In this document: one piece after another, positions 1 to 64,000 of the stretch | Layout of the letters: each line of letters begins with the position of its first letter | Position numbering within the stretch: the first letter of the stretch is position 1 | Source of the DNA: Ectopseudomonas composti | GTDB taxonomy: Bacteria; Pseudomonadota; Gammaproteobacteria; Pseudomonadales; Pseudomonadaceae | Assembly (NCBI RefSeq): GCF_001567565.1 | Contig: NZ_LSSW01000028.1 | Span: 1 to 64,000, forward strand | Direction of reading: 5' to 3' | Length of the DNA: 64,000 nucleotides | Notes under the pieces: model-generated | Seen by the model: only the letters and a program-made list of their open reading frames with translations | Database searches by the model: none | Told to the model about the DNA's origin: nothing | Translations under genes and position numbers: made by a program

Positions 1-1742
1 GCGCCATCCAGCGCGTAGGGCTCGCAGATGAAACCCTTGACCCAGCGGCCGTCGGCCAACTCCAGGTTGCCGATGCCCAACGGTGGTGGGATCTCGGCGA
101 CGAACTCGCCAAAGCGCGCCTGCGGCACATCCCACAGCTCGACGATGATATCGGCACCGTCCTCGGCGACCCGCGCCAGGCCAGGTTTCGGCGGCACGGT
201 GCCGGGCAGGGCATAGAGGCGGTAATGCGCGGCGCTGGTGGTCTGTTCCACCAGCACCGCATCGCGTGTGCTGAGCTGGAAGTTCAGCGGCATACCGGTC
301 AGGTGCGCGCCGACCACGGCGACACGGATGCACCCCGGCGCCGGCTTGTCGCTGGGACTTTGCTTGGGCAATGGCTTGCCGGTGGCGCCCAGCGGCAGAT
401 TGACTGCTTGCTGCCAGCGCTGGCCGAAGGCGGCCAGGGCCTGGTCATGCCAGGCCGGGGCGATCAGGGTGATGCCGGCGGGCAGACCGTCCTGACGAAA
501 GCCGGCGGGAATCGCCAGCGCGGACAGGTCAGCCAGGTTGGTGAAGTTGGTATAGGTGCCGAACTGGCTGTTGAACAGCACCGGTTCGGCTTCCATCTCG
601 GCCAGGCTGCGGATGGTTGGCGAGGTGGGCACCACAAGGGCGTCGAAGCCGGCCAGGGCGTCGTTGATGCGGCGGCTCAGTTCGGCGCGAATGTATTCGG
701 CCTTGTAGGCATCGCAGGCGCTGTACTGGTGACCGTTCTCGACGATGCCGCGCACCACCGGGTTGATGTGTTCGGGGTTCACGCCTTCCACAGCGACGGT
801 GCGCTCGGCGACCCAGGGGCCGTAGTAGAGCTGCTCGGCCAGTTGCTGGAAGGGGGCGAAATCGATCTCCACCAGCTCGGCGCCCAGTTCACGTAGTGTG
901 CCCAGAGCTGCCTCGTAGACAGCCTGGTTCTGGCTGTCGCCGAAGAACTCGGGGTTGGCTGGCACGGCCAGGCGCGGCTGGGCAGGCATGCCGACCTTGG
1001 CGCTGTTCGGGTTCTGCCGGCTGTAGGCATCGGTGGCGTCATAGCCGCCGGCGATATTGGCCACGGCCAGGGCATCAGCGACGGTCAGGGCGAACACCGA
1101 GATGCAGTCGACTGTGCGGCAGGCCGGCACCAGGCCGGTATTGGGCAGCCAGCCCTTGGTCGGCTTGAGCCCGACGATATTGTTGAAGCCGGCCGGTACG
1201 CGGCCGGAGCCTGCGGTGTCGGTGCCGAGAGAGAAGGGCACCAGGCCGCGCGCCACGACGCTGGCCGAACCGGAGCTGGAACCGCCGCTGACGTAGTCCG
1301 GGTTGAAGCTGTTGGGCACTGCGCCATGGGGCGAACGGGTGCCGACCAGGCCGGTGGCGAACTGGTCAAGGTTGGTCTTGCCGATCAGGATTGCGCCGGC
1401 GGCGCGCAGGCGGGCGACCACGCTGGCATCGGCCTCGGCCTGGTAGGCGAACTCGGGGCAGGCGGCCGTGGTGGGCCAGCCGGCGGCATCGATGTTGTCC
1501 TTGACGGCGAAGGGCACGCCGTACAGCGGCAGCTTGCTCAGGTCGCCAGCTGAGCCTTCCAGCGAGGTGGCCAGGGCATCGAGCTGGGCATCGAGCTGGG
1601 CTTCGCTGGCCAGGGCGATCCAGGCGCTGTCGTCAGTGCGCAGTTCAAGGCGCAGGGCGTGCAGCAGTTCGGCAGGGGATTGGCCATCGCGGTAGGCCTG
1701 TTGCCACTGCGCGAGGGTGAACGCGATAGGTGCGTTGGACAT
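1..1742 (-). CDS. atzF: Allophanate hydrolase, 3' end outside the window
   Basis: Splits allophanate (urea-1-carboxylate) to ammonia and CO2, the second step of ATP-dependent urea breakdown after urea carboxylase. About 580 codons are visible from an ATG; the family is about 600 residues, so only a short C-terminal tail is missing. The amidase-signature triad is visible: Lys in VPFAVKDNID, then the Ser-rich loop GGSSSGSAS and the nucleophile region GTDTAGSGRVPAG. The C-terminal half carries the extra allophanate hydrolase domain, ending near ICEPYALDG. It is the first gene of its transcript; any urea carboxylase or transport genes would lie to the left of the window or elsewhere. An operator-like palindrome lies just upstream. 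Confidence 0.92.
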   Translation of the reverse strand, partial: MSNAPIAFTLAQWQQAYRDGQSPAELLHALRLELRTDDSAWIALASEAQLDAQLDALATSLEGSAGDLSKLPLYGVPFAVKDNIDAAGWPTTAACPEFAYQAEADASVVARLRAAGAILIGKTNLDQFATGLVGTRSPHGAVPNSFNPDYVSGGSSSGSASVVARGLVPFSLGTDTAGSGRVPAGFNNIVGLKPTKGWLPNTGLVPACRTVDCISVFALTVADALAVANIAGGYDATDAYSRQNPNSAKVGMPAQPRLAVPANPEFFGDSQNQAVYEAALGTLRELGAELVEIDFAPFQQLAEQLYYGPWVAERTVAVEGVNPEHINPVVRGIVENGHQYSACDAYKAEYIRAELSRRINDALAGFDALVVPTSPTIRSLAEMEAEPVLFNSQFGTYTNFTNLADLSALAIPAGFRQDGLPAGITLIAPAWHDQALAAFGQRWQQAVNLPLGATGKPLPKQSPSDKPAPGCIRVAVVGAHLTGMPLNFQLSTRDAVLVEQTTSAAHYRLYALPGTVPPKPGLARVAEDGADIIVELWDVPQARFGEFVAEIPPPLGIGNLELADGRWVKGFICEPYALDG

Positions 1743-1757
1743 GCTTCGAGATTCCAT

Positions 1758-1769
1758 CTTGTATCCAAG
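1758..1769 (-). promoter_or_regulatory. Operator-like palindrome in front of atzF
   Basis: CTTGTATCCAAG sits 15 bases before the atzF start and is nearly a perfect palindrome. It lies inside a wider inverted repeat, GATTCCA (1750-1756) and TGGAATC (1771-1777). TTG-ATA-CAA cores are typical of GntR/FadR-type operators, so repression of atzF by such a regulator is possible. The regulator gene is not in the window. Confidence 0.35.
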
Positions 1770-1957
1770 TTGGAATCGTTAGAGCAATGAGGGTGCCAGT
1801 TTTGCGCAGGCCCGTATTTTCGGGGGGTTCAGGGCAGCGGCAGGGTTTTTGGCGCGAGGCGCTGCACCGAGGTGGGGCTGGACTGCAAACGAATGGTGCA
1901 AGGTTCTGGGGCTGGCGGTGCGCGCAGCGCACCCTAGGGGATCGTAGGGCCAGTGGC

Positions 1958-1979
1958 GTAGCCCGGATGAAATCCGGGG
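1958..1979 (+). repeat. Single REP sequence (family 1)
   Basis: One copy of the 22-base REP type that recurs beside purD and around the RAYT gene: GTAGCCCGGATG then AAATCCGGGG. The CCGGAT/ATCCGG arms can form a short hairpin. It lies between marC and atzF. Relative to the other copies it has A instead of C after GGATG. Confidence 0.8.
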
Positions 1980-2002
1980 CAGGTCATGCGCCTGTCATGG
2001 CG

Positions 2003-2599
2003 TTACGGCACCAGGTAGTTCTTCACTCCGGTGAAGATGATCTGGGCGGCCAGGGCGCAGACGAACAGGCCCATCAGGCGGCTGACGATCTGCAGGCCCT
2101 GGTCACCGAGCAGGCGCTCGAACTGGTTGGACAGGTACAGCACCACGCCGACGGTGAGGCTGGCGAGGAAGATCGCTGCCACCGCCACCAGCTTGTCGTC
2201 CCAGTGCGGCTGGCTGGCGCCCATCAGCAGCAGGGCACCGATGGTGCCGGGGCCGACGGTCAGCGGGATGGTCAGCGGCACGATGGTCACGTCCTGCTGC
2301 ACGTTGTCGCTCTGTACCGCCGACTTGCCCTGGGCCATGCCGAGGGCAGAGATGAACAGCACCGAACCCGCGCCGATGCGGAAGGCATCGATGGTGATGC
2401 CGAACAGGGTGAAGATGTGCTTGCCGAACAGGTACAGCAGCACGCTGGCGATCAGCGTGGCCAGCGCCACTTTCCAGGCCAGGCGCTTGCGCTCCTTGAG
2501 GGTGTAGCCGCGACTCAGGCCGATGAAGCAGGAGAGGACGAAGAAGGGGCTGTAGAGCACCAGCATCTTCAGGTACAGGCTGAACAACTCGGACGCCAT
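2003..2599 (-). CDS. MarC family inner-membrane protein
   Basis: A 198-residue hydrophobic protein of the MarC/UPF0056 family (YhgN-like), with about six predicted membrane segments. Family features include the N-terminal stretch LYSPFFVLSCFIGLSRGYT, the segment ITIDAFRIGAGSVLF and the loop VPLTIPLTVGPGTIGALLL. The function of the family is not settled; the old link to multiple antibiotic resistance is not supported. It follows retS on the same strand with a gap of 42 bases, so it may be co-transcribed. No strong Shine-Dalgarno sequence is seen before the ATG. Confidence 0.88.
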   Translation of the reverse strand: MASELFSLYLKMLVLYSPFFVLSCFIGLSRGYTLKERKRLAWKVALATLIASVLLYLFGKHIFTLFGITIDAFRIGAGSVLFISALGMAQGKSAVQSDNVQQDVTIVPLTIPLTVGPGTIGALLLMGASQPHWDDKLVAVAAIFLASLTVGVVLYLSNQFERLLGDQGLQIVSRLMGLFVCALAAQIIFTGVKNYLVP

Positions 2600-2641
2600 G
2601 GCGGCAGGCTCGCAGAAAGGCAGTAAAGGTAAGAAGAACTA

Positions 2642-5428
2642 TCAGTGTGGCAGCGCGTCACGCTGGCGACGCAGTTCGCGCTCGGCGATCCAGTGCTCGA
2701 TCAGTTCGCGCAATTGCGACAGTTCGACCGGCTTGGACATGTGCCCGTCCATGCCCACGGCGCGCGCGCGCTCCTTGTGTTCGTTGAGGATGTGCGCGGT
2801 CAGCGCCACCACCGGAGTGCGCGGGCGTTTCTCGCTCTTTTCCCAGGCGCGCAGCTGTTCGGTGGCAGAGAAGCCGTCGAGCACCGGCATTTCGCAGTCC
2901 ATCAACACCAGGTCGTAGGGCTGCGCTTTCATCGCGCTGAGGGCTTCCTCGCCGTTGCTGGCAGTGTCCGGCTTGAGGTTGAGCTTGCCGAGCATGCCGC
3001 GAATCACCTTGGTCGAGATGCTGTTGTCTTCGGCCACCAGAATGCGGAAGTCCTCCGGCACGTTCAGCGGCGTGCTCACCGGCGTCGGTGCAGCCTGCGC
3101 CGGGGTGTCGTTGGGACGCTGGGCCAGCTCGTCGGCCAGGGTGGTCTTGAGCGTGTAACCGGCCACCGGCTTGGCCAGGATGCGCTTGATCCCGGCGTTG
3201 CGGGCGATCACCTTGCTCGGCGCATTGCTGATGCCGGTGAGCATGATGATCAGGATGTCGTGGTTGAGGCTCGGGTCTTCCTTGATCTTGGCGGCCAGCT
3301 GCATGCCAGTCATGCCCGGCATGTCCTGATCGAGCAGCACCGCGTCGAAGTACTCACGCATGTGCGCCTTGGTGCGCAGCAGGGCCAGTGCTTCCTTGCC
3401 GGAGGGCACCGCGCTGACCTGCATGCCCCAGGCGTTGCATTGCTGCATCAGCACCTTGCGGCAGGTGTCGTTGTCGTCCACCACCAGCAGGCGCGCGCCC
3501 TGCAGGGGGCTGTCCAGATCGGTTTCCGGTTGTTCCAGGCGGGCGGCGTCCAGCGGCAGGGTCAGCCACAGGGTGGTGCCCTGGTTGCCACTGCCCTGAA
3601 TGCCGAATTCGCCGCCCATCAGGCGTACCAGCTGGCGCGCGATGATCAGGCCAAGACGCCCACCGAGGCGGGTGGCAGCCAGGAAGTCACGGCTTTGCAG
3701 TTCGGCATTGAGCAGCGCGTCGCGCTCTTCCGGCAGCAGCGGCCGGCCGCTGTCCTGCACGGCGACGCGCAGGCGATGCTGTCCGTCGCTGCTGTCCAGG
3801 GCGGCAACCAGCAGGATCTCGCCTTCGTCGGTCTGTTTGAAAGCGTTGTCCAGCAGGCTCAGCAGGGCCTGACGCAGGCGCGTCGGATCGCCGCTGATCA
3901 CCCGTGGCACTTGCGGCTGGATGAAGCTGATCAGCTCCACACGCTGCTGCTCGGCCTTGGCGCGGAAGATGTCGAGGCAGTCTTCGATCAGGGCGCCGAG
4001 GTCGAACTGCACGTCGTCCAGTTCGATCTGCCCGGACTCCAGCTTGGAGATGTCGAGGATTTCGTTGATCAGCGTAAGTAGCTCATTGCCCGAGCTGTGG
4101 ATGGTCTGTACGTAGTCGCGCTGCTTGGCCGACAGGGGCGTGCCCAGCAGCAGCTCGGTCATGCCCAGCACGCCGTTCATCGGCGTGCGGATCTCGTGGC
4201 TGATCTTGGCCAGGAATTCGGCCTTGGCGCGCAGTTCGGCGCTGCTGGCGGCGAGGGCGGTATGCTCCAGCAGGGTTTCGCTCTGGATCTGCCGCTGCCG
4301 CTCGGTCAGCGACACGCTGAGGATAAGTCCGGCCAGGGTGGCGACGCTGAACACGCCCAGCACCAGCCAACCCGGGTTGAGCTGATCGAAGCCCAGCAGC
4401 ACCGGCACGAAGATGCCGAAGCCCATGTTGAACACCAGCATGCCGATGGTGATCAGGCGTGCCGGCTGATAACCGGCGCGCCAGTGCAGGCCGCTTACCA
4501 CCAGCAGGTTGATCGCGCTCAGGACCACCAGCAGGTAGACCAGCGAGCTGAACCAGAACAGGCCGGTGACGACGATGCACAGTGCATAGACCAGGATCAG
4601 CAGGGCATTGCCCTGCAGCAGACGGTTCAGTGGGCTGTGCTGCACCGGCGTGCGGTGCATGAAGCTGAGGCCGAAGGCCAAGGCGCTGAAGGCGGCGAAC
4701 AGCGCCGAGAGGTCGGCGATCAAGGACTGGTTGTAGCCCAGGCTGGGCAACCACTGAGCGAAGATACCGAGGTTGGCCGACGAGCACACCGCCAGGCCGA
4801 TGTTCACCCCGGCCAGCCACAGGCCACTGGCGCTGCGGCTGTAGATGAAGCGGATGAGGTTGTACAGGGTCAGCAGGAGCAGGGCGCCGAACAGCATGCC
4901 GTAGAGGTAGGCGGGTTTTTCCAGGCTGACCAGCTCGGCCTGGTCCATGACCTTGAACCAGGTCATCAGCGGGTGGTTGGACGTCAGGCGGACATAGGCG
5001 ACGCGGGCCTGGCCATCATTTGGCAGCGGCATCAGGTAGAACCGCGACGGTAGCGGCCGCGAGTCCAGTGGCATGGCCTCGCCGGTGTGCAGGCTCTGCT
5101 CCAGTTCGCCGTCTTTGAGCAGGTAGTAATCGAGGTACTGCACCCGTGGCGAGAAGATCCACAGCCAGGCGGGTTGCTGTTGCGGCGCGAGCTTGGCGCG
5201 AAGCCAGACGGCGTGGTCGCTGGGCGGGAAGGTGAAGGACTGCTTGCTGAGGGGCTTGAACTGCTGGCGTTGGGCGCGCACTTCTTGCAGGCCCAGGCGA
5301 GCGCTTTCGTCAACCAGGTAGGACCAACCCTGTACGCTGGTCTGGGCTGTGTTCGCAGTGGCTGTCAGGGCAAGGCCGAAGAACAGCAGGCTGGCGAGTA
5401 GTCCGATGGCAATCCTGAGCCGGCGCAC
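2642..5428 (-). CDS. retS: RetS-type hybrid sensor kinase
   Basis: Membrane hybrid sensor that in P. aeruginosa binds and inhibits GacS, favouring acute-infection over biofilm programmes. Domain order: signal peptide, periplasmic 7TMR-DISM sensor (about 40-180), seven membrane helices (about 185-380), HisKA with the H-box [16 protein letters not shown], HATPase, and two receiver domains (LLVVDDND... with [17 protein letters not shown]... with VLMDCEMPV). The G1 box reads DSGRP instead of DxGxG, as expected for a kinase with weak catalytic activity. A TTG at 5434 is only one base from AAGGA; the GTG at 5428 has AAGGA seven bases upstream and is preferred. The neighbours purD and purH match the P. 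aeruginosa retS locus. Confidence 0.9.
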
Positions 5429-5538
5429 GGGCAAATCCTTCTAAATGAGTGGCCGGATTATAGCCAAGCATTTGCTCGGGGGAATACGGCGTAGCGCGGC
5501 ATTTTATTGGCCTGCTGCGCCGTACTGCCCAAGCGGCC

Positions 5539-6828
5539 TCAGTCTTCGCCGTGTTCGCGGGCGATGGCCCGATAGCCGATGTCGTTACGGTGGAACATGC
5601 CGTTCCAGCGAATCTTCTCGGCCAGGCGGTAGGCCTGCTGCTGGGCATCGGCCACGCTGGAGCCGATGGCGGTGGCGCACAGCACACGACCGCCAGCAGT
5701 GACGATCTGGCCGTCCTTCAGTGCGGTGCCAGCGTGAAACACCTTGCCGTCGAGCTGTGCGGCGTCATCCAGACCTTCGATCACATCGCCTTTGGCGTAG
5801 TCGCCCGGGTAGCCGCCGGCAGCTAGCACCACGCCCACGGTCGGACGCGGGTCCCAGGTCGCTTCGACCTTGTCCAGTGCCTTGGCCAGGGCGGCTTCTA
5901 CCAACAGCACCAGGGAGCTTTCCAGGCGGCACATGATCGGCTGGGTTTCCGGGTCGCCGAAGCGGCAGTTGAACTCGATGACTTTCGGCGCGCCGGATTT
6001 GTCGATCATCAGGCCGGCGTAGAGGAAACCGGTGTAGACATTGCCTTCGCTGGCCATACCGCGCACGGTCGGGTAGATCACCTCGTCCATCACACGCTTG
6101 TGCACCTCGGCGGTGACCACCGGAGCCGGCGAGTAGGCGCCCATGCCGCCGGTGTTCGGGCCGGTATCGGCGTCGCCGACACGTTTGTGATCCTGGCTGG
6201 TGGCCATCGGCAGCACGTTCTCGCCGTCGACCATGACGATAAAGCTGGCTTCCTCACCATCGAGGAATTCCTCGATCACCACGCGCGAACCGGCGTCACC
6301 GAAGGCATTGCCGGCGAGCATGTCGCGCACAGCGTCTTCGGCTTCGGTCAGGGTCATGGCGACGATCACGCCTTTACCGGCGGCCAGGCCGTCGGCCTTG
6401 ATCACGATCGGTGCGCCTTTCTCACGCAGGTAGGCCAGCGCCGGCTCGATCTCGGTGAAGTTCTGGTAGTCGGCGGTGGGGATCTTGTGCCGTGCCAGGA
6501 AGTCCTTGGTGAAGGCCTTGGAGCCTTCCAGCTGGGCAGCAGCGGCGGTGGGGCCGAAGATGTCCAGCTTGCGTGTGCGGAACAGGTCGACCACACCTTT
6601 GACCAGCGGTGCTTCCGGGCCGACGATGGTCAGCTGCACGTTCTTCTCGGCGAAATCAGCAAGCTGTTCGATGGCCAGCACGTCGATGGCGACGTTCTCG
6701 CACTTGGCTTCGACGGCGGTGCCGGCGTTGCCTGGGGCAACGAAGACTTTTTCGATGCGCGGGTCCTGCGCCACTTTCCAGGCCAGGGCGTGCTCACGGC
6801 CGCCGCTGCCGATGATCAGTACGTTCAT
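5539..6828 (-). CDS. purD: Phosphoribosylamine-glycine ligase
   Basis: Catalyses the ATP-dependent joining of phosphoribosylamine and glycine to GAR in de novo purine synthesis. The 429-residue protein starts [18 protein letters not shown], the classic N-terminus. The ATP-grasp domain contains [18 protein letters not shown], and [13 protein letters not shown] gives the metal-binding Glu and Asn. The ATG at 6828 has AGGAG at good spacing; an upstream in-frame ATG would add ten residues that the family lacks. It follows purH on the same strand, separated by a REP-rich spacer. Confidence 0.97.
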
Positions 6829-6843
6829 GGGGTTCTCCTGAGC

Positions 6844-6904
6844 GTAGCCCGGATGCAATCCGGGGCTTTCAATTAGGGTGTCCCCCGGATTTCATCCGGG
6901 CTAC
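6844..6904. repeat. Inverted REP pair (REPIN, inward-facing)
   Basis: Two copies of REP family 1 face each other: a plus-strand copy at 6844-6865 and a minus-strand copy at 6883-6904, separated by 17 bases. Together they can fold into a long hairpin between purH and purD. The order is forward then reverse, opposite to the pairs flanking the RAYT gene. Confidence 0.85.
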
Positions 6905-6924
6905 GTTCTACACATTTCGAGTGA

Positions 6925-6953
6925 CGTAGGGTGGATGGCCGAAGCCATCCACC
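6925..6953. repeat. Short palindromic repeat (family 2)
   Basis: CGTAGGGTGGATGGC and GCCATCCACC form a strong hairpin with a GAA loop, seven bases beyond the purH stop. The same design (GGTGGAC... GTCCACC) occurs at 62358-62387. It probably slows or ends transcription after purH; there is no T-run, so it is not a classic terminator. Confidence 0.6.
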
Positions 6954-6959
6954 AGCCAA

Positions 6960-8567
6960 TCAATGACGGAAATGACGCATCGAGGTGAACACCATGGCAA
7001 TGCCGGCTTCGTCAGCCGCGGCGATCACTTCGTTGTCGCGCATCGAACCACCGGGCTGGATCACTGCGGTGATGCCGGCCTTGGCGGCGTTGTCGATGCC
7101 GTCGCGGAAGGGGAAGAAGGCGTCGGAGGCCATGACTGCGCCTGGTACCGGCAGGCCAGCGTGCTCGGCCTTGATCGCGGCGATGCGCGCAGAGTTGACG
7201 CGGCTCATCTGGCCGGCGCCGACGCCGACGGTCTGGCGGTTCTTGGCGTAGACGATGGCGTTGGATTTGACGAACTTGGCCACTTTCCAGGCGAAGATCA
7301 GGTCATGGATTTCCTGCTCGCTCGGCGCGCGCTGGGTGACGATCTTCAGGTCTTCTGCCTTGATCATGCCGATGTCGCGGCTCTGTACCAGCAGGCCGCC
7401 ATTGACGCGCTTGAAGTCCCAGCCGGCAGCACGTTCGGCCGGCCATTCGCCGCACTCGAGCAGGCGCACGTTGGCCTTGGCGGCGACCACGTCGCGGGCA
7501 GCCTGGGAGATTTTCGGCGCGATGATCACTTCGACGAACTGGCGCTCGACGATGGCCTTGGCGGTTTCGCCGTCCAGCTCGCGGTTGAAGGCGATGATGC
7601 CGCCGAAGGCCGACTCGGTGTCGGTGGCGTAGGCCAGGTCGTAGGCCTTGCGGATGCCGCCTTCGTCCTCCGGAACCACGGCAACGCCGCACGGGTTGGC
7701 GTGCTTGACGATGACGCAGGCCGGCTTGACGAAGCTCTTCACGCATTCCAGCGCGGCGTCGGTGTCGGCCACGTTGTTGAACGACAGTTCCTTGCCCTGC
7801 AGCTGGATGGCGGTGGAGACGCTGGCTTCGCCCTTCTTCGCTTCCACGTAGAACGCCGCGCTCTGGTGCGGGTTCTCGCCGTAGCGCATTTCCTGCGCCT
7901 TGACGAACTGGCTGTTGAAGGTGCGCGGGAAGGCGCCACGGCCTTCGGTGGACAGGGTGTCACGCGCCTGGTCGATGGTGCCCAGGTAGTTGGCGATCAT
8001 GCCGTCGTAGGCCGCGGTGTGCTCGAAGGCTTTCAGGGCCAGATCGAAGCGCTGGGCGTAGCTCAGGCCGCCAGCTTTCAGCGAGGTGACGATGCCGGCG
8101 TAATCGCCGGTGTTGACCACGATGGCTACATCCTTGTGGTTCTTCGCCGCGCTGCGGACCATGGTCGGGCCGCCGATGTCGATGTTCTCGATGGCATCGG
8201 CCAGATCGCAGTCAGGCTTGGCCACTGTGGCTTCGAAGGGATACAGATTGACCGCTACCAGATCGATCGGCTTGATGCCGTGCTCGTCCATCACCGCGCC
8301 GTCCAGCGCACGACGGCCGAGGATGCCGCCGTGGATCTTCGGGTGCAGGGTCTTCACGCGGCCGTCCATCATCTCCGGGAAGCCGGTGTAGTCGGCCACT
8401 TCCACTGCGGCTACGCCGTTGTCCTTGAGCAGCTTGTAGGTGCCGCCGGTGGAGAGAATCTCGACACCGAGGGCGGCCAGTTCGCGAGCGAATTCGAGGA
8501 CGCCAGTCTTGTCGGAAACGCTGATCAGCGCGCGGCGCACAGGCAGAAGGGTGGTCTGGTCGGTCAT
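6960..8567 (-). CDS. purH: Bifunctional AICAR transformylase / IMP cyclohydrolase
   Basis: Performs the last two steps of IMP synthesis: formyl transfer to AICAR and ring closure. The 535-residue protein has an N-terminal MGS-like cyclohydrolase domain ([13 protein letters not shown]... LSTGGT) and a C-terminal transformylase domain containing [13 protein letters not shown]. The ATG at 8567 (MTDQTT) matches the family start; an upstream in-frame ATG at 8579 would add four residues. It lies just downstream of fis and upstream of purD on the same strand. Confidence 0.97.
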
Positions 8568-8597
8568 TTCACTATCCATCAGAGCGGGGATATCAGC

Positions 8598-8629
8598 AAA
8601 AAAGGCGGCTCATGCGGGCCGCCCTTTTC
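8598..8629 (-). terminator. Rho-independent terminator after fis
   Basis: On the minus strand GGCGGC and GCCGCC pair around an eight-base loop and are followed by six T residues (8598-8603). It lies 13 bases after the fis stop, ending the dusB-fis transcript before purH. A shorter T-run on the other side could make it partly bidirectional. Confidence 0.8.
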
Positions 8630-8641
8630 GGGAATTCAGGG

Positions 8642-8962
8642 TTATAGCAGATCGTACTGCTTGAGCTTTTTGCGCAGCGTGCCACGGTTCAGGCCGAGCA
8701 GCTCGGAAGCCTTGGTCTGGTTACCTTTCACGTAATTCATGACGGTTTCCAGCAGCGGCGCTTCGACTTCGGTGAGCACCAGGTTGTACACGTCGGTGAC
8801 GTCCGCGCCCTCAAGGTGGGCGAAGTAGTTATGCAGCGCCTTCTCCACGGAACCGCGCAGGGTCTGGCCCTCTTCGCTCGGCGTGTTCAGGTGCTGTTTA
8901 AGGCTGGTGTTGTCACTCACGGGTGCAATTCCACTCACTAGGGTCTCTGTCATCAACGTCAT
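8642..8962 (-). CDS. fis: DNA-binding nucleoid protein Fis
   Basis: A 106-residue homologue of Fis, which bends DNA and activates rRNA and other growth-linked promoters. The C-terminal helix-turn-helix is complete ([20 protein letters not shown]), and [21 protein letters not shown] marks the dimerisation region. It overlaps the dusB stop by four bases (ATGA), giving translational coupling. The dusB-fis operon is conserved in gamma-proteobacteria. Confidence 0.96.
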
Positions 8963-9957
8963 GCGGCCACCTCGTTTCCATCGTTATGCCGTTCGCGGAA
9001 GAACTCGCGAACGTTGGCGCACTGTGCGTCCGTACTGTCCAGACGGTTGAACTGGGCGCGAAACTCCCTGGCGCCCGGCAGGGTTGCCAGATACCAGCCG
9101 ACATGCTTGCGGGCGATGCGTACACCCATCAATTCGCCGTAGAAGGCGTGCAGTGCGGCCAGGTGTTCCAGCAGGATGCGTTCCACTTCGAGCAGGCTCG
9201 GTGCCGGCAGGGTTTCGCCGGTGCGCAGATAGTGCTCGATTTCACGGAATATCCACGGCCGGCCCTGAGCGGCGCGGCCGATCAGCAGGGCATCGGCGCC
9301 GGTGGCGTCGAGCACGGCCTTGGCTTTTTGTGGGGAGTCGATGTCGCCGTTGGCGAACACCGGAATGCTGATCGCCTGCTTGATGGCAGCGATGGTGTCG
9401 TACTCGGCTTCGCCGGTGTACAGGTCGGCGCGGGTGCGGCCGTGTACGGAAAGTGCAGTGATGCCGGCATCTTCGGCGATCTTTGCCACGGTGACGCCGT
9501 TCTTGTTCTGGCGGTCCCAGCCGGTGCGGATCTTCAGGGTCACGGGCACGTCCACCGCGCCGATCACCGCATCGAGGATCTCGCGTACCAGTGGCTCGTC
9601 GCGCAGCAGGGCGGAGCCGGCGGCCTTGTTGCAGACCTTCTTGGCCGGGCAACCCATGTTGATGTCGATGATCTGTGCGCCCAGCTCGACGTTCTTGCGT
9701 GCGGCGTCGGCCATCATCTGCGGGTCGCCACCGGCGATCTGCACCGAGCGCGGCTCGGGATCACCGCTATGCAGCAGGCGCAGGCTGGACTTGCGGCTAT
9801 TCCACAGGCGCACATCGCTGGTGACCATCTCCGATACCACCAGGCCGGCGCCAAGATCGCGGCACAGCTGGCGGAACGGGCGATCGGTTACACCGGCCAT
9901 GGGGGCCAGGATCAACCGATTGGGCAATGTGTAGGGGCCAATACGTGGGGCCGACAT
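8959..9957 (-). CDS. dusB: tRNA dihydrouridine synthase B
   Basis: FMN enzyme that reduces uridine to dihydrouridine in the tRNA D-loop. The protein has about 332 residues with the TIM-barrel N-terminus [17 protein letters not shown] and the catalytic Cys region [20 protein letters not shown]. The ATG at 9957 ([15 protein letters not shown]) fits the family start and has GGGA seven bases upstream; an in-frame ATG at 9993 would add twelve atypical residues. First gene of the dusB-fis operon. Confidence 0.95.
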
Positions 9958-10186
9958 GGGGCGTCCCTGCTTGTTGGTTCGCAGTTGAGACAAAGGGCGA
10001 TCAACACCTGGCCTCCACTGTGTCCTCGGGGGATACGATGGTGGGTCGGTGCTCGCGAAAGGGTGGGCATGATACCCGCTCTGGATGACCGGATAAAGGT
10101 CGTTTTGAACAAATTCTGAACAGCTATGGGCTTATCGCCAGTAGTTAGATAGACGGCCTGCGACCACGGGTCGCGGCGTCTGCAGG

Positions 10187-11464
10187 CTACTCGGGGGAGT
10201 GGAAGCTGAGGCTGTAGTTCACAGCGCGCGGGCCCGGGTCGAGGATGTCCAGGGAGATGTGAATGGGCGTCTGTGGCGGCATTTCGTGCTGTCCTGCCAG
10301 TTCGCCAGCGAGGTACTCGCTGGGTTTGAAGCGACGACTGGCGACCAGTTGTCCGCCGAGGTCGGCGAAGCGCATTTCCAGCAGCGGGAAGGGCTGGGCG
10401 AAAGGGGCGCGGTTATACAGGATGGCGTCGACGATCAGGGCGCCGGAGAACTCGGGGTGGCTGCGCACCACCAGGTTGCTGCTGCGAATCTGGCTGATGT
10501 CGACTTTCGACGGCAGGGTGCAGCCGATGTTCGGGCACAGCTGTTCGAGCCAGGGGCGATAGCGATCCTGGCGCGCCAGTTCATCGAAGTTGTAGGCGGC
10601 GTATTGCGCGAGCAGGCCGCCCGCTGCCAACAGATTGAGCAATCCCCAGCCGAACAGGCGGCCCCAGGAGCGACCTTGTGGTTGCTGCCAGTCGAGCTGC
10701 AGCGGCTCGTCGTCCAACTCGAACAGGCGCTCCTCGCGCAGGCCCGGCTCGTTGCGCGTCACTTTCGGCTCTTCGCGCTCGCTGCCTGCTGGCTGTTCAT
10801 CCGGCTGCTCTGGCTCTTCCGCTGCGTCAGCGATATTGCCCAGGCGTGGCTCGTCAGCTTCGTCGAGGTCATCGGCAACGGTGTGCTGCTGGCGCGGCGT
10901 AATGGGAGCGACGAATTCAATGGCTGCTTTGGGCTCGGCCAGGCCGGGCGCCGGCTGCTTGTCGGTGGGTTGCAGCTCGAAGCTGGCGCGCTCGCGTTCT
11001 ACCTGCTCGTCGCGCAACAGCGCTTCGGCCCAGGCTTCGTCGTGTGCGTCTTCGTGCTCATCCGCCGGACCGGTATCGAAATTCTCGGCGTAGCGTGGCG
11101 CTCGCTCCAGGGCGAGGAACTGCTGCGACAGCTGTTGTTCCTGCTCCTCCAGCCTGGCCAGCTCCTCGTCGAGATCGAGGCTGTCCAGGTCGAGGTCGTC
11201 ATGAATCCACAGCGTATCGTCAGCCGCCTTGGTCGCCGGCGACTTGGCGGTGGATTCAGCTTGAGCCTTGGCCGGTGCGGTTGCCGTCTTGTCCGGCGTT
11301 GGCGCAGGTGTGGCGCCGCGCGCGCCGAACAGTTGTTCGGCGGCATTGAACACGTGCAGGCAGGCACCGCAGCGTACTGCGCCATGGGCAGCAGCCAGCT
11401 GCGCCTGGCTGACGCGGAAGCTGGTACGGCAATGTGGGCACTGGGTGACGTGGCTTTCGCTCAT
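10187..11464 (-). CDS. Zinc-ribbon and DUF3426 membrane protein
   Basis: A 425-residue protein of unknown function. The N-terminus is an MJ0042-type zinc ribbon with Cys9, Cys12, Cys32 and Cys35 (CPHC... CGAC). A long acidic low-complexity linker follows (about residues 55-270, rich in E, D, Q and A), then one membrane helix (GWGLLNLLAAGGLLAQYAAY) and a C-terminal DUF3426 domain with PNIGCTLPSKVD. In pseudomonads it sits between prmA and dusB, as here. A link to cell-envelope or translation functions is only suggested by position. The ATG at 11464 places the Cys motif at the family position; an upstream ATG at 11485 is less likely. Confidence 0.85.
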   Translation of the reverse strand: MSESHVTQCPHCRTSFRVSQAQLAAAHGAVRCGACLHVFNAAEQLFGARGATPAPTPDKTATAPAKAQAESTAKSPATKAADDTLWIHDDLDLDSLDLDEELARLEEQEQQLSQQFLALERAPRYAENFDTGPADEHEDAHDEAWAEALLRDEQVERERASFELQPTDKQPAPGLAEPKAAIEFVAPITPRQQHTVADDLDEADEPRLGNIADAAEEPEQPDEQPAGSEREEPKVTRNEPGLREERLFELDDEPLQLDWQQPQGRSWGRLFGWGLLNLLAAGGLLAQYAAYNFDELARQDRYRPWLEQLCPNIGCTLPSKVDISQIRSSNLVVRSHPEFSGALIVDAILYNRAPFAQPFPLLEMRFADLGGQLVASRRFKPSEYLAGELAGQHEMPPQTPIHISLDILDPGPRAVNYSLSFHSPE

Positions 11465-11517
11465 GCGCGGGTCCGGAAAATCCAAGCGGCTAGTCTAACG
11501 CAACGACTGCGCGCGGT

Positions 11518-12396
11518 TCAGCGTTTGACGCCGCTGATGCGCACCCAGCCGTCCTTGATGGCCGTCGGGTCGAGGTCGAAGGCACTGGCGTAGGCAGCGC
11601 GGACCTCCTCGGCCTGTTCGGCGAGGATGCCCGACAGCGCCAGGCGTCCACCGCCTTTGACCAGCGCGGTGATCTGCGCTGCCAGCGCCACCAGCGGGCC
11701 GGCGAGGATGTTGGCGACGACCACATCCGCAGGCTGCTGCGGCATGTCGGCAGGCAGATAGACCGGGAAGCGGGCCGGATCGATGCCGTTGCGCGAAGCA
11801 TTGTCACGCGAGGCTTCGAGGGCCTGCGGGTCGATGTCGGTACCGACCGCCTGCGGGGCGCCGAGCAGCAGGGCGGCGATGGCGAGGATGCCGGAGCCGC
11901 AACCGAAGTCGATCACGCTGCAATCGTTCAGTTTCTGGCCGTCGAGCCATTCCAGGCACAGTGCGGTGGTCGGATGCGTGCCGGTGCCGAAGGCCAGGCC
12001 CGGGTCGAGCAGCAGATTGACCGCGTCCGGCTCCGGTGCCGCGTGCCAGCTCGGCACGATCCACAGGCGTTGGCCGAAACGCATCGGCTGGAAGTTGTCC
12101 ATCCAGCTGCGCTCCCAGTCCTGATCCTCGATACGCTCGATGTGATGATCCGGCAGCGCGCCACCACACAGCAGTTGCAGGTGGGCGATCAGTGCGGTCT
12201 CGTCGGTATCGGCTTCGAACAGGGCGAGCAGATGGGTGTTCGACCACAGCGGCGTGGTGCCCAGGTCCGGCTCGAAGATCGGTTGATCTTCGGCGTCCAT
12301 GAAGGTCACCGATACGGCGCCCACTTCCAGCAGGGCGTCCTCGTAGGTTTCTGCCTGCTCAGGAGTGATGGCGAGACGGACTTGTAACCAGGGCAT
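11518..12396 (-). CDS. prmA: Ribosomal protein L11 methyltransferase
   Basis: SAM-dependent enzyme that trimethylates ribosomal protein L11. The 292-residue protein starts [10 protein letters not shown] and has the N-terminal L11-recognition domain (about 1-110). The Rossmann methyltransferase fold follows, with motif [19 protein letters not shown] and the NILAGPL motif that replaces the NPPY-type loop. Length and start fit the family. It lies between the DUF3426 gene and the accBC operon on the same strand. Confidence 0.96.
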
Positions 12397-12482
12397 GAGA
12401 AACCTCGTGAAGGGCGCGCGTTTGGCCGCGCAGCTTACTTGAAGGGCAAGGCGGCTTGCCAGTTCGGCCGCTGAAACGACAA

Positions 12483-12502
12483 GGGCCGCCCGAAGGCAGC
12501 CC
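12483..12502 (-). terminator. Terminator hairpin after accC
   Basis: On the minus strand GGGCTGCC-TTCG-GGCGGCCC forms a stem of eight base pairs (one T-G) closed by a very stable TTCG tetraloop. It is followed by TTGTCGTTT. It starts 23 bases after the accC stop and should end the accBC transcript. Confidence 0.75.
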
Positions 12503-12524
12503 CTGTCATGCAGCGAGTCAGGAC

Positions 12525-13880
12525 TTAGTGCTTGTCCATGCCCAGCTTCTTCTCCAGGTAGTGAATGTTCACTGCACCTTTGAGGAAGCCCTTGTCGCGG
12601 GTCAGATCGCGGTGCAGCGGCACGTTGGTCTTGATGCCGTCGACGACGATCTCGTCCAGGGCATTGCGCATGCGCGCCATCGCTTCGTCACGGTCACGAC
12701 CGTAGGTGATCAGCTTGCCGATCAGCGAGTCGTAGTGCGGCGGCACGCTGTAACCGCTGTACAGGTGCGAGTCGACGCGTACGCCGTTGCCGCCCGGAGC
12801 GTGGAAGTGCTTGACCTTGCCGGGGCTGGGCATGAAGTTGTCCGGGTCTTCGGCGTTGATCCGGCATTCGATGGAATGGCCGAGGATCTTCACGTCTTCC
12901 TGTTTGATGGACAGCTTGTTGCCAGCGGCGATGCTGAGCATTTCCTTGACGATGTCGACGCCGGTGACCATCTCGGTGACTGGGTGCTCCACCTGGACGC
13001 GGGTGTTCATCTCGATGAAGTAGAAACGGCCGTCTTCATAGAGGAACTCGAAGGTGCCAGCGCCACGGTAGCCGATCTCCACGCAGGCATCGACGCAACG
13101 CTTGAGCACTTCGGCGCGAGCCTTCTCGTCGATCTGCGGGGCCGGAGCCTCTTCGATCACCTTCTGGTGACGGCGCTGCAGCGAGCAGTCGCGGTCATAC
13201 AGGTGAATCGCGTTGCCCTGGCCGTCGGACAGCACCTGAACTTCGACGTGGCGCGGGTTACCGAGGAATTTTTCCAGATAGACCATCGGGTTGCCGAACG
13301 CTGCACCGGCTTCGGTGCGGGTCAGCTTGGCCGACTTGATCAGGTCTTCTTCCTTGTGCACCACGCGCATGCCGCGACCACCGCCGCCGCCAGCGGCCTT
13401 GATGATCACCGGGTAGCCCACTTCACGGGCGATGCGCAGGGCTTCTTCCTCGTCTTCCGGCAGCGGGCCTTCGGAGCCAGGCACTACCGGTACGCCGGAC
13501 TTGATCATGGCGTCCTTGGCCGACACCTTGTCGCCCATCAGGCGGATCACGCTGGCGGTCGGACCAATGAAGGCAAAACCGGAGTTTTCCACCTGCTCGG
13601 CGAAGTCCGCGTTCTCGGCAAGAAAGCCGTAACCTGGGTGGATGCCGGTGGCGCCGGTCAGCTCAGCTGCGCTGATGATGGCCGGGATGTTCAGGTACGA
13701 CTGTGCGCCAGCTGCCGGACCAATGCAGACGGATTCGTCGGCCAGGCCCAGGTGCATCAGTTCGCGGTCGGCGGTGGAGTGCACGGCCACCGTCTTGATA
13801 CCCAGCTCCTTGCAGGCACGCAGGATACGCAGGGCGATTTCGCCACGGTTGGCGATAAGGACTTTTTCCAACTTCTGCAT
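12525..13880 (-). CDS. accC: Biotin carboxylase subunit of acetyl-CoA carboxylase
   Basis: ATP-dependent carboxylation of the biotin on AccB, the first half of malonyl-CoA synthesis. The 451-residue protein has the N-terminal domain [18 protein letters not shown], the ATP-grasp glycine-rich loop [14 protein letters not shown] and [14 protein letters not shown] in the active site. The ATG at 13880 (MQKLEKV) has GGGGAG seven bases upstream; an ATG at 13901 would overlap accB and add unlikely residues. It follows accB by 17 bases. Confidence 0.97.
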
Positions 13881-13897
13881 TGCGGGCTCCCCGTGCA

Positions 13898-14359
13898 TCA
13901 AACGATGGTGAACAGGGGCTGGTCGTACTCAACCGGCTGGCCGTTTTCCACCAGGATGGACTCGATCACGCCGCTGGCTTCGGCTTCGATGTGGTTCATC
14001 ATCTTCATCGCTTCGACGATGCACAGGATGTCGCCTTTCTTCACGCTCTGACCGACTTCGACGAAGTTGCCGGAGGTCGGCGAAGCGGCGCGGTAGAAGG
14101 TACCGACCATCGGCGAGCGGGCAACGGTGCCGTTCAGTTTCGGTGCGGCAGCCGGAGCAGCTTCAGCGCTCGGAGCGGCAGCAGCGACAGGCGCGGCGGC
14201 CGGAGCCGGTGCCTGGGCGTAGATCGGCTGCGGAGCATAGGCCGGCTGCTTGCTGTGACGGCTGATGCGTACGGACTCTTCGCCCTCTTTGATCTCCAGC
14301 TCGTCGATACCGGACTCTTCCAGCAGCTCGATCAGTTTCTTGACTTTACGGATATCCAT
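13898..14359 (-). CDS. accB: Biotin carboxyl carrier protein
   Basis: Carries biotin between the AccC and AccAD active sites in fatty acid synthesis. The 153-residue protein starts [20 protein letters not shown], has an Ala/Pro-rich linker (about 40-72), then the biotinyl domain. The biotinylated Lys119 lies in [12 protein letters not shown]. It is the first gene of the accBC operon. Confidence 0.97.
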
Positions 14360-14409
14360 GAAGGTTCAACTCCCAGAGGTGAGGTAGGACTTGTCTACCG
14401 AACGTCGCG

Positions 14410-14856
14410 TCAGGCGCGCCCGGCCAATTGTTCGAGTGCCGCTTCCAGGGCCAGCCGATAACCGCTGGCGCCAAGGCCGCAGATCACCCCTACTGCAACG
14501 TCGGAGAAGTAGGAGTGATGGCGGAATGGTTCACGCTTGTGCACGTTGGACAGGTGCACTTCGATGAATGGGATGCTCACTGCCAGCAACGCGTCACGTA
14601 ATGCGACGCTTGTATGGGTAAAAGCGGCAGGGTTGATCAGGATGAAGTCGACGCCTTCACCTTTTGCCGCATGGATGCGGTCGATCAGTTCGTACTCGGC
14701 GTTGCTTTGCAGGTACAGCAGATGATGGCCGGCTTCGCGGGCACGCTGCTCCAGATCCTGATTGATTTCGGCCAACGTGGTCGCGCCGTATTTGTCGGGC
14801 TCACGTGTGCCCAGCAGGTTCAGATTGGGGCCGTGCAGCACCAGTAGAGTGGCCAT
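14410..14856 (-). CDS. aroQ: Type II 3-dehydroquinate dehydratase
   Basis: Converts 3-dehydroquinate to 3-dehydroshikimate in the shikimate pathway. The 148-residue protein starts [20 protein letters not shown], the standard type II N-terminus with the active-site Tyr in [24 protein letters not shown] and [17 protein letters not shown] hold further substrate contacts. The ATG at 14856 has AAAGGA eight bases upstream; the upstream ATG at 14916 is rejected. It lies directly upstream of accB, as in other pseudomonads. Confidence 0.96.
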
Positions 14857-15012
14857 GTACGCGTTCCTTTTGTTCAAGCTGCGCAGGACTATGCCGCAGC
14901 TGCGCGATGTCAGCAATAGTCGACACGATGCCTACCGTTTGCGGCAAAAATATGACTATAGCGCTGTTTTTGGTCGCTGCCAGGCGCACGCGATGATTGC
15001 CTGAGGGTTTTC

Positions 15013-16785
15013 TCAGCGGGGAGCCTGATCGAGGCGTGCAGCGAAGGTGGCGGCATCGACCTCACCTACGACACGCAGATCGAGCAATTCGTCACCATTG
15101 CCGGCGAACAGTTGGATGGCAGGTGGGCCGAATAGTTTGTAGCGGTCCAGCAGCGCGCGCTGGGCAGCGTTGCTTTCGGTGATGTCGAAGCGGATCAGGC
15201 GCCAGCCGGCCAGCTTGCTGCCGACCTCGGCATTGCCGAACACCTCGCGCTCGATCACCTTGCAGCTGATGCACCAGTCGGCGTACCAGTCCAGCAGCAG
15301 CGGCTGACCAGCGGCCTTGGCCTCTGCCAGGGCCGCGTCCAGTTCGGCCGGGCTGCTCAGGGTCTGCCAGGCGCCGCTCTTGGTGCTGCCCTGGCTGGCA
15401 GCGGCCGACAGCTGACCGAGCGGCTTGAGCGGGTCGGTCGCTCCCTGCAGGGCGCCAACCCAGGCGGCCAGGGCATAGACCAGCAGGGCTAGGCCGGCGA
15501 TCTGGCTGAGCTTCTGCCGATGCGTCTTGGGGCCGAATTCCAGTGCGCCGAGAAACACCGCTACGCCACCGGCCAGCAGGCCCCACAGGGCCAGGCTGAG
15601 GCTGCCCGGCAGCACGCGTTCGAGCAGCCAGACGGACACCGCCAGGAGCATCACGCCGAAGGCGTTGCGCACGGTGACCAGCCACGGGCCGGACTTCGGC
15701 AGCAGGGCGCCGCCGCCCGCACCGAACAGCACCAGCGGCGTGCCCATGCCCAGGCCCAGGGCGAACAGTTGCAGGCCGCCACCGACGGCGTCGCCAGTGC
15801 TGCTGATATAGAGCAGCAGGGCGGTCAGGGGCGCGGTGATGCAGGGCGACACGATCAGGCTCGACAGCACGCCCAGGGTCGCGGCCCCGGCGATGGTGCC
15901 GCCCCGGGTCTGGCTGGCGCGCTGGTCGAGACGGTCGCGTATGAAGGCCGGCAGGCGCAGTTCGAAGACACCGAACATTGCCATGGCGAACACGCCGAAG
16001 AAGACGGCGAAGGGCACCAGGACCCAGGGTGACTGCAGCATGGCCTGCAGGTTGAGACCGGCGCCGAACAGCCCCATCAGCGCACCCAGCACGGCATAGC
16101 AGGCCGCCATCGGCAGCACGTAGGCGAGCGACAGGACCAGCCCGCGGGCATTGCTCGGGCGACCGCGCAGCACCACGCCGGAGAGAATCGGCAGCATGGG
16201 TAGCACGCAGGGGGTGAAGGTCAGGCCCAGCCCGGCGAGGAAGAACAGCGCCAGGTCTTTCCAGGTCCAGCCGGTTGCCACGGGTGCCGCAGCGCCACTG
16301 ATGGCAGCGGGCATCTCGCCAATCTCGATGAATTCGGTTTCCGGCGGATAGCACAGGCCCTTGTCGGCGCAACCCTGGTAGCCGACCTGCAGGCGCAGCG
16401 GACGGTTGTCCGGGTTATCCAGCGGCACACGCACGTCCAGCACGCCGTAATAAACCTCGACATCACCGAAGAACTCGTCGTGCTTGGCCTGGCCGGCGGG
16501 CAGCTCGGCCTGGCCGAGTGTCAGATCCGCTGGCTCCACGCTGAAATTCAGGCGATGGCGATAGAGGTAGTAGCCCTCGGCTGCGACGAAGCGCAGGGTC
16601 ACGCTCTGCGTATCGCTGCTCACCAGGCTCAGCTTGAAGGCTTCGCGTACGGGCAGGAAATCGCTGCTGTTGTTCAGCGGCGCGCCAATCGGCGAAGCGG
16701 CCGGACGCTGATCGAACAGGCCGGCACTGGCGGGTAGGCTCAGGCAGAGCAGGAGCAGGGGAAGCAACAGACGACGCAGTGACAT
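15013..16785 (-). CDS. dsbD: Thiol:disulfide interchange protein DsbD
   Basis: Moves reducing power from cytoplasmic thioredoxin through the inner membrane to periplasmic DsbC/DsbE-type proteins. The 590-residue precursor has a signal peptide (SLPASAG cleavage region), a periplasmic alpha domain with the Cys pair in YQGCADKGLCYPPE, a membrane beta domain with FTPCVLPMLP and VSPCITAPL, and a C-terminal thioredoxin domain with YADWCISCKVIE. All six redox cysteines are present. The ATG at 16785 gives a clean signal peptide; a longer start at 16854 would not. No obvious Shine-Dalgarno is seen. Confidence 0.96.
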   Translation of the reverse strand: MSLRRLLLPLLLLCLSLPASAGLFDQRPAASPIGAPLNNSSDFLPVREAFKLSLVSSDTQSVTLRFVAAEGYYLYRHRLNFSVEPADLTLGQAELPAGQAKHDEFFGDVEVYYGVLDVRVPLDNPDNRPLRLQVGYQGCADKGLCYPPETEFIEIGEMPAAISGAAAPVATGWTWKDLALFFLAGLGLTFTPCVLPMLPILSGVVLRGRPSNARGLVLSLAYVLPMAACYAVLGALMGLFGAGLNLQAMLQSPWVLVPFAVFFGVFAMAMFGVFELRLPAFIRDRLDQRASQTRGGTIAGAATLGVLSSLIVSPCITAPLTALLLYISSTGDAVGGGLQLFALGLGMGTPLVLFGAGGGALLPKSGPWLVTVRNAFGVMLLAVSVWLLERVLPGSLSLALWGLLAGGVAVFLGALEFGPKTHRQKLSQIAGLALLVYALAAWVGALQGATDPLKPLGQLSAAASQGSTKSGAWQTLSSPAELDAALAEAKAAGQPLLLDWYADWCISCKVIEREVFGNAEVGSKLAGWRLIRFDITESNAAQRALLDRYKLFGPPAIQLFAGNGDELLDLRVVGEVDAATFAARLDQAPR

Positions 16786-16953
16786 CGGGGAAATATCTCG
16801 GCGAAAGAGGGCGGCATGATACCGGAAAGTGCCCAATTGCATCGCGGTCGCCACGCCGGAGCGTCGAATGCAAGGGATGAGCGGAACCTTGGAAAATGCC
16901 GGCCTTGTCGAGTTCCCGATGAAAAGCGCTCTGCGCCGCCGTGTCGCAGGCGG

Positions 16954-18918
16954 CTATACGCGAAACGCCTGTACGGCGCTGTGTAACTGGCCGCCAAGGT
17001 GCAGCAGGCGTTCGCTTTCATTGCGTCCGCTGGCGATCAGGCCAAGGTTGTCGTCACCCAGTTGATGGATGCGCTCCCCGTGTTCGCGAATCTCGCTGAC
17101 CGCGTCGCCCTGCTGCGCGGTGGCCTCGGCGATGCGTTCGGCCATGCTGGCGATGGTACGAATGGCGCTGACAATCTCGTCCAGTGCTCCGTCCGCTGCC
17201 TCGGCTTTGCCTGCTGTCGCTTCGGCATGTTCGACCTGGGCGCGCATGGCTTGCACCGACTGGTGCGCGGCTTGTTGCAGACGACCGATCACGTCCTGGA
17301 TCTCTGCGGTGGCGCTGCCGGTGCGTTGCGACAGCGAGCGCACTTCGTCGGCGACCACGGCGAAACCTCGCCCGGCCTCACCGGCCCGCGCTGCCTCGAT
17401 GGCGGCATTCAGGGCGAGTAGATTGGTTTGTTCGGCGATGCCACGGATCACCGTCAGCACACTGCCTATGGTGGCGGTTTCGTCGGCCAGGCGTTCGATG
17501 GCCTGGGCGTTATCCTGAACTTCGCTGACCAGAGCGTGCAGGCCTTCCAGGCTCTGACCGATGACCTGCTGGCCCTGGACCAGGGCGCGATCGGCGTCGC
17601 GGCTGGCGTCGGCAGTCTGGCTGGCATCCTGGGCGACCTGGCCGATGGTCGCTTCCAGCTCGCCCAGGGCGTCGCGGATCAGTGCAGTGTCGTCGGCCTG
17701 ACGTTCGGCGCCGCCGTGCAGGCCGCCACTGAGATCGGCCAGGGTGCGGCTGGAGCCCGCCACCTGTTCGGCATGGCCGCGGATGCTGGCGACCAGCTCC
17801 ACCAGATAGCGGCGCAGATGGTTGAGCGAGTCTTCGATATCGCGCAGTTCACGGGTGCGAGAATTGATGCTGATCGTCGCGGCGAAATCCCCGCTGGCCC
17901 ACTGTGAAAGCGCTGGAACCAGGCGGCCGAGCACCTGCGCCAGGCGTCGCTGGATGCGGTCGATGAGCAGGGCGATCAAGAGAATCAGGCCGATCATCAG
18001 ACCCTGAATCAGCCGCACCTCGCCCTGGATACGTGCGTACTCACCCTTGACCAGAGGCTCCAGCGCTGCCAGTTCCTGTTGCACCTGGGTCACGCGCTCG
18101 GTCGTGGTCTCGGCCAGTTGCTGGCGCTGCTCGACCAGCTCGCGAGTGCGCTGCAGTTCACTTGGGTAGCGGCGCACCAGGGTGCCCAGTTCGCGTTTCA
18201 GCTCGATACCGCGATCCTGCGCTTGTTGCTCCTGTTGGGCGTCATCCAGCCCGAGCAACGCGGCAAAGCCGATGTTGGCGGAGCTGTCGCTTTGCTGCAC
18301 GCCCAGCAGGGGCAGCTTGTCCAGCGTCTCAACCTGCTGAGCAAGGGCCTTGAGTTCGCGCTCGACATCGCCGAACAGCTCGCTGCGGCCCTGGCTGATG
18401 AACCGTTCACGGGCGTGAGCGAGCTTCAGCAGACGCGAACCCGCGTCCTGCAGGGGCTTGCGATATTCGCTGGCGGCAGGGAGGTTGGCATCGGCGGCGT
18501 ACTGGTTCAGTTGTTCCAGTGCGGCGAGCATCTCGCGTTCGGCCTGCAGCAGCAGACCTTGCGGGTCGCCAGCCAGTTTGCCGGCCGCCAGCAGCTGATT
18601 GGCACTGAAGTCACGCAGCTGTTCAAGGCTGGGGCGCAATTCGTCGGCCAGCTGCTGTGGCAGTTGTTCGAGGGCCTCGTCGAACGTGTCGATGGCCTGG
18701 GTCGCCGTGCTGTGCTGCAGGGCGTTGCCACTGGCCAGATAGGCCTGGATGTTGTCGGCAACCTCGCGCTGGAACTGCTGGGACAGCGCCAGGTAGCGCT
18801 CCATCAGCTGCACCGGCTGCTGCAGTGCACGCTGTGACCACCACAAGGTCGCTGCCAGGGCGACGCAGACGGTAACCAGCAGCAGGGTATTGAGGTTGGT
18901 GAGCAGCTTGAGGCGCAT
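16954..18918 (-). CDS. ctpL: Methyl-accepting chemotaxis protein, CtpL type
   Basis: A 654-residue chemoreceptor with a membrane helix near residues 11-28, a long all-helical periplasmic sensor (about 30-300, HBM-like), a second helix ([16 protein letters not shown]), a HAMP-like region and a cytoplasmic signalling domain with the hairpin tip [32 protein letters not shown]. In P. aeruginosa the gene at this position, ctpL (PA4844), mediates positive chemotaxis at low phosphate and also senses 4-chloroaniline. The orthology is inferred from gene order and sensor architecture. A PHO-box-like sequence lies upstream. Confidence 0.85.
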
Positions 18919-18968
18919 GGCGGGCTCGATCGACGACTTAACGATGCCCGCGAGGTTATTGCGTTTCG

Positions 18969-18986
18969 GTTACAGCCTGATGACGC
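18969..18986 (-). promoter_or_regulatory. Candidate PHO box upstream of ctpL
   Basis: On the minus strand GCGTCAT-CAGG-CTGTAAC matches the PHO box layout of two CTGTCAT-like heptamers spaced by four bases (five of seven in each). It lies about 50 bases before the ctpL start. PhoB-dependent induction of ctpL is known in P. aeruginosa, which makes the match worth noting. Confidence 0.45.
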
Positions 18987-19017
18987 TGTGCGCTGCGTCA
19001 CGTTCTGGAGGGGTGCA

Positions 19018-20631
19018 TCAATCGTCTTTGTACAGCTCTGAGCGGTTGCGCCCGCCGTGCTTGGCCTTGTAAAGCGCTTCATCGGCGCGTTTGGACAGCG
19101 CGTTGCTGTCGAGGCCCGGTTGCAGCATGGCGATACCGCAGCTGAAGGCGCAGGACAGGTCCTGTGGTTGGGCCGGGTAGTGAATTTCGGCGAAGCGCTG
19201 GCGAATTTCTTCCAGGACTCTGAGCGCCGATTGTTCGTCGGTATCCGGCAGCACCACGGCGAACTCTTCGCCGCCGTAACGGCCGATATGATCCGTCTTG
19301 CGCAGACGCTGTTTGAGGAACAGCGCCAGGCTCTTGATCACCCGGTCACCCATGGGGTGGCCGTAGGTGTCGTTGACCCTCTTGAAGTGGTCGATATCGA
19401 GCATGGCGAAGGCTAGCGGCTGGTTTTCACGGCGCGCGCGGTAGCAGGCGTCATCGAGCAGTTGCAGGGTGTGGGTGTGGTTGTACAGGCCGGTCAGGCT
19501 GTCACGCACCATGCGCGCCTTGAGGTTGCGCGCACGCGCGGCGCGGTTGCGCACGGTGGCGATCAGGTGGCGTGGCTTGATCGGTTTGGTGAGGAAGTCG
19601 TCGCCGCCCTCGCTCATGGCGTCGAGCTGCTTGTCGAGGTCGTCCTCGGCCGACAGGTAGATGATCGGCACGCTCACGTAACGGTCGTTGTGGCGGATCA
19701 CCTTGGCCAGCTCGGTGCCGTTGCACTCGGGCATGTACATGTCGAGGATGATCAGATCCGGCTGGAACTCGGCCAAGGCATCCATCGCCAGGATCGGTTC
19801 GGTGAGGGTATGAGTGAGGATGCCAGCGCTGTTGAGCACGCGTTCGGTGTGGGTCGCCTGGGCCTTGGAGTCGTCGACGATCAGTACCTTGTATGGGTCG
19901 TACTGGGAGACGTGGGTCAGCACTTCGATGCGCTCGAGCAGGCTCGAGGCGTCCAGTGAACCGGTGAAGAACTCCTGGCCGCCGGCGCGTACGGCAGCCA
20001 GGCGTGTCGGTGTGTCGGTATCGCAGTGGCTGAAGAACAGCAGTGGAATCTTCTGCTCCAGTCCTTCTTGCAGCGAATTGGCCAGCTCCAGCCCGGCGCC
20101 GGCGAAGTCGACATCCATGACGATGGCGGCGGGGTGGCGTTCGGTGATGGCGGCGCGGAAGGCGCGCTCGTCGCTCAGTGCCTGCGCGCTCAGACCGAAG
20201 AACTCGAGCTGTTGGGCCAGGCGCTCGGCGCGCTGGGCATCCTGCAGGGCGAGGTAGACGGGTTTGCGCAGCGGCGGCAGGAAGGTTTGCTCGAAGGCAT
20301 CGCTATGTCGCAGACCCGTGCGCGAAAGGCGCTGCATGGCCTGGTTGAGGCGAGCGATCAGGGTACTGTTGAGGCGGCCGCGGTTCTCCACCACCTCGCC
20401 GAGGCTGGCGCCGATGTTCTGCGCCAGCTGTGCATGCTCGACCTGCTCGAAGCGCTCAGCGTAACGCAGCAGGCGCAGGTTGGCCTCGGTCAGCTCGGCC
20501 ATGCCGGCGTCGTTCCATTCGCTGCGCTGCAGGCGTTGCCATACTTCCAGCACCTGGCGCGATTGATGAATCACGCGCTGGGCGAAGTGATGCTTGAGGC
20601 GATCGCGACTGGGATCCGGTTGCTCGGTCAT
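19018..20631 (-). CDS. gcbA: Response regulator diguanylate cyclase (REC-REC-GGDEF)
   Basis: Makes cyclic-di-GMP from GTP. The 537-residue protein has a helical N-terminus (about 1-125), a degenerate first receiver domain (about 130-250), a good second receiver (VLIVDDSKAQATHTERV with phospho-acceptor LIILDMYMPECNG) and a C-terminal GGDEF domain. The active site GGEEF is intact, and RKTD five residues before it is a product-inhibition I-site. It corresponds to PA4843/GcbA, linked in pseudomonads to early attachment and dispersal. The symbol rests on synteny and architecture. Confidence 0.88.
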   Translation of the reverse strand: MTEQPDPSRDRLKHHFAQRVIHQSRQVLEVWQRLQRSEWNDAGMAELTEANLRLLRYAERFEQVEHAQLAQNIGASLGEVVENRGRLNSTLIARLNQAMQRLSRTGLRHSDAFEQTFLPPLRKPVYLALQDAQRAERLAQQLEFFGLSAQALSDERAFRAAITERHPAAIVMDVDFAGAGLELANSLQEGLEQKIPLLFFSHCDTDTPTRLAAVRAGGQEFFTGSLDASSLLERIEVLTHVSQYDPYKVLIVDDSKAQATHTERVLNSAGILTHTLTEPILAMDALAEFQPDLIILDMYMPECNGTELAKVIRHNDRYVSVPIIYLSAEDDLDKQLDAMSEGGDDFLTKPIKPRHLIATVRNRAARARNLKARMVRDSLTGLYNHTHTLQLLDDACYRARRENQPLAFAMLDIDHFKRVNDTYGHPMGDRVIKSLALFLKQRLRKTDHIGRYGGEEFAVVLPDTDEQSALRVLEEIRQRFAEIHYPAQPQDLSCAFSCGIAMLQPGLDSNALSKRADEALYKAKHGGRNRSELYKDD

Positions 20632-20888
20632 GGGCCGACTTCTGTAAGTGGTTAAGTCAGTGGTGGCTTGATGCTATCACTTGCTGAAAGCGCTGGCATT
20701 GCCGTCGATCAATTGGCGACCGTATTTCTGTCGAATAGGCGACAGAAATGTAGATTTCCCGTACCAGCGGTAAGTTTGCTCCTGCGCCATGCGTTTTGCA
20801 GTGGGCTTGCCTTATAGTGCGGATTAGGTCGCAACCCGTTGGCCAGGTTGTGGTCGAACACTCGAATTCGTTTGAAAAGGACACTGTC

Positions 20889-21950
20889 ATGCTGGACTGG
20901 AAGAATCGCTCGACGAACTCGCAGGGCAGCACCGATAAGGCAGCAGGGGGCAGCCGCAGCCGCGGCAGCCTGATCGCTCGAGCACTGGGCGGCCTGATCG
21001 GTGTCTATCTGCTGATCGCCCTGGTGGTCGGCTGGTACTGGAGTCAGGAGCCGTCTGCGTTCCAGGTGCAGCAGAACGCCGAAAGCTCGGCGCAGCAGGC
21101 GCAGCGGCAGATGGTGACCGGTTACACCACGGTGGCGACCCTCAAGCAGGTCGCCAGCACGCTGCTCGACAAGCCGGGTGGCTACCTGTCCAACGACCTC
21201 GCGCCGCCCGGTCTGTGGCTGGACAACATGCCGAGCTGGGAATACGGCGTACTGGTGCAGGTGCGTGATTTCTCCCGTGCGCTGCGCAAGGACTTCTCCC
21301 GTTCGCAGTCGCAGTCCACCGAAGACCCGGATCTGGCAAAGGCTGAGCCGCGCTTTCACTTCGATAACAAGAGCTGGGCCCTGCCGGCCTCCGAGTCCGA
21401 ATACCGCGACGGCATCAAGTCGCTGGACCGTTACCTGGCTCGTCTGTCCGATCCGGCTCAGAAGAATGCCCAGTTCTACGCACGTGCCGACAACCTCAAC
21501 AACTGGCTTGGTGATGCGGGTACGCGTCTCGGTTCTCTGTCGCAGCGCCTGTCTGCCAGCGTCGGCCAGGTGCGCCTGAGCGAGAACCTGAAGGTGGGCA
21601 ACGATGCCGAGGAATCCGGTCTGGTCGGCGAGGGCGGCGTATACGAGACGCCGTGGTTGCAGATCGACAACGTGTTCTACGAAGCGCGCGGTCAGGCCTG
21701 GGCGCTGGCGCACCTGCTGCGCGCTGTCGAGGTGGACTTCGCCGACGTACTGGCGAAGAAGAACGCCACCGTCAGCGTGCGCCAGATCATCCGTGAGCTA
21801 GAGGCGGCGCAGGCCACCTTGTGGAGCCCGATGATCCTCAACGGCAGTGGCTACGGCATTCTCGCCAACCACTCGCTGGTGATGGCCAACTACATCTCCC
21901 GTGCCAACGCTGGCCTGATCGACCTGCGTCAGTTGCTGAGCCAGGGTTGA
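20889..21950 (+). CDS. DUF2333 family membrane protein
   Basis: A 353-residue protein of unknown function with one N-terminal membrane helix (LGGLIGVYLLIALVVGWYW) and a large region predicted to be periplasmic, rich in Gln, Ser and Asp. The ATG at 20889 (MLDWKNRSTN) has AAGGA eight bases upstream; an earlier in-frame ATG at 20796 lies in the upstream spacer. Its stop overlaps the Nudix start by one base (TGATG), so the two are translationally coupled. The arrangement is conserved downstream of gcbA in P. aeruginosa. Confidence 0.88.
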   Translation: MLDWKNRSTNSQGSTDKAAGGSRSRGSLIARALGGLIGVYLLIALVVGWYWSQEPSAFQVQQNAESSAQQAQRQMVTGYTTVATLKQVASTLLDKPGGYLSNDLAPPGLWLDNMPSWEYGVLVQVRDFSRALRKDFSRSQSQSTEDPDLAKAEPRFHFDNKSWALPASESEYRDGIKSLDRYLARLSDPAQKNAQFYARADNLNNWLGDAGTRLGSLSQRLSASVGQVRLSENLKVGNDAEESGLVGEGGVYETPWLQIDNVFYEARGQAWALAHLLRAVEVDFADVLAKKNATVSVRQIIRELEAAQATLWSPMILNGSGYGILANHSLVMANYISRANAGLIDLRQLLSQG

Positions 21951-22489
21951 TGGAAGCGTTCTCGGCGACCGAGGCGGCGCATCGCGCCGCTTCGGATCAG
22001 GAGCAGGTTGCCTGGGTCGATGAGAACGATCAGCCCTTGGGCGGCGTTTCCCGCGCCGAGTTGCGCGAGCGCCGGCTGATCGGGCGTGGCACCTACATCC
22101 TCCTGTTCAACACTGCCGGCAAACTGTGCGTGCACCGGCGCACCATGAGCAAGGCGCTGTATCCCGGGTATTGGGACGTCGCGGCCGGCGGCATGGTGCT
22201 CGAGGGGGAGGACTACCGGCTCTCTGCCGAGCGCGAGCTGGCCGAGGAGCTGGGTATCGTCGATGCCGAACTGGTAGAGCATGCGCACTTTCTCTATGAC
22301 GCCCCGGAAAGCCGCCTGTGGTGTATGGCTTATTCGGCGGTGTCCGACGCGCCGCTGGTGCTGCAGCCCGAAGAAGTGCTGGAGGCCCGCTTCATCAGCG
22401 TCGAGCAGGCGCTGGAGGAAACCCATCGTCTGCTGTATTGCCCGGATTCATTGGCGGCTCTGGAGAGGTACCTGGCGGCAAGATCGTAA
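21950..22489 (+). CDS. Nudix hydrolase, YfcD-like
   Basis: A 179-residue Nudix protein. The full Nudix box (G-x5-E-x7-REUxEExGU) is present from GMVLEGE through RELAEELGI. The N-terminus (VDENDQPLGGVSRAELRERRL) and the GRGTYILLFN strand resemble the YfcD/isopentenyl-diphosphate isomerase-like branch. The substrate is unknown. The ATG overlaps the DUF2333 stop, which supports this start over an in-frame ATG at 21821 inside the preceding gene. Confidence 0.9.
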   Translation: MEAFSATEAAHRAASDQEQVAWVDENDQPLGGVSRAELRERRLIGRGTYILLFNTAGKLCVHRRTMSKALYPGYWDVAAGGMVLEGEDYRLSAERELAEELGIVDAELVEHAHFLYDAPESRLWCMAYSAVSDAPLVLQPEEVLEARFISVEQALEETHRLLYCPDSLAALERYLAARS

Positions 22490-22602
22490 GGCGTTCCGAG
22501 CGCTGCGTGTGTGATGGCGAACAGCGTCGCCAAAGTGCCGCACAATGACGCAAATTTGGTCTTAGCAAGCCCGGTCTTTCCCGTTAAACTGCGCGGCCTT
22601 TT

Positions 22603-22645
22603 GGCGGACGCCAGTCCGCCTGCGCTGCCCCTGCCTGAGTGGGGC
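22603..22645 (+). promoter_or_regulatory. Two hairpins in the leader of the SUI1 gene
   Basis: GGCGGAC-GCCA-GTCCGCC (22603-22620) is a perfect seven-pair hairpin, and GCCCC/GGGGC (22627-22631 and 22641-22645) forms a second one. Both lie 57-99 bases before the GTG start of the translation factor gene. They could shape leader RNA stability or translation; no known riboswitch was recognised. Confidence 0.4.
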
Positions 22646-22701
22646 TTCGCGGCTGAACCCGTTCAGCCAGTCGCTATCCTGACCCCTACGAGGACAAGCC
22701 G

Positions 22702-23073
22702 GTGGTCAAGAAAGCCTCTTCATTCTCCGCCCTGAGCGGTCTCGTCTATTCCACCGATGGCGGTCGCCATTGCCCGGATTGCAACCAGCCTGCCGATGCC
22801 TGCATCTGCAAGCAGGCGCGTATTCCCGAAGGCGATGGTATCGCCCGTGTGCGCCGTGAAACCAAGGGGCGCGGCGGCAAGACCGTCACCACAGTGAGTG
22901 GCGTACCACTGGCCGAGGAACCGCTCAAGGAGCTGGCCAGCGCACTGAAGAAACGCTGCGGCACGGGCGGTGCGCTCAAGGACGGTGTGATCGAGATCCA
23001 GGGTGATCACGTCGAGCTGTTGTTGGCCGAGCTGAGCAAGCGCGGCTTTACCGCGAAGAAGTCTGGCGGCTGA
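22702..23073 (+). CDS. SUI1/YciH-type translation initiation factor
   Basis: A 123-residue bacterial homologue of eIF1 (YciH), thought to affect fidelity of initiation. An N-terminal stretch has two Cys pairs (CPDCNQPADACICK), a zinc-finger-like feature of this family. The SUI1 domain follows (KGRGGKTVTTVSGVPL... LAELSKRGFTAKK). Start is GTG with GAGGA nine bases upstream. It lies just before speA on the same strand, as in P. aeruginosa. Confidence 0.93.
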   Translation: MVKKASSFSALSGLVYSTDGGRHCPDCNQPADACICKQARIPEGDGIARVRRETKGRGGKTVTTVSGVPLAEEPLKELASALKKRCGTGGALKDGVIEIQGDHVELLLAELSKRGFTAKKSGG

Positions 23074-23194
23074 AACGCCCTTTTCTAAACTTCGATGATG
23101 CTCGTACGGTCAACCGCCGAGCAAACGTCATCTTGTTTTCATAATTTCTACACTGGCCGCCAGCAAGGTCAGGCTTTTCTCATGGGAGAACCCA

Positions 23195-25108
23195 ATGTCC
23201 GCACGACGCACCCGCAAAGACGACGGCAGCCAATGGACCGTAGCCGATAGCCGCAGTGTCTATGGCATTCGCCACTGGGGCGCCGGTTATTTTTCGATCA
23301 ACGATGCCGGACGTATCGAAGTGCGTCCCAACGGGCCGGAAAGCCAGCCCATCGATCTTTATCAGCAAGTCGACGAACTGCGTCAGAGCGGCTTGTCGCT
23401 GCCGCTGCTGGTGCGTTTCCCGGACATCCTTCAGGATCGCGTACGGCGCCTGACCGGCGCCTTCGATGCCAGCATCCAGCGCCTGGAATATCAGAGCCGC
23501 TACACCGCCCTGTACCCGATCAAGGTCAACCAGCAGGAGGCGGTGATCGAGAACATCATCGCCACGCAGAACGTGTCCATCGGTCTCGAAGCCGGCTCCA
23601 AGCCCGAACTGCTGGCCGTGCTGGCGCTGGCACCGAAGGGCGGCACCATCGTCTGCAACGGGTACAAGGATCGCGAGTTCATCCGCCTGGCGCTGGTGGG
23701 GCAGAAGCTCGGTCACAACGTGTTCATCGTCATCGAGAAGGAGTCGGAAGTCGCCCTGGTGATCGAGGAGGCCGCCGAGCTCAAGGTCGCGCCGCAGATC
23801 GGTCTGCGCGTGCGCCTGTCCTCGCTGGCATCCTCCAAGTGGGCCGACACTGGCGGTGAGAAGTCCAAGTTCGGTCTGTCCGCTGCGCAGATTCTCTCGG
23901 TGGTCGAGCGCTTTCGCGACGCCGGGCTGGATCAGGGCATCCGCCTGCTGCACTTCCACATGGGCTCGCAGATCGCCAACATCGCCGATTACCGCAAGGG
24001 GTTCCGTGAGGCCATTCGTTACTACGGCGAGCTGCGCGCCATGGGCCTGCCGGTCGATCACATCGACGTCGGTGGCGGCCTTGGCGTGGACTACGACGGC
24101 ACCCATTCGCGCAACGCCAGCTCGATCAACTACGACATGCAGGACTACGCCGATGCCGTGGTCGACATGCTCAAGGAATTCTGCGACCGCCAGGAAATCC
24201 CCCATCCGCACATCTTCTCCGAGAGCGGCCGGGCCATGACCGCGCACCACGCCGTGCTGCTGGTGCAGGTCACCGATGTCGAGCGCCACAACGACAAGGT
24301 GCCGGAGATCGACCCGGACGTGGAGCAGCCGGAGGTGCTGCACTGGCTGATCGAACTGCTCGACGACAGCGACCCGGAAATGGTCGCCGAGACCTACTGG
24401 CGTGCCACCCACTACATCGAGGAAGTGGCTGCGCAGTATTCGGCCAGCAAGCTGAGCCTGGCGCAGAAGGCCCTGGCCGAGCAGTGCTACTTCGCCATCT
24501 GCCGGCGCCTGCACAATCAGCTCAAGGCGCGCCAGCGCTCGCACCGCGCCGTGCTCGACGAGCTCAACGACAAGCTCGCCGACAAGTACATCTGCAACTT
24601 CTCGGTATTCCAGAGCCTGCCGGATACCTGGGCCATCGGCCAGATCCTGCCGATCCTGCCGCTCTCGCGCCTGGACGAGGAGCCGCTGCGCCGTGCGGTG
24701 CTGCAGGACCTGACCTGCGACTCCGACGGCAAGATTCGCCAGTACGTCGACGAGCAGTCGATCGAGACCAGCCTGCCGGTGCACGAGATTCGCGAGGGCG
24801 AGGACTACGTGCTGGGCATCTTCCTGGTCGGTGCCTACCAGGAGATCCTCGGTGACATGCACAACCTGTTCGGCGACACCGACTCGGTGAACATCTACCA
24901 GGCCGCCGACGGCAGCGTGGTGCATGCCGGCATCGAGACCCACGACACCATCGAGGACATGCTGCGCTACGTGCACCTGTCGCCCGAGGAGCTGATGACC
25001 CACTACCGCGACAAGGTGGCCAGCGCCAAGATCAGCCCCCGCGAGCGCACGCAGTTCCTCGATGCACTGCGTCTGGGCCTGACCCGCTCGTCCTACCTGG
25101 CGTCCTGA
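23195..25108 (+). CDS. speA: Biosynthetic arginine decarboxylase
   Basis: PLP enzyme that converts arginine to agmatine, entry to putrescine and spermidine synthesis. The 637-residue length fits the family. Visible features: the PLP-lysine motif [15 protein letters not shown], the barrel segment [14 protein letters not shown] and [20 protein letters not shown] stands before the ATG at good spacing. Its 3' end overlaps the end of the convergent MocR gene by 16 bases. Confidence 0.97.
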
Positions 25109-26523
25109 TCGAGCGCCGTCGCCAGCCGCCGGGCCAGGTGCAATGCCTGCTCTGCGCTGGCGATATTGGTGAAACCCAGCAGCAACCCGCTGCCGCAGGG
25201 ATGCTTGCGCGCCCATTGCGACAAGGCCATTACCGCCAGCCCCGCAGTTTGCGCGCGGGCAGCAAGGGCGACGTCATCTTGCACCGCATCGAGGCGGGCC
25301 AGCAGGTGAATGCCGCCGGCCTGCAACTCCACCGACAAGGCTGAACCGAATACCAGCTCCAGTGCCGTTGCCAGAAAGCCGCGACGCTGCGCATACAGCG
25401 CGCGCATGCGTTTCAGGTGGCGAGCGAAATGACCCTGGTCGAGAAAGTCCGCGGCGATGGCCTGCGCCAATGCGGGGCAGCCATGATCGAAGGTGCGCGC
25501 GCAGGCGGCGAAGCGCTCCACCTGTGCCGGCGGCACCACCAGGTAGGCGAGGCGCAGGCCGGGGAACAGCACCTTGCTGAAGGTGCCGCAATACAGCACG
25601 CGGCCGTGGTGATCGAGGCTCTTCAGCGCTGGTAGTGGTCGGCCGACGTAGCGGTATTCGCTGTCGTAATCGTCTTCGATGATCCAGGCCTGGCTGGCCT
25701 GCGCCCAGTCCAGCAGGGCCAGGCGCCGGGGCAGGCTCAAGGACACACCGAGCGGGCTCTGGTGCGACGGCGTGACCAGCGCGCAGCGGGCATCAGCGGC
25801 GAGTCGCTGGCCCTCGTCCACCCGCAGGCCCTGTTCATCCACGGGCAGCGGGATGAGTCGCAGGTCGGCGCCTCCGAGTACTTCGCGTGCCTTGAAGTAG
25901 CCAGGGTCTTCGAACCAGCAGGCGTCGCCCGCCTGCAGCAGCGCGCGACGAATCAGCAGCAGTGCACTGCGATAGCCGGCGGTGATGAACACCTGCTGCG
26001 GTTCGCAGGCGATGCCGCGCGACACGCCCAGGTAGCGCACCAGACTGCGGCGCAGGGCTGGCAGGCCCTGTGAGTCCGGGTAGTCGAGATCAGTGGGCCC
26101 CAACTGGCGCAAGTGACGCGCGCCGAGCCGACTCCACAGTTTGCGTGGGAAGGCATCCAGCGCCGGCAGACCGAGCTGAAAGGGCAAGGCCTCGCTGGCT
26201 GGGCCACTGCCTGAGCGTGATGGTGTCTGGGGGCGGGGCGCAATGGCCGCGCTCGTCGGCGCGTGGGGTAGTTGCGGCGAAACTACGGTGCCGGCTGGGC
26301 CGCGTGGCAGCAGATAACCTTCGCCGACCAGCAATTGATAGGCCGCCTCCACCGTGCCGCGCGCCAGGTTCAGCTCGCTGGCCAGCGCGCGTACTGACGG
26401 CACGCGCTCACCGGGCTGCAGACGGCCCTCGCCGATGGCCTTGCGCAGGCGCTGGTAGAGCTGCAGGTAGATCGGCGTGGCTTGGTCGCGCTCGGGCGTG
26501 AGGCGAATGCTGTACATATACAT
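25093..26523 (-). CDS. MocR/PdxR-type transcriptional regulator
   Basis: A 476-residue fusion of an N-terminal GntR winged helix (about 1-75: [20 protein letters not shown], then [19 protein letters not shown]) and a class I aminotransferase-like domain. The PLP-binding Lys region is [19 protein letters not shown]. Such proteins sense PLP or amino compounds and activate or repress a divergent neighbour. Here the divergent operon starts 84 bases away (GNAT, azoreductase, AhpD-like), the likely target. Two ATGs lie close together (26523 and 26517). Confidence 0.92.
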
Positions 26524-26607
26524 GTCCTATTCGATTGGCAATGTCTTGGCTCTGTTGACTATGCCATGCTCTGCCTAAAGTGGCGGCATCTTCGCTGGAG
26601 AACCGCC

Positions 26608-27048
26608 ATGACCCTCGCCACTGATTGCCGTTACGACTGGCTCGTCGACCCGCACGCGTTACGCGCCTGCTTCCCGCTGATGCGTGTTCTGCGCCCACAC
26701 CTGAGCGGCGCCGATGACTTTTTGCAGCGCCTGCAACGCCAGGCCGCGCAGGGATATCGCCTGCTGGCAGCGCGTGCTGGTGAGGAGGTGCTGGGCCTGG
26801 CCGGTTGCCGCTTGCAGGAGAACCTGCTGCATGGGCGCTTCTTCTATGTCGATGACCTGGTGATTCGTGAGGACCTGCGTAGCCAGGGGATCGGCGAGCG
26901 CCTGCTGAACGAGGCAAGGGCACAGGCGCGCAGCCTGGGCTGCGTCAACCTGGTGCTGGATACCGGGTTAGGCAATGCGCGCGGGCAGCGCTTTTACTAC
27001 CGTCAGGGCTTGCTGGGCATTGGCATGCACTTTCGCGAGGCACTTTGA
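26608..27048 (+). CDS. GNAT N-acetyltransferase
   Basis: A 146-residue acetyl-CoA-dependent acetyltransferase. The pyrophosphate-binding loop is REDLRSQGIGERLLNEA, preceded by the strand FFYVDDLVI; the C-terminus has LDTGLGNARGQRFYYRQGL. The substrate is unknown. The ATG has GGAG eight bases upstream; a longer in-frame start would run into the divergent regulator. It is the first of three close-packed genes facing away from the MocR gene. Confidence 0.9.
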   Translation: MTLATDCRYDWLVDPHALRACFPLMRVLRPHLSGADDFLQRLQRQAAQGYRLLAARAGEEVLGLAGCRLQENLLHGRFFYVDDLVIREDLRSQGIGERLLNEARAQARSLGCVNLVLDTGLGNARGQRFYYRQGLLGIGMHFREAL

Positions 27049-27049
27049 G

Positions 27050-27673
27050 ATGCAACGAATCCTCTTGCTGCATTGCAGCCCCCATGGTCGCCAGAGTCGC
27101 GCCAGCGTGCTGGCTCGGGAGTTGGCCGGGCGCTTGCGCCGGCGTCATTCCGAGGTGCAGCTGCTGGAGCGTGACCTGGCCCACGAGCCCTTGCCAGCGC
27201 TGACTGGCGACTATGCTGCAGCGCTGGTGGCGCGGGCGCCGAACGACGACCCGGCGCTGAAGGTTTCCGAGGCACTGATCCAGGAGTTGGAAAGCAGCGA
27301 TTACCTGGTCATCGCCACGCCGATGCACAACTTCAGCGTGCCGGCCGCGCTCAAGCTGTGGATCGACTATGTGCTGCGCATCGGCCGCAGCTTTGCCGCC
27401 ACCGACGTCGGCAAGGTAGGACTGCTGGCGGATCGACCGACCTTCGTGGTGGTCAGCTCGGGCGGCTACTACCGCGGTGAGCAGGCACGCCAGCCGGATT
27501 TCCTCACCGCGTATCTGCGTCATGTGCTGAGCACCATCGGCATTCACGACCTGGAGTTCATCCACCTGCAGGGGCTGGTGCGGGGTCAGCAACACGCCGA
27601 AGCAGTGCTGGCGCAGGCGCGCGAACAACTGGATTGCAACCCCTATCTCGTCTCTTCAGGAGTACAGCCATGA
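27050..27673 (+). CDS. FMN-dependent NADH:quinone oxidoreductase, AzoR-like
   Basis: A 207-residue flavodoxin-fold enzyme of the AzoR/acyl carrier phosphodiesterase-like family; members reduce quinones and azo compounds using NADH. FMN-binding features are LLLHCSPHGRQSRAS and ATPMHNFSVPAALKLWIDYV; SSGGYYRG lies near the second flavin contact. The ATG is one base after the GNAT stop, and the stop overlaps the next start by four bases, so the three genes form an operon. Confidence 0.9.
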   Translation: MQRILLLHCSPHGRQSRASVLARELAGRLRRRHSEVQLLERDLAHEPLPALTGDYAAALVARAPNDDPALKVSEALIQELESSDYLVIATPMHNFSVPAALKLWIDYVLRIGRSFAATDVGKVGLLADRPTFVVVSSGGYYRGEQARQPDFLTAYLRHVLSTIGIHDLEFIHLQGLVRGQQHAEAVLAQAREQLDCNPYLVSSGVQP

Positions 27674-28101
27674 GCACATTGCGTCAGCCCTATTACGAAC
27701 TATCTGCCGAGGCCATGCAGGGCCTGCTCGCCACCAAGGCAGCGCTGGAGTGCGGCCCGCTGGGCAAGGCGTTGGTCGAGCTGCTCTACCTGCGCGTCTC
27801 GCAGATCAACGGCTGTGCCTATTGCCTGGAGAAGCACAGCCAGTCACTGCGCGAGGAAGGCGTGCCGCAGATCAAACTGGACAGCCTGGCAGGTTGGCGG
27901 GTGAGCCGGCATTTCGACGCACGTGAAAAGGCGGCACTGGCCTGGGCCGAGTCGCTGAGCGAGATCGCCAGCAGCCACGCCGGCGATGACGATTATCGGC
28001 CGCTGGAGGCGCATTTCTCGCCCAGAGAAATCTCCGATCTGACCATCGCCGTAGCCTTGATGAGTGGGCTGAACCGGCTGGCCATCGGCATGCGTCTTTG
28101 A
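27670..28101 (+). CDS. Carboxymuconolactone decarboxylase / AhpD-like peroxidase
   Basis: A 143-residue all-helical protein of the CMD/AhpD family. The redox motif CAYCLEKH (CxxC-x3-H) is intact, pointing to alkylhydroperoxidase-type thiol chemistry rather than lactone decarboxylation. AGGAG precedes the ATG, which overlaps the preceding stop (ATGA). Third gene of the operon with GNAT and AzoR-like genes. Its stop lies three bases from the stop of the convergent DUF2214 gene. Confidence 0.92.
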   Translation: MSTLRQPYYELSAEAMQGLLATKAALECGPLGKALVELLYLRVSQINGCAYCLEKHSQSLREEGVPQIKLDSLAGWRVSRHFDAREKAALAWAESLSEIASSHAGDDDYRPLEAHFSPREISDLTIAVALMSGLNRLAIGMRL

Positions 28102-28104
28102 TCG

Positions 28105-28566
28105 CTAGCCTGCCGCAATCACGCCATAGCCGCGCGCCATCAGGGTGGCCAGCAGCGGAATGAACAGCAACGCCAGCAGTTCCAGGCGAATGCTCCAGGT
28201 CACCAGGTGCACCTGCTGAACGCTCGGCTCGGGCACCTGGCCTGCCTTCACGGTCTTGCGCCACTTGATGAACACCAGCGTGGGCAGGATCGACAGCACA
28301 CCGACGAGGATGAACAGGCCGACCTTGGCATGGAACAGGCTGTTGCTCATGTAGTAGGCGGTACCCTTGCCGAACCACAGCACGCGGGCGATACCCGTGG
28401 CCAGCACCAGAACGGCGCAGATGCCGTAGGCCAGATCGGTGAGCATCAGGCTGCGTGCTCGGGAAAGATCCAGCGGCGCCTTGAATAGCACGTGTTCGAT
28501 GCTGAGCAAGGCGAACAGGGCGAAGATCGACAGGTAGTGCAGATAGGCAACGAATGCGGCCGCCAT
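28105..28566 (-). CDS. DUF2214 membrane protein
   Basis: A 153-residue protein with four predicted membrane helices (YLSIFALFALLSIEHVLF; LAYGICAVLVLATGIARVLW; AKVGLFILVGVLSILPTLVF; LELLALLFIPLLATLMARG). It belongs to DUF2214 (COG5615), of unknown function. It begins 12 bases after the stop of the GAF-GGDEF gene and probably shares its transcript. Confidence 0.85.
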   Translation of the reverse strand: MAAAFVAYLHYLSIFALFALLSIEHVLFKAPLDLSRARSLMLTDLAYGICAVLVLATGIARVLWFGKGTAYYMSNSLFHAKVGLFILVGVLSILPTLVFIKWRKTVKAGQVPEPSVQQVHLVTWSIRLELLALLFIPLLATLMARGYGVIAAG

Positions 28567-28578
28567 GCGGGCTTCCTC

Positions 28579-29616
28579 TCAGTGGGGGGAGGGGGCGAGT
28601 TCGGTGCGGTTGCGGCCACCGTGCTTGGCTCGGTAGAGCGCCTGATCGGCGCGCTTGAGTGCGACTGTGCTGTTCTCGCCGGAGCCGAGCAAAGTACAGC
28701 CGAGGCTGGCGGTCTGCTGCAGTTGGGCATCGTCGACCGTCATCGGTTGTTCGGCGATGGCCAGGCGAATGCGCTCGGCGACCTGCAGCAGCCCCTGTTC
28801 ATCATGAACCAGCGCCAGGATGACGAACTCCTCGCCGCCGTTGCGCGTGACCACATCCTGCGGTCGCACCGCCGCGCTCATGCGCCGTGCGCTTTCCCAC
28901 AGCACATGATCGCCAGCATCGTGGCCATGTTCGTCGTTGACCCGCTTGAAGTGGTCCAGGTCGCAGTAGATCAGGCCGACCTGCAAGCCGCTGCGTTCGG
29001 CTACCGCCTGCTCCAGCGGGAGAAAATGCAGGAGCCCGGCGCGATTCCATAGCTGCGTCAGCGGGTCGAGCATGCCTTTGCGCTGTTCGCGATCGAGTGC
29101 ATCGCGCAACTGATCAGCCTGGTGCGCGCGCTGGCGCAGTTGCAGGTAACCTTGCACCAGATAGGCCAGGTCCCTGAGCTGCAGTAGCTCCTTGCGTTTG
29201 AGACGGCGCGTCGCCGGGTCGAGCAGGCAGAGCGTGCCGAGCGCCTGGTGCTGGGCATCGAACAGCGGATGACCGGCATAAAAACGCACGTGAGGCGCGC
29301 TCTGCACCAGTGGGTTGTCGCAGAAGCGGCTGTCGCGGTGGCTATCCTCGACCACCATTGGCTCGCTCTGCAGGATCGCGTGGCCGCAGAACGACACCGA
29401 GCGCGGTGTTTCGGCGACATCCAGGCCCTGCCGGCTCTTGAACCACTGACGGTCAGTGTCGATCAGGCTGATCAGCGCCGTCTTGACCCCGAACAGGTCG
29501 CGGGCCAGGCGGGTGACTGCATCCAGGTAGGGGTCGGCCGGCGTATCGAGTATTTCCAGGCTTTCCAGGGCCTGCAGGCGTTCAGCTTCATTCGCGGGTA
29601 GCGGTGCACTGAGCAT
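28579..29616 (-). CDS. GAF-GGDEF diguanylate cyclase
   Basis: A 345-residue soluble cyclase for cyclic-di-GMP. The GAF domain covers about residues 20-160 (FGVKTALISLIDTDRQWFKS; SFCGHAIL) and the GGDEF domain about 180-340. The active site RNGGEEF and the inhibitory site RPQD are intact. The N-terminus (LPANEAERLQALESLEILDTP) is typical of this GAF-GGDEF class, supporting the start at 29616, although it overlaps the end of the MATE gene by 29 bases. Confidence 0.93.
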   Translation of the reverse strand: MLSAPLPANEAERLQALESLEILDTPADPYLDAVTRLARDLFGVKTALISLIDTDRQWFKSRQGLDVAETPRSVSFCGHAILQSEPMVVEDSHRDSRFCDNPLVQSAPHVRFYAGHPLFDAQHQALGTLCLLDPATRRLKRKELLQLRDLAYLVQGYLQLRQRAHQADQLRDALDREQRKGMLDPLTQLWNRAGLLHFLPLEQAVAERSGLQVGLIYCDLDHFKRVNDEHGHDAGDHVLWESARRMSAAVRPQDVVTRNGGEEFVILALVHDEQGLLQVAERIRLAIAEQPMTVDDAQLQQTASLGCTLLGSGENSTVALKRADQALYRAKHGGRNRTELAPSPH

Positions 29617-30967
29617 GGGTGACCTCTCCGTCGGGGAACCACAGGTTGCGACGATTCATGTTCCAAGCATAGACCCCGAGAATCAGGCTTCGCAGCCCCA
29701 TGAACGCCAGAAATGCCAACCATAACCCGTGATTGCCCAGACTTTGCAACCACCAGGCCAGCGGCAAGGCCAAGGCCAGGGCGATGAGCATGGCGTCGCG
29801 CATCTCGCGTGCGCGGGTGGCGCCGATGAACAGGCCGTCGAGCAGGTAACTCCATACCGCCAGCAGTGGCAGCGCGGCCAGATACGGCAGGAAGATCAGC
29901 GCCAGCTCGCGTACTTCGGCGATATTGGTGAGCATGCCAACGAACCAGTGCCCGCCAAATAGGAAAAACAGCGCGAAGACGAGGCTGGCCAGCAGTGACC
30001 AGCCTCCGGCCACCAGCAGTGAGCGGCGCAGCGCATCGCGATCACGCGCGCCCAGGGCATGGCCGCACAGGGCCTCGACGGCATGCGCCAGGCCGTCGAG
30101 GGCGTAGGCGGTCAAAGTCAGGCCATTGAGCAGCAGTGCGTTGGCCGCCACCGTGGCATCGCCCAGGCGTGTGCCTTTGACCGTGATCAGGAAGAACACC
30201 AGCTGCAGCGCCAGGGTACGGATGAAGATGTCGCGGTTGACCGCCAGTAACGGGCGCCAGCTGCTCCAGCGCTTCAGTGCGCTGACGTTGAGGCGGCCAG
30301 GATAGCCTGCAAGCGCGCCACGGGCCAGCCACAGGCCGAGCAGGGCACCGCTCCATTCGGCGATCACCGACGCCCAGGCCGCGCCGGCTACGCCCCACTC
30401 GAGACCCAGTACGAATAACAGGTCGAGCGCCACATTGATCAGGTTGGCGGTCATCAGGATGGCCAGCGGCCCGCGGGCGCTCTGTGTGCCGAGTAGCCAG
30501 CCGATCAGGGCGTAGGTCGCCAGGCTGGCCGGCAGGCCGAACAGGCGAATCTGAAAGTACTGGCGTGCCAGCTGGTCCAGCTCGGCAGAAGGCTGCATCA
30601 GGCTCAGCGCCAAACCGCTCAGCGGCAGTGCCAGCAGCGCCAGCACCAAGGCCAGGAGCACGCCCAGCCCGAGCCCTTGCACCAGCACCTGGCGCAGTGC
30701 GCCGCCATCCTCGCGGCCAGCGGCCTGGGCTGCGAAACCGGTACTGCCCATGCGCAGAAAGCCCATGGCCCAGGTCAGCAGGGTGTAGAGGCTGCCGCCC
30801 ACTGCCACGGCCGCCAATTGATGCGCATGCGGCAGGTGGCCGACCACGGCGGTATCGACCAGCGCCACCATGGGCACCGACAGGTTGGAGAGAATCATCG
30901 GTGCGGCCAGTGCCCAGACCTTTCTCTGGGTCGGCGCGTGGCGCCAGGCTTCGAACAGGGCGTACAT
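29588..30967 (-). CDS. MATE family efflux transporter, DinF-like
   Basis: A 459-residue antiporter with twelve predicted membrane helices in two halves. Family features include the first helix WALAAPMILSNLSVPMVALVDTAVVGHL and the matching second half near VNRDIFIRTLALQLVFF. Likely exports organic cations or drugs against Na+ or H+; the substrate cannot be read from sequence. The ATG at 30967 has GGAAG seven bases upstream. Divergent from yfhM and upstream of the GAF-GGDEF gene. Confidence 0.92.
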   Translation of the reverse strand: MYALFEAWRHAPTQRKVWALAAPMILSNLSVPMVALVDTAVVGHLPHAHQLAAVAVGGSLYTLLTWAMGFLRMGSTGFAAQAAGREDGGALRQVLVQGLGLGVLLALVLALLALPLSGLALSLMQPSAELDQLARQYFQIRLFGLPASLATYALIGWLLGTQSARGPLAILMTANLINVALDLLFVLGLEWGVAGAAWASVIAEWSGALLGLWLARGALAGYPGRLNVSALKRWSSWRPLLAVNRDIFIRTLALQLVFFLITVKGTRLGDATVAANALLLNGLTLTAYALDGLAHAVEALCGHALGARDRDALRRSLLVAGGWSLLASLVFALFFLFGGHWFVGMLTNIAEVRELALIFLPYLAALPLLAVWSYLLDGLFIGATRAREMRDAMLIALALALPLAWWLQSLGNHGLWLAFLAFMGLRSLILGVYAWNMNRRNLWFPDGEVTHAQCTATRE

Positions 30968-31135
30968 GGGGGCTTCCGTTCCAGCAAAGCGCCGATTATA
31001 GGCACAGGGCTGGCGTAGCCGCACATCGCCTCAGGAGTGTGAGTGGCTTGGCGAATTCGTCGGGATGGCTCGTCGCTGCCAGTGCGCCTCAGCTATAGTT
31101 GTCGGCTTCTGCGCCCCCTGATTCCGGAGCCCGCA

Positions 31136-34100
31136 ATGCCGAACAAAGGACTGCTTCTGGCCCTCGCACTTACGCTGCCACTGACCCTGCTCAGCGCCTG
31201 CGATTCTTCTGAACCCCCAGCCACGGTGACCCCCGCTGCCCCTGCTGCGCAACAGCCGCAGGCACCCGCGCCTGCGGTCGACCGCGAGGCGCTGGCCAAG
31301 CGCTACGCCGGAAGCGAGCTGGAGGTGGTCGACGTCTCCGAGGTACAGCTCGACGGTGCTAGTGCGCTGTCGGTGACCTTCTCCATTCCGCTGGACCCCG
31401 AGCAGCCCTTCGCCGAGCGCCTGCATCTGGTCGACAGCGTCTCAGGCAAGGTCGATGGCGCCTGGGAGCTGACCGACAACCTCAGCGAACTGCGCCTGCG
31501 TCACCTGGAGCCCAAGCGCAAACTGGTGCTGACCATCGATGCCGGGCTCAAATCGATCAATGGCGGCAAGCTCGCCGCCGAACATGTCAGCCGCTTCGAA
31601 ACCCGTGACCTGCAGGCCAGTGTCGGTTTTGCCAGCCGTGGCTCGCTGCTGCCGACAAGGCTGGCCGAAGGCCTGCCGGTGATCGCCCTGAACGTCGACA
31701 AGGTCAATGTCGAGTTCTTCCGCATCAAGCCCGAGGCGCTGCCGAACTTCCTGTCGCGCTGGGGCCGAGCCAGCAACCTGGATACCTGGGAAGCGCGCGA
31801 GCTGCTGCCGATGGCCGATCTGGTCTACGGCGGCCGCTTCGACCTGAATCCGGCGCGCAATACCCGCGAGACCCTGCTGCTGCCCATCGCCGGCCTGGAG
31901 CCGTTCAAGCAGCCGGGCGTGTACCTGGCGGTGATGCGTGAGGCCGGCAGTTACAGCTATTCACAGCCGGCTACGCTGTTCTCCCTGAGCGATATCGGCC
32001 TGTCCGCGCATCGCTATCGCGACCGTCTCGATGTCTTCACCCAGGCACTGGAAGGTGGCAAGGCGCAGTCCGGCGTGCAGTTGGAGTTGCTCGACGGTGA
32101 CGGCGCGCTGCTCGCCGAAGGCAAGACCGATTCGGCTGGCCATGCGCAGATGCCGCTGCCAGCCAAGGCCCAGGTGCTGCTGGCCAAGCAGAACGAGCAG
32201 ACCAGCCTGCTGCGCCTGAACACGCCAGCGCTGGACCTGGCCGAGTTCGACATCACCGGCCCGAAAGCGCATGCCCTGCAGTTCTTCGTGTTCGGCCCGC
32301 GCGATCTGTATCGCCCTGGCGAGACCGTCCTGCTCAATGGCTTGCTGCGTGATGCCGACGGCAGCCCGGTCAAGGCGCAGCCGGTCAGCGTCGAGGTACG
32401 CCGCCCGGATGAGCAGATCAGCCGCAAGTTCGTCTGGAATGCCGGTGATGATGGCCTCTATCAATACCAGCTGCCGCTGGCCGAAGAGGCGCCGACCGGC
32501 CGCTGGCAGCTGCTGCTCGACCTGGGTGACGGCAACCCGCAGCTCTATGAGTTTCTCGTCGAGGACTTTTTGCCCGAGCGCATGGCTCTGGAACTCAAGG
32601 GCCAGGATCAGCCCTACGCGCCGGGCGACAGCGCCGAATTCGCGGTGACCGGGCGTTACCTGTACGGTGCTCCGGCCGCTGGCAACCGTCTGACCGGGCA
32701 ACTCTACGTGCGCCCGCTGCGCGAAGCCGTGGACAGCCTGCCGGGTTATCAGTTCGGCGACATCACCGAGGCCGAGCTGAGCCAGGATCAGGAACTCGAC
32801 GAACAGAACCTGGACGATGAAGGGCGTGCCGTGTTGCGCCCGGAAAATCGCTGGAGCGACGCCAAGTCGCCGCTGCGCCTGATCTTGCAGGCCAGCCTGC
32901 AGGAGTCCGGCGGCCGCCCGATCACCCGCCGCATCGTTCAGCCGGTATGGCCGGCCGAACGTTTGCCGGGCCTGCGTGGGCTGTTCGACGGCGAAGAAGT
33001 CGATGCCGACAGCCTGGCCGAATTCGAAATCCTCGTGGCCGATGCCGCCGGCAACAAGCTGGCCGCCGACAACCTCAATGTGCGCCTGGTGCGTGAGCGT
33101 CGCGACTATTTCTGGAGCTTCTCCGACGGCGAGGGCTGGCGCCACAACTACAACGAGAAATTCCTCACCCTCAGCGACGAGCCGCTGAAGGTCGCTGCCG
33201 GCGGCACCGCCAAGGTCAGCTTCCCGGTGGAGTGGGGCCCGTATCGGGTCGAGGTGGTGGACAACCAGACCGGCCTGGTCAGCAGCCTGCGCTTCTGGGC
33301 CGGCTACCGCTGGCAGGACAACGCCGATGGTGGTGCGGTGCGCCCGGACCAGGTCAAGCTGGCGCTGGACAAACCTGCCTACGCCGCTGGCGACGTGGCC
33401 AAGATCACCGTCACCCCGCCGGCTGCCGGCAACGGCTACCTGCTGGTCGAGTCCAGCGAGGGGCCGCTGTGGTGGCAGGAAATCAGCGTGCCGGCCGAAG
33501 GCAAGACCTTCGAGCTGCCTATCGACGAAAAATGGGCGCGTCATGACCTGTACCTCAGCGCCCTGGTGATTCGCCCTGGCGAGCGCAAGGCGCAGGTCAC
33601 GCCCAAGCGTGCCGTTGGCCTGCTGCACCTGCCACTGGAGCGCGCTCCACGCAAGTTGGCGGTGAGCCTGCAGGCGCCGGAGAAGATGCGTCCGAAGCAG
33701 CCGCTGAAGGTCAAGGTCAGCGCGCGCAACGCCGATGGCAGCATCCCCGAGACGGTGCATGTGCTGGTCGCAGCGGTCGATGTGGGTATCCTCAACATCA
33801 CCAGCTACGCCACCCCCGATCCGTTCACCACGTTCTTCGGGCGCAAGGCCTATGGCGCCGACCAGCTGGATATTTACGGGCAACTGATCGAAGCGCAGGG
33901 GCGCGTTGCCAGCCTGGCCTTCGGCGGTGACGCCGGCCTCGCCGCCGGCGGCAAACGCCCGGATACCAGCGTGCTGATCGTCGCGCTGCAGAGCGATGCG
34001 CTGAAGCTCGATGACAAGGGCGAAGGCGAAGTCAGCCTGGATATCCCCGACTTCAATGGCGAGCTGCGCCTGATGGCGCAAGCCTGGACCGACGAGCGCT

Positions 34101-36046
34101 TCGGTATGGCCGAGGCCAAGACGGTCGTCGCCGCGCCGCTGATCGCCGAGCTGTCGATGCCGCGCTTCCTCGCCGGTGGTGACGAAACCACCCTGGCGCT
34201 GGACCTGACCAACCTGTCCGGCAGCGAGCAGAAACTCGATGTGCAACTCGACGTCGAGGGGCAACTGCGCCTGCTCGGCAAGGGTGAATCGCCGATCAGC
34301 CTGAAGGACGGCGAGCGCACCACCCTGCGCATCCCGGTACGGGCCGAAGGTGGCCTGGGGCAGGGGCGTATCCATGTCGAGGTACAAGGCCTGGCGCTGC
34401 CGAACGAGTCACTGGGTGACTTCAGCCGCGAGTGGACGCTGGGTATTCGCCCGGCCTACCCGGCGCAACTGCAGCACTTCCGTGCGGTACTGGGAGAGGG
34501 CGAGCCATGGAGCATGCCGGCTGGCACCCTCAATCAGTTCGAACCGGCCGGGCTGGAGGCCGTGCTGGCGCTGTCGAGCCGGCCGCCGCTCAACCTCGGT
34601 GAGCAGATTCGTGCACTCAAGGCATACCCCTACGGCTGCCTGGAGCAGACCACCAGTGGCCTGTACCCGTCACTTTACGCCGACGCTGCGAGCCTCAAGC
34701 GTCTCGGCCTGGAAGGCGAGCCGGACGAACAGCGGCGCAAGAGCATCGAGCTGGGTATCGAGCGGCTGCTCGGCATGCAGCGCCACAATGGTGGCTTCGG
34801 CCTGTGGAGCGCCGAGAGCGAAGAGGAGTATTGGCTCACTGCCTATGTCACCGACTTCCTCCTGCGTGCCCGCGAGCAAGGTTTCGGGGTGCCGCAGGAA
34901 GCCTTGAAGAAGGCCACCGACCGCCTGCTGCGCTACCTGCAGCAGAGCAGCCTGATCGAAGCCAGCTACAGCCAGGACTTCGCCCACACCCGCTTCGCCG
35001 TGCAGGCCTACGCAGGCTATGTGCTGGCGCGCAGCCAGCAGGCGCCGCTGGGTGCGCTGCGCAGTCTGTTCGACCGTCGCAACGACGCCCGCTCCGGCCT
35101 GCCCCTGGTCCAACTGGCTGCTGCGCTGAAACTGATGGGCGATGCGCCGCGTGCCGAGCAGGCGCTGAATCAGGGCTTGATCCAACAGCGTGATGCTGAG
35201 CGCTGGATGGCCGATTACGGCAGTCCGCTGCGTGACCAGGCGCTGATCCTCGCCCTGCTGGAGGAGCACGACCTGGCTGCCGGCCAGCGCGAAAAGCGGC
35301 TGTTCAACCTGGCGGATGAGCTGGCTGGCCAGCGCTGGCTGTCGACTCAGGAACGCAACTCGCTGTTCCTCGCTGGTCGCGGCATTCTCGGCAAACCCGA
35401 GCAGGCCTGGAGCGCCAAACTGGCCAGCGGCACCTTCCAGTTCGACCTGAGCAACCAGCAGCCCGGCATCAAGCTGGAGCGTGCGGAGCTGGCAGAGCCG
35501 CTGAGCGTGAGCAACGCTGGCAGCGCCACCCTGTATCAGCAGCTGACCCTGTCCGGTTACCCGAGCCAGGCGCCGCGCGCCGGTGGTGAGAACCTCAGCA
35601 TCGAGCGCGAGTACCTCGGCATGGATGGCCGTCCGCTGGATCTGCAGCGCCTGGACAGCGGCGAACTGGTACTGGTGCACCTGGCCGTGCGCGCCAAGCA
35701 GCGCGTGCCGGATGCCCTGGTGGTCGACCTGCTGCCGGCCGGTCTGGAGCTGGAAAACCAGAACCTGGCGCAAAGCGCGGCGAGCCTCGATGACGCCGGC
35801 AGCAACGTCAAGGAATGGCGCCGCTCCATGCAGAACGCGCGGATCAAGCACCAGGAATACCGCGGTGATCGCTACGTGGCGGCGGTAGACGTGGAAGGCT
35901 ACGGCACCACCCATCTGCTTTATCTGGCCCGTGCGGTGACGCCTGGCAGCTACCGCGTACCGCCACCGCAGGTGGAGTCCATGTACCGGCCTAGCTGGCA
36001 GGCGCTGGGTAGTGCGCCGTCTTCGCTGGTGGTTAGGGGGCGTTAA
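31136..36046 (+). CDS. yfhM: Bacterial alpha-2-macroglobulin lipoprotein, YfhM type
   Basis: A 1636-residue periplasmic protease trap. The signal peptide ends in lipobox LSAC with Cys22, and Asp23 at +2 suggests retention on the inner membrane (E. coli rule). MG-type beta domains fill the first two thirds (e.g. ALQFFVFGPRDLYRPGETV), followed by the alpha-2-macroglobulin domain and the thioester domain. The thioester motif is intact: GCLEQ, with Cys1168. Known members pair with PbpC and are thought to protect the cell when peptidoglycan is breached. Here the partner pbpC follows, but a RAYT unit separates them. The ATG at 31136 (MPNKGLLL) has a CGGAG upstream. Confidence 0.95.
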   Translation: MPNKGLLLALALTLPLTLLSACDSSEPPATVTPAAPAAQQPQAPAPAVDREALAKRYAGSELEVVDVSEVQLDGASALSVTFSIPLDPEQPFAERLHLVDSVSGKVDGAWELTDNLSELRLRHLEPKRKLVLTIDAGLKSINGGKLAAEHVSRFETRDLQASVGFASRGSLLPTRLAEGLPVIALNVDKVNVEFFRIKPEALPNFLSRWGRASNLDTWEARELLPMADLVYGGRFDLNPARNTRETLLLPIAGLEPFKQPGVYLAVMREAGSYSYSQPATLFSLSDIGLSAHRYRDRLDVFTQALEGGKAQSGVQLELLDGDGALLAEGKTDSAGHAQMPLPAKAQVLLAKQNEQTSLLRLNTPALDLAEFDITGPKAHALQFFVFGPRDLYRPGETVLLNGLLRDADGSPVKAQPVSVEVRRPDEQISRKFVWNAGDDGLYQYQLPLAEEAPTGRWQLLLDLGDGNPQLYEFLVEDFLPERMALELKGQDQPYAPGDSAEFAVTGRYLYGAPAAGNRLTGQLYVRPLREAVDSLPGYQFGDITEAELSQDQELDEQNLDDEGRAVLRPENRWSDAKSPLRLILQASLQESGGRPITRRIVQPVWPAERLPGLRGLFDGEEVDADSLAEFEILVADAAGNKLAADNLNVRLVRERRDYFWSFSDGEGWRHNYNEKFLTLSDEPLKVAAGGTAKVSFPVEWGPYRVEVVDNQTGLVSSLRFWAGYRWQDNADGGAVRPDQVKLALDKPAYAAGDVAKITVTPPAAGNGYLLVESSEGPLWWQEISVPAEGKTFELPIDEKWARHDLYLSALVIRPGERKAQVTPKRAVGLLHLPLERAPRKLAVSLQAPEKMRPKQPLKVKVSARNADGSIPETVHVLVAAVDVGILNITSYATPDPFTTFFGRKAYGADQLDIYGQLIEAQGRVASLAFGGDAGLAAGGKRPDTSVLIVALQSDALKLDDKGEGEVSLDIPDFNGELRLMAQAWTDERFGMAEAKTVVAAPLIAELSMPRFLAGGDETTLALDLTNLSGSEQKLDVQLDVEGQLRLLGKGESPISLKDGERTTLRIPVRAEGGLGQGRIHVEVQGLALPNESLGDFSREWTLGIRPAYPAQLQHFRAVLGEGEPWSMPAGTLNQFEPAGLEAVLALSSRPPLNLGEQIRALKAYPYGCLEQTTSGLYPSLYADAASLKRLGLEGEPDEQRRKSIELGIERLLGMQRHNGGFGLWSAESEEEYWLTAYVTDFLLRAREQGFGVPQEALKKATDRLLRYLQQSSLIEASYSQDFAHTRFAVQAYAGYVLARSQQAPLGALRSLFDRRNDARSGLPLVQLAAALKLMGDAPRAEQALNQGLIQQRDAERWMADYGSPLRDQALILALLEEHDLAAGQREKRLFNLADELAGQRWLSTQERNSLFLAGRGILGKPEQAWSAKLASGTFQFDLSNQQPGIKLERAELAEPLSVSNAGSATLYQQLTLSGYPSQAPRAGGENLSIEREYLGMDGRPLDLQRLDSGELVLVHLAVRAKQRVPDALVVDLLPAGLELENQNLAQSAASLDDAGSNVKEWRRSMQNARIKHQEYRGDRYVAAVDVEGYGTTHLLYLARAVTPGSYRVPPPQVESMYRPSWQALGSAPSSLVVRGR

Positions 36047-36052
36047 GAGCAG

Positions 36053-36103
36053 CCCCGGACTGCATCCGGGCTACAGATCGCGTAGCCCGGATGCAATCCG
36101 GGG
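36053..36103. repeat. Outward-facing REP pair before the RAYT gene
   Basis: A minus-strand copy at 36053-36074 and a plus-strand copy at 36082-36103 of REP family 1, seven bases apart. The first starts six bases after the yfhM stop. The pair lies 26 bases before the RAYT start and is probably recognised by that enzyme. Confidence 0.88.
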
Positions 36104-36128
36104 ATTTTCGAGCACAAGGAGGTGCCGA

Positions 36129-36653
36129 ATGGTGAAATACCGCAGAGCCAAGGTAGCCGGCGGCTGTTACTTCTTGACGCTGACCCTGCAAGACAGACGT
36201 AGTGATCTGCTGTTCAAAGGCGCGGCGCTTTTACGTCGATGTTTGCAGGATACGCAGGTTCGATTGCCTTTTCGCGTACCTGCGTTGGTGGTGCTGCCAG
36301 ACCACCTGCACATGCTTATGTTGCTACCACCTGATGACGCCGATTTCTCTGCGCGAATCCGTATGCTCAAGGCCTCGTTCGTGGGAGCGCTACGCCAGCA
36401 GGTTGGCAGCGAAGTGCGTACCAACGCCAAAGGTGAGGCTAACATCTGGCAGCGACGATTCTGGGAGCATCTGATTCGTGATGAGCAGGATTACCGCAAT
36501 CATCTGGATTACATTCATATCAACCCGGTCAAGCACGGCCTGGTCGCGCGTGCGCAGGATTGGCCGTTTTCCAGCTTTCATCACTATGTGCGTCGAGGGT
36601 TGCTTCCGGTTGATTGGGCGGGCGCTGCCGAGATCGCAGATGCCGGTGAGTGA
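36129..36653 (+). CDS. REP-associated tyrosine transposase (RAYT)
   Basis: A 174-residue member of the single-copy Y1/HUH transposase-like family (IS200/IS605 relatives) that cuts and joins REP sequences. The HUH motif is His59-Leu-His61 in LPDHLHMLMLLP, and the catalytic Tyr128 is in DYIHINPVKHG; both are intact. It has a strong AAGGAGGTG ribosome site before the ATG at 36129. REP pairs flank it on both sides, the standard RAYT setting. In family members such proteins are usually vertically inherited rather than mobile. It splits the yfhM-pbpC pair. Confidence 0.93.
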   Translation: MVKYRRAKVAGGCYFLTLTLQDRRSDLLFKGAALLRRCLQDTQVRLPFRVPALVVLPDHLHMLMLLPPDDADFSARIRMLKASFVGALRQQVGSEVRTNAKGEANIWQRRFWEHLIRDEQDYRNHLDYIHINPVKHGLVARAQDWPFSSFHHYVRRGLLPVDWAGAAEIADAGE

Positions 36654-36659
36654 GGAATT

Positions 36660-36713
36660 CCCCGGATTGCATCCGGGCTACAGGTCCTGCGTAGCCCGGA
36701 TGCAATCCAGGGG
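36660..36713. repeat. Outward-facing REP pair after the RAYT gene
   Basis: A minus-strand copy at 36660-36681 and a plus-strand copy at 36691-36713 of REP family 1, nine bases apart. The second copy has one extra base (ATCCAGGGG). It ends 12 bases before the pbpC start and covers the region where a ribosome site would be expected. Confidence 0.88.
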
Positions 36714-36725
36714 CTTGTTCTGACC

Positions 36726-39050
36726 ATGCGATTTAACCGCTTACGTCGTTGGCTTATCGTCGCCTGCGTACCGCTTGCCCTGCTCTGGCTAGCCGACCGC
36801 CTCTTCCCACTGCCGCTGCCCGAGGACGACCTGGCTCGCGTGGTGCTGGCCGAGGACGGTACGCCGCTGTGGCGTTTCGCTGATCGTGACGGTGTCTGGC
36901 GCTACCCGGTGACCCCCGAAGAGGTTTCGCCCTATTACCTGGAAGCGCTGCTGACCTACGAGGATCGCTGGTTCCGCCAGCACCCCGGGGTCAACCCGCT
37001 GTCGCTGGCCCGTGCCGCCTGGCAAAACCTTAGCGGTGGGCGCGTGGTGTCCGGCGGCAGTACGCTGTCGATGCAGGTGGCGCGTCTGCTCGATCCGCAT
37101 GGGCGTGACCTGCCCGGCAAGCTCAAGCAGCTGTGGCGCACCGCGCAGCTGGAGTGGCATCTGTCCAAGGACGAAATTCTCACCCTGTACCTCAACCGTG
37201 CGCCCTTCGGGGGCACTCTGCAGGGCGTGGCAGCCGCCAGCTGGAGTTATCTGGGCAAGCCGCCGAGCCAGCTGACCCGTGCCGATGCCGCGCTGCTCGC
37301 GGTGCTGCCGCAGGCGCCCAGCCGCTTGCGTCCGGACCGTCATCCCGAGCGCGCCCAGGCCGCGCGCGACAAGGTGCTGCGTCGCCTGGGGGAATTTCAG
37401 GTGTGGCCGCAGGCCCAGGTGGACGAGGCGCTGGAGGAGCCGGTGTTTCTCGCTCCGCGCCGTGAGCCAAGCCTGGCGCCGTTGTTGGCGCGCCGTCTGA
37501 ACCGCCCCGGCAGTCCGCCACTGATCCGCACCACTCTCGATGCCGGTTTGCAGCAGCGCCTGGAAGACTTGCTGCTGGGCTGGCGGGCACGCCTGCCGGA
37601 GCGCACCTCGGCGGCAATCCTGGTGGTCGAGCACCCGAGCATGGCCGTGCGAGCCTACCTCGGCTCGGTGGATATCGCCGACACCGCGCGCTTCGGGCAT
37701 GTCGACATGGTGCGCGCCCTGCGTTCGCCCGGCTCGACGCTCAAGCCCTTCCTCTACGGCATGGCCCTGGATGCCGGGCTGATCCATTCCGAATCGCTGC
37801 TGCAGGACGTGCCACGGCACTACGGCGATTACCGTCCCGGCAATTTCGCCGCCGGCTTCATCGGCCCGGTGTCGGCCAGCGAGGCGCTGGCCACTTCGCT
37901 GAACCTGCCTGCCGTGCAACTGCTCGAGGCCTACGGGCCGAAGCGCTTTGCCGGTGAACTGCGCAGTGCCGGTGTGCCGATTCGCCTGCCGGCGCTGGCC
38001 GAGCCGAACCTGGCGCTGATTCTGGGCGGCGGCGGCTCGCGTCTGGAATCGCTGGTAGCGGGCTACAGCGTATTCGCGCGCGGCGGCATGGCGGCCAAGC
38101 CGCGCCTGCGGCCGAGTGATGAGCTGCGCGAGCGGCGCCTGCTGTCGCCCGGTTCGGCGTGGATCATCAGGCGCATCCTCAGCGGTCAGGCGCGCCCTGA
38201 TCGTGACCCACGCGCCTACCTGGCGCAGCGTCCGACCCTGGCCTGGAAGACCGGCACCAGCTACGGCTTTCGTGATGCCTGGGCCATCGGCGTCGGCCCG
38301 CGTCACCTGATCGGTATCTGGATCGGTCGCCCGGACGGCACTCCGGTGCCCGGCCAGTTCGGCCTGGCGTCGGCCGCGCCGCTGTTGCTGCAGGTGCATG
38401 ATCTGCTGGTCAATCGCGACAGTCAGCGCGGTATCGCTGTGCCGGCCGATCCGCAGCCGCCCGAGGTGGGCGTGGCCGCCATCTGTTGGCCTTTGGGGCA
38501 GCCGATGAGCAAGGATGATCCCAACTGCCGGCGCCTGCGCTTCGCCTGGACGCTCGAAGGCACCACGCCGCCCACGCTGCTGGCGGCTGATCAGCCGTTG
38601 GGTAGCGGCTTGCGCGAGCGTTATTGGGTCAATGGCGAAGGGCGCCGCGTCGGCCCGGACTGTGTCGGTGCCGAAGTGCGCGAGCTGGCGTTGTGGCCGG
38701 CGCCGCTGGAGCCCTGGCTGCCCCGTCGAGAGCAGCGTGCTGCGCGTTTGCCGAGCATCGATCCACGCTGCCCGCCACCGCGCAGCAGTCAGGTGGCACC
38801 GCTGTCCATCGTCGGTGTACGCGACGGTGATCGCCTGCGCCGCCCGCAAGGCAATCATGAACCGCTACGGCTGAGTCTTTCGGCCCTGGGCGGCAGCGGT
38901 CGGCGCTGGTGGTTTCTCGATGGCCAGCCTTTGGGCGAGAGTGCGCTGGATGCTCCCTTCACCCAGGCGTTCGACAGCGGCAGGCATCAACTGAGCGTGC
39001 TCGATGAAGGTGGGCAGACCGCTCGTCTGGAATTCAGCGTAGGGCCCTGA
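36726..39050 (+). CDS. pbpC: Penicillin-binding protein 1C
   Basis: A 774-residue bifunctional peptidoglycan synthase. It has an N-terminal membrane anchor (about 8-25), a GT51 glycosyltransferase domain with catalytic Glu79 (YEDRWFRQHPGVNP), a transpeptidase domain with Ser337-x-x-Lys340 (SPGSTLKP) and Lys508-Thr-Gly510 (WKTGTSYGFRDAW), and a C-terminal BiPBP_C domain. It usually works with the adjacent alpha-2-macroglobulin. The ATG at 36726 lacks a clear Shine-Dalgarno because REP sequence lies immediately upstream. Confidence 0.96.
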   Translation: MRFNRLRRWLIVACVPLALLWLADRLFPLPLPEDDLARVVLAEDGTPLWRFADRDGVWRYPVTPEEVSPYYLEALLTYEDRWFRQHPGVNPLSLARAAWQNLSGGRVVSGGSTLSMQVARLLDPHGRDLPGKLKQLWRTAQLEWHLSKDEILTLYLNRAPFGGTLQGVAAASWSYLGKPPSQLTRADAALLAVLPQAPSRLRPDRHPERAQAARDKVLRRLGEFQVWPQAQVDEALEEPVFLAPRREPSLAPLLARRLNRPGSPPLIRTTLDAGLQQRLEDLLLGWRARLPERTSAAILVVEHPSMAVRAYLGSVDIADTARFGHVDMVRALRSPGSTLKPFLYGMALDAGLIHSESLLQDVPRHYGDYRPGNFAAGFIGPVSASEALATSLNLPAVQLLEAYGPKRFAGELRSAGVPIRLPALAEPNLALILGGGGSRLESLVAGYSVFARGGMAAKPRLRPSDELRERRLLSPGSAWIIRRILSGQARPDRDPRAYLAQRPTLAWKTGTSYGFRDAWAIGVGPRHLIGIWIGRPDGTPVPGQFGLASAAPLLLQVHDLLVNRDSQRGIAVPADPQPPEVGVAAICWPLGQPMSKDDPNCRRLRFAWTLEGTTPPTLLAADQPLGSGLRERYWVNGEGRRVGPDCVGAEVRELALWPAPLEPWLPRREQRAARLPSIDPRCPPPRSSQVAPLSIVGVRDGDRLRRPQGNHEPLRLSLSALGGSGRRWWFLDGQPLGESALDAPFTQAFDSGRHQLSVLDEGGQTARLEFSVGP

Positions 39051-39135
39051 GGCCACTCGCTCATCCATCTGCAAGCCGCGGCCGCTCTGGCCTGAGCGCA
39101 TGAGCATGGCTGCGAATATTCCTCGCTGCAGGGAA

Positions 39136-39162
39136 TAAAGCTTGGCCCTGAATCGCCGATAT
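39136..39162 (+). promoter_or_regulatory. FliA (sigma-28) promoter
   Basis: TAAAGCTT, an 11-base spacer, then GCCGATAT matches the flagellar sigma-28 consensus (TAAAGTTT-N11-GCCGATAA) at 14 of 16 positions. It lies 89 bases before the chemoreceptor start, in the right orientation. This places the receptor in the late flagellar regulon. Confidence 0.85.
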
Positions 39163-39251
39163 GAAATCTGGCGGTAACAGATTTGCAATTTGTGTACATT
39201 TTTGTATCCAATTGCCTGGCCAATTTTAAACCTCCAGCGGGAGAAGCCCCC

Positions 39252-41183
39252 ATGCGCCTCTGGCAACGCAGTATTCAGTGGCAATTGATCCTCAGCATGG
39301 GTGCAGCCCTGCTGGCCAGCATTCTGATCGTCGTCGGTATCTACTCGGCGGTGGTCAATCGCCTGACCGAGCGTTACCTGATCGAGGAAGCGCTGCCGGC
39401 GCGCGTGCTGGCGATTCGTAACGATCTGGAACGGGTGCTGACTGCGCCCATCACCGCTAACGCCTCGATTGCCGAGAACAGCCTGGTGCAGGACTGGTTG
39501 GCTGCCGGCGAGGATGCTTCCCGGCGTGACGAGTTCGCGCGCTATCTGGAAGGCGTGCGCGCTCAGCAGAACGCCATGACCACCTCCATCGTCGCCCTGG
39601 CCAGCGGCAACTACACCACCGGCGAAGGGCTGATGCGCACCCTCGACCGCAGCCAGGCAGAAAACCAGTGGTTCTATCGGCTGGTCGACAGCGACCGCGA
39701 CCGGGTGCTGGAAATCGACATCGACAAGACCACCCGGCTACCCACGCTGTTCATCAACCAACGGATCAAGCAGGGCGGCAAGACCCTCGGTGTGGCCGGG
39801 CTCGGCTACAGCCTGGCGGATATGTCGAAGATGATCAGCGAGTTCCGTTTCGGCGAGCGCGGCCAGGTATTTCTTATCGACAGCCAGGGCAACGTCAAGG
39901 TCCATCCGCGCTCGGAACTGAGCGGCAGCGGCAAGCTCGCCGAACTCTTTGGCGCCGACGCCAGCCGCCAGGTGCTTTCGGGCGACAGCCGGGCGGTGCG
40001 CTTCGAGCGCAACGGCGAAACCTTTCTCGCGGTGGCGCAGAAGTTCGCCAGCATCGACTGGTTGTTGGTCAGCGAAGTACCCGAGGCCGAAGTCTACGCC
40101 GAGGCGCGCCAGGCGCTGCTGATGACCAGCCTGATCGGCGTCGCGGTGGCGCTGTTGTTCCTCGGCCTGGTGGTGCTGCTGGCGCGTGGGTTGGTGCGGC
40201 CGATTCGTCAGGTGACCCAGGCACTGGTGGAAATCGGTGGCGGCGGTGGTGACCTGACGCGGCGCCTGGATGAGTCGCGAGCCGACGAGTTGGGCGACCT
40301 GGCGCGGGGTTTCAACCGTTTTCTCGGCAGTCAGCGCGAGCTGATCGGCGATGTATTGGCCACCAGCGAGCGTCTGCGCACGGCGGTCAGCCAGGTGGCG
40401 CAGGTGGTGGAGAACACCGCAGGCCGTGCTGTTCAGCAGCAGGAAATGACCGATATGGTGGCCACTGCCGTGCACGAGATGGGCCTGACCGTTCAGGAGA
40501 TCGCACGCAACGCCAGCAATGCAGCGCAGTCATCGCACAGCGCGCGTGATGAGGCGCAGACGGCGCGTCAGGTGGTGGGCCAGTCCATCGCCCATATCGA
40601 GCAGATGTCTGCCGACATTGGCAGTGCGGCGGGCGCGGTAAGCGAGCTGGCCGAGCAGGTCGCGTCCATCGATCAGGTGCTGGCGGTGATTCGTGGTATC
40701 TCCGAGCAGACCAATCTGCTGGCACTGAATGCCGCCATCGAGGCTGCACGCGCTGGGGAAATGGGCCGCGGATTTGCCGTGGTCGCCGATGAGGTGCGCA
40801 CCCTGGCCAGTCGTACCCAGGCGTCGACCGACGAGATCCAGCAGATGATTCAACGCCTCAAGCAGGGCGCGGAAACGGCCGTCAGCTCCATGCATGCCGG
40901 CCAGTCGGCTACCGGTACCGGCGTCGAGTCCAGCCAGCGTACCGGGCAGTCGCTCGGCGCCATCACCGAGCAGGTCGAGCGCATCAGTGACATGAACACC
41001 CAGGTGGCTGCAGCGACCGAAGAGCAGAGTTCGGTCACCGAGGAGATCAACCGCAACGTGCAGGGCATCGCCGATCTGGCCCACGCCACCGCCGGCGAGG
41101 TGCGCGCCTGCCGTGAGGATTGCCAGACGCTCAGCCGCCTGGCCGATGACCTGACCGGGCAGATGGGCAAGTTCCGTCTCTAG
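39252..41183 (+). CDS. Methyl-accepting chemotaxis protein with dCache sensor
   Basis: A 643-residue chemoreceptor. First membrane helix about 12-32, then a periplasmic double-Cache sensor (about 35-285; membrane-distal strand signature [20 protein letters not shown]), second helix ([23 protein letters not shown]), HAMP (about 310-365) and a signalling domain with the tip [32 protein letters not shown]. No C-terminal CheR-binding pentapeptide. dCache sensors of this kind often bind amino acids, but the ligand is not predictable here. The ATG at 39252 gives a normal N-terminus; expression is probably FliA-driven. Confidence 0.92.
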
Positions 41184-41281
41184 TCGTGATGGCTCTTGTT
41201 CGCGGGGCCGCCTGGGTTACGCGCAGCGTTTATCGCCGCCGACTGGCCATAGCCCGAACATGATCTTGAAGCCGCCGCGCT

Positions 41282-42412
41282 TCAGTGATCGGCCGCAACC
41301 AGGCGGTTGCGGCCCTCGCGTTTGGCGCGGTAGAGCGCACCATCCACGCGCTTGAAGAAGGCGTCGGCGTCGTCATCGTGACGACTGCTGAAGCAGCCGA
41401 CGCCCAGGCTGGTGGTCAGCTCCAGGCGCTGACCGGCCAGCAGCAGTCCTTCGGTTTCCAGCACCTGGCGGAAATGCTCAGCCAGATCCCAGGCCTGGGC
41501 CAGTGTGGTGCCTGGTAGCAGTACGCCGAACTCCTCGCCTCCCAGGCGGAGCAGGGCATCGCCATCGCGGCGAAACACCTTGCGCATCTGCTCGGCGAAG
41601 GCGCTCAGGCACAGGTCACCAGCGGTATGGCCGTGTTCATCGTTGACCTGCTTGAAGAAGTCGATATCCATCAGTACCAGCGCCAGCGGCTCACCCTGGC
41701 GCACAGCATTGGCCACCAGGCTGGGGAACAGGTTGTTGAACTGATAGCGATTGCCCAGTTGGGTCAGGCTATCGGTGCGGCTGAGCAGGTCCAGCTGGCT
41801 TTGCTGCTCCAGCAGCTTCAGCTCCAGATTCAGCGTGGCGCGGTATTCGCGATGATTGCGACCCAGTACCAGAACCAGATAGCCGAGGTAGAAGGTCAGG
41901 GTGATCAGCATTGCGTGCATCTGTTGCCAGTGCAGCGCCATCACTGCCAGGCCTGGCAGATAGAGCAGGGCCAGCGCCAGCAGGGCACGGCCCCGGCGCA
42001 TGGCGAAGTTGAAGGTCATCGCCGTGGCGAAGGCCACCGTGGCCAGGGTGGCGATCATCTGCGAGCCGGTGTAGGCGTCGCTGTATAACGCCAGCGCGTG
42101 GGCCTGGCCCCAGCACAATGAGGTCAGCAGGATCAGGCCCCAGTGGCGGTCGAGCCAACGCTGCAACTGCTCGGGACTGTCGATGCCATCGGGGCGGTGC
42201 AGCAAACGCGCCGCCATCAGGCCGGCGAACAGGATGCTGCCCAGCAGCCCGACGAGCATCAGGCTGCCAGGCTCTGTACTGAAGACCCAGGTCAGCAGCC
42301 AGGCCAGCAGGTAGAAGATGCCTCCCAGGCGGGTGCGGATGCGGGTGTCATCCACTTCTCGCCACAAGGCGAAGGTGTTGGGTTGGCGCGGTACTTCGGC
42401 GTCGGTCATCAT
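41282..42412 (-). CDS. Membrane-bound GGDEF diguanylate cyclase
   Basis: A 376-residue protein with about six membrane helices (about 30-190) and a cytoplasmic GGDEF domain. The active site LGGEEFGVLLP and inhibitory site RDGD are intact, so it should make cyclic-di-GMP and be product-inhibited. Start is uncertain: ATGs at 42412 and 42409, or a GTG at 42427. A GGAGGT site (42439-42444) is 11 bases from the GTG; folding of a small hairpin (42419-42434) would bring it about ten bases from the ATG. Confidence 0.9.
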   Translation of the reverse strand: MMTDAEVPRQPNTFALWREVDDTRIRTRLGGIFYLLAWLLTWVFSTEPGSLMLVGLLGSILFAGLMAARLLHRPDGIDSPEQLQRWLDRHWGLILLTSLCWGQAHALALYSDAYTGSQMIATLATVAFATAMTFNFAMRRGRALLALALLYLPGLAVMALHWQQMHAMLITLTFYLGYLVLVLGRNHREYRATLNLELKLLEQQSQLDLLSRTDSLTQLGNRYQFNNLFPSLVANAVRQGEPLALVLMDIDFFKQVNDEHGHTAGDLCLSAFAEQMRKVFRRDGDALLRLGGEEFGVLLPGTTLAQAWDLAEHFRQVLETEGLLLAGQRLELTTSLGVGCFSSRHDDDADAFFKRVDGALYRAKREGRNRLVAADH

Positions 42413-42418
42413 TTTTCG

Positions 42419-42489
42419 GCCTGCCACCGCAGGCAGCCACCTCCGGGCCCTCGCAGGTGACGTCAGAGCCTTCTCCAGGAGGCTTTTTT
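42419..42489 (-). promoter_or_regulatory. Structured leader of the membrane GGDEF gene
   Basis: Two hairpins lie before the start. GCCTGC/GCAGGC (42419-42434) straddles the possible GTG start, and AGCCT/AGGCT (42467-42484) shows a GGA in its loop on the minus strand. A second GGA is part of the ribosome site GGAGGT. GGA in a loop plus GGA at the ribosome site is the pattern of RsmA/CsrA targets. On the plus strand the second hairpin is followed by six T residues and could act as a terminator in the antisense direction. Confidence 0.35.
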
Positions 42490-42572
42490 GTGATCACAGA
42501 AACAGCATGTTGCGAGCATAGCGTCTTTCGTGAGCGCAAGAGTGTCCATCTGCCAGTATTTACGGCCGCCCG

Positions 42573-43022
42573 TCAGCCGCGGCGAATCAGCCAGATACCG
42601 GCCACGATCAGCAGCAGGCCTGTCACCTTGCCGAAGGTGATGGGGGATTCGCGAAAGCCCGCCCAGCCGAAATGATCGAGGGTGATGGCCATGGCCAGCT
42701 GTCCGGCGATCACCAGCACCATGAACAGCAGCGCGCCCACGCGTGGCCCGGCGAAGGCTGCCGTGGCGATGAAGAAGGCGCCGAGCAGGCCTCCGCTCCA
42801 GTGCCACCAGGTCAGCTCCCGGAGCGCGCCAAGCCCCGGCATCTCGCGTTGGCTCAGGGTCATCAGCAGCAACGCCAGGCTGCCGACGATAAAGGAGATC
42901 AGCGCAGCGGCGAAGACACTGGAAAGGTGACGGGCAAGCTGGCCATTGATACCAGCCTGCAGAGGCAGCACCGCGCCGGCGAGAAAGGGCAGGGCCAGTA
43001 GCCAGCCGCTGACTTGATTCAT
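42573..43022 (-). CDS. DMT family transporter, YdcZ/DUF606 type
   Basis: A 149-residue membrane protein with five predicted helices; the N-terminus (LPFLAGAVLPLQAGINGQLAR) and the segment FIVGSLALLLMT are typical of the small DUF606 branch of the drug/metabolite transporter superfamily. These are half-size and may act as dimers. The substrate is unknown. AGGAG precedes the ATG at 43022 at good spacing. Confidence 0.88.
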   Translation of the reverse strand: MNQVSGWLLALPFLAGAVLPLQAGINGQLARHLSSVFAAALISFIVGSLALLLMTLSQREMPGLGALRELTWWHWSGGLLGAFFIATAAFAGPRVGALLFMVLVIAGQLAMAITLDHFGWAGFRESPITFGKVTGLLLIVAGIWLIRRG

Positions 43023-43283
43023 GGGACGCTCCTAGAGTTACACAAAGGCGCAATTATGCGGCGCGCGCCTTCGGGATGCAGCTCATGCGCATTTGCACGA
43101 GGCTGGGTGCCCGGTCGCTGTGCATTTCCATTGCGCATAATTGGCGACTGCCGCACGTATCTGGAAGCCGACCCGCTCGGACATGCTGTACCCACTTTGC
43201 ATGGTGGCTAAGTGGTATTACTCTTGCGCGCCTGTCTCTGGCTCGTCGCGCCAGGCTCATCTACATAAACAAGGAAGAACACC

Positions 43284-43994
43284 ATGAAAGGAATTCGTGC
43301 CGGTCTGGCGCTTGTATTCATTGCTCTGGCAGCGTTGACTGGTTGTGCAACGCCTCAGCCGCCGGTTGCCATGGACCAAGCTTTCTGGGCTGAGAAGCAG
43401 GATCGCATCGGCATCGCCATTACCGAGATTCCCGCCCCTTCGGTTCAGATGACCGGGCAGCAGGGCCTGCTGGACATCGCAGTCAACAAAGGCATGGCTT
43501 CGGGGCTGACCAAGAAGGTCGAGAGCTGGGACTCCACCAGCCTGTGGGGCTTGCAGCAGAAGGTCGCCGAGCGCCTGCAGGCTCAGGGCTACAGCGTCAA
43601 GCTGTTGGACAAGCCCTATGACTTCAAGGACTTCAAGAAGGCCCAACGCAAGCTGGGGTACGCCGACCTCGACATGACGCCGCTCAAGGCCCAGGAGGGG
43701 ATCGATAAAGTGGTGTTGCTCATGGTTGGCGTTAACGGTACGACGCGCAGCTATTACGGCATGATTCCTACCAGTGACCCGGTTTCCCTGGTAACGATGG
43801 TCACCACCATTGTCGACCTGGATGACAATCGCCTGGTCTACTTCCAGCCCTCGGCTGTGAGCCGTGCCGCGGAAGGCGAATGGGATGAATCGCCTGAATA
43901 CCCCAATCTGACCAACGCGTTCTACAAGGCGCTGGACGAAGTTGAGCAAAAGATCCTGCTGCCTTTCGATGCGCAGCAGCTATCCAGTAACTGA
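43284..43994 (+). CDS. Predicted lipoprotein of unknown function
   Basis: A 236-residue precursor with a lipobox LTGC at Cys21 and Ala22 at +2, which favours outer-membrane sorting. The mature protein is soluble-looking with mixed helices and strands and no motif I recognise. AAGGA precedes the ATG. The next gene starts two bases after the stop and is also a lipoprotein, so they likely form an operon and may act together. Base composition is somewhat less GC-rich than the surroundings. Confidence 0.82.
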   Translation: MKGIRAGLALVFIALAALTGCATPQPPVAMDQAFWAEKQDRIGIAITEIPAPSVQMTGQQGLLDIAVNKGMASGLTKKVESWDSTSLWGLQQKVAERLQAQGYSVKLLDKPYDFKDFKKAQRKLGYADLDMTPLKAQEGIDKVVLLMVGVNGTTRSYYGMIPTSDPVSLVTMVTTIVDLDDNRLVYFQPSAVSRAAEGEWDESPEYPNLTNAFYKALDEVEQKILLPFDAQQLSSN

Positions 43995-43996
43995 TC

Positions 43997-44890
43997 GTGC
44001 GCCCTGGGCTGGTCGGTGCCGCTCTGCTGGGGCTTGCGCTGTCAGGGTGTGCGACTGATCCGAACCTGGCTCCTGTGCGCAGCGATACGCTGGAGGCGCA
44101 GCTGGCGCAGGGCTTTCAGCTGATCATCGAGGCCCCTGACGATGGTTGGTTGAATGCGGATGTCGCGGTCGATGGCGCACGCTTGTCCGAAGCTGGACAG
44201 CAAACCTCCAGGCACCTCAGCAGTACCATGCAGGGAGTGGCCAACTCCGGTACCGGAGGGGGTGGCGCTGCCGTCATGGGAACGGTGATCGGTTCGATGT
44301 TGCTGGCTAACCTGTCGCAATCGGGTGTCGAGCGAGACGCTCGGCTTTCTGCCAGGCGCCAGATCGAGCCGGTCAATCAGGCTCTTGGCGATCATGACTG
44401 GGCAGACTATTACCGAGCGGCCTACAGCCGGGTTTTAGCCGAACAAGGCTATGCGCCGGCCACGACTGCCGACCTCAACCTGCGAATCACTCCGCGCTTG
44501 CGCTTCAGTGAGGGTATGCAGGTGCTGCGTTTGGTCTGCGAGGCACGTGTGACGCACGGTCCGAAAGTCCTGTATGCCGGGCGCATCGAATCGTTTGCCG
44601 AACCCGAGCAATGCGAGGATTGTTCGAGCCGCTGGCTGGAGCAGGGCGCGACCCGCTTGCATGCCGCTGCCAACGCTGGCGTGGGTGACTGCGCCGCGCT
44701 GCTGGCCAGCGACTGGCGCACGAACAGATTCTCCGGGGTTGCCAGCCAGGAGCAGACCCTGCGCTATCAGCTTGGCGCGACGCGGCATGTCGAGCGCGGC
44801 CGCCTGCTTGCACTGGGAGGTACTCGCTCGGTGTTTTTCAGCCTGCGAGGCTGGCTCAAGTCGATGCCGGTGGCTGTCGAGTCGTACTAA
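43997..44890 (+). CDS. Predicted lipoprotein of unknown function
   Basis: A 297-residue precursor starting with GTG; lipobox LSGC at Cys18. A Gly-rich hydrophobic stretch (GTGGGGAAVMGTVIGSMLL, about 86-104) could be a membrane-associated or loop segment, and CEDC adds two further cysteines. No family recognised. The two-base spacing from the preceding lipoprotein gene implies translational coupling. Confidence 0.8.
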   Translation: MRPGLVGAALLGLALSGCATDPNLAPVRSDTLEAQLAQGFQLIIEAPDDGWLNADVAVDGARLSEAGQQTSRHLSSTMQGVANSGTGGGGAAVMGTVIGSMLLANLSQSGVERDARLSARRQIEPVNQALGDHDWADYYRAAYSRVLAEQGYAPATTADLNLRITPRLRFSEGMQVLRLVCEARVTHGPKVLYAGRIESFAEPEQCEDCSSRWLEQGATRLHAAANAGVGDCAALLASDWRTNRFSGVASQEQTLRYQLGATRHVERGRLLALGGTRSVFFSLRGWLKSMPVAVESY

Positions 44891-44922
44891 CGACTGTCAG
44901 TCGGGTCGCCTCGGCGAGCGTC

Positions 44923-45417
44923 CTATGCTGCTGCGTGCAGCGGCTTTTCCATTTGCACCAGTGCAACGCGGCTGCCATCCGGGGCGCGGCGTTCGGCGAT
45001 GCCAACGGTGTGGTAGCCCATGCGCGTGTAGAGCAGTAGGCCGCCGGCGTTGGCGTTGAAGCAGGACACCTTCATCAGCGGCGCCTTGTAGCGCTCGCGA
45101 GCGGTCCGCTCCATCACTTCCACCAGGTATCGCGCCACGCCCTGGCTACGTGCCCAGGGCGCCACCATGAGGTTGCCCAGGGCGCAGAACTCGCCGTGCT
45201 GCCATTGGTAGAAATTGGCGAAGCCGGCGACTTGCCCATCCAGCTCCACTACGGTGCTCTCGCGTCGCTCGGCGATGGCGGCAGCAAGCTGGCCGACGTC
45301 GAGCGGCCAGATGGCCTTGGGGTAGCAGAAGAACAGCTCATCGAGGTTCTGCGGGAAGCCGACCACGTCGCCGAGGTCGGCAGCGGTGGCCGGGCGGTGT
45401 TGCAGGTTTGCGTTCAA
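44923..45417 (-). CDS. GNAT family acetyltransferase
   Basis: A 164-residue acetyltransferase. The acetyl-CoA-binding segment is LMVAPWARSQGVARYLVEVM, and CFNANAGGLLLYTRMGY forms the C-terminal core, similar to small-molecule N-acetyltransferases. The best start is TTG at 45417 with AAGGA nine bases upstream; the reading frame stays open further upstream but into the lipoprotein gene, where it would encode an unrelated Arg/Ser-rich tail. It follows the first DUF4136 lipoprotein gene by 16 bases. Confidence 0.85.
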   Translation of the reverse strand: MNANLQHRPATAADLGDVVGFPQNLDELFFCYPKAIWPLDVGQLAAAIAERRESTVVELDGQVAGFANFYQWQHGEFCALGNLMVAPWARSQGVARYLVEVMERTARERYKAPLMKVSCFNANAGGLLLYTRMGYHTVGIAERRAPDGSRVALVQMEKPLHAAA

Positions 45418-45433
45418 GCCGAGTGGTCCTTGT

Positions 45434-45988
45434 TCAGCGCGGTGGATATTGCGAGAGCACCTGGGTGACGGTTTCGCGGATCGCTCGTTCACGCTCGGCC
45501 GGTGTGGGCGGCTGAGCGCGCATGATCTGTTCACCACTGCCGCGCCACACCAGCTTGCCGTCCTTGGCGTCGTACAGATCGATCTGCAAGGTGGCGACCT
45601 TGTAGTCCACGCGGCGCGTTTCGGTGAAGGCCGGGCCGCCCCAGTAACCGCCCCAATAGCCACCCCAGCCACCGCCGTATTGAGTGGTGATCTGATCCTG
45701 GCGCTCGTCGACGATCAGCACGCTCTGCACTTTCAGGTCGCCCTGGCCGTCGGCTGCCTGGCGCAGGCCGCGCTGTTCGAGTTGTTCGGCGACGGCCTGG
45801 CTGATGCGCGTTTCGGTGATGTCGCTCTTCAGGCGTATGTCGTCTGGTTGGTAGAGCAGCTTGGCGTCCATCCAGCTCCAGCTGCGGTAGGCACCGAAGT
45901 CGCGGCTGGGGTCGAAGTCGCGCTCCAGGCTGACGCTGGCGCAGCCACTCAGGAGCAGCGCCACGATCAGGTAGGACAGGTTACGCAT
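45434..45988 (-). CDS. DUF4136 lipoprotein
   Basis: A 184-residue lipoprotein with lipobox LSGC and a DUF4136 domain, recognised by DFGAYRSWSWMDAKLL and the C-terminal WRGSGEQIM. A Gly/Tyr/Trp-rich insert (GGGWGGYWGGYWGG) lies mid-protein. The function is unknown; family members are outer-membrane-associated. GGAG lies before the ATG. The gene 21 bases upstream is a diverged paralogue. Confidence 0.87.
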   Translation of the reverse strand: MRNLSYLIVALLLSGCASVSLERDFDPSRDFGAYRSWSWMDAKLLYQPDDIRLKSDITETRISQAVAEQLEQRGLRQAADGQGDLKVQSVLIVDERQDQITTQYGGGWGGYWGGYWGGPAFTETRRVDYKVATLQIDLYDAKDGKLVWRGSGEQIMRAQPPTPAERERAIRETVTQVLSQYPPR

Positions 45989-46009
45989 GGTGCTCTCCAA
46001 GGCTTGCGA

Positions 46010-46591
46010 TCAATAGGGTGGGTAGCCGTCCAGTGCGCTGCGGATGGCCGCACGCATGGCGTCGGCCTGTGCCGCCTGGTCCTTGCCGGCCACGGCTTCG
46101 CCGCTACCTGACCAGACCACCTGGCGGTCGCGTGGGTCGATCAGTTCGATGCGCACCACGGCCACTTTCTGTTCGTAGGTGCGCACGATGGGTACGCTGC
46201 CGTAGGCGCCGTAGCTGCGATCCCAGTGGCTGCCGGTGCCGTAGTAGCCGCCGACGTTGTCCTGGTATTGGCGCAAACGGGTTTCCTGGCTGATGCGGGC
46301 GCTGACCAGCACGTCGCCAGGGCCATTGAGTGCAGGGCGCAGGCCGTATTGGTCGAGGCCGGCGCTGACGCTGTCGGCCAGCTGATCAGCGCCTGGTGCG
46401 CGGCCATCGAGCCAGCTCCAGCTGCGGTAACGGCCGTAATCGCGCGGCGCTGCCGGGTAGGCGCTGCGATCGAAGGTCGTCGCCGCCCCCGGCGGTGCAG
46501 CTGGCATCGGCAGGGATTCGGCCTGGTACGGATTCTGGCTCTGGCAGGCGGCTAGCAGCGGCAGGATGAGTATGGCTATGGCGGTGCGCAT
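46010..46591 (-). CDS. DUF4136 lipoprotein, paralogue
   Basis: A 193-residue lipoprotein; lipobox LAAC, then a Pro/Ala-rich spacer and a DUF4136 domain ([25 protein letters not shown]). It shares the YRSWSW and SGSGE motifs with its neighbour, pointing to tandem duplication. The ATG at 46591 is preferred over an in-frame ATG at 46618, since it gives a standard signal peptide. Confidence 0.87.
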
Positions 46592-46666
46592 GGTCGTCTC
46601 CTTGGTCGCGCGCGGCATCCCCGATCGCTTCAGGCTACGCTGGCCCGCCGGCTTCGTCCAATGCGC

Positions 46667-47416
46667 TCAGGTCGGCCGGCAGATCCAGTGCAGGTAGCGG
46701 CCCAGGCCGGCGAAGTTTGGGTGGCGACGGTACGCCAGCTCCATTTCCAGCAGGTCGATCAGCTCGGCCTTGGCCTGGAATTCCGGCGGCATGTAGTCGT
46801 GGAATACGCGCACGCCGCTACGGCTTTCGACCTGCCAGTTGGCGGCGAGTTGCGTGTCCAGCTCGTGTGGGTCGAGCGGCTGTTGCGGGGTCAGACTCTG
46901 GCCTTCGCCGGCGAAACGCTCCTTGCGCAGCTTGCGGAAATGCCCCTTGAGCAGGTTGCGGTAGATCAGCGCATCCTTGTTGTAGAAGGCCAGCGACAGC
47001 CAGCCGTCCCTGGCCGTCAACTGATGCAGCACTGGCAGGATCGCTGCCGGCTCGGCCAGCCACTCCAGCACGGCGTGGCATAGCACCAGATCGAAGGGCT
47101 CCGGCAGTTGGCCGAGCAGGTCCTGCCAGGGCGCCTGGATGAAGGTGGCGTGCTGGCCGGCCTCGGCGAAGCGCTGGCGTGCTCCGGCGAGCATGGGTTC
47201 GGCGGGCTCGGCGAGGGTGACCTGATGACCGCGCTGGGCCAGCCACAGGCTCATGTGGCCAAGGCCGGCACCGACATCCAGCACGCGCAGCGGACGATCC
47301 GGCAGCGTTTCAGCCAGGTCGGCCTGCAGCACGGCGAGGCGGATGGCACCCTTGGCGCCGCCGTAGATCTTCTCGGCGAAGCGGGTGGCGAGTTCGTCGA
47401 AGTGGCGGTCGCTCAT
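46667..47416 (-). CDS. cmoM: tRNA 5-carboxymethoxyuridine methyltransferase
   Basis: SAM-dependent enzyme that methylates cmo5U34 in tRNA (formerly SmtA). The 249-residue protein has motif I VLDVGAGLGHMSLWLAQRG, followed by VTLAEPAEPMLAGARQRF and the CHAVLEWLAEP region typical of CmoM. The start MSDRHFDELATRF fits the family; the frame stays open for 83 more codons, but that part overlaps the MazG-like gene and is not real. The ATG overlaps the stop of the upstream gene by four bases. Confidence 0.94.
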   Translation of the reverse strand: MSDRHFDELATRFAEKIYGGAKGAIRLAVLQADLAETLPDRPLRVLDVGAGLGHMSLWLAQRGHQVTLAEPAEPMLAGARQRFAEAGQHATFIQAPWQDLLGQLPEPFDLVLCHAVLEWLAEPAAILPVLHQLTARDGWLSLAFYNKDALIYRNLLKGHFRKLRKERFAGEGQSLTPQQPLDPHELDTQLAANWQVESRSGVRVFHDYMPPEFQAKAELIDLLEMELAYRRHPNFAGLGRYLHWICRPT

Positions 47417-47718
47417 TTGAGGAAGCGCCGTTCGTTGTCGGCGAGTTTGTCGAGCACGACCTGGTTCATGTCGAGGCCCAGCTCGCTGCACAGTTGCAGC
47501 AGATAGAGCACCACGTCGGCCACTTCCTGGCCGGCATGGGTGAGCTGGTCGGCAGGTAGCTGGCGCGACTGCTCTTCGCTCAGCCACTGGAAGATTTCCA
47601 CCAGCTCGGCCATTTCCACGCTGGCGGCCATGGCCAGGTTCTTCGGGCTCTGGTAACGGCGCCAATCGTTGTGATCGCGAATGGCGTGCATGCGGGCGGT
47701 GAGTTCAGCGAGGTTCAT
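47413..47718 (-). CDS. MazG-like nucleotide pyrophosphohydrolase
   Basis: A 101-residue all-alpha NTP pyrophosphatase. The metal-binding motifs are present: SVEMAELVEIFQW (ExxE) and EVADVVLYLLQL (ExxD). Such enzymes remove unwanted dNTPs such as dCTP analogues. The start is ATG at 47718 (MNLAELTARM). Its stop overlaps the cmoM start (ATGA), so the two are coupled. Confidence 0.92.
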   Translation of the reverse strand: MNLAELTARMHAIRDHNDWRRYQSPKNLAMAASVEMAELVEIFQWLSEEQSRQLPADQLTHAGQEVADVVLYLLQLCSELGLDMNQVVLDKLADNERRFLK

Positions 47719-47793
47719 GATGCGGCTCCGTTCGAGCCGCATAGCTTCGACGCGAACGGCGCGCGCTGCAAGCTGCCCGGCGCCTTTATCGCC

Positions 47794-47862
47794 TTGTAGG
47801 AGCGGCTTGAGCGGCGAAATTCATCGCGACTGAAGCGGAATGCCGCCCAGTCGCTCCTACAA
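47794..47862. repeat. REP-like inverted pair (family 3)
   Basis: TTGTAGGAGCG (47794-47804) and CGCTCCTACAA (47852-47862) form the outer arms of a hairpin enclosing GGCTTGAGCGGCGA. This is the common Pseudomonas REP type with GTAGGAGC/GTGGGAG arms. It lies between the MaoC-like gene stop and the MazG-like gene start. Confidence 0.75.
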
Positions 47863-47872
47863 CAGGTGGCGG

Positions 47873-48730
47873 TCAGCTATCCAGCGGCTGCCAGCTACCG
47901 GCCATATGCGGCGTGTCGCCTTTGCCGATCAGGCGGAACTGGCCGCTGGCGCCAGGCTCGCTGGCTTGCAGGGCAAGGTGGGTGGGCAGCAGCACGGGCT
48001 TCTGGAAGCGCACCTGTACTTCGTAGCCGGCTTGCGGCAGGTGAGCGTGCAGAGCCCCCAGGCTGCGCGCCTTGTTCCACAGACCGTGGGCGATTGCCCG
48101 TGGGAAGCCAAACAGGCGTGCGGTCATGGCATGGAGGTGGATCGGGTTGTAGTCGCCGGCCACGCGCGCGTAGCGCCGGCCCGTGTCGGCAGGGGCAGCC
48201 CAGTTGGTCAGTGGTGCCAGCTCAAGGGGCTGCTCTTCGGCCCGCAGCGGCGCCTGGCCTTCGAGATGCAGGGCGCGGCAGAGAATGCGACTGTCACCTT
48301 CCCAGAGCAGGCCGAGTTGATCCTCCAGGCGAGTGATCAGGCTGAACGTGGCGCCCTTGTCGTGGGGTTGCAGGTCGGTGACCTGCACGCTGATCTGAAA
48401 CGGTCCCAGCCCACCCAGTGGGCGCAACACGCGGATACGATTCTCCAGGTGCACCAGGCCCAGCAGCGGGAACGGAAAGCGGCGGTCGGTGAGCAGTTTC
48501 ATCTGCAGGCCGAAGGCGAGCACATGTGGATAGACCGGCGGCAGGTAGGGACTGTCTGCAATGGCGCAGACCTGGCGATAGCGCGCCAGGTGCTTCGGGT
48601 CCACGTCGACACGGCAGCGCAGGCCGATATTGGGCAGCTGGCGGCCAGTCACCTTGCGGCGCAGGGCTGCGCGCAGGAACAGGCCGGGCAGAGCCGGTGG
48701 TGTATCGAGATCGAGCCAGTCGATGGCCAT
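47873..48730 (-). CDS. MaoC-like acyl dehydratase
   Basis: A 285-residue double hot-dog protein. The catalytic hydratase 2 motif is seen near the C-terminus: YARVAGDYNPIHLHAMTARLFGF with AIAHGLW, giving Asp and His of the active site. Likely hydrates trans-2-enoyl-CoA or dehydrates 3-hydroxyacyl-CoA/ACP. With the nearby FabG4-like reductase and FadI-like thiolase it would complete a chain-extension or degradation set. Confidence 0.88.
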   Translation of the reverse strand: MAIDWLDLDTPPALPGLFLRAALRRKVTGRQLPNIGLRCRVDVDPKHLARYRQVCAIADSPYLPPVYPHVLAFGLQMKLLTDRRFPFPLLGLVHLENRIRVLRPLGGLGPFQISVQVTDLQPHDKGATFSLITRLEDQLGLLWEGDSRILCRALHLEGQAPLRAEEQPLELAPLTNWAAPADTGRRYARVAGDYNPIHLHAMTARLFGFPRAIAHGLWNKARSLGALHAHLPQAGYEVQVRFQKPVLLPTHLALQASEPGASGQFRLIGKGDTPHMAGSWQPLDS

Positions 48731-48919
48731 TGGCGAACTCCTTGGCGAATGAATGACAGCAGCTTAACCCTCAGACCCACGCTGGCATTGGCTGTTCTGC
48801 CCAACGTGCGCGCAGCCTAGCCAATCCGTCTGCGACGCGGTTTGCGCGCGATGGCTCGCTGACCCTAAGATGGCGCCGTTCACGAATAACGCTCACTAAT
48901 AAGAAGAACAGCAGGAATC

Positions 48920-49912
48920 ATGCGTGATCTGACCGACGATGTGGCGCTGATGCGCCCGGTAATCGATGCCCTGCGTGCCAGCGGAACCGACCCTGACCGT
49001 GTACTGGTGCGCGTTGGCCTGCCTCCTGGCGGGCTACCGGCTGGTCGCTTTCCCCATGCGGCCCAGGCGGCATTCTGGAAGGCCGCCAGCGAAGAATGCG
49101 GCGAACAACATGTCGGGCTGTACCTGGCTCAGCACCTACCAGCCTTCCATGGCCTGCTGCTGGAATACCTGTTTCTTTCCAGCGAAACCTTTGGCGTCGG
49201 CCTGCGCCATGCACTGCGCTACGTGCGCTTGCTCTCCGACACCCTCAACGCGCGCCTGGACGTGGACGGCGATACCGCCGTGCTGACGCTGGGCGTGGAG
49301 GCCGACACGCCGCGTCATTTCCCGGAGATGCTGGCAGGGGCGGTGATCCGTCTGTTTGCGGCCCTGACCGAAAACGATTTCCGCCCGCGGGAAGTGCGCT
49401 TCATGCATGCCGAGGGCGCACCGGCAGAGCGTTACCTGGCGGTTTACGGTTGCCCGGTGCGCTTCGGCGCCGAGGATTGCGCGCTGCTGTTCGACGCCGC
49501 AGTGCTGGACAAGCCCTCGCGCCACGCCGCCCCCGAATTGCTGCGCATGCACGAGTCGCTGGCGCGGCGGCAGCTGGCGGAAGTGGAGAGGCTGGACCTG
49601 GTGCGCCAGGTGCGAGAGCTGATTGCCGAGCTGCTGGTCGATGGTGGCGCCACGCTGGAGCAGGTGGCGGGGCGTTTGAACATGCCGCCGCGACGTCTGC
49701 GCGAGCGCCTGGCCATGGCCGGCGTGCGCTTCAACGACCTGATCACCGATTACCGCTGCCGCCTGGCCAAGGAACTGCTGCTCAAGACCGACGAGCGCAT
49801 CGAGGTGATCGTCGAGCGCACCGGCTTCTCCGAACCGAGCACTTTCTACCGTGCGTTCAAACGCTGGGTTGGCGAAACGCCGGTGGAGTTTCGCAAGCGC
49901 GGCAAGGGTTGA
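48920..49912 (+). CDS. AraC family regulator
   Basis: A 330-residue regulator with an N-terminal arabinose-binding-type domain (about 10-200) and a C-terminal AraC helix-turn-helix pair; the second is ERTGFSEPSTFYRAFKRWVGETPVEFR. It is similar in layout to the OruR/ArgR-like class of Pseudomonas. It lies between the divergent MaoC-like gene and the FabG4/thiolase genes and may control them. A hairpin follows its stop after nine bases. Confidence 0.92.
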   Translation: MRDLTDDVALMRPVIDALRASGTDPDRVLVRVGLPPGGLPAGRFPHAAQAAFWKAASEECGEQHVGLYLAQHLPAFHGLLLEYLFLSSETFGVGLRHALRYVRLLSDTLNARLDVDGDTAVLTLGVEADTPRHFPEMLAGAVIRLFAALTENDFRPREVRFMHAEGAPAERYLAVYGCPVRFGAEDCALLFDAAVLDKPSRHAAPELLRMHESLARRQLAEVERLDLVRQVRELIAELLVDGGATLEQVAGRLNMPPRRLRERLAMAGVRFNDLITDYRCRLAKELLLKTDERIEVIVERTGFSEPSTFYRAFKRWVGETPVEFRKRGKG

Positions 49913-49920
49913 TGCCATCC

Positions 49921-49969
49921 TGTGGGAGGCGCTTCAGCGGCGACGGTCGCGGCTGAAGCCCCTCCCACA
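49921..49969. repeat. REP-like inverted pair (family 3)
   Basis: TGTGGGAGGCGCTTCAGC (49921-49938) and GCTGAAGCCCCTCCCACA (49952-49969) form a nearly perfect 18-pair hairpin with one mismatch. It starts nine bases after the AraC stop and probably doubles as a transcription barrier between two convergent genes. Confidence 0.85.
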
Positions 49970-50038
49970 CATAGTCACTCGCCTGTACCGTAGGGCGGGC
50001 CGGGCGGCGATCCGCCTAAGCCCACCAGCGCCATTGTC

Positions 50039-51394
50039 TCAGGCCCCCAGCAGACTCTGCCCGCACACGCGCAGCACCTGTGCGGTCACCGCGCCAGAGC
50101 CCGGCTGGGCGAACCAGGCCACGGCCTCGGCGACGTCCTGCGGCAGGCCGCCTTGGCTCATCGAGTTCATCCGGCGTCCGGCTTCACGGATGCCCAGCGG
50201 AATGGCGGCGGTCATCTGGGTTTCGATGAAGCCGGGGGCCACCGCGTTGATGCTGATGCCTTTTTTCGCCAGGGCCGGTGCCCAGGCCTGAGCCAGGCCG
50301 ATCACGCCGGCCTTGCTCACCGCGTAGTTGGTCTGGCCCATATTGCCGGCGATGCCGCTGATCGAGGCGATCAGCACCACGCGGCCGTTGTCGTGCAGCT
50401 TGTCGGCGTCCAGCAGCGCTTGGGTCAGCACCTGCGGTGCCTTGAGGTTGACATCGATCACCGAGTTCCAGAACACATCGCTCATCTTCGCCAGGGTCTT
50501 GTCGCGGGTGATGCCGGCGTTGTGCACGACGATATCGAGGCCATCGGGCAGGGCTTCGACCAGGCGTTGCGGCGCGTCCTCGGCGCAGATGTCCAGGGTC
50601 ACTGGATGCCCGCCCAGGCGTGCGGCCAGGGCCTGCAGTGCATCGGCAGCCTGGGGCACGTCGAGCAGCACCACCTCGGCGCCGTCCCGGGCGAGTACTT
50701 CGGCGATTGCAGCGCCGATGCCGCGCGAGGCGCCGGTAACCAGCGCCTTCTTGCCGGCCAGCGGGCGCGTCCAGTCCCTGACCTGTTCGCCGCAGGCGGC
50801 GAGGCGCAGCACCTGGCCGGAAACGTAGGCGCTTTTCGGTGAGAGGAAGAAGCGCAGCGCGCCTTCCAACTGCTGCTCGCCGCCCTTGCCGACATAGAGC
50901 AGCTGCACGCTACCGCCGCGACGGATTTCCTTGCCCAGCGAGCGGGTGAAACCCTCCAGCGAGCGCTGCACGCTGGCGGCTATCGGATCCTTGATAGACT
51001 CGGGTGCGCGGCCCAGCACCACTACGCGCGGGCTGTTGGCCAATCCCTTGAAGGTGGGCTGGAAGAAATCGCGCAGCTCGATCAGCTGCTCGAAGCGGGT
51101 CAGCTGACTGGCGTCGAACACCAGCGCCTTGAGCTTGGGGCCGTGCTCGGCGGTCCAGCGCGACAGGTCCAGCTGGCCGTCGCGCGCGGCGAACAACTGG
51201 TCGGTGAGCTTGCCGGCGAAGGGCTGCACGGCCTTGAGCAGATCGCCGTCACCGCCCAGCAGCAGTGCGCCGTCCACCGGCCTGACGCGGCCGGCCATCC
51301 AGCGTTCCAGGCGCACCGGCGCCGGCAGGCCGAGGGCACCGACCAGGCGCCGGCCGGTGGGCGAGTTGGCGAAAGCGAGATAACGATCGGACAT
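50039..51394 (-). CDS. 3-oxoacyl-ACP/CoA reductase, FabG4-like long form
   Basis: A 451-residue reductase of the high-molecular-weight FabG group. The N-terminal half (about 1-205) is a degenerate flavodoxin-like domain; the C-terminal half is a full short-chain dehydrogenase with the NAD(P) loop VTGASRGIGAAIAEVLA, HNAGITRDKTL, and catalytic Ser...Tyr-x3-Lys in NYAVSKAG. Reduces 3-ketoacyl-CoA or -ACP to the 3-hydroxy form. The ATG at 51394 (MSDRYLAFANS) has AGGAG upstream. Divergent from the thiolase gene. Confidence 0.92.
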   Translation of the reverse strand: MSDRYLAFANSPTGRRLVGALGLPAPVRLERWMAGRVRPVDGALLLGGDGDLLKAVQPFAGKLTDQLFAARDGQLDLSRWTAEHGPKLKALVFDASQLTRFEQLIELRDFFQPTFKGLANSPRVVVLGRAPESIKDPIAASVQRSLEGFTRSLGKEIRRGGSVQLLYVGKGGEQQLEGALRFFLSPKSAYVSGQVLRLAACGEQVRDWTRPLAGKKALVTGASRGIGAAIAEVLARDGAEVVLLDVPQAADALQALAARLGGHPVTLDICAEDAPQRLVEALPDGLDIVVHNAGITRDKTLAKMSDVFWNSVIDVNLKAPQVLTQALLDADKLHDNGRVVLIASISGIAGNMGQTNYAVSKAGVIGLAQAWAPALAKKGISINAVAPGFIETQMTAAIPLGIREAGRRMNSMSQGGLPQDVAEAVAWFAQPGSGAVTAQVLRVCGQSLLGA

Positions 51395-51625
51395 GAAGCT
51401 CTCCTGCGGGCGAATCGAAAGTTGTGTCACTGTACGCGGCACTTGGCAAAGCGCAATTGACTCTGTTGCCTCACGTGCCGGCAAGGCGGCCAATGTTCGT
51501 ACCCAGCCGAGGTTTAGCCTGTTCGGCCATAACGCTACAGTGTAAGTCTCATGTTTCTGGGAGCCGGCTGACGGGCAATAGTTCGCCGCAGGTTTCTTCT
51601 ATTTCCCGACCAGCAAGGAGTCCCC

Positions 51626-52903
51626 ATGACCCAGTTGCGCAGGGTCGCCATCGTCGGCGGCAACCGTATTCCGTTCGCCCGATCCAACACCGTCTACGCC
51701 AGGGCGAGCAACCAGGAGATGCTGACCAGCGCCCTCGAAGGGCTGGTGGAACGCTTCAGTCTGCATGGTGAGCGCCTCGGCGAGGTGGTGGCCGGTGCCG
51801 TGCTCAAGCACTCGCGGGACTTCAACCTGACCCGTGAATGCGTGCTGGGCTCGCGCCTGGCGCCGGAAACCCCGGCCTACGACCTGCAGCAGGCCTGCGG
51901 CACCGGCCTGGAAGCGGCGATTCTGGTGGCCAACAAGATCGCTCTTGGCCAGATCGACTGCGGCATCGCGGGCGGTGTCGACACCACCTCCGATGCGCCG
52001 ATCGGCGTCAACGAGGGGCTGCGCCAGATTCTGCTGGAGGCCAATCGTGGCAAGAGCACGGGTGACAAGATCAAGAGCCTGCTGAAAATTCGCCCGCGTC
52101 ACCTGGCGCCGCACATTCCGCGTAATGGCGAGCCACGCACCGGGCTGTCGATGGGCGAACACTGCGAGCTGATGGCGCAGCGCTGGGCCATTCCTCGGGA
52201 CGAGCAGGATCAGCTGGCGCTGGCCAGTCACCAGAAGCTGGCGGCGGCCTACGCCGAGGGCTGGCAGGACGATCTGATGACGCCGTTCCTGGGCCTGACC
52301 CGCGACCAGAATCTGCGCCCGGACATCAGCGCGGAGAAACTCGCCAGTCTCAAACCCTGTTTCGAACGCGGCCCGCGCGGCACCCTGACGCCGGCCAACT
52401 CCACGCCACTGACCGATGGCGCCTCGGTGGTGTTGCTGGCCAGTGAGGAATGGGCCAAGGCCCGCGGCCTGCCGGTGCTGGCCTACCTGCGCGATGGCGA
52501 GGTGGCTGCGGTGGATTTCGTCCAGGGCAAGGAGGGCCTGCTGATGGCGCCGGTGTATGCGGTGCCGCGCCTGCTGGCGCGCAACGGCCTGACGTTGCAG
52601 GACTTCGACTACTACGAGATCCACGAGGCCTTCGCCGCCCAGGTGCTGTGCACGCTCAAGGCCTGGGAGGACGCCGACTATTGCAAGGAGCGCCTGGGCC
52701 TGGATGCGCCGCTGGGCTCCGTCGATCGCAGCAAGATGAACGTCAAGGGCAGTTCGCTGGCCGCCGGCCACCCGTTCGCCGCTACCGGCGGACGTATCGT
52801 CGCCAACCTGGCCAAGCTGCTATCGGTGGCCGGCGAAGGGCGCGGGCTGATTTCCATCTGCGCGGCCGGTGGTCAGGGTGTGACTGCAATCCTCGAACGG
52901 TAA
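51626..52903 (+). CDS. Acetyl-CoA C-acetyltransferase, FadI-like
   Basis: A 425-residue thiolase. The nucleophile Cys is in LQQACGTGLEAA, the catalytic His in YEIHEAFAAQ, the second His in SSLAAGHPFAATGGR and the second Cys in ISICAAGGQG. It cleaves or forms 3-ketoacyl-CoA. CAAGGAG precedes the ATG. It shares a 231-base divergent control region with the FabG4-like gene, and a strong terminator lies downstream. Confidence 0.94.
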   Translation: MTQLRRVAIVGGNRIPFARSNTVYARASNQEMLTSALEGLVERFSLHGERLGEVVAGAVLKHSRDFNLTRECVLGSRLAPETPAYDLQQACGTGLEAAILVANKIALGQIDCGIAGGVDTTSDAPIGVNEGLRQILLEANRGKSTGDKIKSLLKIRPRHLAPHIPRNGEPRTGLSMGEHCELMAQRWAIPRDEQDQLALASHQKLAAAYAEGWQDDLMTPFLGLTRDQNLRPDISAEKLASLKPCFERGPRGTLTPANSTPLTDGASVVLLASEEWAKARGLPVLAYLRDGEVAAVDFVQGKEGLLMAPVYAVPRLLARNGLTLQDFDYYEIHEAFAAQVLCTLKAWEDADYCKERLGLDAPLGSVDRSKMNVKGSSLAAGHPFAATGGRIVANLAKLLSVAGEGRGLISICAAGGQGVTAILER

Positions 52904-52961
52904 TCCAATAGCGGTGGTTGCAAGTCATCGCGGCCACTCGATGTAAGCAACTCCGTGATTC

Positions 52962-52996
52962 GGGCGGCCCGTGTGATGCGAGGCCGCCCTTTTTTT
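52962..52996 (+). terminator. Rho-independent terminator after the thiolase gene
   Basis: GGGCGGCC (52962-52969) pairs with GGCCGCCC (52982-52989), followed by seven T residues. It lies 58 bases after the thiolase stop. Confidence 0.92.
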
Positions 52997-53008
52997 GCCC
53001 GCTACCTG

Positions 53009-53034
53009 CCGTGGGAGGGGCTTGAGCCGCGACA
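53009..53034 (+). repeat. Single REP-like sequence (family 3)
   Basis: GCCGTGGGAGGGGCTTGAGC followed by CGCGAC is one arm of the family 3 repeat seen at 49921-49969. A degenerate partner may follow (TGTCGCTGAACGC near 53050). It is part of the 392-base spacer between the thiolase and cioA genes, which also holds the terminator and the Anr box and no gene. Confidence 0.6.
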
Positions 53035-53136
53035 AGCGCTTGCCGTGCTGTTGTCGCTGAACGCTGCGGTGGCCTGTCGCGCGGCAAATCACCACAGCGC
53101 CAGTTATGTATTTAGCGGCTAGTCTTTTAGTGCGCA

Positions 53137-53150
53137 TTGATCCAGATCAA
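53137..53150 (+). promoter_or_regulatory. Anr/FNR box upstream of cioAB
   Basis: TTGATCCAGATCAA is a perfect match to the FNR/Anr consensus TTGAT-N4-ATCAA. It lies 145 bases before the cioA start. Anr is the oxygen-sensing regulator of pseudomonads and is known to repress cioAB in P. aeruginosa under low oxygen, so this is the likely control site. Confidence 0.88.
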
Positions 53151-53295
53151 TGCGGCAATTCGCGTTTTGCTCTGCAGCTTTTCGGCTGTACTGCGCTTCC
53201 ATAAGAACAATTTCAGCTCGTTTGACTCCAACACCTGGAGTCTATGGATCGGCTTTGCGTGCTGGGGCCGAAATAACCCTGAATGAGGATGTGAC

Positions 53296-54735
53296 ATGTT
53301 CGGCCTAGAGGCGCTTGATCTCGCCCGAATCCAGTTTGCCTTCACCATTTCGTTCCACATCATTTTTCCCGCCATCACCATCGGTCTGGCCAGCTATCTG
53401 GCCGTGCTCGAAGGGTTGTGGCTGAAGACCGGCAATACGGTGTACCGCGATCTCTACCATTTCTGGTCGAAGATCTTCGCGGTCAACTTCGGTATGGGTG
53501 TGGTCTCCGGCCTGGTCATGGCCTATCAGTTCGGCACCAACTGGAGTGCGTTCTCCGACTTCGCCGGCGCGGTCACCGGGCCGCTGCTGACTTACGAGGT
53601 GCTGACTGCGTTCTTCCTCGAAGCGGGTTTTCTCGGCGTCATGCTGTTCGGCTGGAACCGCGTCGGGCCGGGGCTGCACTTCTTCTCCACGGTGATGGTG
53701 GCCATCGGCACGCTGATCTCGACCTTCTGGATTCTCGCGTCCAACAGCTGGATGCACACGCCGCAGGGCTACGAGATCATCGATGGCCGGGTGATTCCGG
53801 TCGACTGGTTCGCCGTGGTGTTCAACCCCTCGTTCCCCTATCGCCTGGCGCACATGGCCACGGCGGCCTTCCTCGCCACGGCGTTCTTCGTCGGTGCTTC
53901 GGCGGCCTGGCACCTGCTGCGCGGGCGCGATAACCCGGCGATCCGCAAGATGCTGTCGATGGCAGTGTGGATGGCGCTGCTGGTGGCGCCGGTGCAGGCC
54001 TTCATCGGTGACCTGCACGGCCTCAATACCCTGAAATATCAGCCGGCGAAGATCGCCGCCATCGAAGGGCACTGGGAGAATGTCGGTGATGAGCCAACCC
54101 CGCTGATCCTGTTCGGCTGGCCGGACATGCAGCGTGAGGAAACCCGCTTCAAGGTGGAAATTCCCGCGCTTGGCAGTCTGATCCTGACCCACAGCCTGGA
54201 CAAACAGGTGCCGGCGTTGAAGGAATTCCCGCCGGAGGACCGGGCCAACTCCACCATCGTGTTCTGGACCTTCCGCATCATGGTCGCCATGGGCCTGATG
54301 ATGATTCTGGTCGGCCTCTGGGGCACCTGGCTGCGCCGTGGTGGCCGACTGTTCCAGTCGCGGCCGTTCCTGCACCTGGCGGTGTGGATGGGGCCGTCGG
54401 GCATCCTGGCGATCCTGGCCGGCTGGTACACCACCGAGATCGGTCGCCAGCCGTGGATCATCCATGGCCTGATGCGCACTGCCGATGCGTCCTCTGGGCA
54501 CAGCGCGACGCAGATGGGCGTTACCCTGGCGCTGTTCGTGGTGGTGTACTTCGTGCTGTTCGGCGCCGGGATCGGCTACATGCTGCGCCTGGTGCGCAAG
54601 GGGCCGAAGATCGACGAGGGCAAGGGTACCTCCGAGGGAGGGCCGGGCCAGCCGCGTACGCCAGCGCGTCCGCTGTCTGCTGCCGAGGAAGGCCTGGAAG
54701 ATGGTGAAACCGACAGCTTGCCGGAGAGGAACTGA
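53296..54735 (+). CDS. cioA: Cyanide-insensitive quinol oxidase (bd type) subunit I
   Basis: Oxidises ubiquinol and reduces oxygen with bd-type haems; resists cyanide. The 479-residue protein has about nine membrane helices, axial His21 in FTISFHIIFP, and a short Q-loop containing KYQPAKIAAIEGHW, the quinol-site Lys/Glu motif. The short Q-loop is typical of the Cio branch. The C-terminal tail is hydrophilic. cioB follows after two bases. An Anr box lies upstream. Confidence 0.96.
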   Translation: MFGLEALDLARIQFAFTISFHIIFPAITIGLASYLAVLEGLWLKTGNTVYRDLYHFWSKIFAVNFGMGVVSGLVMAYQFGTNWSAFSDFAGAVTGPLLTYEVLTAFFLEAGFLGVMLFGWNRVGPGLHFFSTVMVAIGTLISTFWILASNSWMHTPQGYEIIDGRVIPVDWFAVVFNPSFPYRLAHMATAAFLATAFFVGASAAWHLLRGRDNPAIRKMLSMAVWMALLVAPVQAFIGDLHGLNTLKYQPAKIAAIEGHWENVGDEPTPLILFGWPDMQREETRFKVEIPALGSLILTHSLDKQVPALKEFPPEDRANSTIVFWTFRIMVAMGLMMILVGLWGTWLRRGGRLFQSRPFLHLAVWMGPSGILAILAGWYTTEIGRQPWIIHGLMRTADASSGHSATQMGVTLALFVVVYFVLFGAGIGYMLRLVRKGPKIDEGKGTSEGGPGQPRTPARPLSAAEEGLEDGETDSLPERN

Positions 54736-54737
54736 AC

Positions 54738-55745
54738 ATGGGTATCGACCTTCCGCTGATCTGGGCGGTGATCATCGCCTTCGGTGTGATGATGTACGTG
54801 GTGATGGATGGCTTCGATCTGGGCATCGGCATCCTCTTTCCCTTCGTTCGTGACGATGGCGAGCGCGACGTGATGATGAACACCGTCGCGCCGGTCTGGG
54901 ACGGTAACGAGACCTGGCTGGTACTCGGCGGTGCGGCGCTGTTCGGTGCCTTCCCGCTGGCCTATTCGGTGGTGCTGAACGCGCTCTATCTGCCGCTGAT
55001 TCTGATGCTGCTGGGGCTGATCTTCCGCGGCGTGGCCTTCGAATTCCGCTTCAAGGCCAAGGCCGCCAAGCGCCACCTGTGGGACAAGGCCTTCATCGGT
55101 GGCTCGCTGACTGCGACCTTCTTCCAGGGCGTGGCGCTGGGGGCCTATATCGACGGTTTCGAGGTGGTCGACCGGACCTTCGCTGGCGGCGCATTCGACT
55201 GGCTGACGCCGTTCTCGGTGTTCTGCGGCGTGGCACTGATCGCCGCCTATGCGCTGCTTGGCTGCACCTGGCTGATCATGAAGACCGAAGGTCGCCTGCA
55301 ACAGCAGATGCATGATCTGGCGCGCCCGCTGGTGTTCGTCCTGCTGGCAGTGACGGGCATCGTCAGCCTGTGGACACCGTTCGCCCACCCGGATATCGCC
55401 GAGCGCTGGTTCAGCCTGCCCAACCTGTTCTGGTTCATGCCGGTGCCGGTGCTGGTACTGCTGTGCACCTGGGCGCTGTTGCGGGCCGTGGCCAGCAACG
55501 CCAACTACTCGCCGTTCCTGCTCACCCTGGTGCTGATCTTCCTTGGCTACAGCGGTCTGGGCATCAGCCTGTGGCCGAACGTCATTCCGCCGTCGATCAG
55601 CATCTGGGAAGCCGCCGCACCGCCGCAGAGCCAGGGCTTCATGCTGGTGGGCGCGTTGTTCATCATTCCCTTCATCCTCATGTACACCGCATGGAGCTAC
55701 TACGTATTTCGCGGCAAAGTGACGGTGGATGATGGCTATCACTGA
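54738..55745 (+). CDS. cioB: Cyanide-insensitive quinol oxidase subunit II
   Basis: A 335-residue partner of CioA with about eight membrane helices. Starts LPLIWAVIIAFGVMMYVVMDGFDLGIG, the conserved CydB N-terminus with the Asp-containing MDGFDLG segment, and contains NTVAPVWDGNETWLVLGG. The gene starts two bases after cioA, so the two are coupled. A Shine-Dalgarno sequence (GAGAGGAA) lies inside the cioA end. Confidence 0.96.
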   Translation: MGIDLPLIWAVIIAFGVMMYVVMDGFDLGIGILFPFVRDDGERDVMMNTVAPVWDGNETWLVLGGAALFGAFPLAYSVVLNALYLPLILMLLGLIFRGVAFEFRFKAKAAKRHLWDKAFIGGSLTATFFQGVALGAYIDGFEVVDRTFAGGAFDWLTPFSVFCGVALIAAYALLGCTWLIMKTEGRLQQQMHDLARPLVFVLLAVTGIVSLWTPFAHPDIAERWFSLPNLFWFMPVPVLVLLCTWALLRAVASNANYSPFLLTLVLIFLGYSGLGISLWPNVIPPSISIWEAAAPPQSQGFMLVGALFIIPFILMYTAWSYYVFRGKVTVDDGYH

Positions 55746-55783
55746 GAACCTGTCCACAGCCTGCTGCGCGTCGGCCCTGCGGC

Positions 55784-55860
55784 GTTAAAGCAGGCTCGGC
55801 CTGCTCATGTACCACTTGTACAGTCGAACGCGACTCCGACCGTTCCTCGCCTGCTTTGAC
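55784..55860. repeat. Large imperfect inverted repeat
   Basis: The outer arms GTTAAAGCAGGC (55784-55795) and GCCTGCTTTGAC (55849-55860) pair with one mismatch. The centre holds a second palindrome, TGTAC...TGTACA (55808-55822). It resembles a repeat recurring in many Pseudomonas genomes (from memory; not checked here). It lies between cioB and the DUF2474 gene, inside the presumed operon, and no protein is encoded in it. Confidence 0.6.
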
Positions 55861-55940
55861 CAGCCGGAGGCTGTTACTTACGTTGTGCCTTGCATGGCTC
55901 TAACTCGCGAGGCTTTGAATCAGGTTCTAAGGAGGCGGCT

Positions 55941-56087
55941 ATGACCGAAACCGAAGAGAAGAAGCCGCTATGGCAGCGCCTGGGTTGGCTGGTACTGATC
56001 TGGGCCTGCAGCGTCACCGCGCTGGGGATTGTGGCGTGGTTGCTGCGACTGTTCATGAGCGCGGCGGGGTTGGGGGCGCCGAGCTGA
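55941..56087 (+). CDS. DUF2474 small membrane protein of the Cio oxidase
   Basis: A 48-residue protein with one membrane helix (LGWLVLIWACSVTALGIVAWLL) after a charged N-terminus. DUF2474 genes are found next to cioAB and probably give a CydX-like accessory subunit for oxidase assembly or stability. The ATG at 55941 has a strong AAGGAGG. It is 195 bases after cioB rather than directly adjacent. Confidence 0.85.
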   Translation: MTETEEKKPLWQRLGWLVLIWACSVTALGIVAWLLRLFMSAAGLGAPS

Positions 56088-56160
56088 ATGCCGTCTCCTT
56101 GGACTGCTGAATAGGTGTTCTGCCTGGAACTGGCGATATGATTCGCAGCAGCCTCTTCCT

Positions 56161-57138
56161 TCAGTCCAGCGGCAGGTTTTCTCCGCGCAATTCGGCAGCG
56201 CGGCGGCGCAACAGTTCGATGAAGGTGCTCTGCGCCTGGGTCGGTTTTTCACCTTGGCGCCAGAGCAGGCCAAAAGGCGCCATGCGCTCTTCGATGTCCA
56301 GTGGCAGCGCCTTGACCAGGCCCATCTTCAGGTAGTCACCGAGCGCGGTTTCCGAGAGCACCATCAGCGCGTTGGTCAATTGCACCAGTTGCTGCATGGC
56401 GTATACCGACCCGCATTCGATGATGTCTGCCGGCTGCGGCAGCGCCAGGCGCTCCAGGGCGCCGTCGAAGGCGATGCGTGCCGGGCTCGATTCCGGCTGC
56501 AGGATCCACGGCCAGGCGCCGACCAGCTCCTGCAGGGTCAGGCGCCGCCGCCTAAGCAAGGGATGGCCCTTGCGCACCACCAGCATCAGGCGTTCGTTGC
56601 CAAGGGGCTCGAAGGCGTAGTGCTGGCTGTCCATCGCCGCGTTGCGGCGCGCCACGGCCAGATCGATCTTGCCCTGCTCCAGTGAACGGATGATCTGGTC
56701 ACTGGTATCGCCGGTGATGCGAATGCGCAGCTGAGGCTGCAGCGCCTTGATTTCGGCGATGGTATTCATCACCAGGCGTGGCGCCGCACCCATGATGGTG
56801 CCAATGGTCAGGTAGCCATAGCCGCCCTGCTGGCGAGCGGCGAGATCCTCGGCGCAGCGGTTCAGGCCATTGAGCGCGGTCTCGGCGAACAGCAGCAACT
56901 GCCGGCCCAGTGCAGTCGGGCGCATGCCGCGTGGCAGGCGCTCGAACAGCTCGCAGCCGAACATCTCCTCGATCTCATGCAGCATGCGCGTGGCCGCCGG
57001 TTGCGACATGTTCAGCATCTGCGAGGCCCGGTGCAGGTTCTGGCTCGAGCCCAGGGCAATCAGCATGTGCAGGTGTTTGTAACGCAAGCGGTTGAACAGA
57101 TTGCGCGGGCTATTGGGCGATTGCATGGCAGATTCCAT
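56161..57138 (-). CDS. LysR family regulator of the rhamnonate operon
   Basis: A 325-residue regulator with an N-terminal winged helix (HLHMLIALGSSQNLHRASQMLNMSQPAATRMLHEIEEMFG) and a C-terminal effector domain (about 95-300). It lies divergent from the MFS/rhmD/rhmA/aldA operon and is the likely local regulator; E. coli uses an IclR-type protein (RhmR) for the same genes. Start at 57138 has AAAAGG five bases upstream; an ATG at 57126 is a second option. Confidence 0.9.
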   Translation of the reverse strand: MESAMQSPNSPRNLFNRLRYKHLHMLIALGSSQNLHRASQMLNMSQPAATRMLHEIEEMFGCELFERLPRGMRPTALGRQLLLFAETALNGLNRCAEDLAARQQGGYGYLTIGTIMGAAPRLVMNTIAEIKALQPQLRIRITGDTSDQIIRSLEQGKIDLAVARRNAAMDSQHYAFEPLGNERLMLVVRKGHPLLRRRRLTLQELVGAWPWILQPESSPARIAFDGALERLALPQPADIIECGSVYAMQQLVQLTNALMVLSETALGDYLKMGLVKALPLDIEERMAPFGLLWRQGEKPTQAQSTFIELLRRRAAELRGENLPLD

Positions 57139-57153
57139 TGATACCTTTTAGTT

Positions 57154-57191
57154 ATCGATATTAAGCGAGATTCGATTGGTCGTGCATCGAT
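57154..57191. promoter_or_regulatory. Candidate LysR binding region
   Basis: Three half-sites of the same core lie together: ATCGA at 57154-57158, TCGAT at 57172-57176 and ATCGAT at 57186-57191. They sit 16-53 bases from the LysR start, in the divergent control region. Repeated dyad half-sites of this kind are common for LysR regulators. Confidence 0.4.
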
Positions 57192-57395
57192 GGTCGCCGT
57201 TAGAGTCGGAGCTACAAAAACAACAGCTCCGAGGCTCGCATGCTTACCATCCATACCGCGTCTAGACACGCACCGTCACTTCCAGCATCCCCATTCGCTC
57301 AGCGCTCAAGCCGTCATCCGGCTGTGGTCTGAGGTTTTCCCTGGCGCCAGTCGCCAGCCCACGCAGTGCACAATAATTCCAAGAGGAATACTGTC

Positions 57396-58697
57396 GTGAA
57401 TAACGTACCTGCTGCTCTGATCGCCAAGATTTCCTGGCGGCTGCTTCCCTTCTTGCTGTTGATGTACATCCTCGCGTTTCTTGATCGCGCCAACGTCGGC
57501 TTCGCCAAGCTGGCATTCCAGGCCGACACCGGGATCAGCGATGCCGCCTTCGCTTTTGGGGCCGGCATCTTCTTCGTCGGCTATGCCCTGCTCGAAGTCC
57601 CCAGCAACCTGATCATGCACAGGGTTGGAGCGCGCATCTGGATGTGCCGGATCATGGTCACCTGGGGCCTGCTTTCGGCGGCGATGATGTTCGCCCACAA
57701 CGAAACGACCTTTTACTTGCTGCGCTTTCTGCTCGGCGTGGCCGAGGCCGGTTTCTTCCCCGGGGTCATCTACTACCTCACGCAGTGGTTCCCTTCGGCG
57801 TCGCGTGGCAAGGCCATGGGCTTCTTCTACTTCGGCGCACCGCTGGCATTCATTTTCGGCGCGCCGCTGTCGGGCCTGTTGCTGGAGTTTGATGGCTTCG
57901 CCGGGCTGCACGGCTGGCAGTGGATGTTCCTGATCGAAGGCTTGATGGCTTCGGTGGTCGGTGTCTGGGCCTACTGGTATCTGGACAACAAACCGGCCGA
58001 TGCCAAGTGGCTAAGCATTGAGGAGCGTCAGAGCCTGCAGGCCGCTATCAGTGCCGAGGATCGTGAAAAACAGTCCCATGGCCACAACCTGCTCGCGGTG
58101 CTGTTGCAACCGACCGTGCTCTATCTGTGCGCCATCTATCTATTGATCCAGGCCAGTGTGTACGGCGTAGTGTTTTACCTGCCCAGCCAGGTGGCCGGGC
58201 TGATGGGCAGCAAGGTCGGCTTCATGGTTGGCCTGGTCAGTGCCATCCCCTGGGTTTGCGCGCTGCTCGCCGCCTGGCTGATTCCCGCCTGGTCGGATCG
58301 TACAGGTCAGCGTCAGCGCACCGCCTGCCTGACACTGCTGATGTCGGCGGCCGGCATCGCCCTGTCTGTGAGTGTGACCAGCCCACTGGTGGGCGTGCTG
58401 GCGCTGTGCTTCGCCGCGGCCGGTTTCATCGCGGTGCAGCCGATCTTCTGGACCCTGCCTTCGAGCTACCTGGCCGGTAGCGCTGCTGCGGGCGGCATCG
58501 CCCTGATCAATTCCTGCGGTGCTCTCGGTGGTTTCATTGCGCCAATCCTCAAGAACTGGGCGGAAACCGCCGCCGCTTCGTCCGCCGCCGGCCTCTACCT
58601 GCTGTCTGTCACCACTGTGATAGCGGCGTTGATGGTGCTCGTCTTTCGCCTTCCCGGCGGACGCGAGCAACTGAACCGGCCCGCCACCTCTCACTGA
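57396..58697 (+). CDS. rhmT: MFS transporter, probable L-rhamnonate importer
   Basis: A 433-residue major facilitator of the anion:cation symporter type with about twelve membrane helices (e.g. LLPFLLLMYILAFLDRANVGFAKL; FLLGVAEAGFFPGVIYYLTQWFP). Its position first in the rhmD/rhmA operon suggests import of L-rhamnonate, as for E. coli RhmT; the substrate is an inference. GTG at 57396 (MNNVPAALIAK) has GAGGA eight bases upstream and is preferred to an ATG at 57366. Confidence 0.88.
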   Translation: MNNVPAALIAKISWRLLPFLLLMYILAFLDRANVGFAKLAFQADTGISDAAFAFGAGIFFVGYALLEVPSNLIMHRVGARIWMCRIMVTWGLLSAAMMFAHNETTFYLLRFLLGVAEAGFFPGVIYYLTQWFPSASRGKAMGFFYFGAPLAFIFGAPLSGLLLEFDGFAGLHGWQWMFLIEGLMASVVGVWAYWYLDNKPADAKWLSIEERQSLQAAISAEDREKQSHGHNLLAVLLQPTVLYLCAIYLLIQASVYGVVFYLPSQVAGLMGSKVGFMVGLVSAIPWVCALLAAWLIPAWSDRTGQRQRTACLTLLMSAAGIALSVSVTSPLVGVLALCFAAAGFIAVQPIFWTLPSSYLAGSAAAGGIALINSCGALGGFIAPILKNWAETAAASSAAGLYLLSVTTVIAALMVLVFRLPGGREQLNRPATSH

Positions 58698-58718
58698 ATC
58701 GAATCAAGGAGCAATGTC

Positions 58719-59903
58719 ATGAGTGTCCCGACGATCAAGCAGGTACGTGCTTTCACCCTGCGCGGTGGTGGCGCCGATTACCACGACCAGGGCGACGGCC
58801 ACTGGATCGACGACCATATCTGCACGCCCATGAGCAAGTATCCCGAGTACCGTCAGAGCCGCCGCAGCTTTGGCATCAATGTGCTTGGCACGCTGGTGGT
58901 GGAAATCGAGGACAGCGCCGGCAACGTCGGCTTTGCCGTGACCACGGGGGGGGAGCCGGCCGCCTATATCGTCGAGAAGCACCTGGCGCGCTTCATCGAG
59001 GGGGCAAAGGTCACCGACATCGAGAAGATCTGGGATCAGATGTTCAACTCGACCCTGTACTACGGGCGCAAGGGCCTGGTGATCAACACCATTTCCGGTG
59101 TCGACCTGGCGCTCTGGGATCTGCTTGGCAAGGTGCGTCAGGAGCCCGTGCACCAGTTGCTCGGTGGCGCCGTGCGCGATGAGCTGCAGTTCTACGCCAC
59201 CGGCGCGCGCCCTGATCTGGCCAAGGAAATGGGCTTCATCGGCGGCAAGCTGCCGCTGCATCATGGCCCGGCCGAGGGCGAGGAAGGTCTGCGCAAGAAT
59301 CTCGAGGAACTGGCGACCATGCGTGAGCGGGTCGGCAAGGACTTTTGGCTGATGCTCGACTGCTGGATGAGCCTGGATCTCAACTACGCCACGCGCCTGG
59401 CCCACGGCGCCGCCGAGTTCGGCCTGAAGTGGATCGAGGAGGCGCTGCCGCCGGATGACTATTGGGGCTACCGCGATCTACGCAAGAACGTGCCGGCGGG
59501 CATGCTGGTGACCACCGGTGAGCACGAGGCGACGCGCTGGGGCTTTCGCATGCTGCTGGAGATGGGCTGCTGCGACATCATCCAGCCCGATGTCGGCTGG
59601 TGTGGTGGCATCACCGAGCTACAGAAGATCTCGGCGCTGGCCGATGCGCACAACGTCATGGTCGTGCCGCATGGCTCGTCGGTATACAGCTACCACTTCG
59701 TTGCCACCCGCACCAACAGCCCGTTCGCCGAGTTCCTGATGATGGCGCCCAAGGCCGACGAGGTGGTGCCGATGTTCCATCCGCAACTGCTCGGCGAACC
59801 GGTGCCGGAGCGTGGCCGCATGCGCCTGTCGCGCCTGGACAAACCGGGCTTCGGTGTCGAGCTGAACCCCGAATGTGCCCTGCATCGTCCCTACACGCAC
59901 TGA
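58719..59903 (+). CDS. rhmD: L-rhamnonate dehydratase
   Basis: Enolase-superfamily enzyme that dehydrates L-rhamnonate to 2-keto-3-deoxy-L-rhamnonate. The 394-residue protein keeps the metal ligands Asp214 ([10 protein letters not shown]), Glu240 ([11 protein letters not shown]) and Glu268 ([10 protein letters not shown]), and the acid/base His318 ([13 protein letters not shown]). The N-terminal loop [17 protein letters not shown] is specific to rhamnonate dehydratases. AAGGAG precedes the ATG, 21 bases after the MFS stop. Confidence 0.95.
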
Positions 59904-59915
59904 CCGGAGCGCCCC

Positions 59916-60716
59916 ATGAAGTTGCCCCTGAACCCCTTTAAAGCCGCCCTGGCCAGCGGTCAGTCGCAGTTCGGCATCTGGGCCGGATTTGCCAGCGGCT
60001 ACGCCGCCGAAATAGTCGCCAGTTTCGATTACGACTGGATGCTGATCGATGGTGAGCACGCGCCCAATACCCTGCCGACACTGCAAGCGCAGTTGCAGGC
60101 CGTGGCGCCATACCGCAGCGCGCCGGTGGTACGGGCGGTCAACAGCGACCCGGCACTGATCAAGCAGTTGCTCGATATCGGCGCACAGACGTTGATGATC
60201 CCCATGGTCGAAAGCGCCGAGCAGGCGCGTGCCCTGGTGCAGGCCACACGCTACCCGCCGCACGGCATTCGTGGTGTGGGTGGCGGCCTGACCCGCGCCA
60301 CGCGCTGGGACAGCGTGCCGAACTACCTGAAGACCGCCCATGAGCAGCTGTGCCTGATCGTGCAGGTGGAATCACGCGCCGGGGTCGAGAACGTCGAGGC
60401 GATTGCCGCCGTCGAGGGTGTGGATGCGGTGTTCGTCGGCCCGGCGGACCTGTCCACCAACCTCGGTTACTACGGCGATGCCAGCCAGCCCGAGGTGCAG
60501 CAGGCGATTCGCCGTGCCATCGAGGCCACACTGGCGGCCGGCAAGGCAGCCGGCATTCTCGCGCCACAGGAGGCCGATGCCCGCCGCTACCTCGACTGGG
60601 GCTGCCAGTTCATCGCGGTCGGCATCGACATCAGCCTGATGCGCCAGGCCGCACTCGCCAACCTGAGCAAATACAAGGCGCTGGATGACCAGCCCGTGGC
60701 TTCACGCACCTACTGA
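59916..60716 (+). CDS. rhmA: 2-keto-3-deoxy-L-rhamnonate aldolase
   Basis: Class II aldolase of the HpcH/HpaI family; splits 2-keto-3-deoxy-L-rhamnonate to pyruvate and L-lactaldehyde. The 266-residue protein has the catalytic His48 in MLIDGEHAPNT and metal-site residues in IVQVESRAGVENVEAI and FVGPADLSTNLGYYG. It follows rhmD by 12 bases with GGAG in front of the ATG. Confidence 0.95.
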   Translation: MKLPLNPFKAALASGQSQFGIWAGFASGYAAEIVASFDYDWMLIDGEHAPNTLPTLQAQLQAVAPYRSAPVVRAVNSDPALIKQLLDIGAQTLMIPMVESAEQARALVQATRYPPHGIRGVGGGLTRATRWDSVPNYLKTAHEQLCLIVQVESRAGVENVEAIAAVEGVDAVFVGPADLSTNLGYYGDASQPEVQQAIRRAIEATLAAGKAAGILAPQEADARRYLDWGCQFIAVGIDISLMRQAALANLSKYKALDDQPVASRTY

Positions 60717-60752
60717 ACCGGCGCAAGTCGGCACTGACAACAGGAAAACGCC

Positions 60753-62183
60753 ATGTCCGTTACCGTCTATCAGAACTACATCAACGGTGCCTTCACTGCC
60801 AGCCAGGAGCACCTCGACGTCTTCAACCCTGCCAACGGAGAGCTGCTGGCCAAGGTGCCGGCCTCCACCGACGAGGATCTTGACCAGGCCTTCGCTGCGG
60901 CCCGGGCCGCGCAGAAGGACTGGGCACGCAAACCGGCCATCGAACGTGCCGGCTATCTACGCAAGATCGCCCAACTGATCCGTGCCAACGCCCCGGCACT
61001 GGCGCGCACCATCACCCTGGAGCAGGGCAAGATCAACGCTCTGGCCGAGGTGGAAGCGAATTTCACCGCCGACTACCTCGACTACATGGCCGAGTGGGCA
61101 CGTCGTATCGAAGGCGAGGTGATCAGCAGCGACCGCGCCAACGAGCAGATCTTCCTGCTGCGCAAGCCGCTGGGGGTGGTCGCCGGTATCCTGCCGTGGA
61201 ACTTCCCGTTCTTTCTCATCGCTCGCAAGATGGCGCCTGCACTGATCACCGGTAATACCATCGTGATCAAACCCAGCGAGGAGACGCCGAACAACTGCTT
61301 CGAGTTCGCCAGGCTGGTGGCTCAGACCGACCTGCCGCCGGGCGTGTTCAATGTGGTCAGCGGTGACGGCCGGGTCGGTGCTGGCATGACTGGCAGTGGC
61401 CAGGCCGACATGATCAGCTTCACCGGCAGCGTGGAAACCGGCCAGCGCATCATGGCCGCGGCCGCACCGCACCTGACTAAGCTCAATCTGGAACTGGGTG
61501 GCAAGGCGCCGGCCATCGTCCTCGCCGATGCCGATCTCGATCTGGCGGTGCGTGCCATCCGCGACTCGCGCATCATCAACACCGGGCAGGTGTGCAACTG
61601 CGCCGAGCGCGTGTATGTCGAGCGCAGTGTGGCCGAGCCATTTATCGCGCGCCTGGCCTCGGCCATGGCAGCCACCCGCTATGGCGACCCGGTCGCCCAG
61701 TCGGATGTGGAGATGGGCCCGCTGATCAACCGCGAAGGTCTGGACAAGGTAGCGGCCAAGGTGCGTGAAGCTCTGGCCCAGGGCGCGACGGCGGTGACCG
61801 GTGGCCAGGTGGCCGATCTTGGTCGGGGTTACCACTATCAGCCCACGGTGCTGGCGGGCTGTCGCGCCGACATGCCGATCATGCGCGAAGAAATCTTCGG
61901 CCCGGTGCTGCCGATCCAGATCGTCGATGACCTCGACGAGGCCATCGCCTTGGCCAACGATTGCGAGTACGGCCTGACCTCATCGCTCTACACCCGCGAC
62001 CTGGGTAAGGCAATGCATGCCATGCGCGAAATTGACTTCGGCGAAACCTACATCAACCGCGAGAATTTCGAGGCCATGCAGGGGTTCCATGCCGGGGTGC
62101 GCAAGTCGGGCATCGGCGGTGCCGATGGCAAGTACGGCCTGTACGAGTACACCCACACCCAGGTGGTCTATTTGCAGGGCTGA
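60753..62183 (+). CDS. aldA: Lactaldehyde dehydrogenase
   Basis: NAD-dependent aldehyde dehydrogenase of 476 residues, close to E. coli AldA over its whole length. The catalytic Cys is in NTGQVCNCAERVYV, the general base Glu in LNLELGGKAPAIV, and GILPWNFPFFLIARKMAPAL is the conserved cofactor region. It oxidises the L-lactaldehyde released by RhmA to L-lactate, closing the pathway. It starts 36 bases after rhmA with CAGGAAA before the ATG. Confidence 0.94.
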   Translation: MSVTVYQNYINGAFTASQEHLDVFNPANGELLAKVPASTDEDLDQAFAAARAAQKDWARKPAIERAGYLRKIAQLIRANAPALARTITLEQGKINALAEVEANFTADYLDYMAEWARRIEGEVISSDRANEQIFLLRKPLGVVAGILPWNFPFFLIARKMAPALITGNTIVIKPSEETPNNCFEFARLVAQTDLPPGVFNVVSGDGRVGAGMTGSGQADMISFTGSVETGQRIMAAAAPHLTKLNLELGGKAPAIVLADADLDLAVRAIRDSRIINTGQVCNCAERVYVERSVAEPFIARLASAMAATRYGDPVAQSDVEMGPLINREGLDKVAAKVREALAQGATAVTGGQVADLGRGYHYQPTVLAGCRADMPIMREEIFGPVLPIQIVDDLDEAIALANDCEYGLTSSLYTRDLGKAMHAMREIDFGETYINRENFEAMQGFHAGVRKSGIGGADGKYGLYEYTHTQVVYLQG

Positions 62184-62190
62184 CTGCTCC

Positions 62191-62226
62191 AGCCAGACGC
62201 AGGCGCTCTGGCGCCCGTGTCTGGCT
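62191..62226 (+). terminator. Hairpin after the rhamnonate operon
   Basis: AGCCAGAC (62191-62198) and GTCTGGCT (62219-62226) enclose a second GC-rich stem (GGCGC/GCGCC). It lies seven bases after the aldA stop. There is no T-run, so it may stabilise the 3' end or act as a weak terminator. Confidence 0.5.
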
Positions 62227-62357
62227 TGCCCCTCGGCTAGTACGGGCCGCCTCTGCGGTCACTTCCCAGGAGGCCCGATATTCGCCCTCAACGATACGCT
62301 CATGCGTGGCTTCGCCGCGCTTAAGAGCACCGCCGATTTCTGGTCGCATTGCGAAAG

Positions 62358-62387
62358 GTGGACAAGCTTCGCGTTGTCCACCCTAGG
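62358..62387. repeat. Short palindromic repeat (family 2)
   Basis: GGTGGACAA and TTGTCCACC form a nine-pair stem with a GCTTCGCG loop, followed by CTAGG. It matches the design of the repeat at 6925-6953. It lies between aldA and the GST gene stop. Confidence 0.6.
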
Positions 62388-62420
62388 TTGTACAGAAACG
62401 CAGCGTGTCGCGCGCAACCT

Positions 62421-63119
62421 TCAACTTGTCGGTGCGCCTTTTTCTACCATTGCGGCCCAGGCAACCAGGCTGGGGCGCTGTTGCATCCGGGCATACCATT
62501 CTCGAAGAGCCTGGCAATCATCAGGAACCGCCAACCCTAGGAGCGCGGAGAAGATCATGCCGCCAATCACGGTAATATCCGCCATGGAGAAGGAGGGGCT
62601 GGCAACGAATGGCTGGCTCTTCAATACCTCATTGAAATAGCGCATGCCTCGTACGGCCTTGTCACGCATGTGCAGGCCCCACTCCCTGTTCTGATAGATC
62701 TCGACGTGTGAGCCTAGGCCCGGGGTGGCATGGTGAAAGTACATGCTTACGGCATCCAGAAACTCGATCTCGGCACGCTTGGTCATCATGTGAATTAGAC
62801 CCTTTTCAACGGCGGTGCTGCCGGTCAGCGTGGGTGAACCGTCCAGGTCGTCCAGATACTGCGTGATGGCCGTACATTCCGCGATGCGGGTACCGTCTTT
62901 CAGCTCCAAGACTGGAAGAGTGCCGGAGTAATTGATTTCGAGAAATTCGGGTGCCTTGTGCTCGCCTTTCCATAGATTGATCGAAACGAAGTCGACCTTT
63001 GCTAGCAGGCCTTTTTCCGCGAGCGCGATGCGCACTCGCGCCGGGTAGGGGCCGTTGTACCAGTCATAGATTTTCATCGGCAGTGGGGCGGCGTCGGTAG
63101 GGCAATTTGCAGTATTCAT
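62421..63119 (-). CDS. Glutathione S-transferase family protein
   Basis: A 232-residue GST. The N-terminal thioredoxin fold (about 15-95) has YDWYNGPYPARVRIALAEKGL and the glutathione-binding segment GTLPVLELKDGTRIAECTAI; the C-terminal helical domain includes PSFSMADITVIGG. Probable role in conjugating electrophiles. The gene is less GC-rich than its neighbours. Start at 63119 has AGG nine bases upstream; an ATG at 63077 would be the minimal start. Divergent from a TetR gene with shared operator-like repeats. Confidence 0.9.
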   Translation of the reverse strand: MNTANCPTDAAPLPMKIYDWYNGPYPARVRIALAEKGLLAKVDFVSINLWKGEHKAPEFLEINYSGTLPVLELKDGTRIAECTAITQYLDDLDGSPTLTGSTAVEKGLIHMMTKRAEIEFLDAVSMYFHHATPGLGSHVEIYQNREWGLHMRDKAVRGMRYFNEVLKSQPFVASPSFSMADITVIGGMIFSALLGLAVPDDCQALREWYARMQQRPSLVAWAAMVEKGAPTS

Positions 63120-63123
63120 TTGT

Positions 63124-63149
63124 ATGCCTATCTATCAGTTGGTAGGCAT
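63124..63149. promoter_or_regulatory. Operator-like palindrome, copy 1
   Basis: ATGCCTA...TAGGCAT arms (63124-63130 and 63143-63149) enclose TCTATCAGTTGG. It lies directly before the GST start. The 16-mer CCTATCTATCAGTTGG recurs 54 bases further on. Likely binding site for the divergent TetR protein. Confidence 0.7.
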
Positions 63150-63180
63150 AGTTGTAGGCGCTATCCGGTTTGTGTCAATA

Positions 63181-63200
63181 CCTATCTATCAGTTGGCAGG
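63181..63200. promoter_or_regulatory. Operator-like palindrome, copy 2
   Basis: CCTATCTATCAGTTGGCAGG repeats the first 16 bases of the inner part of copy 1 exactly, in the same orientation, 54 bases away (about five helix turns). It lies 54 bases before the TetR start, so the repressor could control both divergent genes. Confidence 0.7.
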
Positions 63201-63253
63201 TTGTGGGCTTGCAGTTAGCATTCTCGCCATCTTCCAACCAGCGGGGTAATGGC

Positions 63254-63817
63254 GTGAGTTCAAACGCACGAGAGGCCATCCTGACGGCTGCAAAGCAGGC
63301 GGCGCAGTCGCATGGTTATAGCGGGCTGAATTTTCGTGACCTGGCGGCTGTAGTCGGTATCAAGAGCGCGAGTATCTACTACCACTTTCCCAGCAAGGCC
63401 GATCTCGGCGCGGCGGTCGCCAGGCGTTACTGGGAAGATACGGCCGCCGTACTGGAGGCGATGCAGGCAGGGGCTGACAGCCCGCTTGAATGCCTGCAGC
63501 GGTATCCCTCCATTTTTCGCCGGTCGCTCGAAAGCGGAAACAGGTTGTGCCTTGGCAGCTTCATGGCCGCTGAGCACGAAGACCTTCCCGCGCAAGTGAG
63601 GAGTGAGGTGCAGGCGTTCGCCACCGTAAACGTGGCATGGCTGTCCAAGGTTCTGCTTGCGGCCGGGTTCGGCGATCCGGTTGCGTGCGAGGAGCGGGCA
63701 CGGGCTATTTTCGCGGCTATTGCCGGTGCCCAGCTGATTGCCCGCAGCCGCGCCGATATCGCCTTGTTTGATTCGCTTCTGGAAGGCTATCGGAAGGCTG
63801 GGCTGCTGCCAGCCTGA
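63254..63817 (+). CDS. TetR family repressor
   Basis: A 187-residue repressor with the N-terminal helix-turn-helix YSGLNFRDLAAVVGIKSASIYYHFPSKADL and an effector domain of about 135 residues. A Cys in the segment RLCLGSFMAAEHE recalls redox- or electrophile-sensing TetR proteins such as NemR; this is inference. The best start is GTG at 63254; no good ATG exists. It is divergent from the GST gene and flanked by the repeated operator. Confidence 0.88.
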   Translation: MSSNAREAILTAAKQAAQSHGYSGLNFRDLAAVVGIKSASIYYHFPSKADLGAAVARRYWEDTAAVLEAMQAGADSPLECLQRYPSIFRRSLESGNRLCLGSFMAAEHEDLPAQVRSEVQAFATVNVAWLSKVLLAAGFGDPVACEERARAIFAAIAGAQLIARSRADIALFDSLLEGYRKAGLLPA

Positions 63818-63939
63818 GTAAAAGGCCGTGGTGCCGCGAACCAGGCAAGATGGGCTTAGTGCATTGATCCCGCTCTGACACGTGCAGCCCCAGCAGTGTT
63901 GCTAGACTGTGCCCCTTTGCCACGATCCAAGGGGGCTCA

Positions 63940-64000
63940 ATGTTCGCCTTCAGCGAAGTCCTAGAACGCCGTTTCGCCGCCCTGCAGTGCTCTGCCGATT
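63940..64000 (+). CDS. Start of an unidentified gene, cut by the window end
   Basis: ATG preceded by AAGGGGGCT. Twenty codons are visible (MFAFSEVLERRFAALQCSAD) and the frame is open to the end. Too short to identify. Nothing else was seen in the 122 bases after the TetR gene. Confidence 0.6.
   Translation, partial: MFAFSEVLERRFAALQCSAD

Follow-up and report, generated by a model that had tools for sequence, protein, structure and literature searches.

The RAYT gene and REP repeats between yfhM and pbpC in the 64,000-nucleotide stretch of Ectopseudomonas composti DNA analysed here (the window) probably represent a long-resident unit at a swappable cassette locus, where homologous recombination is likely to have moved alleles between species. 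The window belongs to the P. mendocina/oleovorans group, in which this slot is occupied by RAYT and REPs (type R), by a DUF559 nuclease gene with BoxC/PIT triplex-motif repeats (type D) or, in a third form, by a lone REP pair. If true, a slot where a RAYT cassette swaps with another repeat system would bear on how repeat populations lose and regain their partner gene.

The yfhM-pbpC junction in the window

The yfhM stop and the pbpC start are 679 bp apart and enclose a RAYT gene flanked on either side by an inverted REP pair. The first-pass annotation had placed a RAYT/REP unit here, and the coordinates, an NCBIfam match and a REP scan bear it out. The features are as follows:

31136..36046, plus strand: yfhM, bacterial alpha-2-macroglobulin, starting at the ATG of a lipoprotein-like signal
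36053..36103, unstranded: left REP pair, inverted repeats; REP(-) 36054-36074, REP(+) 36082-36102
36116..36122, plus strand: strong Shine-Dalgarno (SD) sequence of the RAYT, AAGGAGG, read from the sequence
36129..36653, plus strand: RAYT gene (TnpA-REP, Y1/HUH transposase); ATG 36129, TGA 36651-36653
36660..36713, unstranded: right REP pair; REP(-) 36661-36681, REP(+) 36691-36711
36710..36713, plus strand: GGGG, the sole SD-like tract seen 5' of pbpC, paired in a predicted hairpin
36726..39050, plus strand: pbpC, penicillin-binding protein 1C; ATG 36726; NF008414, 1314.3 bits
36726..36785, plus strand: first 60 nt of pbpC, the part tracking cassette type in relatives, from alignment windows

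The yfhM reading frame spans 31043-36046 and ends with TAA at 36044-36046; the start within it and the lipobox were picked by eye. Its translation from 31130-36043 matched 11 Pfam families, mostly A2M domains. The RAYT was assigned to the NCBIfam REP-associated tyrosine transposase family (NF047646, 178.9 bits, cut-off 80) and has TnpArep (4er8) as its nearest solved chain (E 3.4e-46), while the Pfam Y1_Tnp profile scored 20.3 bits, below its cut-off of 23. The right REP pair is a direct repeat of the left one. Both are 22-bp inverted pairs whose GTAG ends point inward, at each other, and not outward as had been described; the distances given earlier, six bases past yfhM and 12 before pbpC, hold if the repeats are taken as 36053-36713. 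Long hairpins are predicted at the left pair (RNA fold z = -6.9, 36030-36140) and at the right pair (z = -5.2, 36648-36770). A simple scan of 35600-37200 found no sigma-70-like promoter. Neither a sigma-70 promoter nor a terminator was accepted for the junction: no promoter matched, and the one terminator-like match lies within the RAYT (mean in shuffles 1.2).

The genome has one copy of the RAYT, the two other matches being only 44% and 31% identical to it. Its REP, by comparison, has 210 genomic matches (107 forward, 103 reverse) when up to three mismatches are allowed, and the reversed control pattern has none. At the same tolerance the window holds seven matches, and none was found in 100 shuffles; the further copies in the window lie at 1958-1978, 6844-6864 and 6884-6904. 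A classical insertion sequence of the IS200/IS605 kind was rejected, since the gene is single copy, there are no mobile copies of a whole element and the IS200 model scored 24.9 bits against a cut-off of 55. We also rejected the idea that a different RAYT drives this REP class, which was absent within 300 bp of all 15 other RAYT loci; the junction RAYT is therefore most likely its partner. By analogy with RAYTs that have been characterised, its protein is likely to act on the GTAGCCCGGATGCAATCCGGG REPs of the genome by nicking and copying them.

The anatomy of the window's unit is real and, for a RAYT/REP unit, ordinary: a REP-associated Y1 (HUH) transposase gene in single copy, flanked by GTAG-headed inverted pairs of a multicopy REP. 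It departs from the usual, though not strictly defining, pattern in one respect, strictly vertical inheritance at one locus. The junction RAYTs form one clade at depth, yet their tree conflicts with that of the core (yfhM and pbpC only) within the mendocina group.

Junction contents and age of the RAYT across Pseudomonas

We annotated 101 junctions (80 named loci, 20 further genome stretches and the window), sampled at one genome per species, so that the comparison covers variation between species. Removing six duplicates (L213, L214, L217, L220, L222 and L223) and two very short contigs (L045 and L055) left 93 rows. The two genes were linked in 85 of these, so they are not unlinked in all pseudomonads, a circumstance that the first-pass annotation had considered; the other eight rows had no yfhM in the stretch examined, at least two of them lying at a contig edge. 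Separately, a close pbpC orthologue appeared, by eye and among the matches listed, to be absent from about half of 199 genus genomes.

Fewer than 110 bp lie between yfhM and pbpC in just six of the 85 linked loci. An antisense small gene occurs there in 62 (52 with this gene alone, eight with RAYT as well and two with DUF559); a further 11 loci contain DUF559 only, five RAYT only and seven neither. RAYT and DUF559 were found together at none of the 85 linked junctions. The product of the small gene is membrane-like, about 97 residues long and conserved, and had no match in Pfam; in L070, for example, the gene is on the minus strand, 126-416 bp past the yfhM stop. Minus-strand reading frames with collagen-like (GPQG-type) repeats were also seen between the two genes in L040, L053 and L060.

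In a tree of junction RAYTs and 22 RAYTs from elsewhere in the genus, the 13 junction copies formed one clade (support 98/94), with L180 and L181 as its sister pair. This tree was built from the junction copies plus a single locus per genome, and excluded the short, divergent L003. By eye, L180 and L181 have a related, longer REP form. The clade spans the window's group, where RAYT is present in five of 22 rows (window included) and thus not in most close relatives, and eight loci of other lineages. Because the 13 sampled junction RAYTs form one clade, we regard the gene as an old resident. The pattern fits one old arrival just 3' of yfhM, with REPs on both sides, which would have been established in an ancestor of several Pseudomonas lineages, followed by repeated loss or exchange.

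The first-pass annotation had pictured an insertion that might change how the two partners are expressed. On such a reading, a recent RAYT insertion would have split a co-expressed yfhM-pbpC pair here. The annotation's premise that the genes are adjacent in enterobacteria holds in E. coli K-12, where they abut (yfhM end 2647326, pbpC start 2647325); the unit does lie between them in the window, and the SD-like tract of pbpC is weak and predicted to be paired. However, the antisense gene separates the pair in 62 of the 85 linked Pseudomonas loci, and the junction RAYTs of the window's group and of the eight other loci share the single clade, on which ground a recent insertion was rejected as the source of the unit. 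A recent split of a coupled pair is accordingly quite improbable. Comparison of the junction among pseudomonads, which the annotation had suggested, thus supported a unit that separates the genes and carries the pbpC leader, and not a new event that split a coupled pair.

Probable cassette exchange in the P. mendocina/oleovorans group

In the clade that contains the window, all 22 rows lack the small gene. Type R comprises the window, L034, L035, L041 and L047, and type D 11 loci; the other six rows contain neither RAYT nor DUF559. Of these, L043, L044, L046 and L205 are lone-REP-pair loci with junctions of 67-68 bp, holding one REP pair whose outer letters are as in R, L205 having been assigned from its leader and gap length. 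The remaining two are L040, with a different insert of 2.1 kb, and L051, with neither repeat class. The junction RAYT of L047 (Pseudomonas sp. 8Z) is apparently frameshifted near codon 27, where tblastn gave two pieces in different frames, and a stretch of about 2 kb containing a transposase-like reading frame, which we take to be IS66-like, interrupts the junction DUF559 gene of L206 (genome G078).

Within the clade, 19 of the 22 rows were analysed; L038 (no settled start), L040 (the 2.1-kb insert) and L051 (distant, with neither cassette) were left out. Cassette type requires nine changes over these 19 loci on the DNA core tree, which was built from yfhM and pbpC alone, genes that may themselves recombine. 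AU tests on the core rejected a single clade of all R carriers (p 4e-69) and two groupings found among RAYTs, L035 with L041 (p 0.0027) and the window with L034 and L047 (p 5e-48); conversely, the RAYT tree rejected the window with L034 and L035 (p 0.0004). All these groups were named once the trees had been seen, so the p values are too low.

Sequence identity around the cassette was compared between loci of the same and of different type, over alignment columns that take in short gaps and with permutations that ignore relatedness. Over pbpC nt 1-30, same-type loci exceeded different-type loci in identity by 0.394 (p 0.001), a signal that comes partly from alignment gaps between D and R starts; over nt 31-60 the excess was 0.097 (p 0.012), and no window past nt 60 reached p 0.05. 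On the other side, the final 300 nt of yfhM were covered by ten windows, a single one of which gave p 0.012, with a small difference of 0.028, and the others did not reach p 0.05. Moreover, same-type loci of different subclades have identical pbpC starts (for example L043, L046 and L205; L036 and L037).

These conflicting trees and mosaic patterns suggest that alleles pass from one species to another through homologous recombination, with yfhM and pbpC as anchors, and not through frequent transposition. The antisense small gene would have been lost in this group and then followed by the alternative alleles R, D and lone REP pair, the last being the product expected from a deletion between the two directly repeated REP pairs. 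The exchanged stretch would begin at the yfhM stop and reach roughly codon 10-20 of pbpC. We hold the exchange reading slightly less firmly on account of the AU groups picked after the trees and of REP numbers that show no decay (see below).

Could the site instead be an insertion hot spot just past yfhM, entered by RAYT and DUF559 units in many independent events, without allele exchange? Across the survey, the fewest changes on the protein tree were 10 for RAYT, 12 for DUF559 and two for the small gene, and the first two counts agree with repeated landing. DUF559 also occurs in two lineages outside the window's group that retain the small gene (L091 and L221), and its junction copies, with the interrupted copy of L206 left out, are not cleanly one clade, needing two changes with weak support, so repeated insertion at a single site retains some probability, chiefly for DUF559. 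The junction RAYTs, however, group as one clade to the exclusion of the other RAYTs in the tree, and independent landings do not account well for identical pbpC starts in same-type loci of different subclades. We therefore consider this explanation unlikely. An old polymorphism, in which all alleles are ancestral and were sorted by chance with no transfer between species, would agree with the depth of the junction RAYT clade. It would, however, mean that all three alleles outlasted many species splits, and well supported sisters differ in type (L034 is R and L036 is D, 100/100), which makes it very improbable.

The pbpC leader and first codons

pbpC had been described as having no visible ribosome site. 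Among the 20 nt before the start, the strongest anti-SD duplex (-5.7 kcal/mol) is that of the GGGG tract at 36710-36713, 12 nt before the ATG, which contradicts this in part; the description keeps some force in that the tract is weak, being paired in the predicted REP hairpin. The R leaders (n=5) range from that value in the window to -8.6 kcal/mol, and the lone-REP-pair leaders (n=4) from -6.5 to -6.6; both groups share GGGAG or GGGG 12 nt before the pbpC ATG. Leaders of type D have GGGAGAGGG 6 nt before the ATG, with an anti-SD energy of -8.4 kcal/mol, in 10 of 11 loci, the start of the 11th, L038, being unsettled. The first residues of PbpC at D loci also differ from those at R and lone-pair loci. 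By eye, the triplex-motif repeat of L038 runs directly into pbpC and the usual first residues are absent; a downstream GTG preceded by GGGAGAGGG may be its start.

Since the last repeat of the cassette carries the SD-like tract before pbpC, the repeat supplies the leader of this gene. Every allele visibly brings pbpC its own leader, ribosome-binding tract and first residues, which may in turn affect its expression; the start region of a PBP1C gene is in this way rewritten by repeats. The cassettes might even be regulatory leaders under selection, in which a REP or triplex hairpin would tune pbpC translation and swaps would adjust the level of PbpC. Such tuning would be compatible with cassette exchange, and the anti-SD energies and spacings of the three leader types, together with the strong predicted hairpins, speak for it. 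Nonetheless, the pbpC leaders of other lineages, whose starts were picked by script, spread more widely (anti-SD +2.2 to -10.0), and hitchhiking accounts for the same pattern, so that selection on the leaders seems fairly unlikely.

DUF559 nucleases and triplex-motif repeats

The gene of the D cassette belongs to PF04480 (146.5 bits) and is close to a solved 'Endonuclease-Like Protein' (3hrl, E 1.2e-29); residues D47, E58, D60, Q63 and H64 are conserved in all 63 aligned DUF559 proteins. The repeats around it have the layout CCCTCTCCC-loop-GGGAGAGGG-linker-GGGnGAGGG and often form inverted pairs. We scored a locus as positive if the nonamer CCCTCnCCC or GGGnGAGGG occurred within 300 bp, loci without an exact nonamer counting as misses. 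Each genome contributed its best-scoring DUF559 match only, which may raise the proportions above those for all DUF559 genes.

The nonamer was found at 28 of 30 DUF559 loci of the genus, on both sides in 22, at a density of 11.7 per kb against 0.13 farther out; six of the 30 are junction copies, and without them the count is 22 of 24. Among control loci it was found at one of 25 RAYT, one of 28 pbpC and four of 23 REP loci, those under 3,000 bases having been skipped (25 of 29, 28 of 29 and 23 of 30 were used). At the level of the class, 25 of 30 DUF559 loci were positive (21 on both sides), and four of the five misses show other hairpin repeats by eye. The phylum set, 30 loci minus two already in the class set, gave 18 of 28 (14 on both sides), and 14 of 22 outside the class. 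In the sampled Pseudomonadota (L144-L173, L224-L253 and L255-L282), BoxC/PIT triplex-motif repeats thus often lie on the flanks of small DUF559 genes. In E. coli MG1655 (K-12), ycjD (DUF559, 1351407-1351760; L203) lies 167 bp from triplex motif 9, which ends at 1351239.

Gene and repeats also co-occur across genomes. Among 274 genomes of the class, at least five repeats were found in 35 of the 59 with a DUF559 match of at least 60 bits, versus 23 of the 215 others (OR 12.2, p 7.6e-14, a rough value, as the genomes are related). In the genus the counts were 21 of 35 and 10 of 164 (OR 23.1), four genomes with DUF559 only in frames of 329-389 aa not being counted as having a small DUF559. The 60-bit and five-repeat thresholds were fixed after the tables had been seen, and the result was alike with repeat thresholds of 1 and 10. 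No excess was seen in the 25 genomes of the class that have weak DUF559 matches only, 16 of them in open frames of more than 700 codons (at least five repeats in three of 25). A chance association of DUF559 with the repeats was rejected on the locus controls and the genome co-occurrence.

Two features of a RAYT-like system are therefore found here, a gene flanked by repeats and gene and repeat numbers that covary across genomes, and DUF559 nucleases are a strong lead for the partner gene of triplex-motif repeats, as judged from sequence. Slightly more tentatively than at even chances, we suggest that two unrelated systems, each of a nuclease gene and palindromic repeats, compete as alleles for one slot: RAYT-REP and a second kind, in which a small DUF559 (Vsr-like) protein would be the partner of BoxC/PIT/triplex-motif repeats across Pseudomonadota and would do for them what RAYT does for REPs, spreading or maintaining them. 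With a nuclease regularly beside them and its catalytic-type residues conserved, the way in which triplex repeats spread becomes testable, E. coli K-12 included.

Repeats without their proposed partner gene

Five D genomes, which have no junction RAYT (G012, G063, G078, G113 and G177), contain 218-292 REPs of its class, against 186 and 88 in two R genomes (G000, that of the window, and G008) and 71 in the lone-pair genome G064. In this sample, genomes that have lost the RAYT do not have fewer REPs, and so there is no sign of REP decay after its swap-out. Conversely, at least ten triplex motifs without a DUF559 match were found in nine of 199 genomes. Five of these have RAYT at the junction (G000 with 49 motifs, G008 with 14, G028 with 62 and G118 with 83) or a lone REP pair (G064 with 57); the other four (G016, G027, G029 and G047) have neither an R nor a lone-pair junction. 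Three genomes with RAYT at the junction (G054, G060 and G069) have DUF559 elsewhere and merely 1-3 triplex motifs. The orphan-repeat pattern matches a swap-out of either partner, although it falls short of proof.

Comparison with known systems

The repeats around the DUF559 gene of the D cassette are of the same kind as the BoxC/PIT, or intrastrand triplex-motif, repeats described by Holder et al. 2015 (PMC4666352), which the part of that paper available to us traces to catalogues dating from at least Hoyne et al. 2000. In that part, the E. coli repeats are presented without association with mobile elements or a functional class of genes, whereas here a nuclease gene is their regular neighbour; its main text contains no occurrence of ycjD or of 'endonuclease'. 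The D-cassette gene, for its part, resembles the DUF559/YcjD Vsr-like PD-(D/E)XK nucleases (PMC1189080; Caulobacter VsrA, PMC12907096) in its PF04480 assignment and its conserved acidic and QH residues. The portions of those papers at hand treat such proteins as members of the PD-(D/E)XK group or as a predicted mismatch-repair endonuclease, and make no mention there of flanking palindromic repeats. In the open-access literature searched, in so far as its text was accessible, we found no gene named for the spread of triplex-motif repeats, nor a link between them and DUF559 or an alternation of RAYT with a second repeat system.

The window's unit shares with known RAYT/REP systems (TnpA-REP, REPIN-RAYT; E. 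coli TnpArep 4er8, P. fluorescens orthogroups; PMC3686654, PMC8049555) a single RAYT and GTAG-headed REPs in inverted pairs on both sides and, as in the sections of these papers available, about two hundred cognate REPs per genome and a RAYT at one chromosomal place across related species. Orthologous RAYTs at one place with differing REPs have been reported, as have REPs without a RAYT (PMC3686654, sections available), and RAYTs have been described as single copy and vertically inherited (PMC8049555, likewise). The window's case differs in that the conflict between the RAYT and core trees speaks against purely vertical inheritance in its group, and in that, from one species to another, an unrelated unit of gene and repeats takes its place at the resident site.
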